Shown here piece by piece: positions 1 through 64,000 of a stretch of 64,000 nt of DNA. The first letter of the stretch is position 1, and every line of letters begins with the position of its first letter. The notes under the pieces were generated by a model. The model did not search any database, had not been told where the DNA came from, and worked only from the letters and a program-made list of their open reading frames with translations. Location of the stretch: positions 1-64,000 of the forward strand of contig JAUJON010000003.1 in assembly GCA_030447595.1 (NCBI GenBank), read 5' to 3'. This stretch comes from Thermosynechococcaceae cyanobacterium YX3bin19. GTDB taxonomy: Bacteria; Cyanobacteriota; Cyanobacteriia; Thermosynechococcales; Thermosynechococcaceae. Made by a program: the position numbers and the translations under genes.

Positions 1-62
1 AAGCCGGTAGCGCCCTCAAGTCAACTGTAAAGTCTGCACTCAAAATTGATTAAATCAAAACT

Positions 63-287
63 TTACTTGTCTTCCTGCTTGTTTGGCCGTTCAGTCGCGG
101 CAGCGTCTGCAGGAGCCTCTGAGACTCTTAAGGCATCTGCATTAGACTCTACTTCAGCTTCCGGGTTAACTGACATATCAGCGGCATCATCCATCTGACC
201 ACTGGCATTGGTATTCGGTTTGTTAGAAGTGCTTTTATGGCTAGCGTGACCACCCGGCATGAGTTTCTCCTCAAATAGTTGCATCAA
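63..287 (-). CDS. small hypothetical protein
   Basis: 74-aa ORF, low complexity and acidic; no family recognised. Confidence 0.4.
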   Translation of the reverse strand: MMQLFEEKLMPGGHASHKSTSNKPNTNASGQMDDAADMSVNPEAEVESNADALRVSEAPADAAATERPNKQEDK

Positions 288-453
288 TACTCCTCAGCTT
301 AGGCTTAGCTCATGCCAGGAATCTCCTATCTCCAGGCTTAGATTTACCTAATCGAGGATGGAAAGGTACAGAAATTAGCCGTAGTTAAACTTTGACGCAA
401 GTGAGATTTCTTGAAGCTGGGAAGTAATGCCCAGTAGAATTCCTGGCAGAGGC

Positions 454-1233
454 TCAGTAAGAATTCAACAGAGCGTAAAGGCGCTGAGCATTGTGGATCG
501 CATGAGCGTCAGGGTCGTTATTGAAGTACACGTACACATCAATCTTTTGAACCAAAAACGAGCGGATACGAATGGCCCAATCCAGCAGCTCTGCTTCACT
601 GTAGCCCATGCCCTCTTGACCACAGTGCATCCGGATATAAGTCCAGGGGGCTGTCAGACAAATATCCAACGGCACTTTCGGACTTACAGGCAGGCAGAGG
701 GCGACACCTGCGCGCTCTAGTAATCTATAGACTTGTGGAACTAGCCAGCTAGGGTGACGGAACTCGAAGGTATAGCGCTGTTGGGGATACGCTTGCAGCA
801 GTTGGAGGAAGGACTGAAGACGCTCGACATTCAAGGTCCACATCGGTGGCAATTGAAACAGAATTGGGCCGAGCTTTTCTTGCAAACCAGTGGCTCGCTC
901 CATTAGACGAGTTAGCGGCTCTTGAGGGTCTTTCAACTTCTTCATGTGGGTAAGGTAACGGCTTGCTTTGACGGCAAAGCAAAAACCTGCTGGAGTTTGT
1001 GATCGCCAGGCTTCAAAGACAGACCGCTCCGGCAGACGATAGAAGGAGAAGTTGACTTCTACCGTGGTAAAATTTTCGGCGTAAAATGGCAACTGCTGAT
1101 CGCTAGGCAGCTGAGGTGGGTAAAAACGCTCCATCCAGTGTTGGTAAACCCAACCACTAGTACCGATCTGTAGCCAGGCGGTTGATGCAATGGATTGCAA
1201 TTCCTGCTGCCTTTTGGCCATCCGGTTGTCCAA
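454..1233 (-). CDS. DUF72 domain-containing protein (YecE-like)
   Basis: 259-aa ORF with IGTSGWVYQHW...FYAENFTTVEVNFSFYRLP and YVYFNNDPDAHAIHNAQ, typical of DUF72. Confidence 0.9.
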   Translation of the reverse strand: MDNRMAKRQQELQSIASTAWLQIGTSGWVYQHWMERFYPPQLPSDQQLPFYAENFTTVEVNFSFYRLPERSVFEAWRSQTPAGFCFAVKASRYLTHMKKLKDPQEPLTRLMERATGLQEKLGPILFQLPPMWTLNVERLQSFLQLLQAYPQQRYTFEFRHPSWLVPQVYRLLERAGVALCLPVSPKVPLDICLTAPWTYIRMHCGQEGMGYSEAELLDWAIRIRSFLVQKIDVYVYFNNDPDAHAIHNAQRLYALLNSY

Positions 1234-1484
1234 TTTGAATTAATCTTTATTTTCGGGTGAGCCACCAAGCCCAGGCAACCAGGAAGGCCTGGAAGGGAAG
1301 CCGCAACCAAATCAGTGGTGGGGATCGTGTGGCAGCCCTGCCAATGGATTAGAGCTTAAAAAGTCAAGGGCTAGGCCGCTAAAACAGCTAAAAGCGAAAA
1401 AGCACCCTAGTTTCTAAAAGTGAAGCTAGGATGCCTGCTGAAGCTTGCCGGGTACCAAACTAGTTTTGAAAAGAGGCTATTTTC

Positions 1485-1805
1485 TTAGCGCCAAGTCCGG
1501 TTACCATCATCGTCCATCCGCATCTGCCGGATTACGTCTGAAATTTCTTCTGCGTCCTTAACATGATGTAGCGCCTTTTCTTCACCATCTGTATCTTCCG
1601 CAGTAAAGTACGCAGGAATGGTAATTTGGTCACCGGTAATATCAGGAGCATCTACGGCAATTTGCTTTGATTTCTCTTCGACAGATGCAGACTCGTCAAC
1701 TATTCTGTCACCAGGATTAACGGTTAAATGCTTTTCGTTAATTTCTTCTCTGACACTGTTTTCAGGTGGAACAGTTTTCTTAGATTTATCTTCAGTTTCA
1801 GCCAT
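1485..1805 (-). CDS. hypothetical protein, acidic
   Basis: 106-aa ORF; no family recognised. Confidence 0.45.
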   Translation of the reverse strand: MAETEDKSKKTVPPENSVREEINEKHLTVNPGDRIVDESASVEEKSKQIAVDAPDITGDQITIPAYFTAEDTDGEEKALHHVKDAEEISDVIRQMRMDDDGNRTWR

Positions 1806-1898
1806 AAGTCAGATTAGTACTTTAAGGATGAATGTCATTAACTAGCTATACCATGCTGAAGTTAGCGATCGCTTCCTTCTGATGAGGTAGTTTGTGAA

Positions 1899-2420
1899 CT
1901 AAGATTCTTGCCGGCTGCTGTAGCCAATTACAGCAACCTTATGGCGATAAATAAGTTCAGCTCCATACCACCCGGATAAGCCGAGGATTGTCGCCACAAG
2001 CAAGGAGAGAATAATCCCTACAGGCAATATAGCCTCTGCTGGATTCCCTAGACGCAGAACGTAGTTTACGGCTGCAAGCCCAAGTGAAATGAAGTTAAGG
2101 ATCATATGAGCCCAGCCGGCACTACGCTTGCGAACTCGATCAATTCTTATAAAGTCAGATAGACCCGTGACCACTGCAGGTAAGCCGGTAAGTAACCCCA
2201 CACCCAAAAGCCAAATAGAAGCTCGTGCCCAAAAAGGGTCTTGAGTTAACCAGTAACCTAGATCAGTTCCTGCAGCTCCAACCAGGAAAGCAATGGGGAA
2301 AAGCACAATCAGTGGATGAATTGGATGACCAGCGATCGCAACGGTACTGGTTATACCGCTGTCACGGTAATCACTTTCTTCGCTCTCAATGATCGGTGGA
2401 ATGTTCGGGGTCTGCGTCAT
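1899..2420 (-). CDS. DUF2231-like membrane protein
   Basis: 173 aa, GHPIHPLIVLFPIAFLVGAAGTDLGYWLT with several TM segments. Confidence 0.8.
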   Translation of the reverse strand: MTQTPNIPPIIESEESDYRDSGITSTVAIAGHPIHPLIVLFPIAFLVGAAGTDLGYWLTQDPFWARASIWLLGVGLLTGLPAVVTGLSDFIRIDRVRKRSAGWAHMILNFISLGLAAVNYVLRLGNPAEAILPVGIILSLLVATILGLSGWYGAELIYRHKVAVIGYSSRQES

Positions 2421-2594
2421 ATGAGTTCTATCTCCTTTTTCATTCTTAAGTCTAGACGCAAGCGCCTAACTAAAGCCGCTTTTTGGATAGTTGCCAGGCG
2501 TATAGCTTTAGAGAGACGCCAGATTGAACTTTACTAGTACTTCAACGGCGCTTCAGTCCCACCATAATTGTTGGAAGCCTTTTGCCTGTCTAGG

Positions 2595-3347
2595 CTATGA
2601 GGAAGGAAACTTTTCGATGTGAGTTTCTGCTTGAAGTGTTATCCGGCCCTGCTGCACATCCAATCCCTTCAAGCGAAGTGACATACCTTCCATCTGAAAG
2701 TTACGCAAATCCAGTAATTCGCTAGCCTTTTCTAAAAGAGCATCAGTGAGTTCTGGCGAGAGCTCTTTACCCTCAGTGTACTGAACATCTTCTAGAACAA
2801 TCCGCTCACCCCCGTCGCTTGTGCGGGGTACAGCAGTAAAAGCAACTTGCTTCTTCTCATTTGTGCCCTGCAGGAGAATTTCATTCTCTAGACCAGCTTT
2901 GCCCTCCCCTGGTAAACGGAACTCTACATGTTGAACGTCGACCTTTGTGGGTTGATTGTCAACAGTTACATCTAGGTTTTGCAGCTTACTATAAATAAAC
3001 TCAGAGTTAAATGCACGGGTAATATCTTGTTCCGTTAGGACAACGCGAGTAGCAGCATCGGTAGGATGTTCCAGTTCAATATTGCCAAAAGCTGCCTGAA
3101 AGGGATTGATGGAAATGCGGCTGGTTTCCATCTGTAGCTCCTCCGCGCGGAGATCCTTTTGCATGACCATTCCCTTACCTTCGATAGAAACCGAATCTAT
3201 GTTCCCTTGCATGACCTCAAGAGGATTGGCATCAACGTTAACGTTTAGCGCTTCCACTTCATCGAGTTGGCTAGCCAAACCAATCTCAGCTGCTTTGCTG
3301 ACCGCATCTTCTCCCATTCCTTGTTTATCAGGTGACATTACGTACAT
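2595..3347 (-). CDS. DUF2993 (LmeA-like) domain protein
   Basis: 250 aa; pattern of cyanobacterial DUF2993 proteins (EDVQYTEGKELSPELTDALLEKASELLDLRNFQMEGMSLRLKGLDVQQGRITLQAETHI). Confidence 0.75.
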   Translation of the reverse strand: MYVMSPDKQGMGEDAVSKAAEIGLASQLDEVEALNVNVDANPLEVMQGNIDSVSIEGKGMVMQKDLRAEELQMETSRISINPFQAAFGNIELEHPTDAATRVVLTEQDITRAFNSEFIYSKLQNLDVTVDNQPTKVDVQHVEFRLPGEGKAGLENEILLQGTNEKKQVAFTAVPRTSDGGERIVLEDVQYTEGKELSPELTDALLEKASELLDLRNFQMEGMSLRLKGLDVQQGRITLQAETHIEKFPSS

Positions 3348-3742
3348 TCCTTCATAAAAATTTTCTTTTGACTACTCTAATGCCAGCAATTGGGGTGGCG
3401 TATCTGTATCTCGGTAGAGGAAGTACCCTCGGGCTTCCACCGATAGGTCGATAAAGCACTGGTTAACAAATACCTAGCGGAGGCACTTTAACCTACATAA
3501 ATCCCCCATGGAGTGCGGGTGGAATTCAAAATATACTCTGCCTGTGACTCCTGTTCGAGCGCTGTGGTAAGTACAACTGAGGTTCAGCAGCTGCTTACAT
3601 TCAGAAAAGTAGAAATGTATTAGAAGAGATGGGCAGCAGCTCAACCCTGTTCTTGAAGAGGGTCTATCCTTTAAACTCAGTAACGGCTTTGCACCACAAG
3701 AGTAACCGCTTACTTCGCTAGACTCTTTTACAATCTTTATCT

Positions 3743-3952
3743 ATGCCTTCCGCTAACTACGTCATCAAGCTTGATCAGTTCCTTAAGGTGGTTGGTATTG
3801 CCCAAACTGGTGGTCAAGCAAAATTAATTATTCAGGAGGGCCAAGTTGTAGTCAACGATGCGGTAGAAACCCGGCGAGGTCGTAAGCTAGTATCAGGCGA
3901 TCGCGTCATCGTTGGTAAAGAAACTTTTGTGGTTGGAACAAACGTTACCTAA
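3743..3952 (+). CDS. RNA-binding S4 domain protein
   Basis: 69 aa: IKLDQFLKVVGIAQTGGQAKLIIQEGQVVVNDAVETRRGRKLVSGDRV. Confidence 0.9.
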   Translation: MPSANYVIKLDQFLKVVGIAQTGGQAKLIIQEGQVVVNDAVETRRGRKLVSGDRVIVGKETFVVGTNVT

Positions 3953-4016
3953 TGTCTAGCTGATCTTTTTTTCAGGCACAACTTTAATTAGTTCAAAATG
4001 CATTGTTTTAAGCTCC

Positions 4017-5222
4017 ATGAATGAAGCTCAATACTCGCTTCAGACAAAGCAAAAAACTTTTAGGATCAGTTTGATACTTTTGCCTTTCTTGCCATATATA
4101 GGGCTTTCAGGGTTGCTTGCAGTTACCGTACTATTATTTAAGGAACATTACAGGTCTATTAGTAGAAGCATTTTAGGAAAAGCTACTTTACTAGTGAGTA
4201 TATTGATATCTGCTAGCTGCTTTACTGCTTATAACAAAACCGAAGCCTTTCTTCAACTAGCCAATTTTCTGCCATTTTTATTATTATTCCTCGTCATACC
4301 ATTTTTGTTAAGAACCTCTGTACAATTTGAGCAACTAGCTGTTGACTTAATAATCTCTTCTGTCCCTATTAGCTTGTTAGAGATTATACAGTTCAGCTTA
4401 GGGAGTATTCGTCCTGCTGCTATTTTTGATAATCCGAATGTTCTAGCTAGCTACTTAGTGGTTATGCTAGGTATTGAATTAGGTCTCTTTTTAAGATTAT
4501 TGAAATCAAATTATTTCTCGTATTTGTTCCTTAAAATCAAGTTCAAACAAAGACATGCAATTCTTCTTTTGGCGTTGGCTATCAGTCTGACACTGATAGC
4601 AATTTTAATTTCTGGCTCAAGGAGTGGCTTAATAGCCGCTCTATTCCAGCTTATAGCTTCTATACTTATCTTTAGTGTATTTACGGGTCAGAGTTTTCTA
4701 ATTCCAAGCATTAGCTTCGCAATTTTAGCTGTATTATTTGCCTCGATCTGGACCTGGTTTGATGCAACTAGAAGGCTTACTCTGAGTTCAATAGCTAGTG
4801 ACTTAAGAATAGATATTTGGCGAGTTGCACTTTCACTCATTCAGGAAAAGCCACTATTTGGCTGGGGCCTTGGTAGCTTCAAATTCTTATACCCTCTACG
4901 GAGTACGACTTCAGAGAATTTTGCTCACGCCCACAGCTTTTGGCTACTTTTAGGAGCTGAAACTGGAATTTTAGTAGTCCTTATCTTGACTATTTTGGTA
5001 GGTTATGTTTATTACGTAGGTGTTAAAGACTTAATAATAGTTCGGCAACATTCCTCTACAAATTTTCTTTTGTTTGGTTATCTTGCTGCTTTTGGTGGGT
5101 GCGTTTTCTATGCTTTGTTTGATTGCACGTTTTATGATGCCAGAGTGAACACCTTTAATTGGTTAATACTTGGCTGCATTCGTCAGCTTACAAAACTTGA
5201 TTCGAGTTCGGGAAACTCCTGA
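4017..5222 (+). CDS. O-antigen ligase/polymerase family membrane protein
   Basis: 401 aa, multi-TM, SGSRSGLIAA and GWGLGSFKFLYP...FAHAHSFWLLLGAETG motifs; next to nucleotide-sugar genes. Confidence 0.8.
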   Translation: MNEAQYSLQTKQKTFRISLILLPFLPYIGLSGLLAVTVLLFKEHYRSISRSILGKATLLVSILISASCFTAYNKTEAFLQLANFLPFLLLFLVIPFLLRTSVQFEQLAVDLIISSVPISLLEIIQFSLGSIRPAAIFDNPNVLASYLVVMLGIELGLFLRLLKSNYFSYLFLKIKFKQRHAILLLALAISLTLIAILISGSRSGLIAALFQLIASILIFSVFTGQSFLIPSISFAILAVLFASIWTWFDATRRLTLSSIASDLRIDIWRVALSLIQEKPLFGWGLGSFKFLYPLRSTTSENFAHAHSFWLLLGAETGILVVLILTILVGYVYYVGVKDLIIVRQHSSTNFLLFGYLAAFGGCVFYALFDCTFYDARVNTFNWLILGCIRQLTKLDSSSGNS

Positions 5223-5417
5223 TGACGAACTTCTGTAGAATTCCATGGCTGGTGCTAGCCTGTAGTTCCATCAGACAAGCCACTCCAACCAATGAATAGG
5301 ATAGCAAAGTATTGACAATGGTTACTAATGTGACAAGCTTGACGAGGGAAATCCTATTATATGAACATCTCCCTTTTAGTACAAACGGATTGATAGGTTG
5401 GGAAAGGAACGAGTAGC

Positions 5418-6506
5418 ATGGCACAGGCGGTACGCAGGCGGGCACTAATCACAGGCATCACCGGACAAGATGGGTCTTATCTAACAGAACAACTGCTGGA
5501 GAAAGGGAATGAGGTGCATGGCCTGATTCGGCGAACTTCGACTTTCAATACTGACCGCATCGACCATGTCTACGAAGACCCGCATATTGAAGGGGCACGC
5601 TTGTTCTTGCACTATGGTGATTTGACCGATGGCACAACTCTGGGGCGGATTCTAGAAGAAGTTCAACCGACAGAAATCTATAACCTAGGTGCACAATCCC
5701 ATGTGCGCGTCAGCTTTGACGCTCCAGAATACACCGTTGATACTGTCGCCATGGGCACCCTGCGTCTCCTGGAAGCCGTGCGAGACTATCAACAGCGTAC
5801 CGGCATAGAAGTCCGCTTCTACCAGGCCGGTTCATCAGAGATGTTTGGACTTGTCCAGGAAGTGCCTCAGAAGGAGACCACCCCCTTCTACCCCCGCAGT
5901 CCCTATGCTTGTGCCAAAGTCTATGCTCACTGGCAAACCGTCAACTACCGAGAGTCCTACAGCTTGTTTGCCTGCAACGGCATTTTGTTCAACCACGAGT
6001 CCCCTCGGCGAGGAGAAACCTTCGTTACCCGCAAGGTTACCCGAGCGATCGCCCAGATTGTTGCCGGTCGTCAGCACAAGTTGTATATGGGCAACCTGGA
6101 TGCCAAACGGGACTGGGGCTACGCCAAAGACTACGTTAAAGCCATGTGGCTGATGCTGCAGCAGGACAAACCGGATGATTATGTAGTAGCAACTGGAGAA
6201 ACCCACTCAGTTGAGGAATTTCTCGGTCTTGCCTTTGGGTATGCCAATCTGAACTGGCGAGATTACGTAGAGTTCGACGAGCGCTACCTGCGCCCTGCCG
6301 AGGTAGACTTATTGATTGGTGACCCGACTAAAGTTCGCCAGCAGCTCCAATGGGAACCTTCGGTCACCTTCAAGGAACTGGTTCTCCTGATGGTCGAGGC
6401 TGATCTGCGCGGCCTCGGTCAAGCCTCCCCCAACGGCAAGGCAGCACAATCTACCCAGGATACCGCCTTTATCCGCCAGGTTCTTAGTGGTAGCCGCTTC
6501 TCCTGA
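5418..6506 (+). CDS. gmd: GDP-mannose 4,6-dehydratase
   Basis: 362 aa, [23 protein letters not shown]...[47 protein letters not shown]. Confidence 0.97.
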
Positions 6507-6545
6507 GCAGATTCAGGTTCCGAGAGTAGCGTTAAAAACAGCATC

Positions 6546-7559
6546 TTGCCAATCCTTTCGGCTACAGTAGCAACTATCTTCAGCCAAGCCACTATGAAAG
6601 CCAGTTCAGTTCTTTGTTTGGAAAATAAGAAGATTCTCGTTACAGGTGGTGCTGGTTTTCTTGGCCGTCAGGTCATTAGCCAACTGCAGCAAGCAGGGGC
6701 TGACCCCCACAAGATCACTGTTACTCGTTCTCAAGATTGCGACTTGCGCTCGCTAGAGAACTGCCAGCGAGCTGTGACCCAGCAGGATATTGTCATCCAC
6801 CTAGCTGCTCATGTCGGCGGGATTGGCTTAAACCAGGAAAAACCAGCAGAGCTGTTCTATGACAACTTAATCATGGGTGCTCAGCTGATTCATGAATCCT
6901 ACCAAGCTGGGGTGGAAAAGTTTGTTTGTGTCGGTACCATCTGCGCCTACCCCAAGTTCACCTCTGTTCCCTTCAAGGAGGAGGATCTATGGAACGGCTA
7001 TCCAGAGGAAACCAACGCGCCCTACGGCATCGCCAAGAAAGCCTTGCTGGTACAACTGCAAGCCTACCGTCAGCAGTACGGCTTTGATGGCATTTACCTG
7101 CTGCCGGTGAACCTGTACGGGCCTGAAGATAACTTCAACCCCCACAGCTCCCATGTGATTCCTGCCCTGATTCATAAGGTCCATGCAGCTCAGCAGCAGG
7201 GACAAAAGCAGCTGCACGTCTGGGGCGATGGTAGCCCAACGCGGGAGTTTCTCTACTCCGAGGATGCAGCCCGCGGCATTATCATGGGCACCCAGCACTA
7301 TAGCAGTCCTGAGCCTGTAAATCTGGGAACTGGGTACGAGATCTCCATTCGCCATCTGGTCGAACTGATTTGTGAGCTGATGGAGTTCTCGGGGGAGATT
7401 GTTTGGGAGACCGATAAGCCTAACGGACAGCCCCGGCGCTGCTTGGACACCCAAAGAGCGAAGCAAACTTTTGGCTTCACAGCCCAGGTTGATTTCAAGC
7501 AAGGGCTGCTCAACACCATCAACTGGTATCGCCAGTACGGCAATCAAGCAGATTCCTAG
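6546..7559 (+). CDS. fcl: GDP-L-fucose synthase; start likely at 6594 (MKASSV)
   Basis: 337 aa, ILVTGGAGFLGRQV...ICAYPKFTSVPFKEEDLWNGYPEETNAPYGIAKKALLVQ. Confidence 0.95.
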   Translation: MPILSATVATIFSQATMKASSVLCLENKKILVTGGAGFLGRQVISQLQQAGADPHKITVTRSQDCDLRSLENCQRAVTQQDIVIHLAAHVGGIGLNQEKPAELFYDNLIMGAQLIHESYQAGVEKFVCVGTICAYPKFTSVPFKEEDLWNGYPEETNAPYGIAKKALLVQLQAYRQQYGFDGIYLLPVNLYGPEDNFNPHSSHVIPALIHKVHAAQQQGQKQLHVWGDGSPTREFLYSEDAARGIIMGTQHYSSPEPVNLGTGYEISIRHLVELICELMEFSGEIVWETDKPNGQPRRCLDTQRAKQTFGFTAQVDFKQGLLNTINWYRQYGNQADS

Positions 7560-7603
7560 ATGAAACCATCAGCGATCTATGAGAGTCTGTGAGGAGTCGA
7601 TGA

Positions 7604-7744
7604 ATGAGGATCCTAAAGGGCCTGAATATCTATGAGGAAGTAAGTATTACTGGTCCCATCGGTTTAACTGGAGCCAAGGAAGCTAGTTTGAGGAAATTGG
7701 GAGCTATTGATACACCTACATCTCCACAGCTGCCGGGAAATTAA
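7604..7744 (+). CDS. possible short ORF (46 codons)
   Basis: ATG at 7604 to TAA at 7742-7744; MRILKGLNIYEEVSITGPIGLTGAKEASLRKLGAIDTPTSPQLPGN; could be a gene remnant. Confidence 0.25.
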   Translation: MRILKGLNIYEEVSITGPIGLTGAKEASLRKLGAIDTPTSPQLPGN

Positions 7745-7811
7745 CGGCTCCTTCGGTAACCTGCTGTACAGGGCTGAGAAAAGTTGCCTTACCGACACTG
7801 AGGCTCATAAT

Positions 7812-8636
7812 TTAGATGTTTTTGCCCATGCGGTTGAGCAGCTTGCGAATCAGCTCACCGTCCCTGGCCGCTAGACTATTGGCAAGATATACCTCCAAGT
7901 CCTGGCAAGCCTCACTCCAACGGCCCAACTGGTAGTAAAGAATACCGCGATCTCGCAGTTCTCCGACTGCATCGGGAACAATCAAGAGAATCCGCTCAAT
8001 TGCCGCCAGGCTTTTGGCCAACTGATTCTGGGTAAGGTAGATGTGCTTGAGATTTGTTAGCATCCGCACCAAAAATTGCCGGGGACCAATGGGCGCTAAA
8101 AAATCTGGTTGCAGTTCAATAGGCTGGCCGTAAATTTGAGAAAGCCGCTCTTGACAGTCTTGAGGAAAAAGAATTTCCCCATTGTGAAAAGCGTCCACAT
8201 AAAGCTCCATATCACCGTAGTTAGGGCGAATTAAGAAGTGACCCGGCATGCCAATTCCCACCATCGGAAAATCAAGCCGCTGAGCAATCTCCAGATAGAC
8301 CAAAGATAGAGCGATGGGAATGCCAGTGCGCCGGTCAATGACGTCATTGAGAAAGCTATTACGGGGGTTGTAGTAGTCTCCAGTGTTGCCAGTAAACCCC
8401 AAATCTTGATAAAGGTACTGGTTGATAGTCTGGATAATCCGCAGCGGGTAGGATTCTACGGGCAGGCGCTCCCGCACCTCCTCAGCCATTGTGTCCAAGG
8501 CGTTCAGGTAGCTTTCGACATCTAGGTCAAAATATTCCTCCTGAGCAATGTAGAGGGCCGCCGCTGCCAAGTTAATCTGAGCTTCAGGCTGATGAATAGC
8601 TTGATATAATTGCTGTCGAGCGAGGGGAAAGTCCAT
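7812..8636 (-). CDS. SirB1 family protein (transglutaminase-like/TPR)
   Basis: 274 aa, YYNPRNSFLNDVIDRRTGIPIALSLVYLEIAQRLDFPMVGIGMPGHFLIR. Confidence 0.92.
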   Translation of the reverse strand: MDFPLARQQLYQAIHQPEAQINLAAAALYIAQEEYFDLDVESYLNALDTMAEEVRERLPVESYPLRIIQTINQYLYQDLGFTGNTGDYYNPRNSFLNDVIDRRTGIPIALSLVYLEIAQRLDFPMVGIGMPGHFLIRPNYGDMELYVDAFHNGEILFPQDCQERLSQIYGQPIELQPDFLAPIGPRQFLVRMLTNLKHIYLTQNQLAKSLAAIERILLIVPDAVGELRDRGILYYQLGRWSEACQDLEVYLANSLAARDGELIRKLLNRMGKNI

Positions 8637-8806
8637 ATTGATCTTGTATCACACTCCCAACCTCAAGCAGAGGCTATTAGCAGGCGGCGTTGAATTATCT
8701 TTCTGAAGACTTAGAGTTACTGCTGACCCATTTTGGTATCTTCAGATGGATGTGGTCCTTGAGGGTGCAAAGGACCAAAAAATAGGCGTAAGCTGCTAAC
8801 TGAACT

Positions 8807-9379
8807 ATGAAACCTGAAGAGATTACCAATACCCTGAACCAGCTTTTTAGCTCATCAACCCTGACAGTGCTACCGCCCAGCTCCTGGCAGGTTGAGACCT
8901 CTAGATTCAAACTGCTGGTTCTGCTCTCGGAAGATGAATCTTGGTTACGCATCCTGATACCGATTGTTGCCGCTGAAGAAGCGCAGCCCTTGATGGAACA
9001 GCTTCTAGCCGCCAACTTCAATCTTACCCAGGAAACTCGCTACGCCCTGCACCAGAATGCTTTGTGGGGAGTGTTTCAACATAGTTTGCCCAGCCTAACA
9101 GTTTCTGACTTTTCAGCGGCGGTTGCACGACTCATCGCCCTACAGGAAGCGGGCCTATCTCAGCCTTTTAATCAATTGCTGGAGGAACGCATTCGTCAAA
9201 TTATCCAGGCAGCTAAGCGGCAGGGCCAATCTCTAGAAGCAACGCTGCAAAACCTAGACCGTTTTTACCAGGAAGGACTTATGGGAAACCTGGACCAGGG
9301 AGAAGAGTCCCGTGAAGCAGTACTGGCAGCCTGGCGACGCCAATTAGAGCGGCTCTGGCCGGAGGTAGAGGCAAGCTGA
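8807..9379 (+). CDS. conserved cyanobacterial hypothetical protein
   Basis: 190-aa intact ORF between SirB1 and an ABC exporter. Confidence 0.65.
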   Translation: MKPEEITNTLNQLFSSSTLTVLPPSSWQVETSRFKLLVLLSEDESWLRILIPIVAAEEAQPLMEQLLAANFNLTQETRYALHQNALWGVFQHSLPSLTVSDFSAAVARLIALQEAGLSQPFNQLLEERIRQIIQAAKRQGQSLEATLQNLDRFYQEGLMGNLDQGEESREAVLAAWRRQLERLWPEVEAS

Positions 9380-9385
9380 AGTTTA

Positions 9386-11155
9386 TCACTGGAGAATTTC
9401 TTCCAATTTGTGCCGGTTCCACAGCGTCTGATAGAGCCCAGGTTGTGGCAATAGCTCAGTGTGGGACCCAGCTTGGACAACTTGACCTCGATCCATGACG
9501 AGAATTCGATCGGCAGTGGCGGCAGCCGAGAGCTGGTGAGAAATAAAGACCACGGTTTTACGGGCTTGCCCAGCCGAAAGAGTTTTCAAAATCTCAGTCG
9601 CAGTTTGGTTGTCTACACTGGAGAGGGCATCGTCCAGAATCAGGATGGGGGCGTTGACCAGGAGTGCCCGTGCCAGGGCAGATCGCTGGCGTTGACCGCC
9701 GGATAGCGTAATACCTCGCTCCCCCACAACTGTTTCATACTGTTGCGGAAAATTAAGTACTTCTCGGTGAATCTGAGCCTGTTGGCCTACCTGTTCCACC
9801 ACTGACTGCTCACTTAAGGGGTCGCCGTAGCGAATATTATTTTTCAGCGTGGTGCTAAACAGAAAACTATCTTGGGGAACATAGGCGATCGCCGCTCGCA
9901 GATCCTGCAAGTCCAGCTGGGTAATGTCATACCCATCCAGAAAAAGCTGATTGGGTTCAATGTCTAGCAGCCGGGGTAGGGCATTCGCCAGGGTTGACTT
10001 TCCAGAGCCAACCGGACCCACTACGGCAACAGTTTCTCCCGGTTGAATCGTGAAGTTGACATCCTGGAGCGCCGGAGCCTTTGCTCCCGGATAGGTATAG
10101 GTCAGATGACGCGCCGTTAGCTGGCCCTGGACCTGCTGCACCGGCAGAGAAGCAGCGTTGGCGGTATTGTAAATGTCTGGCTTCACTGCCAGAATGGCCT
10201 CAATCCGGTCAATGCTAACTTCGCCACGCTGGTAAGCGGTAATCGTAAAACCCAGTAGCGCAGTGGGAAAAATCAGCCGTTCTACATAGAGGAGCAGGGC
10301 AATAAAGTCGCCCACAGTAATTGTCCCACTGGCGATCGCACGGCTCCCTAGCCACAGCAGAATTAATAAGCTTAAACTGGCAACTCCGCCCAGCACCGGA
10401 AACAGGATATTACGAGTTTTTGCCAAGGTTAAGTTGGCATCCAACAGGTGTTGATTCAACTGGCGGAAGGCCCGTCGCTCATTCTCTTCCTGGGCATAGA
10501 TTTTGATCAGGGCAATCCCACTCATGTCTTCCTGGATCAGTTCACTGATTCCAGAGAGTTCTTGTTGAACTGCCAATTGCTCACCGCGAAGGCGATCGCT
10601 GAACACTTGCACCAGCAGCAGAATCAGGGGGTATACAGAGATTGCTGCTAAACTCAGACCAACGTTGATTGACAGCATCACGGGCAGCGTCAGCGCATAG
10701 GCGAACGTTGTATTTGCCAGACTTAAGACGGCAAATCCCACTAAGCGCCGAATATTATCGACATCGCTGGTGGCTCGGCTAATCAAATCGCCAGCCGTAT
10801 TGGTGGCAAAGTAAGCTGGCTCTAACGTTAACAGGTGTTCAAAAATCTTTTGCTTCAGGTCAAATTCAACCTGTCGGCCCGCACCAAACAGCCAAATCCG
10901 CGAGACCATGCGAATGACCCACATGACTGAGGCCAATACTAGAATCAGCAGCACCGGGCGCAAAATCTGATCAAAGCTGAAGGTGACTTCTAGCTCGTCG
11001 ATCGCATTGCGAATCAGTAAAGGAAGATAGACCCCTAGGGCGTTCACAACTAACAGAGCCAGGATGCCGGCGGTGACAATCCGCCAGTGGGGGCGAAGAT
11101 AGCTTGCAAGTGTTCGAAGCCGGGAAAAACTGCGCGCGTCTTGGGGTTTTGCCAT
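9386..11155 (-). CDS. ABC exporter (fused permease/ATP-binding)
   Basis: 589 aa; Walker A GPVGSGKSTL, signature LSGGQRQR, Walker B ILILDDALSSVD. Confidence 0.95.
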   Translation of the reverse strand: MAKPQDARSFSRLRTLASYLRPHWRIVTAGILALLVVNALGVYLPLLIRNAIDELEVTFSFDQILRPVLLILVLASVMWVIRMVSRIWLFGAGRQVEFDLKQKIFEHLLTLEPAYFATNTAGDLISRATSDVDNIRRLVGFAVLSLANTTFAYALTLPVMLSINVGLSLAAISVYPLILLLVQVFSDRLRGEQLAVQQELSGISELIQEDMSGIALIKIYAQEENERRAFRQLNQHLLDANLTLAKTRNILFPVLGGVASLSLLILLWLGSRAIASGTITVGDFIALLLYVERLIFPTALLGFTITAYQRGEVSIDRIEAILAVKPDIYNTANAASLPVQQVQGQLTARHLTYTYPGAKAPALQDVNFTIQPGETVAVVGPVGSGKSTLANALPRLLDIEPNQLFLDGYDITQLDLQDLRAAIAYVPQDSFLFSTTLKNNIRYGDPLSEQSVVEQVGQQAQIHREVLNFPQQYETVVGERGITLSGGQRQRSALARALLVNAPILILDDALSSVDNQTATEILKTLSAGQARKTVVFISHQLSAAATADRILVMDRGQVVQAGSHTELLPQPGLYQTLWNRHKLEEILQ

Positions 11156-11238
11156 CCTTTGAGTTTACAACTTTAGCAAGAATGGGTGCATAACTGCTGC
11201 CGGCCAATGCAGAAAAGAGTCCAGCCGCTTCTCATCCT

Positions 11239-12342
11239 CTAAGTTTGGGCAGAGGTTTCTGGCGCAAAGGAAGACCTAGCTTTTCTCAGCAGGACTACCA
11301 TATTTTTTCCTACAAGTGGATTACGGGCCAGCAAAGCCCCTTTCCGACTGGTTACTTCTAGCTTATTGAGATTAACTTCTTGGGCTTGCTGTAGAATTTC
11401 GTTGACTAAACCATCCTGTTGCTCTGAGCTAAGGCTGTACCAACCGTCATTCAGCTTCACCCTGAGCTGGTGACCGGGAAAATCAACCTGCAGGAACTGC
11501 ACCAGACCATCGACATACTGATTCCCAGCCTCAGCCACCTGCTCTTGCAACTTGACCGTAAGCTGTTGTTCTGGCGTCAGTGGTGCTAGTGGTGGTGCCT
11601 GAACGGTGGGTGGAGGGGGGGATCCTACTGGCGCTGGCTCGACCAGCTCGGTAGTTGGCGGCACAGGAGCAACTAGCTCCGGAGGCACACCCACACCCGC
11701 TGGGGGCTCCTGTGGAGACGGTAGGTCGCTGATTGTAGAGGGTTTACCACCGGGTAAGATTGCAGCAGTGGTCCAGATTAGCAGCACCAACGTTCCGGCA
11801 ATTACCCCAGTTAGCACTGGATTGGATAGCTTCTGCCTCCAGGATAGAGGTAAGCGGGAGCGGATCTGACTGAGAAAACTACTCCAGCCCATTTGCAAGC
11901 GGGGTAGTAGGGATGGCGCGCCTGGGGTGGAGGGCTGAGCGGCAGATTCCAAGGAAGCGGCTGCCGGATGCCTGATGTTAGGGTCTTCTGCAGCTGTTCT
12001 GGCAGTGACGTTTTCCGGCGCAGCGACTGACGGGTGCCTCAAGGGGTCTTTTGCTCCTTCGTCTGCAGCACTGGGGACTGTATTGGGCTTGACAACAGTG
12101 GCTGGCTTAGGAGTAGCCAGGGACAATGCTTCTAGTTTTGCCAGCGAGCTTTCCAGTACCCGAATCGTCAGCCGCAGAATGTTAATACTCTGTGCTATGA
12201 GAACGGGGCGAAGGCGTTGCCAAGCCTGCTGCAGGGTTTGAGCCACTTGCTGCAGTACTTTGCTAGTCTGGCTCACCGTCGGCTGACGGAGTGGCGCTTG
12301 GGGCGGCTTGGCTGGCTCAGGCGGTTGCTGGGGGGATGGCAT
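11239..12342 (-). CDS. hypothetical membrane-anchored proline-rich protein
   Basis: ORF 11239..12423; start set at internal Met (MPSPQQPPEP) because the upstream part overlaps the BioU-like gene; one TM then proline-rich linker. Confidence 0.65.
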   Translation of the reverse strand: MPSPQQPPEPAKPPQAPLRQPTVSQTSKVLQQVAQTLQQAWQRLRPVLIAQSINILRLTIRVLESSLAKLEALSLATPKPATVVKPNTVPSAADEGAKDPLRHPSVAAPENVTARTAAEDPNIRHPAAASLESAAQPSTPGAPSLLPRLQMGWSSFLSQIRSRLPLSWRQKLSNPVLTGVIAGTLVLLIWTTAAILPGGKPSTISDLPSPQEPPAGVGVPPELVAPVPPTTELVEPAPVGSPPPPTVQAPPLAPLTPEQQLTVKLQEQVAEAGNQYVDGLVQFLQVDFPGHQLRVKLNDGWYSLSSEQQDGLVNEILQQAQEVNLNKLEVTSRKGALLARNPLVGKNMVVLLRKARSSFAPETSAQT

Positions 12343-12349
12343 CTCAACC

Positions 12350-13330
12350 TCACTGGACAAATTGGGGCATGATTTCAGCGGCGCTAAACAAACCGTAGAG
12401 GCCTCGTTGGTGCAGCGCCACACCTGCTTTCAGATAACCAAAAGCAGGTCCACAGACGTTGGCTGCCATACTCGTTTCATCACCCAGGGTAAAGGTGTGG
12501 GTTGAAAGCTTGCCTTCAAAGGTGCGTCCTGTGACTTTAACGTGAGTGCTCAGGGGCTTTTTGGCACTGCGGGTATCGACTACCCCCCCTACAGTCACAC
12601 GATCGCGGGGGCAGACGCCTGCCAGTTCCAGCAGCACATCGTCAGCATGCTCCATCGTTTCCAGGGTGAGCAAACCGTTCGTTTGGTCTAGAAGCGCTGC
12701 CACTTCAGCATCGGTCATAGACCGAGCTTTCTCGACGCTGTAACCGGGCAAGTGGGCAATGTCTTCTCGAATCGTGGCCCGGTAAGCTTCCCAATTGGCA
12801 ATTCCCACACCGAAGGTAATCTGGACACTCAAGATTTCGGTAAACTTTGGGCGGCCAGAGCCGCTGCCGCTGTTAATAAACCCGGAGTCGCCCCACAGCC
12901 TGTCAGGTAGGTAATCCCGGCAGTCGCCAGATCTGATTGCATCTGCAACAACTGCTCCACAGCACTAGTGCGCTTTATGGCATCAACCAGGACGCCTCGC
13001 CAGCCTGAGCCAATGAACTGCTGGACAACAGAGGCGATAAAGGTATTGGGCAGATTGGGTAAGGCTAGAAAGTAACCGTCTGCCCTAGCCTGCTGGATCA
13101 GATCCTCAATGCTGGTGTGGCTTAGCGTCCCACCTAACTCCAGGTAGCCCAAGGAACCTTGAGACTGGTAAGTGGCGATCGCCTGAGCCGGATTGAGCCC
13201 CGCAGCTGCATAGGCATATCCCTTCTGGTCAGCTGCCGCTACCCCAGAGCATTTGCTGCTTCAGTAGTAAAACTTTTGCTGCTGCCTGGCCTAAACCGCC
13301 AATCCTAATACACCTACCCTGATAGGTGCC
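12350..13330 (-). pseudogene. bioU: saccharopine dehydrogenase-like oxidoreductase, resembles cyanobacterial BioU; frameshifted (5' limit approximate)
   Basis: Conceptual N-terminus [60 protein letters not shown] needs two frame shifts; it joins ORF 12829..13152 and then ORF 12350..12832 by a third shift. Confidence 0.7.
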
Positions 13331-13672
13331 GCAGTCTGCTGGAATTGACTTGTCGCCTGCTCTAAACTCACTGGCTGCCCCTCAAGTAAACCGACCTTTA
13401 TTATCTATTTGAAGTTGCGTCTATAGACATATTCCTCAAATTCTCTAGTAATGTAGCCTGTTAATTACTACAAATTATTAAGCTGTCGGTGCTTGACGTT
13501 TTTCAGTCAGTCAAGCGAAACTACAACAAATAATGGTAAGACTCTTGCTTTATTAATTTTTGTTCTGCCTTGACTAGTTGTCAGCGAGTTCGCCACAATT
13601 AGTTTAGTTTTACTTAAAAGCTATAAAGTCTCAGATAACGCTAAAACTCCCGATCTACTTTTAATTCAGAGT

Positions 13673-13882
13673 ATGGAAACTTTAGAATTTATTATCTATC
13701 CCGACGGTCGGGTTGAAGAGAAAGTAACTGGTATTGTGGGCGCTTCCTGTACTCAAGTAACGGCTGCGATTGAAGCTCAGTTGGGTCGAGTCGTTAATCA
13801 AGAGCCGACCTCAGAGTACTTTGCCCAGGAAGTCCAACAGTCAACGACAGCGTCTGCTGAAGTCAAGTTTAGTAATTGGTAA
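13673..13882 (+). CDS. DUF2997 domain-containing protein
   Basis: 69 aa, METLEFIIYPDGRVEEKVTGIVGASCTQVTAAIEAQLG. Confidence 0.9.
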   Translation: METLEFIIYPDGRVEEKVTGIVGASCTQVTAAIEAQLGRVVNQEPTSEYFAQEVQQSTTASAEVKFSNW

Positions 13883-13915
13883 CTTTATCGTCTGTTAATT
13901 CAACACTGTACCGTT

Positions 13916-14302
13916 ATGTCACACTTTAGCCAAATCAAAACTCAAATCCGTAATCTTCCTGCATTAAAATCTGCCCTAACAGATTTAGAAATTGATTGGA
14001 AGTCTGGCCCTCAACAACTCCGGAGTTCCCGCAACCAAGTTCGCAACGCTGAACTAGTCATTGAGCAAGACAACGGCTACAACCTTGGCTTTAGCTGGGA
14101 CGGCAATGAATACGAACTGGTTGCTGATTTAGACTGTTGGCAGCAAGCTTGGTCTGTGAATGGTTTCCTAAATCGAGTCACCCAACGTTACGCCTACCAT
14201 ACTGTACTGAATGAGACCGCTCACAAAGGCTTTCAAGTAGCTGAGCAAAAACAAAACGACGACGGCTCTATCCGCTTGGTATTGCAGCGGTGGAGTACGT
14301 AG
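13916..14302 (+). CDS. ycf35: DUF1257 domain protein (Ycf35-like)
   Basis: 128 aa, MSHFSQIKTQIRNLPALKSALTDLEIDW...RVTQRYAYHTVLNETAHKGF. Confidence 0.92.
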   Translation: MSHFSQIKTQIRNLPALKSALTDLEIDWKSGPQQLRSSRNQVRNAELVIEQDNGYNLGFSWDGNEYELVADLDCWQQAWSVNGFLNRVTQRYAYHTVLNETAHKGFQVAEQKQNDDGSIRLVLQRWST

Positions 14303-14304
14303 TC

Positions 14305-14760
14305 ATGAGTGAGTTTTTTTATAGCTCCTCAATCAATTCCTTAGAGGCTCGCTCTGGCCTAGAACCAGAGCTGGGTAATCTATTCCGCGACCAGTCCGAA
14401 CGTTCGGGGTATGAGCCTGAGCTTGGTGGAGCCTTAAGACAAAAGGGTGTTTATGTTGACGAAATTACCTGCATTGGCTGCAAGCAGTGTGCTCATGTAG
14501 CTCGTAATACCTTTTACATTGAAGAAAGCTACGGGAAGTCACGGGCAATTCGGCAAGACGCAGACCCTGAAGAAATCGTTCAAGAGGCGATCGATACCTG
14601 TCCAGTTGACTGTATTCATTGGGTTGAATACACGGAGCTAAAAAAAATGGAGGAAGAGCGTAAGTACCAGATCATGCCGATCGCCGGGTACCCTGTGGAT
14701 ACATCGGTGTTGAAAGACCAGAGGATGATGCTGAAAAAACATGGCGTTAAACAACGTTAA
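14305..14760 (+). CDS. 4Fe-4S ferredoxin
   Basis: Cys motif CIGCKQCAHVARNTFYI...CPVDCIHWV; start set at MSEFF just after the ycf35 stop. Confidence 0.9.
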   Translation: MSEFFYSSSINSLEARSGLEPELGNLFRDQSERSGYEPELGGALRQKGVYVDEITCIGCKQCAHVARNTFYIEESYGKSRAIRQDADPEEIVQEAIDTCPVDCIHWVEYTELKKMEEERKYQIMPIAGYPVDTSVLKDQRMMLKKHGVKQR

Positions 14761-15049
14761 TTTATCGCCATTGTCTAGCAGCTCTGAAAAATAGCAGTGA
14801 GTGAAGCTGCGCTCAGTATTCGCAACGAGGTTGACTAATTCCTTGAGGGAGAATCTAGCTCCTTTAATTGTTAAGGCTACTTGCTCTAGAGATAGAGGAG
14901 GGCACCCAGGCTATTAAAATCAAGAAACCCTCAATGGCATGCGGGTTCTGGTTGGCACATTGGTCACGTTACCTGCTTATTAAACTTGCTTAAAACTCTG
15001 CTGCGCTAAAACCAGGTGTTTCTAGGTTCTATTTTAGAGTGCTGATTCT

Positions 15050-15367
15050 ATGACGAAGTCCTATACCATTGAAGTTCACCACCAGGGCAATAGCTACACC
15101 TTTGACGTTCCAGAAAATCAGACCATTCTTGAAGTTGCCCATGCTGCTGGTATAGACTTACCTAGTTCTTGTACAGCCGGTGTCTGTACTACCTGTGCCG
15201 CTCAGATTCTCCAAGGAACTGTGGATCAGAGTGAAGGAATGGGAATTGGCCCGGAAGCCATAGATCAGGGCTACGCCCTACTTTGCGTCGCCTACCCGCG
15301 CTCTGACTTGAAAATTAAAACTGAGCAAGAAGAGGTCGTGTATAATCTGCAATTTGGTAAACCTTAA
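15050..15367 (+). CDS. plant-type 2Fe-2S ferredoxin
   Basis: 105 aa, PSSCTAGVCTTCAAQILQGTVDQSEG...YALLCVAYPRSDLKI. Confidence 0.95.
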   Translation: MTKSYTIEVHHQGNSYTFDVPENQTILEVAHAAGIDLPSSCTAGVCTTCAAQILQGTVDQSEGMGIGPEAIDQGYALLCVAYPRSDLKIKTEQEEVVYNLQFGKP

Positions 15368-15407
15368 CCGTGCCAGCGTTCTTATCTTTTTCCAATTAAA
15401 AACACAA

Positions 15408-15593
15408 ATGACCACCCATTTCATTACCGCTGAGATCGACCGCCAAGAGTCACCAGTTAAAACTCACCAAGCCATTGAAGCTGAGTTGCAGAAGCAGGGT
15501 GAGCCGCTTCGCTGGGCAGTCACTCGCGTGGAAGAACAAAGACTTCACGTTGAGGCAGTTGTGACTACCTCTGCGCCTGTAGCCAGGGCTTGA
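15408..15593 (+). CDS. conserved hypothetical protein
   Basis: ORF 15354..15593; likely start MTTHFITAEIDRQ; stop overlaps start of next gene. Confidence 0.6.
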   Translation: MTTHFITAEIDRQESPVKTHQAIEAELQKQGEPLRWAVTRVEEQRLHVEAVVTTSAPVARA

Positions 15594-16642
15594 GCCAGCG
15601 GCCTTACACAGTTGTTCTGATTGTGCCCACCGGGATTGGCGCAACTTTTGGTGGCTATGCCGGGGATGCACTGCCGATTGCCCGGGCGATGGCTCAGGTC
15701 TGTGATCGCCTGATCACCCATCCCAATGTGCTGAATGGTGCCCAGCTTTACTGGCCTTTAGACAATGTTTTTTATGTCGAGGGCTATGGCCTGGACCAAT
15801 TTGCAGCGGGTCGGTGGGGGCTACGGCCTGTGCATCAAAACCGCATTGGCCTGGTATTAGACCAGGAGATCGAGCCAGAGTTGCGACTGCAGCAGCTCCA
15901 GGCCGCCGACGCCTGCCGGGCTACCTTGGGCTTAAGCCTAACTGATTATATTGTGACGGATGCCCCGCTCCAGGTCCAGCTTCAGACTGCAGCTTCGGGT
16001 GCAACCTGGGGCACTATCCAAAACCCGGATAGTCTGCTGCGAGCCGTTACCCAACTGATTCAATATGCCAAGGCAGAGGCGATCGCAGTCGTAGCACGTT
16101 TCCCTGACGATCCAGAGAGTGAGGCTCTGCAAGCCTATCGGCAGGGCCAGGGGGTTGATCCGCTCGCTGGCGCCGAAGCTGTAATTAGCCATCTGGTCGT
16201 TCGCACCTTTCAAATCCCTTGCGCTCACGCTCCAGCTCTCCAACCTTTACCCCTAGATCCGCATCTAAACCCCCGTGCAGCAGCTGAGGAGATAGGGTAC
16301 ACCTTTCTCCCCTCTGTCCTGGTAGGTTTAAGCCGTGCGCCTCAATTGGTTCGTGGGAGTAATCAACAGGGAGAGCTGTGGTCACGGGATGTTGATGCGG
16401 TTGTGGTCCCGGCAACCGCCTGCGGCAGTAGCGCCTTATTTCACCTCAGCCAGTCACAAGCTCGGATCATTGCAGTAAGCGAGAATCAAACCCAAATGCA
16501 GGTTTCACCGGCAGCAATAGGTATTCAAGCCGTGCAAGTTCTCTCTTACCTAGAAGCCCTAGGAATTTTGGTAGCCCATCAAGCCGGGATTGATCCTACT
16601 CCTTTGAGCCAGAGTTTGCAGCCCTTGAAACCCCTATTGTAG
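15590..16642 (+). CDS. DUF3326 domain-containing protein
   Basis: 350 aa, VVLIVPTGIGATFGGYAGDALPIARAMAQVCDRLITHPNVLNGAQLYWPLDNVFYVEGYGLD. Confidence 0.9.
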   Translation: MSQRPYTVVLIVPTGIGATFGGYAGDALPIARAMAQVCDRLITHPNVLNGAQLYWPLDNVFYVEGYGLDQFAAGRWGLRPVHQNRIGLVLDQEIEPELRLQQLQAADACRATLGLSLTDYIVTDAPLQVQLQTAASGATWGTIQNPDSLLRAVTQLIQYAKAEAIAVVARFPDDPESEALQAYRQGQGVDPLAGAEAVISHLVVRTFQIPCAHAPALQPLPLDPHLNPRAAAEEIGYTFLPSVLVGLSRAPQLVRGSNQQGELWSRDVDAVVVPATACGSSALFHLSQSQARIIAVSENQTQMQVSPAAIGIQAVQVLSYLEALGILVAHQAGIDPTPLSQSLQPLKPLL

Positions 16643-16730
16643 CCACTAGTTTTAGAAGATTAGCAATCAATGCGTTTTCTCAGCAGCCAATAGCTGTTAA
16701 CTTGAAGGTGACTTATGCGCTTTCAAACCT

Positions 16731-17324
16731 GTGGTTGAACCCTCGAACAATCAACCCGAACTCGAACCCCTGAGCCGGACCCAAGTCCTCATCTTTATGG
16801 GGGTGAGTGCGGTTGTATTACTCGTTGCCGCTAAACTTTGGCTACACTTTGACCGGATTAGCATTTTACCGGTTCGTTGGACGGGTACCAATCTGCTGTT
16901 AGGTATCGGGGTTGGCGGTGTAATTACGGCTGCCAGTTCACTGATCTATCGATTATGGCCAGCCTATCGCCGCTCTGCGGACTACTTTGTGCGGCTCGTG
17001 GTTAAGCCATTAATCTGGCCGGACCTGATCTGGTTAGGACTGTTACCAGGCCTCAGTGAGGAGTTGCTATTTCGGGGAGTGATGCTGTCATCATTGGGCT
17101 TGAACTGGTCAGGGTTGCTGGTTTCCAGTCTCTGCTTTGGAATTCTGCATTTTAATGGTTGGCCTTATGTGGTTTGGGCAACAATTGTGGGTCTGCTGCT
17201 TGGCTTTAGTGCTCTAGCAACCGGAAATTTGCTCGTGCCAATTGTGGCTCACATTACGACCAATCTAGTTGCCAGTATTCTCTGGAAGTTGGGCAACCGC
17301 GATAGCAAGCAGCCACTAACTTGA
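16731..17324 (+). CDS. CPBP family intramembrane metalloprotease
   Basis: 197 aa, GLSEELLFRGVML and FGILHF...NLLVPIVAHITTNLV. Confidence 0.93.
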   Translation: MVEPSNNQPELEPLSRTQVLIFMGVSAVVLLVAAKLWLHFDRISILPVRWTGTNLLLGIGVGGVITAASSLIYRLWPAYRRSADYFVRLVVKPLIWPDLIWLGLLPGLSEELLFRGVMLSSLGLNWSGLLVSSLCFGILHFNGWPYVVWATIVGLLLGFSALATGNLLVPIVAHITTNLVASILWKLGNRDSKQPLT

Positions 17325-17325
17325 T

Positions 17326-17958
17326 CTACCGACCTTCACTGGCAGTTGCACGTAAATAAATTTCTTGAATATCCTGGGGCAGAGAAGTTTCCAGGAGCCG
17401 GTAACCTGCCTGCAGCTGTACCTGAACTTCTGCTGGGGATACCGCTTCCCCTTCTGCCTCTAGGTAGGCAGCAATTCGAGTTTCATTCCAGTGAAAGGTC
17501 TGGGCAAGGGTAATGAGCAACCGGGACGTTGCTGGTAGTTTCCCTAGCGCCTCTTCTAGATAGCACCACAGTGGGGGCGGAGCTGCACTCAGTGCGTAGT
17601 TGATTGTTTCAATTGGCGGTAGTTCAGCCTGGTTAATACTGACTGCGGTTTTGTGAAGAATCCAGCTCTGCAAAGACTGATCTTTTACACTATTGGTGCT
17701 CTTTTCTAGCTGGAGAGCGGCTAGTTCTAGGTAGATTTGCCGCCAGGTTTGGGCAAACAGGTAGTTTACCTGAACTGGCGAGTGCTCAACGTGTCGCACC
17801 AAGGAGTAAACCAGGTGGTTATAGCGACAAAAGATCGCAATAAAGTACTGGCCTTTCTCGCGGCAGTTTTGAAATAGGTGTAGCAGGGTGCGATCGCTAC
17901 GGTGGGCTAGCAGGCTGACGACTGGATGATTGCACTCAGGAAAAGTAGGAAGTTCCAC
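17326..17958 (-). CDS. sigma-factor-like cyanobacterial hypothetical protein
   Basis: 210 aa, FCRYNHLVYSLVRHVEHSPVQVNYLFAQTWRQIYLEL resembles a sigma-70 region 2 layout; weak. Confidence 0.55.
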   Translation of the reverse strand: MELPTFPECNHPVVSLLAHRSDRTLLHLFQNCREKGQYFIAIFCRYNHLVYSLVRHVEHSPVQVNYLFAQTWRQIYLELAALQLEKSTNSVKDQSLQSWILHKTAVSINQAELPPIETINYALSAAPPPLWCYLEEALGKLPATSRLLITLAQTFHWNETRIAAYLEAEGEAVSPAEVQVQLQAGYRLLETSLPQDIQEIYLRATASEGR

Positions 17959-18179
17959 AGCAAAAGCAGTTTAACAGGAGCTAGTTGCAATTAATCGCTG
18001 AACGAGCTATCCATGCAGGAATAGTCATCCCCTCACTGGCAATCCCAACTAGATTCATCGGCTGATGGATACTAACCGATAGGCTAGGCGCACCTTCTCT
18101 GGTTCTACCCTGGGCTCAAGTAGAAAATTTAGGAGTTGGATGCACCTAGCTGTGCAATTTGCTATGATTGTCCTTGCCT

Positions 18180-18267
18180 GGAGAGGTGGCTGAGTGGTCG
18201 AAAGCGGCAGATTGCTAATCTGTTGTACCTTTAAAAGGTACCGAGGGTTCGAATCCCTCCCTCTCCG
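18180..18267 (+). tRNA. tRNA-Ser (anticodon GCU)
   Basis: 88-nt class II tRNA: acceptor GGAGAGG/CCTCTCC + G, anticodon loop TTGCTAA, variable arm GTACCTTTAAAAGGTAC, T-loop GGTTCGAATCC. Confidence 0.95.
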
Positions 18268-18308
18268 TTGAACCGTTCTAAGATCCCGCTTGGTTGTCAA
18301 CCCGAACA

Positions 18309-18835
18309 TCAATCACGCTGGCATTTAAAGTTATACATCTGCCCTTCCAGCTCTACGGGTGTCCCGATTTTAATCTTGTTATTCTCTAGTACTGGTCCGC
18401 TATCTGTGATGCGACCTTTCCCTTCCAGGGTCATCAACATATCCACATTGTAGTTTTGCCCAGCCTTAGGGTCAGGCAATACTTTCACCGATCCATCGGG
18501 CTGGGTAACGATCAGATGTTTCCGGCAAGAATTCCACTGATTTAATATCAACCTGCCCGTAAGGCTGATTTCGGATAATAAAGTTCGCTTTATCTCCACC
18601 TTTACCGATGACTGGGAACCGGAATCTTTTGGGTTAAGAACACTTAGCCCCCGCACGATGACATCAACCTCAATGGGCTTGGTTGTCACACCGACCTGAG
18701 CAACTGAAGTGCCATTGCTGTTAGGAAAGAAAAAGATGCCGAAGATAACGAGGAGGATTACTCAATCGTGGCGGCACCAATATCTAAAATGCTGATTTTG
18801 CCAAATAGACGGCCTTGAGAATCTAAAATAGCCAT
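18309..18835 (-). pseudogene. DUF4330 domain-containing protein, frameshifted
   Basis: N-terminus MAILDSQGRLFGKISILDIGAA in one frame, then VILLVIFGIFFFPNSNGTSVAQVGVTTKPIEVDVIVRGLSV in the frame of ORF 18309..18689. Confidence 0.7.
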
Positions 18836-19244
18836 GCGACTCTGTCCTAGCTGAAAAGGCTCAATGATTAAACTAAAAATAATCTACTAACGAAAATCCC
18901 GCAGAGCATTGCCCTGGTGCCAGACTACCACGACTTTCAATCGGCTGAGGAATGACATTAAGGTGCCAGAACTATTATTCGAATGATTCAGCATATGTCA
19001 CGGCCTTGAGTTGAGCTACATTATTCAATCGTCATTGTCTTTTTAGGATTTTGCTGGAAACTTAGAACTTAAAAATTCGTCGAATGATTCAGCATTCAGG
19101 GTTAAAGACCTCAAGTCTAGAATAGTATCAGAAGTCACCCTGAGTATTTTACCTTCAGCGCTTTTACGGCTATTAAATTAACTCATGGAGCTAATTAGCT
19201 TGGCGCGTTAGTACTTTCTTAGTGGGTTCTCACGTTTTACTACT

Positions 19245-20090
19245 ATGTCAAACCAGCTAGCTCAACGTATTCGGCGTCGCTGCTCTTCTTTACTCATTGC
19301 TTCGACAGCCGCCCTAAGTGTTGCAATTGGTGTCCCCGCGCCCGCAGAGGCAATTCCTTGGTTGCCTTTAATTCTCCGGGGCGTTGAACTAATTCAGCTT
19401 TCCAATGTATCGGAGCGGCAAGAAACTAAAATTGGTCAGCAGATCAATAGTCAGCTTCTCAGACAGGGCATGGACCTCTACGAAGATCCAGTGATTAACC
19501 AGTATGTGAACCAAGTCGGTCAGAGACTCGCGGCCAGGAGCGATCGCACCTACAAGTTCCAAGTCGTTAAAGACAAAAGCATCAATGCCTTTGCCACAAC
19601 GGGAGGCTATGTCTACGTGACCACAGGCCTACTAAAAGCTGCCGACAACGAAGCCCAACTTGCCAGTGTGATCAGCCACGAAATGGGTCACATTGAAAGT
19701 CGTCACCTCATTGAACAGATGCAGCAAACAGCGCTCTCTCGGGGACTGGTAACTGCGGCTGGGCTTGACCGGAATACAGCCGCGAACCTTGGGGTAGAGT
19801 TGGCATTCAATCGGCCCCGCAGCCGCCAAGATGAATACGAAGCTGATCAAGCTGGGCTGAGGTATCTCAGTCAGTCAGGCTATGCTGAGTCAGCTGCTCC
19901 TGAATTTATGAAGAAGTTGAAATCGAGCGCCCCATCTTTCCTCAGTACTCACCCAGCTCCTCCTGAGCGGGTTGCGGCCTTGCAGAGAGCCGTCAAGTTC
20001 GATAACAGAAATTGTGCTCGGGCCTGCGGATTAGACAATGCGTTTTACAACCAAAAAGTCCGTAGTCGCTTGACAGCTAAAGGTTTGTAA
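19245..20090 (+). CDS. M48 family metalloprotease
   Basis: 281 aa, VISHEMGHIESRHLIEQ zinc motif, DEYEADQAGLRYL, signal peptide. Confidence 0.95.
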   Translation: MSNQLAQRIRRRCSSLLIASTAALSVAIGVPAPAEAIPWLPLILRGVELIQLSNVSERQETKIGQQINSQLLRQGMDLYEDPVINQYVNQVGQRLAARSDRTYKFQVVKDKSINAFATTGGYVYVTTGLLKAADNEAQLASVISHEMGHIESRHLIEQMQQTALSRGLVTAAGLDRNTAANLGVELAFNRPRSRQDEYEADQAGLRYLSQSGYAESAAPEFMKKLKSSAPSFLSTHPAPPERVAALQRAVKFDNRNCARACGLDNAFYNQKVRSRLTAKGL

Positions 20091-22007
20091 TCAAGTAGAG
20101 GAATGCCACAGGTTGCGATAGCGACCTAAGGCAGTTAGCGGAAAGTGCTGCTGGTACAGGTGGTACTTTAAATAAAAATGGCTGGGGAAGCCGGTACCGG
20201 TGAAGTAGTCTTCATCCCAGGTGCCGTCAGCTCGTTGACTTTGCAGCAGGTAGCGAATTCCTCGCTGCACTGCTGCTTCAGCAAGCTGCCCAGTCGCCTC
20301 TGCTGCAGCCATCAGGCCGATTAAAGCCCAGGCAGTTTGGGATGCGGTACTCACCCCCTGGCCCTTAAGCGCTGGGTTGTCGTAACTGCGGCAAGTTTCG
20401 CCCCAGCCACCGTCTGAATTTTGGCAGCTAACTAACCAGTTGGCCCCTCGCTGGATGCTCTGATGAGATTGAGGGGCAATTAAAGACAAAGCCGTAAGCA
20501 CGCCACTGGTACCATAGATGTAGTTCACTCCCCAGCGGCCAAACCAGCAGCCTTCTGGTTCCTGCTCCTGCCTGAGATAGCTGAGGGCGCGTTCAATCCG
20601 CTGGGTCGCCATAGACGAGTTACAGCGCCCTATCATTTCTAGAACCCGTGCTGTGACATCAACTGTGTTGGGGTCAATCATTGCCTTTAGATCCCCATAG
20701 GGTAGTTGGTTCAGCCAGTCCTGGTTGTTATCTAGGTCAAAGGCAGCCCAGCCCCCCGGTTGACATTGCATAGTAGCAATCCAGCTGACCGCCCGAGCGA
20801 TCGCAGCCTGCTGGCGCGGTTCATCCGGCAGCCGCACTGCAGCCAGGGCCATAACCACTACTGCTGTATCATCGACATCGGGGTAAAAGCGGTTCTCAAA
20901 TTCAAAGGCCCAGCCTCCGGGTTGTCCCTGCTGGTTTTTTATAGACCAATCACCGTAATCCAAAATCTGTTTGCTCAGCAGCCATTCCCCACCTTTGACC
21001 AAAGCCGGATGATCCGGTTCCAGGCCGGAGTCAACCAGCGATCGCATCACCAAAGCAGTATCCCAGATTGGGGAAATACAGGGTTGGATGCGATAGGTGG
21101 AGTCTGTCTCAGTGGCAAAACGATCCACGGCCTGTAGGCCCCGCTCTACAACTGGATCAGCCGCGTCGTAGTTGAGGGCCCGCAGGGCTAACAAAGAATT
21201 CAGCATTGCTGGGATAATCCCTCCCCAGTCGCCTGTTGCTTCCTGACGCTCTAAAACCCACCGTTCGGCAGCTTTCACACCCTCTGACCGCCAGGGCACC
21301 ACATTGAGATCCTCTGCAAGCTTGAAACCATTATCTAGGACGTTGAATAAATCCCGCCAGTCGCCGCTGCGGGGTAGTTCAAATTGAGCGTTGTTTCGAC
21401 CTTCGGCATAGAGCTCATCGACTGTGATCACTGGATCAATGGGGAAGATGGGCTTACGGTCTAAAACGAACAACAGGGGTACAGTACTGCCCCTGGCCCA
21501 GCTTGACATTTCGTAAATGGTAAAGGGGAAGTTGGCAGGCAAAAGCATGATCCAGGGAGGCAGGGAAGGCAGCCCGCGCCAGTCATAGCAGCCAATTAGT
21601 GCCAGGTGGAGTTTGGTAAAAATTCGGGTTCGGCTGATCCCGCCTCGCGGCAGGATGAAATTTCGTGCCCGCAGCATTGCCGGATCGCTTGCCGGTACAC
21701 CCAGTAGCTTCAGGGACATATACGCCTCCACTGAAGTACTCAGCTCGCCACCATCCCCGTAAAACAATTCCCAACCGCCGTGGTCCCGTTGCTGCGATCG
21801 CAAGTACGCCTCGACTTTGTGCAGGGGTCGAGCCCTGTCCGTACCCCAAACTTTGTGCAACAAGACGACCTCTGAAGTGATAGTCACGTTAGACTCCAAT
21901 TCTGCCCACCAGTAGCCATCCGGATGTTGGATTGACAGCAGGTGCTCCTGGCTGGTGGCGATCGCCGATTTAACGTTGGATACCTCGACCTGGTCTAGAA
22001 TTTGCAT
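20091..22007 (-). CDS. shc: squalene-hopene cyclase
   Basis: 638 aa; DVDDTAVV catalytic motif and QW repeats (QCQPGGWAAF, CQNSDGGWGE, SQRADGTWDE). Confidence 0.97.
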   Translation of the reverse strand: MQILDQVEVSNVKSAIATSQEHLLSIQHPDGYWWAELESNVTITSEVVLLHKVWGTDRARPLHKVEAYLRSQQRDHGGWELFYGDGGELSTSVEAYMSLKLLGVPASDPAMLRARNFILPRGGISRTRIFTKLHLALIGCYDWRGLPSLPPWIMLLPANFPFTIYEMSSWARGSTVPLLFVLDRKPIFPIDPVITVDELYAEGRNNAQFELPRSGDWRDLFNVLDNGFKLAEDLNVVPWRSEGVKAAERWVLERQEATGDWGGIIPAMLNSLLALRALNYDAADPVVERGLQAVDRFATETDSTYRIQPCISPIWDTALVMRSLVDSGLEPDHPALVKGGEWLLSKQILDYGDWSIKNQQGQPGGWAFEFENRFYPDVDDTAVVVMALAAVRLPDEPRQQAAIARAVSWIATMQCQPGGWAAFDLDNNQDWLNQLPYGDLKAMIDPNTVDVTARVLEMIGRCNSSMATQRIERALSYLRQEQEPEGCWFGRWGVNYIYGTSGVLTALSLIAPQSHQSIQRGANWLVSCQNSDGGWGETCRSYDNPALKGQGVSTASQTAWALIGLMAAAEATGQLAEAAVQRGIRYLLQSQRADGTWDEDYFTGTGFPSHFYLKYHLYQQHFPLTALGRYRNLWHSST

Positions 22008-22212
22008 GCTTTACACTTAGTCTTAACGACGTCTACTTCATTATCTACAGGAGCAATCAGCTTTGAGATAAGTTTCATAAAACCCGCTGATGAGGAACAT
22101 GGGGCAGCAGCAGCAGAAAATCCCTAGACATCGAGCAAAAGCTAACATGAGGAATAACAACCTAGTCCGCGAGCACCTGCGCCGATTGAATTGATGTAGC
22201 TAGTAACTTCCA

Positions 22213-23445
22213 TTGAGCCGAGAGCAAGTTTTAACAATGGTTTCCACTTCCCCCACCCCTGCTTCTATTGACCTGTCGCGTATCCGCGCTGAAATTCAGG
22301 CACTACAACCGAGCCTAGTGGCATGGCGTCGCAGACTCCATCAATACCCTGAATTGGGATTTCGCGAACAGCAGACGGCCGAGTTCATCAGCCAAAAGCT
22401 GCAGGAGTGGGGGGTTGATCATCAAGCAGGTATTGCTCAGACAGGAGTTGTAGCAACGATTCCGGGGAAACACCCTGGACCCGTGTTAGCAATCCGTGCC
22501 GACATGGATGCTTTGCCTGTGCAAGAGGAAAATACTGTTCCCTATCGCTCCCAGTATGACGGTGTAATGCATGCTTGTGGTCACGATGGGCATACGGCGA
22601 TCGCCCTGGGCACAGCAAACTACCTGGCTCAGCACCGAGACTTTGCCGGAACTGTAAAGCTCATCTTTCAACCCGCTGAAGAAGGCCCAGGGGGAGCCAA
22701 GCCAATGATTGAGGCAGGCGTACTGGAGCATCCTACTGTGGATGCCATTGTTGGCCTGCACCTGTGGAATAACCTGCCTCTAGGCATTGTGGGAGTGCGA
22801 AGTGGTCCACTGATGGCAGCTGTAGAGCTGTTTCGCTGCAAAATACTCGGTAAAGGCGGTCACGGGGCCATGCCACACCAAACTGTTGACGCCGTTGTCG
22901 TGAGTGCTCAGGTGGTGAATGCCCTCCAGACAATCGTAGCTCGGACTGTGAATCCTTTAGACGCGGCAGTCGTAACGGTAGGTGAACTCCACGCTGGCAG
23001 CGCCATGAATGTGATTGCTGGGACAGCAGAAATGAGTGGGACGGTACGCTACGTCACCCCCGCCTTAGCAGATACGATTGCCCGCCGGGTAGAACAGGTG
23101 ATTGCCGGAGTTTGCCAAACCTACGGCGCAACCTACGAATTGGACTACTGGCACCTGTACCCTCCCGTACTCAATGACCAAGGAATGACCCAGCTCGTGC
23201 AGTCTGTTGCCGAAGCTGTGGTTGAGACACCCGCAGGAGTGGTGCCGGAGTGCCAAACCATGGGGGGTGAAGATATGTCCTTTTTCCTGCAAGCAGTTCC
23301 GGGCTGCTATTTCTTCTTGGGCGCTGCTAATCCTGAGCGAGATCTGGCCTACCCGCACCATCACCCCCGGTTTGATTTTGATGAAGCTGCCTTGGGGATG
23401 GGAGTTGAGATGTTCGTCCGCTGTGTAGAACAGTTCTGCCGTTAA
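22213..23445 (+). CDS. M20 family amidohydrolase
   Basis: 410 aa, RRLHQYPELGFRE...IRADMDALPVQEE...MHACGHDGHTAI...QPAEEGPGGAKPMIEAG. Confidence 0.95.
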   Translation: MSREQVLTMVSTSPTPASIDLSRIRAEIQALQPSLVAWRRRLHQYPELGFREQQTAEFISQKLQEWGVDHQAGIAQTGVVATIPGKHPGPVLAIRADMDALPVQEENTVPYRSQYDGVMHACGHDGHTAIALGTANYLAQHRDFAGTVKLIFQPAEEGPGGAKPMIEAGVLEHPTVDAIVGLHLWNNLPLGIVGVRSGPLMAAVELFRCKILGKGGHGAMPHQTVDAVVVSAQVVNALQTIVARTVNPLDAAVVTVGELHAGSAMNVIAGTAEMSGTVRYVTPALADTIARRVEQVIAGVCQTYGATYELDYWHLYPPVLNDQGMTQLVQSVAEAVVETPAGVVPECQTMGGEDMSFFLQAVPGCYFFLGAANPERDLAYPHHHPRFDFDEAALGMGVEMFVRCVEQFCR

Positions 23446-23447
23446 TG

Positions 23448-23813
23448 TCAGGAAGCTGAGGCTGCAAGTTGGTCCATAGCTCGAGCGATCGCCCCTTCGT
23501 CCCACTCCCAGGCATTGGGTTGAGAGTATCTCGTTAATTGGTCTATCGACAGTAATTGTTCTGGGTCAGGAACCGTATCTGCGCTGGGAGCCGAGTGCCC
23601 TTGAGGCTGCAAAAAAAGGACTGGCCGCTCATATTGCTGGTCACCAACTTTCGCGTAACAAATCCCCACCATAAAGGCCTGCATCCCACCCTTACTCATC
23701 CCCACCTTAATGGGCTGCCCTTCAACCTTTTTATCTACCTTGACAATCGGCATTTGCCACTGACTCCTAGCCTGTAAGATTTTGGCATATAATTCTGCAG
23801 CCCACTGCAACAC
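23448..23813 (-). CDS. conserved cyanobacterial hypothetical protein
   Basis: 121-aa intact ORF; family not recognised. Confidence 0.6.
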   Translation of the reverse strand: MLQWAAELYAKILQARSQWQMPIVKVDKKVEGQPIKVGMSKGGMQAFMVGICYAKVGDQQYERPVLFLQPQGHSAPSADTVPDPEQLLSIDQLTRYSQPNAWEWDEGAIARAMDQLAASAS

Positions 23814-23836
23814 GAAAAAAATGGATGCTCTGGGGT

Positions 23837-24886
23837 CTATAGCTCAAATTCTGACTCAGTAGGGTTACTTTTAGCATCAATATATCCATGAGTTCTGTAC
23901 CAGTCCACAGCATCTTTAAGCGCTATTTGAATTGGCGTTTGCGGCAAACCTAGATCCCGTACTGCCTTTGAGGCGTCATAGTACATTTGTTGCTGGGCCA
24001 TCTGCACCCCGGCTAAGGGGATTGAGGGAACTTTGCCCAAGGGAGCGAGCAGGTGCTCGTCAACCCAGGCAGCACTTAAGGGAATCCAGGCCGGCACAGT
24101 ATACTTTGGTGCCGGTAGCCCTGTCAGGTCAGCAAGTTGTTCCAGCATTGCTTTCAGGGTTAGGTTTTCGTTGCCGAGAATATAGCGATCGCCCGTTTGC
24201 CCTCGTTTTAAAGCCAGCAAGTGCCCATGAGCGACGTCCCGGACATCAATCAAATTGAGCCCTGTCTCCAGGTAAAAGGGCATTTGCCGCCGGAGAAACC
24301 GTAGAATAATGTCGCCGGTAGGAGTAGGCTTGCGGTCCCAGGGGCCAATCGGGGTACTGGGATTGACAATCACGACGTCTTGACCCGCTTGAGCCGCCTG
24401 CTGGGCTTCTTGTTCCGCTAAAAATTTTGACTTTTTGTAACTACCAATTAATTTTTCCAGGGGGCTTTGATAGGTCTCATCGGCGGGGTTATCCTCGGAT
24501 ACGCCAATTGCCGCAACGGAACTGGTATACACCGTGCGCTCAATTCCCGCTTGACGAGCGGCAGCTAGAATATTGCGTGTACCCAAAATGTTACTGCGAT
24601 AGAGGGCTTCGCGGTCGGAGCGCCAAAGACTGTAATGGGCGGCAACGTGAAACAAGACTTGGCACCCTTTTAAATGCTCCACAATCCCTGGATCGCTGAG
24701 ATCTCCCACAACAGTTTCAATCGCTAAACCCCGAAGATTATCCAAGCGGCTGCTGGGGCGGACCAGGGCCCGCACCGCATACCCCTGCTCCAGCAACAAT
24801 CGCACCAGGTTTGCCCCGACAAACCCGGTGCCGCCCGTGACAAAAGCATGGGAGTAGGTCCTAGGAGGAGGATGCACCATCAGCAA
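23837..24886 (-). CDS. hpnA: hopanoid-associated sugar epimerase HpnA-like
   Basis: 349 aa, FVTGGTGFVGANLVRLLLEQGYAVRALVRPSSRLDNL...VVGDLSDP...FHVAAHYSLWRSDREALYRSNILGTRNIL. Confidence 0.9.
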   Translation of the reverse strand: MLMVHPPPRTYSHAFVTGGTGFVGANLVRLLLEQGYAVRALVRPSSRLDNLRGLAIETVVGDLSDPGIVEHLKGCQVLFHVAAHYSLWRSDREALYRSNILGTRNILAAARQAGIERTVYTSSVAAIGVSEDNPADETYQSPLEKLIGSYKKSKFLAEQEAQQAAQAGQDVVIVNPSTPIGPWDRKPTPTGDIILRFLRRQMPFYLETGLNLIDVRDVAHGHLLALKRGQTGDRYILGNENLTLKAMLEQLADLTGLPAPKYTVPAWIPLSAAWVDEHLLAPLGKVPSIPLAGVQMAQQQMYYDASKAVRDLGLPQTPIQIALKDAVDWYRTHGYIDAKSNPTESEFEL

Positions 24887-25628
24887 CCGGGAAAAAGTGA
24901 GGGGCCTGTGGAGAAATCATGCCGTCTTCCAAATAGACAATCCGGTCAGCAACATCCATAATTCTGGGATCATGGGTCACCATTAACACAGTACAGTCCT
25001 CTTCTTTAGCCAGCTTCCGCAGCAGCTCGATCACGGCATGTCCATTTTGAGAATCCAATGCTGCTGTCGGTTCATCCGCCATGATCAACCGGGGGCTACC
25101 CGCTAGAGCACGGGCGATCGCGACGCGCTGCTTCTGACCTCCGGAAAGATCCCGCGGCAAACTCTTTACTTTATCTGCAAGACCAACCTGCTCTAACAGC
25201 TGTTGGGCCTGATGTTTTGCTGCTTGGCGACGGATTCCTTTCAAGTTCAGAACTGCTTCCACGTTCTCCTGTGCTGTAAGCGCCGGAAACAAATTAAAGT
25301 CCTGAAAGATAAACCCAATATTTTTCAGCCGAAACTTCGCCAGCTTACCCCGAGATAAGCCAGTAATTTCTTGCCCCAATAATTCTACAGTGCCCGCTGT
25401 TGGGGTCAAAATACCGCTGAGAATCGACAATAATGTGGTTTTGCCAGAACCAGAGGGACCCATTAATAGTTCAAGGTCATCACTGAAAATCTCTAGTTCG
25501 ATACCCCTAAGCGCCTGAAAACGTTCAGCCCCAGACTGGAATATCATTTCAATTCCACTAGCAACAACTGCTTTAGCCGGAGTTATCCTCTGCAACTCTA
25601 CCGGTGGAGTTAATTTATCCATTACCAC
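24861..25628 (-). CDS. ABC transporter ATP-binding protein (DevA/LolD type)
   Basis: 255 aa, GPSGSGKTTLLSILSG, LSGGQKQRVAIARALAGSPRLIMADEPTAALD. Confidence 0.95.
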   Translation of the reverse strand: MVMDKLTPPVELQRITPAKAVVASGIEMIFQSGAERFQALRGIELEIFSDDLELLMGPSGSGKTTLLSILSGILTPTAGTVELLGQEITGLSRGKLAKFRLKNIGFIFQDFNLFPALTAQENVEAVLNLKGIRRQAAKHQAQQLLEQVGLADKVKSLPRDLSGGQKQRVAIARALAGSPRLIMADEPTAALDSQNGHAVIELLRKLAKEEDCTVLMVTHDPRIMDVADRIVYLEDGMISPQAPHFFPVADGASSS

Positions 25629-25694
25629 TTATAAAGGATCAATGTCTACTTCCCAGTGCAAATGCTGATGCGAACTTAGTCTAACGCTACGAAC

Positions 25695-26870
25695 TTAAGC
25701 CTTAAACACAATCGCCGGATCTAAATGAGTGACTTTTTGGATAGCAAAGACAGCAGCACCAATACACATCACAATCGTTATACCAAAAACCCCAGTTGCC
25801 GTGATCGGACTAATCAGGATTTCGATTGCCTGGGCTTCCAGCGTCCAAGCTCCCAAGGCAAAGCAAAGCGCCATGCCCGGTAGATAACCTAAAACGGCCA
25901 TCCATAATGCTTGCTTGATAATTACGCCATAAATAAACCAATCAGAGGATCCCATTGCCTTGAGAGTGCCAAATTCTTTTAAGTGATCGGACACAGAAGC
26001 ATATAGAATTTGGCCAACAATCACTAGGCCAACGACCACACCGACAACAGCCCCCAATCCTAAAATAAAACCAACGCCAGTGCTCTTCTGCCAGTAAACC
26101 TGATTTAACCTCGCCATTTCCTCGCGGGTATAGGCACGAGTTTCCGGTAGGGCTGCTTCTAATCGTTGCTGCAGGTCCTGGAGATCTGTGCCAGGCTGGG
26201 CGCGAATCAGGATATAGGTAATCCGATCCGTTGCGGTTAGCCCTGGTGGCCTTGGTGGGTTATCCGGTGCAGAAGCCAGGGGAGAATTGTCATAGGCATA
26301 AGCATTTTCTAAGGAGGCAAATACAAAGGCGCTGGAAACCACAGAACGGATACCCTTGGTAAAACCCACAACTCGTGCCGGGAATGAGCCGATCTCAGCC
26401 GCTTCCCCTGGGCGCTCCACTTTGAGCCCATCTTTGTCAGAGTCATCTAGCATGACAGTGTAGGGTTGTTTTAACTGGCTCAAGTTTCCCTGAGAGATGT
26501 CCCAAGGCTTGAACAACTGTCCGTCTGGATTGAATCCCACCACCCTGACGGGTGTAATCTCACCGGATGGTCTGCGCCACACGGCTCCACCTACAATTAG
26601 GGCTTCAGCTCGATTAACCCCTTTAACCTGTTGTGCCTGAGTTACTCTTTCCAAGGGCATTGGCAGTGTCAAATCAAGATAGCGCATATCCTCAGACGCA
26701 ACCCAGATATCGGCATTAGAGTTGTCAATCAGCAGGCTAGTAGAACGAGTAAAACCATTGAAAATTCCTGTCTGAATCGTTACTAGGCTAACGGCAAACA
26801 TGATGCCAGCCTGAGCAACGACAAAGCGGGGCAAATCTTGAAATAAGTTTTTACGGGCAAGTGAAACCAT
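25695..26870 (-). CDS. ABC transporter permease (DevC/FtsX-like)
   Basis: 391 aa, FtsX-like topology, VSDHLKEFGTLKAMGSSDWFIYGVIIKQALWMAVLGY. Confidence 0.92.
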   Translation of the reverse strand: MVSLARKNLFQDLPRFVVAQAGIMFAVSLVTIQTGIFNGFTRSTSLLIDNSNADIWVASEDMRYLDLTLPMPLERVTQAQQVKGVNRAEALIVGGAVWRRPSGEITPVRVVGFNPDGQLFKPWDISQGNLSQLKQPYTVMLDDSDKDGLKVERPGEAAEIGSFPARVVGFTKGIRSVVSSAFVFASLENAYAYDNSPLASAPDNPPRPPGLTATDRITYILIRAQPGTDLQDLQQRLEAALPETRAYTREEMARLNQVYWQKSTGVGFILGLGAVVGVVVGLVIVGQILYASVSDHLKEFGTLKAMGSSDWFIYGVIIKQALWMAVLGYLPGMALCFALGAWTLEAQAIEILISPITATGVFGITIVMCIGAAVFAIQKVTHLDPAIVFKA

Positions 26871-27031
26871 AACAACAAAAAGCCAGACTATTGAATTGGT
26901 TTAGGTGTAGGTGGGTGGATGGTTATAAGTTACAGGAAGTTCCTGTAAGAGATCTAGATTGGATAGATTTTGTTAGATATAAAGGGTAGAAGCCAGGGGT
27001 TTCTACCGTTAAACTCCAGTAATACAATAAG

Positions 27032-27055
27032 CCCACCCAGATTACATTGGGTGGG
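27032..27055 (-). terminator. hairpin, likely terminator of the 27109..27462 gene
   Basis: CCCACCCA-gattacat-TGGGTGGG perfect 8-bp stem just 3' of the minus-strand ORF. Confidence 0.5.
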
Positions 27056-27108
27056 ACAAGGTTGACATTGAATCACTTAAGGCTATCCAGGGAAACTAGA
27101 AATTGAGT

Positions 27109-27462
27109 TTATTCATTACCCGTGACCTTGTCGAGAAGATTTTGGGCTCCTTCTACTAAACCTTTATTTGACTGAGATCTTTTGAAGGCTTTGATCTCGT
27201 TTTCCTCAGCCTTCTGCACCGTTTGAGGACTTTCACCAGCCTTGGCTGCCTCTTCGTAAGCTTCTTCTCGACTTTCGTCTTTACCAGACTCAAGCACATC
27301 AATTCCTTTTTCCTGAGCTTGAACAGGCCCTGAGGTTACGGCTGCATAACTAGGCTGGCTTACAGAAATCAGTAGACCTGATAGGCTGATCAAACTCATC
27401 AGACCTAGAACTGCCATGCACTTGCGGAATACTTGCCCTAGGGCCGAGAAAATTTGTTGCAT
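27109..27462 (-). CDS. hypothetical exported protein
   Basis: 117 aa with N-terminal hydrophobic/signal segment ending SYAA, charged C-terminus. Confidence 0.6.
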   Translation of the reverse strand: MQQIFSALGQVFRKCMAVLGLMSLISLSGLLISVSQPSYAAVTSGPVQAQEKGIDVLESGKDESREEAYEEAAKAGESPQTVQKAEENEIKAFKRSQSNKGLVEGAQNLLDKVTGNE

Positions 27463-27833
27463 ATTCAGTCTCCTCTTCGTTGTCTTGTCTTCATATAGAA
27501 CCTTTTTAACGTACCTGTGACTACCCTATGCTCTTGAATTCGAGCTGTAAACACAGTGCTTTAGGCAAACTACCCGTTTAACCGTAGCAGTGCCTCCTGC
27601 CGTAGGATACATTAAATTAGTTCGCTAAATTACAAATTATTGCTAAGACAGAGCAGGCTCATTAGTTAGGGCCTTCGTACATTCAGGTTGAGCCAGTAGT
27701 CGTTACTAGGTTTGACTTTTGGCTATATCGGCTTACCCAGGAGGATATAGGGTAGCTCTTGCAGATCAGGGCAAGACGCTTAGAGCTGGGGATATGTCAC
27801 AGTAGAGATACTGCTACTTGATTAGCCTCAGAC

Positions 27834-28730
27834 TTGTTCAATGCGATGTGGACTCAACCTGAATTCAACCCTCAACCTACCTGGTATGCCGTAATTCGGC
27901 TCCTACGTTGGGACAAGCCAACTGGACGGCTAATTCTAATGATTCCAGCACTTTGGGCTGTATCTTTAGCCGCTCAGGGAACCCCACCGCTGCCCTTAGT
28001 CGTTGTGATTGTCATCGGTAGCTTAGCGACGAGCGCAGCTGGGTGTGTGGTTAATGATCTCTGGGACCGTAATATTGACCCCCATGTTGAACGAACCCAC
28101 AATCGCCCACTTGCTTCTCGAACGCTGTCAGTCAAGGTAGGGGTAGTCGTTGCATTGATTGCCTTCGGGTGTGCTTGGGTTCTCAGCCTTTACCTCAATT
28201 CATTGAGTTTTTGGCTGTGCGTAGCGGCAGTGCCAGTGATTATTTTGTATCCCTTGGCAAAACGGGTATTCCCCGTCCCTCAATTGATTATGGCGATCGC
28301 CTGGGGCTTTGCGGTTTTAATTAGCTGGAGTGCCGTTACCGAACGCCTAGAACCGGCCACATGGCTCCTTTGGGGAGCAACCGTACTCTGGGCTCTGGGG
28401 TTCGACACAATTTATGCAATCCCCGATCGGGAAGACGATCAGCGCCTTGGGGTTCGCTCCAGCGCTCGCTTCTTTGGACCCTATACGGCTTATGCAGTTA
28501 GCGCCTGCTTTGCAGGTACTGCAGTACTGCTAGCTATTCTCGGCGGCAGCTTGCATTTGCAGCCAATCTTTTGGTTAGCATTAGGACTGAGCATCCTGGT
28601 ATGGACCTGGCAAGTCTATCAATTAAGGCAAGCTAGTCTACCCCAGACTGCATACGCTCAACTATTTCAGCAAAACGTTGGGATTGGCTTTCTACTCTTA
28701 GCTGGTATGATTGCCGGATGTCTACTCTAA
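27834..28730 (+). CDS. UbiA family 4-hydroxybenzoate polyprenyltransferase
   Basis: 298 aa, LRWDKPTGRLILMIPALWAV...NDLWDRNIDPHVERTHNRPLAS...DTIYAIPDREDDQRLGVRSSA. Confidence 0.95.
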   Translation: MFNAMWTQPEFNPQPTWYAVIRLLRWDKPTGRLILMIPALWAVSLAAQGTPPLPLVVVIVIGSLATSAAGCVVNDLWDRNIDPHVERTHNRPLASRTLSVKVGVVVALIAFGCAWVLSLYLNSLSFWLCVAAVPVIILYPLAKRVFPVPQLIMAIAWGFAVLISWSAVTERLEPATWLLWGATVLWALGFDTIYAIPDREDDQRLGVRSSARFFGPYTAYAVSACFAGTAVLLAILGGSLHLQPIFWLALGLSILVWTWQVYQLRQASLPQTAYAQLFQQNVGIGFLLLAGMIAGCLL

Positions 28731-28731
28731 T

Positions 28732-29232
28732 TTAGCGGATGTCCTGGCCCGGACTAGCGTACAACCCAGGATCTTGAGGAGCTTGGCGACTAGATTTTGC
28801 CGCTGGAGCCTTAGGAATATCAATAGGCGGACGGTCTAATGCCAGCATCAATGCTTCAGGATCACTCTGTTCTGCGGGTACTTGCTCAGCCATTTGCGGG
28901 TTAAAATGGCTACCGGGTAAAACACTGGTTAGAGCACCCACAACAACTGCAGCAACTGCCCCTGCAACACCCAAAATCAGACGTAGCTTGGGCCTACGGT
29001 CTATGCGGTCAAACACCTGCTCAACCATTTGCTCCACTGGCTGTGAAGTTGGAACAGGTTGGCTCTGGAACCCGCGACGCAGCTTGAGTAAACGAGCATG
29101 CAAATGTTGAATCTCTGGATCAGTTGCCAGCCAGTTTTCAACTTGTTTGCGTTCGGCTGCAGTTACTTCACCGTCTAGGTAGCAGCTCAATAATTCGAAG
29201 CGATCGCGTTTCAAAATATCTAAGGTATCCAT
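28732..29232 (-). CDS. anti-sigma factor, zf-HC2/RseA-like
   Basis: 166 aa, LLSCYLDGEVTAAERKQVENWLATDPEIQ; one TM; downstream of an ECF sigma gene. Confidence 0.8.
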   Translation of the reverse strand: MDTLDILKRDRFELLSCYLDGEVTAAERKQVENWLATDPEIQHLHARLLKLRRGFQSQPVPTSQPVEQMVEQVFDRIDRRPKLRLILGVAGAVAAVVVGALTSVLPGSHFNPQMAEQVPAEQSDPEALMLALDRPPIDIPKAPAAKSSRQAPQDPGLYASPGQDIR

Positions 29233-29495
29233 AGCAGGAGCATGATTATCTAAAGGAGCTGGTGACAGTTCTGAAAAATCAAAATGATTGTGCCCTTTGG
29301 GACCAGGGCTTATCTTTTAGGAATACCACCCATGCTGAGGAGTCTAAAGAGGTTAGCAAAAAGCCGCATCAATCTTGCTAGGTACTAATTTATCTTGTTA
29401 TGTACTTATATATGGTGAACCAGTGTAGATCTCAATATCTCTAGTAATAGAACGTTGCAGAGAGAGTTAGACTCTTTCTCTCTACCAATCTAGCT

Positions 29496-30206
29496 TCAAC
29501 TGTCTAGATAGATCTGTAGCTGAGACTGCAGGCGCTGACGCGCTCTAGCAATGCGTGACTTGACAGTACCTAGAGAAACGTGAGTGATCTCAGCAATTTC
29601 TTCGTAGGCCATGCCTTCAATTTCCCGCAACACAATCGTGGTTCGGAAAACTTCAGGAAGATCAGCGATCGCCTTGCGCAACTGGTCATAGAATTCGTCG
29701 GTTGCCAAGTCTTCAGATGGACCCGGTTCCCCGGAAGCAATTTCCCAATCAACCTGACCATCTTCCATCGATAGTGGAGCATCAATCGAAAGAGGATTTT
29801 GGTTGCGCTTACGCTTACGCAGCTCGTCATAAAACAAGTTCGTCGCAATTCGGCTTAGCCAACCCCGGAACTTTGCAGGTTCTTGGAGACGTTTGATATT
29901 GCGGTAAACGCGAATCCAAACCTCCTGGGCCAAATCTGCCCGGTCTTCCCAATCAGGTGCCAAGTGATATAACACTCGATCCACATGGGATTGGTAGCGA
30001 CGCAGCAACTCAGAAAAAGCAGCGCGCTCAGGGCGTAACCCCACCTGGCACAGGGCTACGAGGTCGTAATTAGAGTAATTTGAGAGTCTTACAGCTTGAA
30101 ATTGCACTTGAGGATCGTTAGCCCCAACCGTTGACCAGAATACAGGAAGACTAGAAGTCATAGGTGGAATAGGCAATAAAAAAGCTTCCACCCCTTCAGA
30201 CACCAA
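29496..30206 (-). CDS. sigG: ECF-type RNA polymerase sigma factor (SigG-like)
   Basis: 236 aa, DRADLAQEVWIRVYRNIKRLQEPAKFRGWLSRIATNLFYDELRKRKR...EIEGMAYEEIAEITHVSLGTVKSRIARARQRL. Confidence 0.9.
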   Translation of the reverse strand: MVSEGVEAFLLPIPPMTSSLPVFWSTVGANDPQVQFQAVRLSNYSNYDLVALCQVGLRPERAAFSELLRRYQSHVDRVLYHLAPDWEDRADLAQEVWIRVYRNIKRLQEPAKFRGWLSRIATNLFYDELRKRKRNQNPLSIDAPLSMEDGQVDWEIASGEPGPSEDLATDEFYDQLRKAIADLPEVFRTTIVLREIEGMAYEEIAEITHVSLGTVKSRIARARQRLQSQLQIYLDS

Positions 30207-30331
30207 TAGGCGAGAAAAGTTCCCATGCTCCTAGCAAAGCATTCCCTCTAACAAGACTCCGATCAACAAAAGCGAATAAGTATTAAGGTTGAAATAGGTA
30301 AGGCACTGAACAGCAAGGGGATGGTAGGCCA

Positions 30332-31180
30332 ATGCAAACCTTAGATCAACTTACACAGGGTAGTGTGCAGCGACCATTGGTAACAACTGATCAGCCTTTG
30401 GTGATTGCCGGACGGATATTTCAATCGCGTTTAATGACCGGTACCGGCAAGTATCGCACCTTAGATGAAATGGGTGAGAGTATTACAGCGAGTGGGAGCC
30501 AGATTGTTACGGTGGCAGTGCGGCGAGTACAGACTAATGCCCCTGGGCACGCAGGACTAGCAGAGGCCATTGATTGGTCAAGGATATGGATACTACCCAA
30601 TACTGCTGGATGTCAAACTGCTGAAGACGCAGTCCGGGTCGCTCGTTTAGGTCGGGAGATGGCCAAGCTGTTAGGGCAAGAGGAGAATAATTTTGTCAAA
30701 TTAGAAGTCATTCCCGATCCAAAGTATCTGTTGCCTGATCCCATTGGCACGTTAGCAGCAGCTAAACAACTGGTAAAAGAAGGGTTTGCCGTTCTGCCTT
30801 ATATGAACGCTGATCCAATACTTGCCAGGCATTTAGAGGACGCAGGTTGTGTCACCGTCATGCCACTGGCCTCACCGATCGGCTCAGGCCAAGGGTTGAA
30901 AACTGCTGCCAATATTCAAATAATCATTGAGAATGCTCAAGTTCCGGTTGTTGTGGATGCAGGCATTGGCACACCCAGTGAAGCCGCTCAAGCAATGGAA
31001 ATGGGGGCAGATGCTTTGTTGATCAATACCGCGATCGCCCAAGCGCGTAACCCAGCTGCGATGGCTCTTGCTATGAGTTTGGCTACTGAAGCAGGCCGCC
31101 TTGCTTATTTGGCTGGGAGAATTCCTTATAGAGCTTATGGCAGTGCTAGTTCACCCTTGACCGGAACAATTACCAGCTAG
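30332..31180 (+). CDS. thiG: thiazole synthase
   Basis: 282 aa, [14 protein letters not shown]...[24 protein letters not shown]...[30 protein letters not shown]. Confidence 0.96.
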
Positions 31181-31296
31181 TTAAGTTGTCCACCCGTGCT
31201 TATAGAGATGATTCAGCATTCGTACACTAGAAATAGCGTCAGTCTTAATAGGCTCTGCTAAACTTAAACGAATATAAAGAGTTTCAGGATTTTCTT

Positions 31297-31467
31297 ATGC
31301 CTTATACTACCGAAGAGGGCGGTCGTCTCAATAACTTTGCCAATGAGCCAAAGGTGTATCAGGCTGAACCTCCAACACCTAGCCAGAAAAGAAATTATTT
31401 GATATTAGGAATTGGCTCAATTGTACTGATTGGAGGTCTAATGTTTGTTGCCTTTTCAGTCTCGTAA
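31297..31467 (+). CDS. psb34: Psb34-like photosystem II assembly small protein
   Basis: 56 codons (below the ORF-track cutoff): MPYTTEEGGRLNNFANEPKVYQAEPPTPSQKRNYLILGIGSIVLIGGLMFVAFSVS; one C-terminal TM. Confidence 0.85.
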   Translation: MPYTTEEGGRLNNFANEPKVYQAEPPTPSQKRNYLILGIGSIVLIGGLMFVAFSVS

Positions 31468-31609
31468 ACGGCTTATTTATCCAAGCTTGGCTTCTGAGTT
31501 CAAAAGCTAGGTCTCTTGCTAATTTTTCACAGTTCTGTTCGAGCCAGTTCTCATCCAGTCGTTGCAGGGAAAGAATCACTATTCCTGCAGCTTCGTTAAC
31601 TGTTTGAGC

Positions 31610-32032
31610 TTAGCGGTCATCTAGGCGATAGATTATCTCAACACCTTGATCAAACTTGGGCTTAAACTTATCCAAAAGTCCTAAGTCTGGGGTAGTTATA
31701 GGCTTCTGATTGGTCCGAATTGATTCAATCGTTGTCTGCTGCGTTGCCGGCGAACTTGATTCGGCTTTTGGGGTGACTTTGATTACTGATCCTAGGGGAG
31801 CAGCTTTATCCTGGGGTTTCAAATGATTTTCTAAAGCTAGGGCCTTATTCGCCATAAGCATTGCTGGGGTAAGGCAGAGACGGCAGCTCGATATCGCTTC
31901 AAGATTGGCCTCAGAATTTCTAAATCTTGTAAAGGTAGAAGCGCTAGCTTCTTCGCCTACCAGTAGACCTAGCATCAGACCCATTAGTCCTAACCATCCT
32001 CGGCAAACCTGCATTTCGCTTTTCTCCTGCAA
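31610..32032 (-). CDS. hypothetical exported protein
   Basis: 140 aa, signal-peptide-like N-terminus. Confidence 0.5.
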   Translation of the reverse strand: MQEKSEMQVCRGWLGLMGLMLGLLVGEEASASTFTRFRNSEANLEAISSCRLCLTPAMLMANKALALENHLKPQDKAAPLGSVIKVTPKAESSSPATQQTTIESIRTNQKPITTPDLGLLDKFKPKFDQGVEIIYRLDDR

Positions 32033-32125
32033 CCAAGTCGCCGTGGATTAAGGGTAATGTCTTATGCTTACTCTAGGGTGAAAAAGCGTAAACGTCGAGC
32101 CTGTTAGTCCGAGAAGATTCTACCG

Positions 32126-32926
32126 CTAGTCCATCATTAAAGCCGTTCTTAAGGATTGGCAAAACGTTGCAATTGCCTCTAACCCCTGGGCAGGTGTACC
32201 CTCAGCTAGGCGTTTGACAAAAGCGCTGCCCACAATAACGGCATCTGAGCCCCATTCCATCACTTGACGGGCCTGCCGAGGCTGGGAGATACCAAAACCC
32301 ACGCCAATTGGCTTGTCTGTTGTTGAGCGTAACTCCGTCAACAAGTGTTTTACTCGTTCTTCTAGCTCGGTCCGCATACCGGTGACTCCCGTGGTACTAA
32401 CGAGGTAGATGAATCCCTGAGAGGCCTGCGCGATCGCCTGGATACGCGCCTCAGAGCTTGTCGGTGCAACCAGTAAGATAACCTCAACTCCTAAATCTTT
32501 GGCCAACTGAAGCAGTTCTGCTGCCTCCTCAAGGGGTAAATCAGGAATCACCAGGCCTTGAACCCCCACCTGAGCAATTTGCTGCAGGAAGAGTTTAATT
32601 CCCCGGTTGAGAATTGGGTTGTAATAGGTAAATAGAATCAATGGTGAGCGTAATTTTGGGCTTACCTCCGCTACCATCTCTAGCACTGGGTCCAAGCGAG
32701 TTTCTCTCTGAAGTGCTCGAGTTGCTGCTGCTTGAATGACAGGTCCATCGGCTAAGGGGTCGGAATAAGGTACTCCTAACTCGATTAAATCAGCCCCATT
32801 GTGGTCTAAAACCTGTAATGCCTCAGCAGTAGTTGTTAAGTCTGGATCACCAGCAGTAATAAAGGGGATCAGCGCACATTGACCTCGACTGCGTAACAAC
32901 TCAAAGTGTTGGGAAATAGACGTCAT
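32126..32926 (-). CDS. trpA: tryptophan synthase alpha subunit
   Basis: 266 aa, [12 protein letters not shown]...[27 protein letters not shown]...[14 protein letters not shown]. Confidence 0.97.
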
Positions 32927-32972
32927 ACTCGTGAATAATCTTTTAAGTTGCTGGTAATCGGTGCTAATTGAC

Positions 32973-33302
32973 TTACTGATCCAAAACTTTCGTGGAACGA
33001 TTTTGCCGTTCCAACTCGATCTCTGCCTGGATCTGGGCTAGTTCTTCCGGGGTTAATACTTCTAGTCGCTTTTGGAGAACTGCTGCTGCATAATCTTGGA
33101 GTTGCTGATTGTAGGTCATGCGCTGGGTAAATGCTCGAAAAACATAGGTGAACAACCAGCCCACTAGGCCAAGCATTAAGGTAGCGTGACTCCAAATACC
33201 AGCGGTTTCACTATTAAGGCCCAGCCCTTGTAAAAGCAGGTACATCAAACCGCCGGCAGTAAAAACCCCTAGGCCGATGCCTAGTACATCAATGCGTCGC
33301 AT
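32973..33302 (-). CDS. DUF3007 family protein
   Basis: 109 aa between ndhL and trp[40 protein letters not shown]. Confidence 0.88.
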
Positions 33303-33338
33303 TTCTTGGCTATCAGCCTCATAATACAGTGCTTGACA

Positions 33339-33551
33339 CTAAGCTGCTATTTGACGCCGCTGAGGGCGAAAATTAAGAAACGGGCTCAACAATAGTAGAC
33401 CCGGAAAGAATAAGAAAACTAAAAAGTACATGAAGAACCGTTCTATAGAACTGACCACATACCAGCGATTCTTCAAGTAGAAAAACAAACCTAGGGGAAT
33501 GACGACGAGGTACGCTCCACCTAAAATTAGATATAGCAATGCAATAATCAT
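33339..33551 (-). CDS. ndhL: NAD(P)H-quinone oxidoreductase subunit L
   Basis: 70 aa, [60 protein letters not shown]. Confidence 0.93.
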
Positions 33552-33606
33552 TGGTTCAGCCTTAGAAGGTTAAGCAATCCTTAGCCCTCACATTTTACCC
33601 TTTTAC

Positions 33607-34368
33607 TTACCTGGACTGGCGATGAACCGCTGTTGCCCCTAGTATATTTTGTGCTGGTACACCAACAGGACGGGGAAACTGCTTCGGTGTCGGTGCAATT
33701 TTTCGTAGGTACAGGCAATGCCGGACACTTTGACTGATTGGTGTCAGGAATATTTCTGTTGAGTCAATCTTCCCTCCCAACGGCTTTATGGCTGATTGCA
33801 AGGCTTCGGTATCACTAGCGCTCCACTGACCTCGGTAGAGGACTGCTAACCCCCCAACTTTAACCAAAGGCAGGGCGTATTCAGCGCAGACCGGAGCAGG
33901 TCCAACGGCTCTTACAAGCGCAGTGTCATAGACCTCCCGGTGCTCAGGATTTTGACCTACTTGCTCAGCGCGATCGCATAAAAGTGCAACATTCTCAACA
34001 CCTAGACTTAGCACTAACGTTTGCAGAAAGTTAATTTTTTTGCGGGTTGAGTCAAGTAGGGTAACGGTCCAATGTGGCTGAGCGATTGCGATCGGGATTC
34101 CGGGGAATCCTCCGCCTGTGCCAACATCGATTATTCTTTGGGGTGTATTGGCCTGCAGCAGTGCTACCCCCTGGAGAGAGTCCCACAGATGTTTTTCCCA
34201 GAACTCTTCAGGAGCGGTGATGCGAGTAAGATTAAGTTGGCGGTTGCCATCAAGGGTTAGTTGGTACAGGTGTTGGAATTGACGCTGTTGTTGAGAATTT
34301 GGCGACCATTCCAGAGTCTGCTGCCATAGTTCGGTCATCTCTGGTAGTACTAGTTTTGAGACACCCAT
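33607..34368 (-). CDS. rsmG: 16S rRNA (guanine527-N7)-methyltransferase
   Basis: RIIDVGTGGGFPGIPIAIAQPHWTVTLLDSTRKKINFL; start moved to an internal Met just after the upstream ABC gene. Confidence 0.93.
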   Translation of the reverse strand: MGVSKLVLPEMTELWQQTLEWSPNSQQQRQFQHLYQLTLDGNRQLNLTRITAPEEFWEKHLWDSLQGVALLQANTPQRIIDVGTGGGFPGIPIAIAQPHWTVTLLDSTRKKINFLQTLVLSLGVENVALLCDRAEQVGQNPEHREVYDTALVRAVGPAPVCAEYALPLVKVGGLAVLYRGQWSASDTEALQSAIKPLGGKIDSTEIFLTPISQSVRHCLYLRKIAPTPKQFPRPVGVPAQNILGATAVHRQSR

Positions 34369-34379
34369 TGAATCTGACC

Positions 34380-35054
34380 CTACGAAACCGGCTCGGGCTG
34401 TTGCGCTTTGGCCCGCAGAGACTGCGGATCGGCTGGGTGCAGTTCGCCGTGGTTCAAAGTCCAGCAGCGATCCGCAATGGCTAATAATTCTCCAGCGTCG
34501 TGGGTCACTACCAGTAAACTCCAATCTGCTTTGAGTTTAGCCAGGAGGCTCACCAGTTGTCGCCGCATTGACCAGTCAAGCCCAGCAGTGGGTTCATCTA
34601 GCAACAGCAAATGGGGCTGACGGATTAATTGAACCGCTAAAGCCAGGCGTCGTTGTTGACCGCCACTTAAGGAATGAGGGGAAGTATGGAGGGCTAGATG
34701 GGCCAGCCCTACAGCCTCCAAAGCTCCGTTAATCTGCTCCGCCTTCCATTCTGGGTGCCCCAATCGCACCTCTTCTAAGATAGTGCTGCCGCAGAAGTGG
34801 CGTTCGGGAAACTGAAAGACTAAGCCACCGAGTTGCTGTAGATGCAGGGAGGTCAGCTCTTGTTCTCTCCAGAAGATCTGCCCTGCCGTAGGCTCCGTTA
34901 AACCTGCCAGGGTCTCTAACAGGGTGCTTTTACCTGAACCACTAGGGCCAATTACCAAACCCATCTGCTGCGGCGCCAGTTCCAGGTCAATTTGCTTGAG
35001 AATGGGGGTAGGAGTTGCTGTCGGGTGATAAACCAGATCTTTAAGATAAAGCAT
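34380..35054 (-). CDS. ABC transporter ATP-binding protein
   Basis: 224 aa, GPSGSGKSTLLETLAGL...LSGGQQRRLALAVQLIRQPHLLLLDEPTAGLD. Confidence 0.93.
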   Translation of the reverse strand: MLYLKDLVYHPTATPTPILKQIDLELAPQQMGLVIGPSGSGKSTLLETLAGLTEPTAGQIFWREQELTSLHLQQLGGLVFQFPERHFCGSTILEEVRLGHPEWKAEQINGALEAVGLAHLALHTSPHSLSGGQQRRLALAVQLIRQPHLLLLDEPTAGLDWSMRRQLVSLLAKLKADWSLLVVTHDAGELLAIADRCWTLNHGELHPADPQSLRAKAQQPEPVS

Positions 35055-35251
35055 TAGGGGTGGTACCAGAATAAGACCAAGTGGGTCGGGTGTAGATCAT
35101 TATTGAGTCATTACTCCTATCTCAGCTTAACGTTGCCTTTATTTTGACAAACTTGGATTAGACAAGGGTAAAGCCAGCCTAGCCTAAAGATATAGCTTGC
35201 CTCAAATTTGATCAGCAAAGATGATACAAGAAAAGTAAAACGATACCCGTA

Positions 35252-35707
35252 ATGCAAATCCAGTTTCGTGAGTTTGACCCCTTTGATGTATGGATCTGGC
35301 TTGAGTTCGAGATAACCCCTTCGGAGCGAGAGAAGCAGTATGTGGAAGAAGTCTTTGACTCCTGGTTCCTCCTGGGCAAGTTGGGTGGATTCAACGCCGA
35401 AAACCTTCAAGTCCAGGAGGTTGGACTAGAGATTAGCTATATGCGCTATGAAGAGGGGAGCGTGGCTCAGTCTTTAATGGCTCCGATGCACAATATGGGA
35501 GACATTGAGTATGAGGGAATTTGGGCCCGCTGCTGGTTTGACTTAGGAACCAGCGATGCGATCGCTCTTGATGTTTTGATCAATGCCCTGAACCAGTTCA
35601 GCCAGGATTACGTCAGTATTACAAGGTTGATTATCGGCGGTCAAAATGAAGACTGGCCCATTCCAGATACTTCTAGGCAATCCACATTCTCGCAGGATGG
35701 TCGTTAA
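35252..35707 (+). CDS. DUF3531 family protein
   Basis: 151 aa, MQIQFREFDPFDVWIWLEF...VEEVFDSWFLLGKLGGFNAENLQVQ. Confidence 0.85.
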   Translation: MQIQFREFDPFDVWIWLEFEITPSEREKQYVEEVFDSWFLLGKLGGFNAENLQVQEVGLEISYMRYEEGSVAQSLMAPMHNMGDIEYEGIWARCWFDLGTSDAIALDVLINALNQFSQDYVSITRLIIGGQNEDWPIPDTSRQSTFSQDGR

Positions 35708-35764
35708 ACGAATGAGAATGGCTATAATGCCAGACATTCAAGCTCTATATCTACCCTGTAGACT

Positions 35765-36157
35765 ATGCACAAACCCGGTGAGATCCGGATCCTGGCTCTA
35801 GGGATAATCCGGGACGACAAGCGTATCTTCATTTCAGAAGGATATGATCCCGCGAAGCAACAAACTTTTTACCGTGCAATGGGCGGCGGTGTAGAATTTG
35901 GCGAAACCAGCCGAGAGGCGCTGCAGCGAGAATTTTGGGAAGAAATTCAAGCGGAGCTGACAAATATTCGCTACCTCGGTTGTCTGGAGAATCTATTCAC
36001 TTACGACAGCCGGCCCGGCCACGAAATACTTCAGGTTTATCACTGCGACTTTGCTGATCACAGATTCTATCGGCTCGAACAATTGACCTTTGCCGAAGGT
36101 AGCCGCCAAAAACAGCACTTTGGGTTAATATTGAGCGGTTTAAATCTGGAGAACTAA
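35765..36157 (+). CDS. NUDIX hydrolase
   Basis: 130 aa, GGGVEFGETSREALQREFWEEIQAEL nudix box. Confidence 0.93.
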   Translation: MHKPGEIRILALGIIRDDKRIFISEGYDPAKQQTFYRAMGGGVEFGETSREALQREFWEEIQAELTNIRYLGCLENLFTYDSRPGHEILQVYHCDFADHRFYRLEQLTFAEGSRQKQHFGLILSGLNLEN

Positions 36158-36264
36158 GGCTCGTTCCAGAGAATTTTCTTGACTACTTGCAGATTGAGGA
36201 GTAGACCTTGCTCTAGAGCTAGGAAGGTAACCTTACTCTTGAGTACAGTGGTACAGCATCGTGA

Positions 36265-37255
36265 CTAGCGGAACATACTACTCACGGAGCTATCTTCATG
36301 AACTCGCCAGATGGTTTCACCAATGATGGCGGCAACTGATAGGACTGTCAATTGCTCAAAGTAATTTTCTTCAGGTACAGGTATGGTGTTGGTGACAATG
36401 ACCTCTTCAAAAACACCACTAGACAAGCGCTCTATCGCAGGGGGAGAAGACTGCGTGAGTCGCACAGGCATAAACTTGCGCTGCTCCTTCTTGGCGAAGC
36501 AATCGAGCGGCTTCAGAAATCGTGCTGCCTGTATCAATCATGTCGTCCACAAGCACTGCTGTTTTGCCCACAACATCTCCAATCACATTCATGACTTCCG
36601 CAACATTGTGAACCTGACGGCGCTTATCAATAATTGCCAACGGTGCATCGTTTAACTTCTTAGCAAATGCTCGGGCTCGAGCCACACCCCCTACATCAGG
36701 GGAGACAACAACCACATCCGACAATTGTTTGTTTGTCAGGTAATCCAGCAGAGTTGGCGAACCATACACATGATCCACTGGAATATCAAAGTAACCCTGA
36801 ATTTGGGCAGAGTGCAGGTCCATAGCCAAAATTCGACTGGCTCCTGCTTGGGTAATTAGGTTGGCAACTAACTTGGCAGTAATCGATTCTCGACCTGCAG
36901 TTTTGCGATCAGCTCGCGCATAACCATAGTAGGGAATGACCGCTGTAATCTGACGTGCCGAGGCCCGACGACAAGCATCGATCATGATCAACAGCTCCAT
37001 CAGATGAGCATTGACCGGACGGCAAGTTGGCTGAATGAGATAAACATCACAGCCGCGAATGGATTCCTGAATTTGAACATAAAGCTCTCCATCCGCAAAT
37101 TGCTTACGCACCATTGGCCCTAAATCCATCCCAAGGTAGTGAGCCACTTCTTGAGAAAGTCTCTGATTTGCAAAGCCAGAGAATAATCTTAGGCGGTCAT
37201 GATCAGCAACAATTGGTGAAGTAGGCTGAAGAGTCAGAGTCACGGGCTGGATCAC
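36265..37255 (-). pseudogene. prs: ribose-phosphate pyrophosphokinase, single frameshift near 36440
   Basis: ORF 36419..37255 carries the N-terminal and catalytic part; ORF 36265..36537 supplies the C-terminus SPPAIERLSSGVFEEVIVTNTIPVPEENYFEQLTVLSVAAIIGETIWRVHEDSSVSSMFR. Confidence 0.9.
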
Positions 37256-37371
37256 AGCAGGTCCCCAAAGTGCTTTATGGCAATCTTAGCATTCTGGTTT
37301 TAAAGCTTGCTATTTTGATTGCTGTGAAATGCTTCAGCAAAACTGTCAGCACCTTTCCTTGTGAGTAGCTC

Positions 37372-37633
37372 TCAAGAGCGAGAGGGACGACGCCTCTGAA
37401 GAAATTCAGGAATATCAGGCCTTCCTTAGCTTTCGGATCAGGAACTGGGGTAATGTCTGGGGTTGAGGGACCGGAGCGTTTGTTTATTATGGTTCGCTCT
37501 GTCAATGGCGCTGGTTCTTCACGGTTGAAGCCTGTAGCAATGACAGTAATTTGGATCTCGCCTTGCAGCCTCTCGTCAATAACTGCGCCAAAGATAATGT
37601 TGGCACTTGGATCAACCACTTCATAAGACTAGC
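37372..37633 (-). pseudogene. ftsZ: FtsZ C-terminal fragment, also frameshifted near its end
   Basis: [33 protein letters not shown]; after a frame change [14 protein letters not shown]-stop (TGA at 37372-37374). Confidence 0.88.
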
Positions 37634-38212
37634 GGCGGCAGGTGGTAGTATACCTAGTACAGTCAACTGAGGAAGTTTTCCTGATTGCTGTAGCGTTGGG
37701 TAGCTCTTTAGAGGCGTGATGATTCCTTTGCTATCTAGTAGCCAAACCTTTGCTGCCTGTTTTGGGGAAACTTGGGAAGATAGTCGCTCAAAGTTACGGC
37801 TATAACCTGACCCAGGAACAACTGCGACTGGCTCACGTTCTTGCACTGAGACAGTTAATTGAGGAGGAAAGAGCTGACGCGTAACAGTTACTTGGTCAAC
37901 GGATACTCTTGATTTCAGTGTTTCGGTAATGGTCTTTGGCTGCAAACGAATTAAAGACTGGGGTAACGCCAGGGGAAGGGAGTTCTCAATAGCCGAGGTC
38001 GCAAGCAATTGGTTACCCTTAATTAACACTTGAGTGGGCTGATCAATAACCCACTCTATTGAGAGAGTAGCCCAAACAAGACCACCTGTTAAACCAATAA
38101 TAGCTAGAGTGCGCCAACCGGCTTGAATTAACTTCAATCGCCGCTGGTAACGTAGCTGTCTGCGCCGGTGCAGAACGGGGTCTAACTGTACGTCTGGTAC
38201 AACCTTAGTCAT
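37634..38212 (-). pseudogene. ftsQ: FtsQ, C-terminally truncated
   Basis: FtsQ/POTRA-type sequence (VLIKGNQLLATSAIENSLPLALPQSLIRLQPKTITETLKSRVSVDQVTVTRQLFPPQLTVSVQEREPVAV), then runs straight into ftsZ-derived DNA. Confidence 0.8.
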
Positions 38213-38511
38213 TCCACCTACTGACTGAGTAGTACAAAAATAATGATTGATCTAAATCAAAAATTCTCAGCTTCCAGTTTTTATTGAATCCACTGAGTTT
38301 TATTCATGGATGAACCTTGGATGGGCATGCACTTTGTTAAAGAGCTGTAATAACTGGGCCAACATCCCAGCTAGGGAACTATTTCATGCAGTGTTCAGTC
38401 GTCCTCCAAGGTCGAGCTAGGGCTTCATTAAGTTGAACTAAGGCTCTTTAGTGAAATGATAAGATACCCGAAGCTTAATTCGCCCATTTGTACACATAAC
38501 AGAGTTGCTCC

Positions 38512-39180
38512 ATGGTTTCTTTTGAGCCTACCCGCTTCTTTATTTGGCTGTTATCCTCTCTTGCATGGCCGACAATGGTTGCATATATCCTGGTTCTTCC
38601 TAAAGCTGTTCAAGCACAGACACCGGCAGCAGGAGGCTCTACCCAGGCTCAGCCAACCAATCTTAATACACTAAGTCCCTCTGCTCCTGCTGGTAGTTCA
38701 TTCACTCTCAAAGGTAGTCAACAGTTAATGGCTGAAGCGGAAAGCGCGATATCAGCTCAGAACTATACGCTGGCGATTAAGAAACTACAGGAGGCTCGTC
38801 AGGTTTCGAATCAACTTTCTAACTCTTATCAAGAGCTAAGTGCAAGCTTTTTGGGGGTTGATAATGAGGCATCTAGTCGCCTTCGTGGTAGAGCGCTAGA
38901 AACGGCTCAGATGCGGGATCAAGCAACCTATCAACTGGCTTTAGTATACCGATCGCAAAACCAGCCTCAGCAAGCAGTACCACTTTTGGTGCAGATCATT
39001 CGTAGCCAGCAACCTACCCGTGACTTGGGCCAAAAAGCTTATCGGCAACTCCTGGAGCTAGGTTTTGTCGATGTGCCCTATCCAAATCCAAAACAGCAAA
39101 ACAGACCGTCAACTCCCCCTCAGCCACCTGTACAGGCAGCTCCTCAACCGCCTGCTCAACCGCCTGCTCAATCACAGTAG
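38512..39180 (+). CDS. hypothetical exported TPR-like protein
   Basis: 222 aa, signal peptide, helical repeats, PQPPAQPPAQ tail. Confidence 0.65.
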   Translation: MVSFEPTRFFIWLLSSLAWPTMVAYILVLPKAVQAQTPAAGGSTQAQPTNLNTLSPSAPAGSSFTLKGSQQLMAEAESAISAQNYTLAIKKLQEARQVSNQLSNSYQELSASFLGVDNEASSRLRGRALETAQMRDQATYQLALVYRSQNQPQQAVPLLVQIIRSQQPTRDLGQKAYRQLLELGFVDVPYPNPKQQNRPSTPPQPPVQAAPQPPAQPPAQSQ

Positions 39181-39416
39181 TCAGCCGTTTTAACTGATTG
39201 ATCACTGAGCTCTCCTACCCTGGAGGATTTAGTCTACCTAGACGAAAATCAGGACGTTGCATTAATTGATTAAAATTTGGATCATTAACCGTCAAGTCCC
39301 TTGAATGCAAGCGGACTTGCTAAGCTGAAGAAGCATCCAGCGAGCCATGAGCAAAGTGAACTCTGCTGGTAAGTCTGAGGAATTCGATTCAATGTCAGCG
39401 TGAATGAGGAACGAAT

Positions 39417-39692
39417 ATGATTAGCCCGGATGAAGTTAAAGGAATGATCCAGGCTGCTCTACCTGATGCTAAAATCCATGTTCAGGATTTGACAGGTGGT
39501 GGTGATCACTATCAAGTCGTAGTTGTTTCATCTCTTTTTGAAGGCAAGAGACTGGTTCAACAACATCAGCTAGTCTATAACGCAGTGCAAAAGGCTATGT
39601 CCAGCGAACAAATCCATGCTCTAGCACTCAAAACTTACACTCCTCAGAGCTGGATGGTATCTGGTCAAGAATTTGCCCAAAGCCAATCTTAG
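39417..39692 (+). CDS. BolA family protein
   Basis: 91 aa, [51 protein letters not shown]. Confidence 0.95.
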
Positions 39693-39780
39693 GAATCAGC
39701 CCTTGTTAGGCTTGTACTCGTTAGTACAGCCAACCTAAGTTTCAAAATCCCATTACTTCATTGAATTTAGGAGAAGACTT

Positions 39781-40104
39781 ATGACTCCGGAACTGAAAGA
39801 GCGAATTGATCACTTGGTGCAGCAGAACAAGATTGTCGTGTTTATGAAGGGCTCTAAACTGATGCCCCAGTGCGGCTTCTCAAACAATACCGTTCAGATT
39901 CTCAATACATTGGGGGTTCCTTTTGAAACCGTTGATGTATTAGAGGATTACGAAATTCGCCAGGGAATCAAGGAATACTCTAACTGGCCGACCATTCCTC
40001 AAGTCTATGTTGATGGTCAGTTTGTCGGGGGTTCAGATATTCTGATTGAGCTTTACCAGCAAGGCGAGTTGCAACAGATGGTTGAAGTTGCTCTAGCTTC
40101 TTAA
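39781..40104 (+). CDS. grxD: monothiol glutaredoxin (Grx4 family)
   Basis: 107 aa, VVFMKGSKLMPQCGFSNNTVQIL...NWPTIPQVYVDGQFVGGSDI. Confidence 0.96.
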   Translation: MTPELKERIDHLVQQNKIVVFMKGSKLMPQCGFSNNTVQILNTLGVPFETVDVLEDYEIRQGIKEYSNWPTIPQVYVDGQFVGGSDILIELYQQGELQQMVEVALAS

Positions 40105-40141
40105 AAATTAAAGCCTAAGCTTCGATTCCCCTCAAAAGAGT

Positions 40142-42404
40142 CTAATTGAATTGGGGGGATTTTTTGTGCTGACTTTTTGCCTTAGCCCTGCCAGTACCTC
40201 CTGGAATACCCGCTATTCTTAAAATGTCTACAGGGGTTTCACAGTAGGTTGGCAGGCCAAAGGTGGCGGGACTAACTGGGTTTTGGTAGCTAAAGTGGCG
40301 GTAGTTCATACAGAAGCGATCCCAAGTAGCCATTTGAATTTGGAAGAGATTAATAAAGAAATTGGCTAACCAGGGAGACAGGTTAACCCGCCAGTAGATT
40401 CGTTTGCTTAAATAGGTACAAAATTCTTCAATACACTGATCGAGAGTCACTCGTTGATTACCCAGAACTAGTTTTTGGGGTACGAACTCCTGGGGCTGCT
40501 CGATCAAGTACTTAACAACCTGGGCAATATCATGAGCGTGAATAAAGTGAAAACTACCTTCTGCCTTTAAAAAGCGAATCAGGTCAATCCAGGACAGAAC
40601 CTCTGGAAGTCCCTTTGTTAGGTGTGAGTAGGGCTTTTGCTCGTCCCCACCTAAAACCAAGGTTGGAAAAAGTGTTGTAATTCTATGAGCGATCGCCAGC
40701 TGAGACAGTTGTTGTAGACAAATGTATTTTGAGCGAACGTAATCAATCCCAATTTCCCCTGCCTCCTTTAGGGGTTCACCATCCTGGCCCAGAATACTGG
40801 CAGTCGAGAAATAGAGTACTTGCTGGCAAGCACTCGGGCTGAGTAGATTGAGTAGCCGCAAGGTAGCATTGACATTAACCTCAACGACCTCCTGTGCACC
40901 GCCCCAGGCAGTGGCAACGAGCACGGCACAGTTAATAGTTTGCAGTAAATTCTGGAACTGCTCTATCTCTCGTAAGTCTGTTTAGTGCAGATCATTCGTT
41001 TTAACTAATTGATTACTGAGCTCTCCTACCCTGGATGATTCAGTCTACCTAGACAAAAATCAGGACGTTACTTGGGTCCCTTGAAAAAGCTTATCATGAG
41101 CAACTCTGCTGGTAAGTCTGAGGAATTCGGTTCAATATTGTCGATGTGCCCGGATGAAGTTAAAGAGAATGATCAGGCTGCTCTACCTGATGGAAACAGC
41201 AAAACAGACTATCAAGTCAGTTGTTTCATCTCCCTGGTTCCCATCAGCGTTTATAACCAGTGCAAAAGGACAGGAACAAATCCATGCTCTCCTCTTATAC
41301 TCCTCGCCTGCTCAATTTGCCCAAAGTAGTCAGCCCTTGTTAGGCTTGTACTCGTTTAACTGATTAATCCCATTACTTCATAAATTTGGGAAGACTTATG
41401 ACTCCGGAACTACCCTGGATGATTATGAAGGGCTCTAAACTGACCAGTGCGGCTTCTCAAACAATACGGTTCAGATTCTCAATACCTTGGGGGTTCCTTG
41501 GGAAACATTGATGTATTAGAGGATTACAAGATCAGGATCATTAACCGTCAAGTCTATGTTGATGGTCAGTTTGTTGGGGGTTGATATTCTGATTGAGCTT
41601 TACCAGCGGAGTTGCAACTAAGCTGCTTCTTAAAAATTAAAGAAGCATCCAGCTAATGGAATTGGGGGGAGCCTTTTTGAGCAAAGTGAACTCTGCTGGT
41701 AAGTCTGAGGAATTAATTGGGTTTTGATAGCTAAAGTGGCAATGTCAGCATGAATGAGGATTAATAAAGAAATGGCTAGCCAGGGAGACAGGTTAACCCG
41801 CCAGTAGCTCCGTTTGATAGGTACAAAATTCTTCAATACACTGATCGAGAGTCACTCGTTGATTACCCAGAACTAGTTTTTGGGGTACGCTCTACCTCGA
41901 TGCTAAACCTGGGCAATATCCGTGAATGAAGTGTTCAGGATTTGAACTGACAGTCCCTTTGAGAGGTGTGAGTAAGGCTTTTGCTCGTCTCCACCTCATC
42001 TTTGCCGCAAGTGGGACAATTGTTGTAGACAAAGTTGTTTCATCTCTTTTTTTCCCGGCCGAGGATACTGGCAGTCAAAAATAGAGACTTGCTGGCAAGT
42101 ACTGAGGCTGAGGAGATTGATCAGCATCAACGTTGACCTCAACGACCTCCTGTGCACCGCCCCAGGCAGTGGCAACGAGCACGGCACAGTTAATAGTCTG
42201 CAGTAAATCCTGGAACTGCTCTATCTCTCGTAAGTCTGCTTGTAAGAGGGTGATACCCGGACGGGTTTGATAATCAAACTTGAGTTTGCTAGGATTCCTG
42301 ACCACCAGGAATAATTCGTGCTGGGTTTCCTGGATCAAGGATTCAGCAATGTAGTGACCAATGCAGCCACTGGCACCCGTGATCAAAATCCGCTTTGGAG
42401 GCAT
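40142..42404 (-). pseudogene. NAD-dependent epimerase/dehydratase, interrupted by a 1,258-bp mosaic block
   Basis: N-terminus MPPKRILITGASGCIGHYIAESL in ORF 42075..42404; remainder in ORF 40142..40924; shared AVLVATAWGGAQEVVEVNV in both. Confidence 0.85.
40981..42238. repeat. scrambled mosaic copy of about 38.99-40.98 kb (two interleaved threads)
   Basis: Blocks match by eye, e.g. 41817-41889 = 40412-40484 and 42136-42238 vs 40878-40980 (two mismatches seen); 41678-41714 = 39348-39384. Confidence 0.9.
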
Positions 42405-42470
42405 GGCTTAGAGAATAAGCTCTCAACAATTGACCTTTCTGCCAAGCATTGGCACTATTGAAAAGCTAAA

Positions 42471-43660
42471 TTAGGCACGAGCTGACAGGAGCTGATCGGC
42501 CTGTTTGACCGTTTCAAAAAAGCGAGCCCCATTTTCCTCTGGAGTGCCGGGCAAGACACCATGGCCGAGATTCATAATATGGCCTTGATTACCGGCTTTG
42601 CGAATAATATCCAGAACCCGATCGCGAATAAAGTTTTGGAGCAAAAGTACGCCGGGGTCCATGTTGCCCTGGACTTTCATAGCTCTAATCTTCCCCTAGC
42701 CTCTGCCATATCTACAGTCCAATCTAGGCTGATAATGTCAACACCGGATTTTGACATTCGTTCCAGTAAACCGGCACTGCCACTAACCAAGAGAATAAGT
42801 GGCGTGGCTGGGTGAGTCGCTTTCACTTGCTGCACGACTTGCTGCTGATACGGTAAAACAAAAGTTTCGTAATCTTGAGGACTTAACTGACCGGCCCAGG
42901 AATCAAACATTTGTACCACCTGGGCACCACTGTCAATTTGATAGCGGACATACACCGCGATCGCGTCAGCAAGCTTGCCCAACAGTTGATGCAGCATCGA
43001 GGGTTCAGAAAAGGCCATTCCTTTAATAATCGAGTAAGTCTTGGACCCTTTCCCCTCAACGGCATAAGCAGCTAAGGTCAAGGGGCACCAACAAAACCCA
43101 ACACTGTTGATTGATACACACCCACTTCCTGGCGCAGTGCCTGCAAAATTTCTCGAATAAATGGAAGAGATTTTTCTGGGTCTAGGGGATGCAGATTATC
43201 CACCTGCTCCTGACTGCGAATCGGCGGACTGATAATCGGCCCTTTGCCTTCAGCAATGTCCATTTCAATACCCAGTGCCGGCAGCGGTGTAACAATATCG
43301 TGAGAACAAAATCACGCCGTCTGGTTGGAATGCCCTCCAGGGTTGTAACGAGACTTCAATTGCTACCTCTGGGATTTCCGAGCGCTCCGGAATGAGGGGT
43401 ACTTGTCCACGCAGATCTCGGTAGGCTTTCATATAGCGACCCGCTTGTCGCATCATCCACACAGGGGGGGCGATCAAGCATTTCGCCTCAGGCAGCTCGC
43501 AGCAGACGAGGTAAGTTAGGGGAGTGGGGAGTTTCTCTCCTGCGGAGGAGAGGTCAGTTGCTGTCTCCAAATCGCCGTGAGGAGCATTGTGAGGGGCAAA
43601 AACGGAGGAAGCATACCTTGCTTGGGTTTCGTCTCCATTTTGCCTTGATGATCCAGCCAT
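42471..43660 (-). pseudogene. hemE: uroporphyrinogen decarboxylase, multiple frameshifts plus N-terminal insertion
   Basis: Four consecutive ORFs read [20 protein letters not shown] / [32 protein letters not shown] / [26 protein letters not shown]...[11 protein letters not shown] / [13 protein letters not shown]...[14 protein letters not shown]. Confidence 0.93.
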
Positions 43661-44569
43661 TTAAGCGATGTCTCTAAATATCAAACGATCACGATCTCTA
43701 AAGTCTTTTTAAAGTAGCTACAATATGCACAACTTGCCTTTGTGGCATAAGCTAGCTGCTAGGCCAGGGTTTATATTATTTTCCTGCTAAGCACTCATCT
43801 CAAAGCTAGTTGGTTAAAAAGCGTTTGAATCTCAATGGTTTAATAATTGGCTTGCGGGGAAACCTGAAGCTTAGATCCAGAGTCTATCACTACCAGAGGT
43901 TACCAAATGGTATCTGAGTAGATATCCTGATTACTAAAGTTGATAGTCAGCTATAAGTAGACAGCAAACCCTGCAAATTGAACTTGACGGCGGTGCCTCC
44001 TATCAATAATTGGTAATTTTGTCAATACTGTCGTTGGAGATACTTTACAAGGTGCCAAGATTAGTTATGCTTGAGCGGGTTACATTGAATTCGCCGAATT
44101 TCAAGTAGTTCGGCTATCAGCTCATGGCTACGATAAGTTTTTAGTATGGCCAGTGAAATCTTAAGAAACTCTAAAGGGTTTAGAATCTAAGTGTGGAACG
44201 CAGGAGGTTTAAGTGTTCTCAAGACTTGCAGACCAACATCGTCAATTTGTACAGGATCTAGTGATGAACCTTCAAGCTTTAGCGATCGTGCTAGAGCGAC
44301 GAGGTTATCGCTTCTTGTTGTTGCGGCAATCAGATGAACAGTGCATCTTTCATGGTTAGTCTAGAAAACGGTCATCTGATCCGGTTTTAGTATCCGATTA
44401 CGGTATCACTTGGTTGAGATGCGGGATGATCGCGAGCTTATGAAGCTAGAAGGAGCCGAAGCTATTAGTCAGCTCCAGGAATTAGCCAATCTAGTCAAGT
44501 ATCACAAGCCTTCGGAAACCTCAACTGCAGCGACTGGTATTAGAGCGAGCCTCCAGCTTCGCAGCTCAA

Positions 44570-45024
44570 CTAAGTTTTTATTACAGCGAGTTGTGGTGGA
44601 ACCCACTCTATTGGCCTCACATCTTGCATGTAGCTTAAAAGCCAGCTTGCTGCGGTAGCTCGGCGAGTCCGTTGCGGGTTTAGCTCGTTTAGCTTATAAC
44701 CTTTAAAACCCAACTTTTCTTTAAGTAGCTGCTTGTTGGCCACTGGAATTGAACGAGTCAACTGAATCGTCGCCGCGCGGCCTATCGATAAAATCAGGGG
44801 GTTCTGGATACTTGTCTTGCCAGTTGGGGGCGACCTTTGTAGCGTCCATTTTTTAGTTGCTTCGTCGTAACGATACCTAGGCTTTCCCAAACTAAACGAT
44901 TGACCGTGGCATCATCAATCGTGTCATCTATGATTGCCCAAATGGTTTCAGTCGTAAGTAGCTCATGCATCGGGTTTAAGTCTGTTGAACTAACTCCTAT
45001 ATCTTTAGCAGGAATCAGGCGCAC
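44570..45024 (-). pseudogene. DUF1823 family protein, frameshifted
   Basis: TIWAIIDDTIDDATVNRLVWESLG then YRYDEATKKWT, later TIQLTRSIPVANKQLLKEKLGFKGYKLNELNPQRTRRATAASWLLSYM across two frames. Confidence 0.8.
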
Positions 45025-45119
45025 TTTTTTGACAGCAAAATGACTGAAGAATTTGCTGAGGTGGTTAAGAGGGGCAAAGGCTTTCTGCGTAATGCCAGTT
45101 CAAGCTGCAAACTCAATGG

Positions 45120-45151
45120 AGCCTCCCGTTTCGTCCAAAAGGGAGGCTTTC
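45120..45151 (+). terminator. rho-independent-type hairpin
   Basis: AGCCTCCC-gtttcgtccaaaa-GGGAGGCT followed by TTTCT. Confidence 0.55.
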
Positions 45152-45299
45152 TATCATGGAGCGTCTAAGTCCCTGATGCTGAATGTAAGCGTTGCGACTG
45201 AAATCTAGATCAGCAAATTCTTACATTAAGACAACAAACGACTGTTGACTGTATCTGAATCAATTAAGTGCTCACAGGTTGAACATAGGAGGCCCGGTC

Positions 45300-47299
45300 A
45301 TGGCAATGAACGTTACCCAAAAACTGATCAAGTCGCACTTGGTTTCCGGTGAAATGGTGCCGGGATCAGAGATTGGTCTCAAAATTGACCAGTCACTGAC
45401 TCAGGATGCTACGGGAACTATGGTCATGCTTGAACTCGAAGCTATGGGCATCGACCGGGTTAAAACCGAGCTTTCTGCTCAATATGTCGATCACAATCTT
45501 TTACAAACCGATTATAAGAATGCGGATGACCATCTATTTCTGCGTTCCGCCTGTCAACGCTTTGGTATCTGGTACAGTCGGCCCGGCAACGGTGTGAGTC
45601 ATCCTGTCCACATGGAACGATTTGGTATTCCCGGCAAAACGCTAATTGGATCAGACAGCCACACCCCCTTTCCAGGTGCTCTGGGGAATGTTGACGTTTG
45701 GTGCCGGTGGTATTGATGTAGCCATGGCTATGGCCGGAAAACCGATGTTCGTCAAAATGCCAAAGGTTCTAGGCGTCAAAGTCACCGGCAAATTGCCCGA
45801 TTGGGTGAGTGCCAAAGATGTTGTCCTAGAGATGTTGCGGCGCTACGACGTCAAAGGCTGTCGGAGCATGATCGTTGAATATTACGGTCCGGGTCTTGAA
45901 CAACTGAGCGCTATGGACCGGCATGTCATTGCCAATATGGGCACCGAACTGGGGGCGACAACAACCGTTTTTCCGTCTGACCAGGAGGTCAAGCGCTTTC
46001 TCACGGCTCAGGGCCGGGGTGAGGATTGGGTAGAGCTAGTTCCTGATCCAGGAGCTGAGTATGACATTGATGACGAAATCAACCTTTCTGAGCTAGAACC
46101 CCTGATTGCTTGCCTAGCAGCCCAGGCAATGTAGTAACGGTTAGAGAAGTACAAGGCAAGCCAATCAATCAGGTTGTAATCGGCTCGTCTGCTAACCCTG
46201 GTTTACGCGATTTCTGGATTGTTAGTGAGATTGTCAAAGGACGTGTCACTCATGATCGGGTCTCTTTTGACGTCAACCCGACCTCGCGCCAGATAGTTGA
46301 GACTTTAGCGGTGATGGATAACGCCTTTCTCAATCTCATCCATGCGGGGGCACGTTTTCACCAAGCCGGTTGTATGGGTTGCATCGGCATGGGACAAGCT
46401 CCGGCATCCAATCAGATCTCGCTGAGAACCGTGCCGCGTAATTTCCCTGGGCGCTCCGGTAATGCTGATGATCAAGTGTATCTGTGTAGTCCGGAAACGG
46501 GAGCTGCGTCAGCTCTCACAGGAGAAATTACCGACCCGCGTGACCTGGAAAAAATTTATGGCATGACTTATCCAAAGTTTGTGTCGCCAGAAAAAGAGAT
46601 CGTTAATACTGAAATGCTCGTACCGCCCCTAGAGGATGGTAGCTCTATCAAATTGGAAAAAGGCCCAAATATTAAATCCTTCCCAGAGTTTGGGCTGTTG
46701 CCTGATGAGGCTTCTGTCCCGGTGGTGTTGAAGGTAGGTGACAATATCTCCACGGATGAAATCCTGCCGGCTGGAGCGCGTGTCCTTCCCTACCGAAGTA
46801 ATATTCCCGGGATCAGTGATTTTGTTTTCTCCGTGGTTGACGAGACTTTTTCGCAGCGAGCTAAAGAAGCTCAAGAAAAATACGGGGTCACGTTGTCGTT
46901 GCCGGTAATAACTACGCCCAGGGTTCGAGCCGAGAGCATGCTGCGATCGCACCCAAATATCTAGGACAGGTGGCTGTGCTAGCTAAATCCTACGCTCGGA
47001 TTGGTTGGCAAAATCTCGTTAACTTCGGCGTCATGCCTCTAGAGTTTGTCAACCCGGAAGACTACGACACCATCGACCAAGGTGACGACTGGAGATCATT
47101 GGCTTACGGAGTGCATTGACAGAAGGAAAGCCCCATTTCAGTAAAAAACAAAACAAAAGAACTCACCTATTCAATGACGCATAGTGTCAGCCCTCGTCAG
47201 GTGAAAATTCTGCTCAATGGCGGGCTGATCAATGAATTCAAACAAAATTTGAATCTAAAGGAAGACTTGGGGCTTGAGGCAAGTGTTTCTGAAAGGTAA
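45300..47299 (+). pseudogene. aconitate hydratase, several frameshifts
   Basis: ORFs 45279..45716, 45646..46134, 46110..46964 and unlisted pieces to TAA 47297-47299 read as one protein: LIGSDSHTPFPGALG / MLTFGAGGIDVAMAMAGKP / GNVVTVREVQGKPINQVVIGSS / HVVVAGNNYAQGSSREHAAIAPKYLGQVAVLAKSYARIGWQNLVNFGVMPLEF. Confidence 0.9.
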
Positions 47300-47328
47300 G
47301 ACGGCTGAGCCTCGTTGTCTGTGAAGTG

Positions 47329-47383
47329 TTGATCAGTTCTTTGCCCTGAGTCATAGGCAAGGCTAAGGCTAAGAACTGATCAA
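47329..47383. promoter_or_regulatory. long inverted repeat downstream of the aconitase
   Basis: Perfect 13-bp arms TTGATCAGTTCTT (47329-47341) and AAGAACTGATCAA (47371-47383). Confidence 0.6.
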
Positions 47384-47524
47384 TCACCCCTAGGGGAATG
47401 AGCAACAGCTACTGAGTCCTCTTTCCCCACATTTGTACCTGCTGGAAGATTTACAGTCCCAGCCCCTGTGAAAGACTACAAGAGTAAACCAGTCTTCACA
47501 GGCAGGCGCTTGTAGGAGGGCATT

Positions 47525-47927
47525 ATGGGTATTGATGATCTGTTCCGAGGTCTACGCGGCGATCGCGAGGGCGATCGTGGGTACAGAGATCCGAGATGAC
47601 GAGCGTCGTTACAGAGATCGAGATGAGGAGCGCCGCTATAGAGACCGCGAGGAACACGAATCTACCGGGTACCGGACGATGAGGACCGGGAGTATAGGCA
47701 CCGTGATGATGATGAAGAGCGGCAGTATCAATCCAGAGACCGAGATGAGGAGCGCCGCTACGTAGATCAAGATAACGATGACGAGCGGGAGTACAGATAC
47801 CGGGATGAACGATCGGGGCTATAGGGACCGCGATGATGAGGATAAAGATCGGGAGTATAGAGACCGCGACTATGAGCATCGACGGCATAGGGACCGGGAT
47901 AACGATGATGACGATGATGACGATTGA
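47525..47927 (+). pseudogene. RD/RE/Y-rich low-complexity repeat protein, split by three frame changes
   Basis: Conceptual join: MGIDDLFRGLRGDREGDRGYRD / RDDERRYRDRDEERRYRDREEHESTGYR / DEDREYRHRDDDEERQYQSRDRDEERRYVDQDNDDEREYRYRDER / GYRDRDDEDKDREYRDRDYEHRRHRDRDNDDDDDDDD-stop. Confidence 0.65.
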
Positions 47928-48114
47928 AATCTCAAAAAGCGAAAGCTCTTAAACCTGCTGGCACTTGTCTGCGGAGGTTCCAGGCAGAAGGTAGACAGGC
48001 GCTTCAATTCCTGCATAGCTACTTGCTAATTGTTAGGCTATAGATCGGTGTCAATAATTGTCAGCACTTTCTACTGCTGGGTACAGATGGTCAACATCTT
48101 AAAAGGAGCTAACT

Positions 48115-49102
48115 ATGCCACTGGGGATGCTGGTTGAGGGGGAATGGGTCAACGAGGAGAAAGATCGAGACTCCCAAGGAAAGTTTAATCGGACCCCGAC
48201 GAAGTTCCACAACTGGATCAGCGCAGATGGCTCAGTGGCTTTCCGGCTGAACCAGATCGTTACCACCTGTATGTTTCTTTAGCCTGCCCTTGGGCCCAGC
48301 GAACCTTGATCATGCGGCAGTTAAAAGGACTGACAGATGTAATCGGTCTTTCAGTTGTTGACGCAGTAATTGATAGAGATGGGTGGGTTTTCTCTGAGGG
48401 CAGAGGGCTGCATTCTTGATACTGTAAATCATTCGCACTACCTCCGAGATATCTATACGAAAGCTGAGCCGCAGTATACCGGCAAGGTTACAGTTCCAGT
48501 GCTTTGGGACAAGCAAACTAGCACTATTGTCAGCAACGAGTCGCGTGACATTATTCGGATGTTTGATACCGAGTTTGGCGACTTTGCCAAGCCAGGTGTG
48601 AACTTTTATCCGCCCGAGCTGCAAGATGCCATCGATGAAACGATTGACGCCATTTACAGCCCGATCAACAACGGCGTGTACCGCTCTGGGTTTGCCACCA
48701 CTCAGGCAGCCTATGAAGAAGCGGTGACAGAACTATTCCAAGCCCTGAATCACTGGGAAGAAGTACTTTCACAGCAGCGCTACCTTGTGGAAACCAGATT
48801 ACCGAGGCAGATTGGTGTATGTTTACGACACTGTTGCGCTTTGATGCCGTCTACTATGGGCACTTCAAATGCAATCTGCGCCGGATTGTCGATTATTCGA
48901 ACCTATGGAACTACCTGAAGGACCTTTACCAGCAGCCGGGAGTAAAGGAAACCTGTAATCTGGACCACATTAAACGGCACTACTACAAGAGCCACACCAA
49001 CATTAACCCGACCCGGATTGTCCCAAAGGGCCGCTGCTTGACTTTGATGCCCGCCACGATCGCGATCGCTGGCAAAATCTGGTTGCCGGTGCCGCAGGTT
49101 AG
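48115..49102 (+). pseudogene. glutathione S-transferase family (glutathionyl-hydroquinone reductase-like), frameshifted
   Basis: MPLGMLVEGEWVNEEKDRDSQGKFNR; VTVPVLWDKQTSTIVSNESRDIIRMFDTEF; TLLRFDAVYYGHFKCNLRRIVDYSNLWNYLKDLYQQPGV in different frames. Confidence 0.88.
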
Positions 49103-49228
49103 GAGTGTTAGAATCAAAACTGATTGATCACTATCCCGACCGGATTACTGGACTTTGAGCCACCTCTTAATAACAGGCGGCTGAAGATAGCTTTCGTCAT
49201 CCCCCTTTTGTCCTGAGCAACAGTTCCT

Positions 49229-51013
49229 ATGGTTAAAACACCTACTCAAACTCCCGCTAACCGAAAGCCTTCTAAGCTAGAAGCTCTTAAAGAGCGCAGT
49301 AACTACCTGCGTGAACCTTTGATAGAGGAGCTTCTAGAGGACACCAATCACTTTAGTGAGAATGCCGTCCAGATCTTGAAGTACCACGGTTCTTACCAGC
49401 AGGACAACCGGGATAATCGCCTCAAGGGCCAGGAGAAAGACTACCAGTTCATGCTCCGCACCCACAATCCAGGGGGATTTGTGCCGGCCCAGCTGTATCT
49501 GACTTTGGACCGGTTATCAGAGGAGTATGGCAACCATACCCTGCGGGTGACAACGCGCCAGGGATTTCAAATGCACGGTATCTTGAAGCGCAATCTCAAG
49601 AGCGCGATCGCCGCCATCATTCAGAACATGGGTTCTACCCTCAGTGCCTGCGGTGATGTCAGCCGGAACGTTATGGCTCCTCCTGCGCCTTATAAAAGTC
49701 GGCCAGAGTACCAATACGCCCAGGAATATGCGCATAATATTGCTGTGCTGCTGCGGCCTCAAACTGAAGCCTATTACGAGATCTGGCTGGACGGTGAGAA
49801 GGCGATTACCGTTGAGGAGAATCCAGAAATCACAGCAGCTCGCCAACAGGGTGGTAACGGCAGCATTGTCCAGGGCAGCAAGGAGCCTATCTATGGGCAG
49901 CACTACATGCCCCGGAAGTTTAAATGCAGCATCACTGTTCCTGGAGATAACTCCGTAGATATTTACTCTCAGGATCTAGGGCTGGTGGTGCTCACCAACT
50001 CGCAAGGAGAACTAGAGGGGTTTAACGTACTAGCAGGTGGTGGCCTGGGACGTACGCACAATAAAGAAGAAACGTTCCCCCGGATGGCTGACCCGATTGG
50101 TTATGTCGCAAAAGAGGATATCTACGACTTAGTCAAGGCAATTGTGGCGACCCAGCGCGACTATGGTAATCGCACAGAACGGCGTCTCGCCCGCATGAAG
50201 TACTTGATCGAGGATTGGGGCGTCGATAAGTTCCGTGAGGTTGTGGAAGGTTACTTTGGTAAATCCCTGGAACCCTTCAAGCCACTGCCAGAATTTAAGT
50301 ATATGGACTTCCTTGGCTGGAATGAACAGGGGGATGGCAAGTTATTTCTTGGTGTTTCTATTGAGAATGGTCGGATTAAAGATGAGGGTTCCCTGCAGCT
50401 GAAAGCTGCTCTGCGCGAAATTGAAGAGCAGTTTACCCTGCCAATTCGGCTGACGCCTAATCACAACCTGCTGCTGTGTGACATTGAACCTGAACAGCAG
50501 TGGGAAATCCAAAAAATTCTCGATCGCTGCGGTGTGACGATGGAGTCAGAGCTAGATTCCTTGGTTCGTTACTCCATGGCCTGCCCTGCTTTGCCTACCT
50601 GTGGTCTGGCGATCGCAGAATCAGAACGGGTCATGCCCAGCATCCTAGGGCGAATTAAGACGCTCTTAGACAAGGTAGGTCTAGACCAGGAGCACTTTAT
50701 CATCCGCATGACCGGCTGCCCAAATGGCTGTGCCCGTCCCTACCTGGCGGAACTCGGCTTGGTTGGCAAAGCACCGAATGCCTACCAGCTTTGGCTGGGC
50801 GGGACGCCCCATCAAACGCGCCTGGCAGAAGTGTACCTCGAAAACATGAAGCTGGAAGACCTAGAAGCAACTCTGGAGCCTTTGTTGGTCTACTTCAAGC
50901 AGGAACAGCAGCATCAGGTTGATCCAGAAAGCTTTGGTGAATTTTGTCACCGGGTAGGATTCGACAGTTTGTTACACTTTGCGGCGGCCTACGCTCCAAC
51001 TCCATCGCCTTAA
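49229..51013 (+). CDS. sir: ferredoxin-dependent sulfite reductase
   Basis: 594 aa, [72 protein letters not shown]. Confidence 0.95.
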
Positions 51014-51038
51014 GTCTGCTCCTTATTGGAGGAGCGCA

Positions 51039-52043
51039 TCACTGGAACTGATGGAGGAAGCGGAGGTCGCTGCTGTACAGGCGGCGGATGTCATCAATTT
51101 GGTGCAAGACCATTGCCAGGCGCTCAACCCCAAAGCCAGCGGCAAAACCAGTATAAATCTCTGGATCGTAACCGACAGCTTTCAGCACGTTGGGATCGAC
51201 CATACCGCAGCCCAATACCTCAAGCCAGCGGCCTTTCCACTGAACATCCACTTCTGCGGAGGGCTCAGTAAAGGGGAAATAGCTGGCCCGGAACCGGATC
51301 GGTAGCTCACCAAACATCTCCTCCAGGAATACCTTGATTGTGCCTTTGAGATCTGTGAAGGTTAATCCCTCATCAACGGCTAAAATCTCAACCTGATGGA
51401 AGACCGCGGAGTGCGTTGCATCCACAGTATCTCGGCGGTAGCAGCGACCGGGAGCGACAATTCGCACCGGAGGCTCGTTTTCTTCCATGTAGCGAATCTG
51501 CACGGTAGAGGTATGGGTCCGCAGGAGATTCCCGTCAGAAAGGTAGAGGGTATCTTGCATGTCCCGGGCTGGGTGGTCGGCTAGGAAGTTTAAGGCCTCA
51601 AAGTTGTAGTATTCGGTCTCCATTTCCGGTCCTTGAGCCACGGTATAGCCGAGACCGACAAAGACATCCAGAGCCTGGTCGATGGTACTGTTGAGGGGAT
51701 GAACACGCCCTTGAGGACGGTAGAATCCTGGCATGGTGACATCTAGAGTCTCTGCCTCAAGCTGAGCCTGAATCTGAGCCGTTTGGAGAGCGACACGTTT
51801 GCTATCAAGATCGCTTTGGAGTATCTCTTTAACCTCGTTGGCTAGAGCCCCAATTCGGGGCCGCTCCCCTGCATCTAACTTACCCATACCCCGTAGTACT
51901 TGAGAAAGCTCACCTTTTTTACCCAGGTAGTTGACGCGCAGTTGCTCTAACTGCTCTAGCGTATCGGCACTGGCGATCGCCGCTTGGGCTGAGTGTTGGA
52001 GCTGCGCCAGTTGGGCTTCAAGATCCACCTGCTGAGTAGTCAT
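51039..52043 (-). CDS. pheS: phenylalanine--tRNA ligase alpha subunit
   Basis: 334 aa, [57 protein letters not shown]. Confidence 0.97.
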
Positions 52044-52289
52044 GCGATTAATCAGTCCAGTAACAAAGAGGATGACTGCTAGATGATTAGCCGTCTATTG
52101 CTAGTTTATTTCAGAGATACTGAGTTTACAGCAGTTTTCTAATTCGTGTAATCTCGAATTGCATAACGGTTTCGCTAGCCTAAGAAGGATTATTACCGAG
52201 TATCACCAACCGTCTACCCATGAGCGGAGGTCGTAAAACTGCTGTATTGTAGCCTAGGCTAGTGAGTTCATTGCTAACCAGAACTTCCT

Positions 52290-53138
52290 ATGAAACTCTT
52301 AATTGGTAACGATGATGGTGTTTTTGCGTTGGGCATTCGTAGTCTAGCCAACACGCTTGCTGCAGCAGGTCATGAGGTGACCGTAGTTTGTCCCGACCGA
52401 GAGCGCTCAGCCACTGGCCACGGTTTAACCATGCACAAGCCGATTCGAGCTGAGCGAATGGAATCTATTTTTGATCCAGCGGTTAAAGCCTGGGCCTGTT
52501 CCGGTACACCTTCCGACTGCATCAAGTTAGCCTTGGGGGCATTACTGGACAGTCCGCCCGATTTTGTTCTGTCTGGAATAAATCATGGCCCTAACTTAGG
52601 AACCGATGTGCTCTACTCGGGTACCGTTTCAGCCGCTATGGAAGGAGTGCTTGAAGGCATCTCAAGTCTAGCTTTCAGCCTCGCCAGTTTTTCCTCCCAG
52701 GCATTTGCACCTGCTGCCCAATTTGCCCAAACTCTACTGGCTCAATTAGCCAAATTCCCGTTACCAGAGGTGATGCTGCTAAACATTAATGTGCCACCTT
52801 TGGAGCTACATGACATTGCCAGGGTTGCCGTGACCCGCCAAGGCGTTCGTCGCTACTACGATGTCTTTGAAAAACGGGTCGATCCCAGGGGGAAAACCTA
52901 CTACTGGCTGGCCGGAGAGGTGCTGGAGGAAATAGAGCAGCAAACTGCCTCAGGTTCGCCCCCAATGATTCCTACGGATGTGCAAGCAATTCGTAAAAAC
53001 TATATTACGGTGACACCTTTAAAGTACAACCTTACCTACGCCTCAGGGCTGGAGACCTTAACTGAATGGACTAGCACTCAAACGACTCACTGTAAAAATG
53101 CATTACCCTGGATTGGGCTCGACGAATTAAACGTTTAG
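52290..53138 (+). CDS. surE: 5'/3'-nucleotidase SurE
   Basis: 282 aa, [19 protein letters not shown]...[16 protein letters not shown]...[29 protein letters not shown]. Confidence 0.94.
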
Positions 53139-53224
53139 GAAACTTAGTAAGTTTGAGCTCAATCATGGGTGGGGAATCACCGAGAACGCTTCCATCGCTG
53201 TAAACCTGTGGCACAATGTAACCT

Positions 53225-54218
53225 GTGTGGGTCACTTCTTCTTTAGCCAATGCTCTAACACCAACCTCTGTTGCCCTGGGTAACTTTGACGGCATCCACC
53301 GGGGGCATCAACAGGTGATACAAACGATCTGTCCAGGTGGGAACCAACATCCAGTTTCTTTAGAGAAAAACAGTCTCTTCCGCAGAGGCGCAGGCTAAGT
53401 CAGGCAAATCAAAGTACGACGGCTACGCAACAGTCGTTACGTTTAACCCCCACCCACAAGTTTTTTTTACCGGCCAGTCCCGTACCTTGCTGACGCCCTT
53501 GGACGAGAGAAATCGGCTCTTGGAAGCCATGGGTGTGCAACAACTGGTGCTGTTACCCTTTGACCGGGAGCTAGCCTGCCTGAGCCCTGAAGCGTTTGTT
53601 GAGGAGATCCTGGTTCAGCAGTTGAAGGTTGAACGCGTCAGTGTTGGCTTTGATTTTTGCTTTGGCTACCGGCGCTCAGGGACTGCGGCTGACTTAGACG
53701 CGATCGCGGCTACTTATGGTATCCAGGTAACCACTGTCTCCCCCCAGACTTGTCAAGGGGAGCGGATTAGCAGTTCAGCAATCCGCCAAGCCCTGCTGCA
53801 GGGTAACGTGCAGCGAGCCAATCAGTTACTGGGCCGACCCTATAGCTTGCAGGGCCAGGTAGTCCTAGGCCAGCAACTCGGTCAAACCCTTGGTTTTCCT
53901 ACAGCCAATCTCCAGCTTCCTGCTGAAAAGTTTTTACCTCGCCAAGGGGTCTACGGTGTGCGAGTTCAAGGTCCGCTACTGGAGTCGGAGCAGATTGGGG
54001 TGATGAATTTGGGCTGTCGTCCCACAGTCAATGGTCTCAACCAGACAGCGGAAGTACATCTACTTGATTGGTCAGGAGATTTATACGCGCAGACTTTGGT
54101 CGTTCATCTAGTACAGTTCCTTCGGCCTGAGCAGAAGTTTGACTCCTTAGAGGATTTGAAAGCGCAAATTGATCAAGACTGCGCAGTAGCGCGGTCCTAC
54201 TTAGAACCGGTAGGCTAG
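53225..54218 (+). pseudogene. ribF: bifunctional riboflavin kinase/FAD synthetase, frame break in the N-terminal loop
   Basis: GTG start MWVTSSLANALTPTSVALGNFDGIHRGHQQVIQTI, then a frame change to YATVVTFNPHPQVFFTGQSRTLLTPLDERNRLLEAMG. Confidence 0.9.
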
Positions 54219-54308
54219 CACCACTTCTCTTCAGGGAGCTACCAAGTCTGGCTCTAGTTCTCCCACTGGCTTTGGCGCTACTGCGTCTCACTAGAGGTGC
54301 CGTAATCC

Positions 54309-56975
54309 TTAAACCGGTACGGATTGACTTTTCGCTGGCAACCCTGCTGCTTCTTGGCGGCAGGTTTCCAGGATGATGTTGACCGGTTCAGCGTGCCAAA
54401 TATCTCGGCAGTACTCTTGAATCGTCCGATCTGAGGAAAATTTGCCCATGTTAACGGCGTTAAGTATGGACATCCGCGTCCAGTTCGCCGGGTCACGGTA
54501 GGCGGTAGCGACCTGCGCTTGACAGTCAATATACGACTGGTAGTCGGCGCAGTTCAGGTACTGGTCGTGATACAACAGTGATTCGACAATTGGTTTGAAG
54601 ATACCGTGTAGGCCATGGGACAAGTGGCCGCTGGCAATGCGATCTATCACTGCCTGGAGTTCTGCATTGCTGTTGTAGTAATCCTGCGGGTTATAGCCTC
54701 GGGACTTGAGGGCATAGGCCTCATCGGCTGTGAGACCAAAAAGGAAGAAGTTTTCGGCGCCTACAGCCTCCCGGATTTCGACATTGGCCCCGTCGAGGGT
54801 ACCGATGGTCAAGGCACCATTCATGGCAAACTTCATGTTGCCGGTGCCAGAGGCCTCTTTTCCAGCCATTGAGATTTGCTCGGAGAGATCGGCTGCCGGA
54901 TAGATCTGCTGAGCTAGAGACACGGAGCAGTTTGCCAGAAATGCCACCTTCAGGCGATCGCCAACATCCGGGTCATGGTTCACGACCTCGGCGATGGCAT
55001 TGATCAACTTGATGATCAGTTTAGCCATGGTGTAGCCGGGTGCAGCCTTGCCAGAAAAAACGAAAGTCCTGGGTAAGATATCAATGCTTGGGTCCTGTTT
55101 GATCTGGTTATAGAGCGTGACTACATATAGAGCATTGAGAAGCTGGCGCTTGTACTCGTGAATCCGCTTAATTTGAATATCAAATAGGGAATTTGGATTC
55201 ACCTTGATGCCATTGTGCTGCTCAATATAAGCCGCTAACTGCTGCTTGTTGGCCTGCTTAATCGAGCGCCAGCGATCGCAAAATTCGGGATCATCCGCAA
55301 AGGCTTCCAGCTGCTTGAGCTCCTCCAGGTGCTTAATCCAGTTGTTGCCAATTTTCTCGCTAATCAGTCCGGCAAGCCGGGGATTGCTCAACATCAGCCA
55401 GCGACGCGGGGTGACACCATTCGTCTTATTCGTGAATTTCTCAGGCCAAAGTTTGTAAAAATCTGGCATAACCTGCTGCTTCAGCAGCTCCGTATGCAGT
55501 GCCGCTACGCCGTTAACCGAGTGGCTGCCAACGCAAGCCAGGTGTGCCATCCGCACATGCTTCACAGGCGCTTCCCCGATTACCGATAGCCCAGCTACTT
55601 GCGCCTCGTCATCGGGATACTTTGCTCGCACCATCTGCAGAAACCGGTAGTTGATTTCGTAGATGATCTCTAAGTGCCTGGGTAAGAGACGCCCAAACAA
55701 ACTCACTGGCCAGCGCTCCAGGGCTTCCGCCAACAAGGTATGGTTCGTATAGCCGAAGGTTGCTTGGGTAATCTTCCAGGCTTGCTCCCAGTCCACCAGG
55801 TACTCATCCACCAGCAGCCGCATGAGCTCGGCAACGCCGATAGATGGGTGGGTGTCATTCAGCTGGATCGCTACCTTTTGTGGAAAGGTGTCAAAGGTAT
55901 CGTGGTTCCGCAGGTAAAGACGAATAATATCCTGGATGGAACAGGACACAAAAAAGTACTGCTGCTCCAGCCGCAGTTCCTGCCCTTGGGGGGTACTATC
56001 GTTGGGATAGAGAACCTTTGAGATATTCTCTGAGAAGGTTTTATCGGCCACAGCACGAGTGTAGTCGCCGGTGTTGAAAACCTGAAAGTTGAACTCCTCG
56101 CCGGACCGGGCACTCCAGAGACGGAGTTTATTGACCGTATTGTTGTTGTACCCGGGTACAGGCGTATCGTAGGGGGTACCTAAGACTTGCCGTTCGGGAA
56201 TCCATTTAACCCGATAACGACCCTGCGCGTCTGTGTAGGCTTCTGTACGACCGCCAAAGCTCACTTTTACCCGATACTCGGGACGGGGAATTTCCCAGGG
56301 GTTGCCATACCGCAGCCACTCGTCGCGACGCTCGACTTGCCAGCCATCTTGGATTGTTTGATTAAAAATACCAAACTCGTAGCGAATGCCATAACCCATC
56401 GCCGGAATTTCTAGCGTTGCCAGAGAATCTAGCATGCAGGCGGCGAGCCGTCCCAGGCCACCGTTGCCCAAGCCCGGCTCCTCTTCCCGCTCCATCAAGT
56501 CATCCAGGCTCAGCCCCACTTCCTCCAGGGCCTGACGAACCGGTTCATAGAGCCCCATGTTAATCAGATTGTTGCTCAGCAGTCGGCCAATGAGGAACTC
56601 TGCCGACAAGTAATTAACGACTTTAACGTCTTTTTCCAGGTAGGTTTGTGCCGTCTTGATGCGGCGGTAGAGCAGGCGATCGCGAATGGTATGGGCCAGG
56701 GCCATGAAGTAATCATGGGGAGTGGCAAAGATCTCAGCCTTGCCCTGGATGTAGTAAAGGTTATCGATCAATGCTCGCTTGAGGACCTCTACAGTCATCC
56801 CAGTACGTTCGCTCAACATCGGTGCAGGAGAGTCATCTTCTACCTGGATTTTGGCCTGCTCCTTAAGATCCGGCATCTTTGACTGAGCCAGGTGCGTGCC
56901 ACTGTACTGCTTATTGAAGGACGTTGAAGACATCAGCTGAAAATTCCTATAGCGATCAACGAGCGCGGCTGTCAA
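54309..56975 (-). CDS. glgP: glycogen phosphorylase
   Basis: 888 aa, [35 protein letters not shown]...[14 protein letters not shown]...[28 protein letters not shown]. Confidence 0.97.
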
Positions 56976-57138
56976 TTCGCAGCTCAGCTAGGTGCTCCTC
57001 CTCAAGGGAAGCACTAACCAAAAAAGCATGAAGCCGCCTTTAAATCTGAAACTTACCCTAGCGAGATCGCCGCAGGGAGTCTGTACCGTAAGCTACACGG
57101 TAGCTGGTTTGAGTGGATAATTTTATCCGCTCCAGTAC

Positions 57139-57552
57139 CTAGTCAACCAACCACTGCTGTAGTAGGTAAAGCAGGAATAGGAACCAGAGGGCACCAAAAA
57201 GTACCCCCCATATTCCAACCCAGTAGATGAAAACCATGAGCTGGATAATTTGCCTAGACAACTGCTGCCAGTAAGCAGTTATATTCACGGTCCGTGGTGA
57301 GTACCATTGCCAGAGGACGAGAGTGAGATTGGTCGCAAGCAGAGCTGCAAGGATGGCAGCCCCCAGTAGCCAATGTTCATCATTCACCCCCTGTAGCCAG
57401 GGTATTCGCGACCCTGCATTTACACTCTCAGGCTGAAAAGTTGGGTCTCTTAAAGGCGAAACTTGATACACGAAGATGCCACTAGCTCCTAATAGAAGCA
57501 GGTGAAACAGCAGACTCGCAGTGGAAAAGCGTCGAACGAGCCGAAAAAACAT
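57139..57552 (-). CDS. hypothetical membrane protein
   Basis: 137-aa ORF with three hydrophobic segments. Confidence 0.55.
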   Translation of the reverse strand: MFFRLVRRFSTASLLFHLLLLGASGIFVYQVSPLRDPTFQPESVNAGSRIPWLQGVNDEHWLLGAAILAALLATNLTLVLWQWYSPRTVNITAYWQQLSRQIIQLMVFIYWVGIWGVLFGALWFLFLLYLLQQWLVD

Positions 57553-57611
57553 ATCAGATCTTTGAGAAATTTTTGACTTGAGCCAAGCGATCGCCCCCTC
57601 AAACCTCCTAG

Positions 57612-58370
57612 CTAGTGAGATTCTCCATCTATATATTTTTCAATAGCCGTCTTCCAGAGCAAATATGCCGGACCAATTAGATGCACACCATCAAGGGTAT
57701 AACGAGCATCTAATTGGCCCTGCCTGTCTGATAAATGAGTAAACAAATCAATATAGGAAAACGAAAATTCTTTTGCCAGCTCTTGGAGATAGGCATTCAG
57801 TTCAGTGACCTTGGCGCTGTCGAGGGGCATTCCATACAGTTGATTATTGATAGGTAGCACACTTTGAATGAATACCTGCGTTGCTGGTGTCTCCCTTTGA
57901 ATACTGGCAAGGATAATTCTATAGTTTTGAGATATTTGTACTGGAGATTTACCTTCATTTAACAAATCATTGATGCCAATCATGAGGAAAATCTTTTCAG
58001 GGTAATGTTTTATTACCTGAGACAAACGAGCTAGAATGCCATCCGTTGTATCACCGCTAATGCCACGATTTCTAATCCTTGGATCTTCAAAGAGTTCTGT
58101 CCATTCGCACTCATCGGTTAAACTATCCCCTAAAAATAAAATGCTAGAACCAGACCTTGAAAGTATCTGAAACTGGCTGCTTCTATGCCGATAGTAGAAC
58201 GAATTATACGAGTTTATTTTGGCCGAATAATGGGTGCCTTTTATCAAAAGAGCCTTACGGATTAAGTAAGGTAATCCACCTTTCTTTTGAACAACCAAAA
58301 TTCCAAGGCATAGAAGGAATAGGTTAACAGTTACAGAAATGAAAGCTAGAATTTCGGTTTTTGTATTCAT
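57612..58370 (-). CDS. SGNH/GDSL hydrolase family protein
   Basis: 252 aa, ILFLGDSLTDECEWTELF...IFLMIGINDLLNEG...YTLDGVHL. Confidence 0.92.
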   Translation of the reverse strand: MNTKTEILAFISVTVNLFLLCLGILVVQKKGGLPYLIRKALLIKGTHYSAKINSYNSFYYRHRSSQFQILSRSGSSILFLGDSLTDECEWTELFEDPRIRNRGISGDTTDGILARLSQVIKHYPEKIFLMIGINDLLNEGKSPVQISQNYRIILASIQRETPATQVFIQSVLPINNQLYGMPLDSAKVTELNAYLQELAKEFSFSYIDLFTHLSDRQGQLDARYTLDGVHLIGPAYLLWKTAIEKYIDGESH

Positions 58371-58375
58371 TGGGC

Positions 58376-59277
58376 TTAGCTAAAATCCTGTACTCGCTGC
58401 CATACCATGTCCAATAAACTAGGATGGTTAGCATCAAACCATTCAATCTGGGAATCTGCCCGAAACCAAGTTCGTTGGCGCTTGGCAAATTGACGGGTGT
58501 GAAGAACAGTCAGTGCTTGCGCTTGTGCTAAAGAGATTTCCCCTAACAGGTGCTGTTTAATTTCTCGATAGCCCAGCGTATTGAAGATAGAAAGCTCTGA
58601 ACTATATTTTTGGCAAAGGGATTCCACTTCCGCTAACCAACCTGCTGCAAACATCTGCTCAGTGCGACGTTGAATGCGTTGGGTTAAGGCGTCCGGTTCA
58701 GGACAGTCCAGGCCCAGATGGAGAATGGGATATCCCGGCCTCCGCTCCCCCTGCTGCTGGGACATAGGAGAACCAGTCACATAAAATACTTCCAGGGCTC
58801 GTAAGGTCCGCACTTGGTCGCGTGGATGAATCTTCTCGGCAGCGACCGGGTCCACTTGCCGCAACCAGCTGTAGATCTGAGCCTGTCCTAAACCTTGCAG
58901 CTGCGATCGCAGTTCTGGTTGAGGCGAAACTGGGGGAATTTGTAGCCCTTGGACGATAGAGCGGATATAGAGACCTGTACCGCCGACAAGTAGCGGCAGC
59001 ATCCCTTGACGGTGGAACTGGGCAATCCAGTCTTGAGCCTGCTCTTGGTATTCTGCCAGTGTTAACGTCTGCGTCGGGGCACAGATGTCGATGAGGTAGT
59101 GGGGCACCTGTTGGCGCTCCTGAATAGAGGGTTTAGCGGTGCCAATGTCAAAATCCCGGTACACCTGACGAGAATCGGCACGAGAATTGGCGCACCCAGA
59201 CGCTGCGCTAGGGTGATTGCCAGCCCTGATTTACCCGTTGCTGTGGGACCACAAATGACGATCACAGCGGTTTTCAT
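58376..59277 (-). pseudogene. miaA: tRNA dimethylallyltransferase, one frameshift near 59170
   Basis: MKTAVIVICGPTATGKSGLAITLAQRLGAPIL in ORF 59062..59319; continues YRDFDIGTAKPSIQERQQVPHYLID in ORF 58376..59164. Confidence 0.93.
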
Positions 59278-59466
59278 AGCAGTACACCGCAGCTCAGCTC
59301 TACCGCTCTCACCCAACACAGAACATCTTTGAGCAATGCGCCTGATATCAGGAGAATTGCTGCTGTCCTAATGGAAACTTAAAGGCCAGTCCAACCCTAT
59401 GCAAATTTTCGCTTGAAACCCCTCTAAAATCGCTCACAACCCTTTTGTGTTAAAATTTTGACATGA

Positions 59467-61459
<1,993 letters not shown>

Positions 61460-61507
61460 GTGATGGTAGTTTTGCTCACTTGTTGCTAATGTGAAAAACG
61501 GTTGAGG

Positions 61508-62289
61508 GGTAGTCCTAAACAAGTAAGGATGCATTGTAGTGGTGCACAAATACCAAATTGCACCGATATGATTCTCCAACTTCTTGGAAAATGATAACGT
61601 TTTCCTCACCAAGCGAGATACCCGTTGGCGCAAGGTGCAATTGAATCGTTCAATATAACTGGTTTTGCCACTCCCCTTGCCAACACTTTGATGCCGCTTG
61701 CTGGGAAATACTGTCATCATAAGCAGACCAGAAATCGAGTGTAAGCTACAGCACACTGTCGATACACAGCAGGTAAGGCATTCCATAATCCTTGTGCGCC
61801 ATCACGACTGCGCTGACCAACATAGACCCCGACAATTTCTCGCGTTTCAACATCCAACGCCAGCCAAATCCACTGTTTGTTGCCTTTGTTGCCCACAAAC
61901 GACCACATCTCGTCTGAATGGTTAAGCGTCCCTTTTTTTAGCCTGCACTTTCACTTGAAGTGGTACGTTCTGATATTTAGCATTGACATAGCTTTGCAGC
62001 AGGTTCTGAGACCCCAACAACTCTGGCAATCCCAGCTAACGAAATCCTTTCAAGAGTAGTTTGTCAATGAGGGTTTTGGTTGTCTGGTCCAATGATTTTG
62101 TTTTGTGGGTCTTGCACAAACTGTCTACCGCACTGGCGGCACTTAAAGTTCTGTTTGCCGTTATGGATTTTGCCATTTTGACGGTACCAGTTGAGCTACA
62201 AGCAGGGCAGGTAGGCAGAGAAATCGACATACAACAATTGAGATTGCAATAGCTTCGTCTTTCCTATCCTTACATCTTTAGGACTACCC
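61508..62289 (-). mobile_element. IS1-like insertion sequence, 782 bp, transposase in several frames
   Basis: Terminal IRs GGTAGTCCTAAAcaaGTAAGGAT (left) and GGTAGTCCTAAAgatGTAAGGAT (right, reverse complement); 9-bp direct repeats CGGTTGAGG at 61499-61507 and 62290-62298; minus-strand ORFs with [63 protein letters not shown]. Confidence 0.92.
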
Positions 62290-62468
62290 GGTTGAGGAAC
62301 GGCGATCGTCCTAAAGCTTATAGGTTACACCTGTGAGCTTGAACAGTTGAGTTTTCAGCTTAAAGTTCCAGGCTCTAAGCTCGATGCTGCAAGCAAAAGT
62401 CCTAAGTCTTTGAGAGCTAAGCTTGGCGTTTTAGTATGAAAGCTGGGCAGAGGCCAGGAGAGCGCACC

Positions 62469-62774
62469 TCAATCGTAGTGATAGCGGCAGGCCAGAAAAT
62501 CAATTTGAGCGTTTGTAACTCGATAGACCAATCGATGTTGCAAGTCGATGCGGCGAGACCAAAGGTCTGTCCCCAGGTACTTCAGAGGTTCTGGCTTGCC
62601 AATACCCTGGAACGGGTCTTGCATTACTGCTGTAACTAGGTCAAAAATCTTGTCTACCTTGGCAACATCAGTCTTATACCACCATCCCAAGTCTTCCTTG
62701 AAGCGAGAACTAAAGCCGGGCCGGGCCCGTTGCTCAGGCTCCACATCAGCCGATTTCGGCTTTTTCTTGCCCAA
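62469..62774 (-). CDS. Txe/YoeB family toxin
   Basis: 101 aa, FKEDLGWWYKTDVAKVDKIFDLVTAVMQDPFQGIGKPEPLKYLGTDLWSRRIDLQHRLVYRVTNAQIDFLACRYHYD. Confidence 0.92.
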   Translation of the reverse strand: MGKKKPKSADVEPEQRARPGFSSRFKEDLGWWYKTDVAKVDKIFDLVTAVMQDPFQGIGKPEPLKYLGTDLWSRRIDLQHRLVYRVTNAQIDFLACRYHYD

Positions 62775-63051
62775 ACTCTAACTCCTGTTGCAGTTCCACT
62801 AGTGTTTGCGGCTGAATCCTGCCTGATTGAGACTCCTCAATTGCATCTAGTAAGCGTCGTGCGTTCTCGGGCGCTCGTAGCAGGTAAACCGTCTCAACCA
62901 GACTTCTGAGATCCGACTCAGAAATCAGCGCTACATTCTCCCCCTCTCGGCGATGGATGATAAACACTTGGTGATTCTTGATCACCTTCTCTAGTAACCC
63001 AAAAAAGTTATTTCTAGCTTCTGTAGGAGAGGTAATTTCGTAGGACAACAT
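62746..63051 (-). CDS. Phd/YefM family antitoxin
   Basis: 101 aa, SPTEARNNFFGLLEKVIKNHQVFIIHRREGENVALISESDLRSLVETVYLLRAPENARRLLDAI; overlaps the toxin start. Confidence 0.92.
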   Translation of the reverse strand: MLSYEITSPTEARNNFFGLLEKVIKNHQVFIIHRREGENVALISESDLRSLVETVYLLRAPENARRLLDAIEESQSGRIQPQTLVELQQELEFGQEKAEIG

Positions 63052-63349
63052 TGTTTAATGTACATGTTTCTGTACATTCATTCTATTGCATCACGGTGGC
63101 AGTGCGATCACCGCCCCGTTCTTGCCTCCCTGTTCGAAGCGCGATCGCGCAGCTTCTCCTGATGGAGAATCACTCCTCCCTTGCTTTAAGTCAACCCTAA
63201 GTCTCGGATATTGTAGCTCTGAGGCTGAATCATCAATCTTTTTTCTCAGTGCTCCAAGGTCGAATGTCGAAGGTCAAAGTTCCCAGCTTTTTTCTCGGAT
63301 GCTCAAGTGTGTTTCTTGACGTTCGGAGTTCCAATCATGAACTTTCATC

Positions 63350-63412
63350 TTCTAAGCTTGGGCTTTCAGGTTCTAAGTTTGGACTTTGATGTTCTGAGCT
63401 TGAGACTTGCAG
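63350..63412. repeat. three degenerate 21-bp tandem units
   Basis: TTCTAAGCTTGGGCTTTCAGG / TTCTAAGTTTGGACTTTGATG / TTCTGAGCTTGAGACTTGCAG. Confidence 0.75.
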
Positions 63413-63555
63413 ACTAGAGACTGAAGCGTGGAGCTTGGAGGACCTTTTCAGTTTTGCAGTCAGACCTGTCATGTAGAAGACATGGCCGTGCTAGGAGATA
63501 AACCGAAAGCTGTAGTTGATTTACCCTGTTTGGAACAATGTACCGACAAGCTTCA

Positions 63556-63678
63556 GTCTGATCACCCATTTAGGGCAGATAGACTGCGAACTTTCAGCCT
63601 AATCCTCCTAATTTGGAATGTTAGACAGACAATTTCTGCCTAATCACCCCGATTTGGGTAATTAGACATACATTGTCT
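63556..63678. repeat. three 41-bp tandem units (a weaker fourth may start at 63515)
   Basis: GTCTGATCACCCATTTAGGGCAGATAGACTGCGAACTTTCA / GCCTAATCCTCCTAATTTGGAATGTTAGACAGACAATTTCT / GCCTAATCACCCCGATTTGGGTAATTAGACATACATTGTCT. Confidence 0.75.
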
Positions 63679-63878
63679 GTCCAATCGATAGTTAGCCTAC
63701 TGAGTTATATTCTGAGGCTGTCCTGTCCATGTAGGTTTTCTGTCAGTGTTTAACACTAAGCCACACTAATGCTGTCGGTAGAGCAGTATTCCGGGGTTAC
63801 GGTGTATTAATGAAAGATTAGGTGGAGGTTAGTAGAGCAGATATATTTGTTGAGAGTGAAGTTTCTATATCAGATTAA

Positions 63879-64000
63879 ATGCCTTCTCCTAATCTATACA
63901 GTGAACGCACAAGTCTTCGGACGCTAGTTATAGCTCTAATTGCATTGCTAACAGGCATTTTCTTTCTGTTTATTTCTGAGATGTGGCAGCAGTTAAAATC
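63879..64000 (+). CDS. start of a membrane protein truncated by the window edge
   Basis: MPSPNLYSERTSLRTLVIALIALLTGIFFLFISEMWQQLK... open to the last base. Confidence 0.5.
   Translation, partial: MPSPNLYSERTSLRTLVIALIALLTGIFFLFISEMWQQLK

Follow-up and report, generated by a model that had tools for sequence, protein, structure and literature searches.

Within the window, i.e. the whole stretch of DNA that was analysed, 64,000 nucleotides long, a block of 1,258 bp (positions 40981-42238, + strand) is found along a series of genes ordered as prsA, (ftsZ), ftsQ, a TPR-like ORF, bolA, grxD, epimerase and hemE. The order is the same in a relative, the genome G001. Names are based on NCBIfam models for some of the genes, and on reading of the sequence for all the others. 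The bolA-family gene (39417-39692, + strand) matches the NCBIfam model PRK11628, below its curated cut-off, and is followed by a grxD-like glutaredoxin gene (39781-40104, + strand), which shows 92% identity to a G001 ORF over 110 aa and takes its name from an earlier, sequence-only reading of the same DNA. These two copies, both intact, lie within the region from which the sequences of the block are drawn.

An NAD-epimerase-like gene, on the - strand, is split into a 3' part at 40142-40980, matching residues 60-317 of the relative's ORF, and a 5' part at 42239-42404, separated from the remainder by the block. By leaving out 40981-42238, the two parts join in frame to give 334 aa without a stop in between; if the block is retained, a stop is met at residue 109. 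The corresponding frame of G001 is unbroken across 327 aa. Comparison with close relatives had been proposed in the sequence-only reading: in G001, the nearest relative, the counterparts of 40980 and 42239 adjoin, with no block between them, in the arrangement TPR-bolA-grxD-epimerase-hemE. When GTDB contigs were scanned for the epimerase, the relatives were placed among cyanobacteria and no assembly of the same species was revealed, the best protein identity being at most 63%.

Composition of the block

The block was analysed by a Viterbi copy model with a jump cost, in which 40981-42238 is explained from source sequences contained in 38500-40980. The resulting score was 688, as compared to values between -64 and -109 for ten shuffles, and between -42 and -65 for nine other 1258-bp stretches of the window. 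According to the model, the block is pieced together from two threads, both running forward and drawn from 38985-40980. The leading thread proceeds from 39186 to 40980 (+ strand), through intergenic DNA, bolA, grxD and the 3' part of the epimerase, in 24 main pieces for 969 aligned bases; its offset is 1811 at first and falls to 1258. The lagging thread proceeds from 38985 to about 39539, and its source (about 38985-39540, + strand) includes the end of the TPR-like ORF (ORF 38512-39180), intergenic DNA and the start of bolA; it is made up of 16-17 pieces, 224 aligned bases in all, with an offset which is 1996 at first and rises to 2512, and its pieces keep their order in 136 of 136 pairs.

Two monotonic series on the same strand had been noticed in the sequence-only reading; they are confirmed by the copy model, and their coordinates were correct within about 3 bp. 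Also present are the exact 73-bp block 41817-41889, identical to 40412-40484 (+ strand), which is the leading thread's longest exact piece, and the source segments described as used twice, found at 41102 and 41689, and at 41219 and 42033. The longest piece of the lagging thread, 41678-41713 (+ strand), equals 39348-39383, a source which the leading thread also uses at 41102. The end of the leading thread, 42123-42238 (+ strand), corresponds to 40865-40980 with 6 substitutions and runs into single-copy sequence at 42239; the right end of the block meets 42239 exactly as the source end 40980 would be expected to. A near-repeat of 119 bp is present at the ends of the block.

Comparison of the leading thread to its source revealed 45 substitutions over 969 bases (4.6%; 924 identical), 31 of which are transitions. 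Among the 37 substitutions falling in coding sequence, 22 are located at third codon positions (p = 0.001). Thirty-eight of the substituted sites could be aligned to G001, which carries the source base at 16 of them, the thread's base at 13 and neither at 9; about 3 matches to the thread's base would be found under random error (p = 7e-6). In contrast, the lagging thread shows only 2 substitutions in 224 bases (222 identical), a difference which is nominally significant (p = 0.007), although the identity of this thread is partly a matter of ascertainment, its short pieces being found through exact match. On the basis of the substitution rate, the transitions, the third-position bias and the bases shared with G001, the leading thread looks like the allele of a second strain, rather than the DNA next to it copied with errors. 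No other copy of this diverged allele is contained in the assembly, which is 74% complete.

Features such as an adjacent second copy on the same strand, correctly joined at its right end to single-copy DNA, and a divergence of about 5% with third-position bias, which could fit a diverged paralogue, may also be produced if 39186-40980 had really been duplicated in tandem long ago, the copy having been eroded by deletions and substitutions and later patched from the neighbouring source. Such an origin is considered very improbable. A duplication is expected to show one constant or stepwise offset, and the block contains two diverging series. The patches would have been taken from places 200-1,240 bp off the homologous position, with their order perfectly kept and at a constant rate, and stretches deleted from the leading thread are almost always replaced by lagging pieces, about one third to one half their length. 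In addition, the duplication would need to break the epimerase in place. Gene conversion was rejected as a source of the patches, since it would act at homologous positions, and they derive from non-homologous offsets.

Switching between the two threads

The positions reached on the two threads at the 31 switches are linearly related (r = 0.9989, slope 0.354): while one thread is used, a proportionate length of the other is passed over. When the two source stretches, which share no homology in the aligned register, are aligned globally, the lagging partner of each switch is predicted with a mean deviation of 3.8 bp. By shuffling the lagging stretch, a mean deviation of 12.5 bp was obtained, and none of the 300 shuffles was as close as the real sequence (best value, 3.94 bp). 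The test was performed under six scoring schemes and for three choices of end points, and its result depends on end points derived from the block itself. With a longer lagging end point (39600) the fit is lost and is no better than that of a straight line, and a control in which the switch points were jittered by 5 bp is not clearly separated from the real path. Of 24 gap-free switches, 21 share at least 1 base, the shared sequence being 1-7 bp long. This microhomology would be predicted equally by a consensus graph and by a template-switching polymerase; the lockstep of two templates along an alignment is expected only from a consensus step.

Short shared sequences at the joints are the feature for which a replication-based event has to be considered, i.e. 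serial template switching between two templates, of the kind attributed to microhomology-mediated break-induced replication (MMBIR), for which "Mechanisms for Complex Chromosomal Insertions" is said to be an example. Similarly to MMBIR products, the block is composed of short templated pieces, joined at microhomologies of the size given above. Unlike them, it draws in turn on two templates which advance strictly in step with each other, and its geometry is that of a computed alignment. About 31 switches would be needed in 1.26 kb, between two forward-only templates and at a fixed ratio of 0.35, at points lying near a global alignment path which a polymerase has no means to track; furthermore, both templates are expected in the genome of the same cell, and the leading one would have to be a diverged allele absent from this assembly, which is 74% complete. 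An MMBIR-like rearrangement is even less probable than a decayed duplication. To our knowledge, no biological process leads to two templates being used in forward lockstep with alignment geometry.

A block in single molecules, if true, would represent a new type of rearrangement, an alternative raised in the sequence-only reading. It would imply that in some cells a polymerase alternated about 31 times between forward templates offset by hundreds of bases, the templates being two alleles or sister copies. We give this the same very low weight as MMBIR. The proposal found no support, and both the lockstep and the alignment path point to an artefact.

Surrounding consensus and origin of the block

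The draft genome that contains the block is made up of 446 contigs (3.87 Mb in total), and several faults are found in the vicinity of the block. At 37626-37659, about 1.66 kb present in G001 are absent, which hold the last part of ftsQ and the greater part of ftsZ; the gap, a neighbouring consensus fault located 3.3 kb upstream of the block, removes the first ~356 of the 440 residues of the ftsZ frame, and no other ftsZ copy was found in the assembly. Since ftsZ was detected in 13 of 14 control genomes, and at the matching place in G001, this loss is best read as an assembly error. The gap and the block are suggestive of two slips, one forwards by about 1.7 kb at 37.64 kb, the other 3.3 kb later and backwards by about 1.8 kb, from 40980 to 39186. 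Aconitase (45279-46964) is broken over at least three reading frames, and prsA (36268-37276) and hemE (42483-43660) are each frameshifted relative to G001. Open frames with 200 aa or more account for 55% of the bases in sampled contigs larger than 9 kb, as compared to 74% in 78 related cyanobacterial loci; the low coverage is as expected from uncorrected indels, for which long reads are the most likely source.

The allele-like character of the leading thread, the lockstep along an alignment path and the damaged consensus around the block argue for an artefact of assembly and consensus building, in a cyanobacterial genome assembled from a metagenome at low quality; so do the epimerase, which is whole once the block is left out, and the lack of the block in G001. 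A probability of roughly 94% is assigned to this explanation, judged on sequence features. An artefact had been favoured in the sequence-only reading too, as the outcome of misregistered reads; the analysis supports that view and makes it more specific, by pointing to a strain allele and to weaving along a computed alignment between unequal stretches.

The block would then be a spurious second pass over 39186-40980, taken from a diverged allele and interleaved with pieces of 38985-39539. The sequence of one strain would stop at 40980; a second strain, differing by about 5%, would supply the sequence which restarts near 39186 and continues beyond 42239, so that a 1.8-kb overlap at ~95% identity would be written twice rather than collapsed, i.e. 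a false heterotype duplication. In addition, the consensus step would have forced the 555 bp of 38985-39540, a sequence out of register, into alignment with about 1,600 bp; its path may have hopped between the misaligned sequences wherever a base or two were shared, with 1,258 bp of interleaved fragments as the result. The reads were probably noisy long reads; this read type, the mixture of strains and the exact software step are inferred.

A chimera formed in the tube, by whole-genome amplification or library preparation, with one read dominating a low-coverage consensus, would likewise produce, where the consensus is poor, a sequence which the cells do not contain. Amplification chimeras usually carry one or few joins, often inverted, and here about 31 joins in lockstep, all on the same strand, have to be accounted for, which makes this the least probable of the explanations considered.

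In a study on diploid vertebrates ("Widespread false gene gains caused by duplication errors in genome assemblies", Genome Biol. 2022, PMC9516828; the term is also used in PMC8081667), false heterotype duplication is described as a known assembly error, in which two diverged alleles, placed side by side in one scaffold, generate false second gene copies. The block is similar in that its second copy appears to be a diverged allele in the same scaffold, as suggested by the rate of substitution and the third-position bias. It differs in that the copy would be a strain allele from a metagenome, interleaved with misregistered sequence, a combination which the accessible part of PMC9516828 does not describe.

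The block is almost certainly not a real biological feature, nor a new DNA rearrangement, and its value is that of a warning example, not of biology. The deposited genome carries a broken epimerase and extra shredded pieces of bolA and grxD, and it lacks most of ftsZ, which is best read as a false absence. Lockstep threads, switches near an alignment path and allele-like substitutions in one of the threads provide a signature by which drafts may be screened for consensus weaving.

Search for similar blocks

No comparable woven block was found elsewhere in the 64-kb window, and no second one of similar size in 1.26 Mb of the same genome, scanned in stretches which include the window, some short contigs being read as N. 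The candidates in contigs C305, C308, C317, C320, C322, C331 and C350 were rejected as ordinary tandem paralogues or duplications with a constant offset, and those in C311, C313, C330 and C353 as internal repeats of protein type. A small possible weave, unproven, is located at 4400-4740 of contig C345, with offsets drifting through 229, 282, 341, 361 and 402; it opens a badly frameshifted ndhF-like gene, and might be a second artefact of this kind.

Some additional observations concern single sequences. Within the window, a BioU-like ORF at 12350-12832 contains the second half only (profile positions 165-323), the first half being out of frame, probably because of a frameshift. In contig C305, the region 12624-13050 is an ordinary tandem duplication with a constant offset of 1288. 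In contig C313, the region 6750-7950 is an array of units of about 126 bp, probably coding for a repeat protein.
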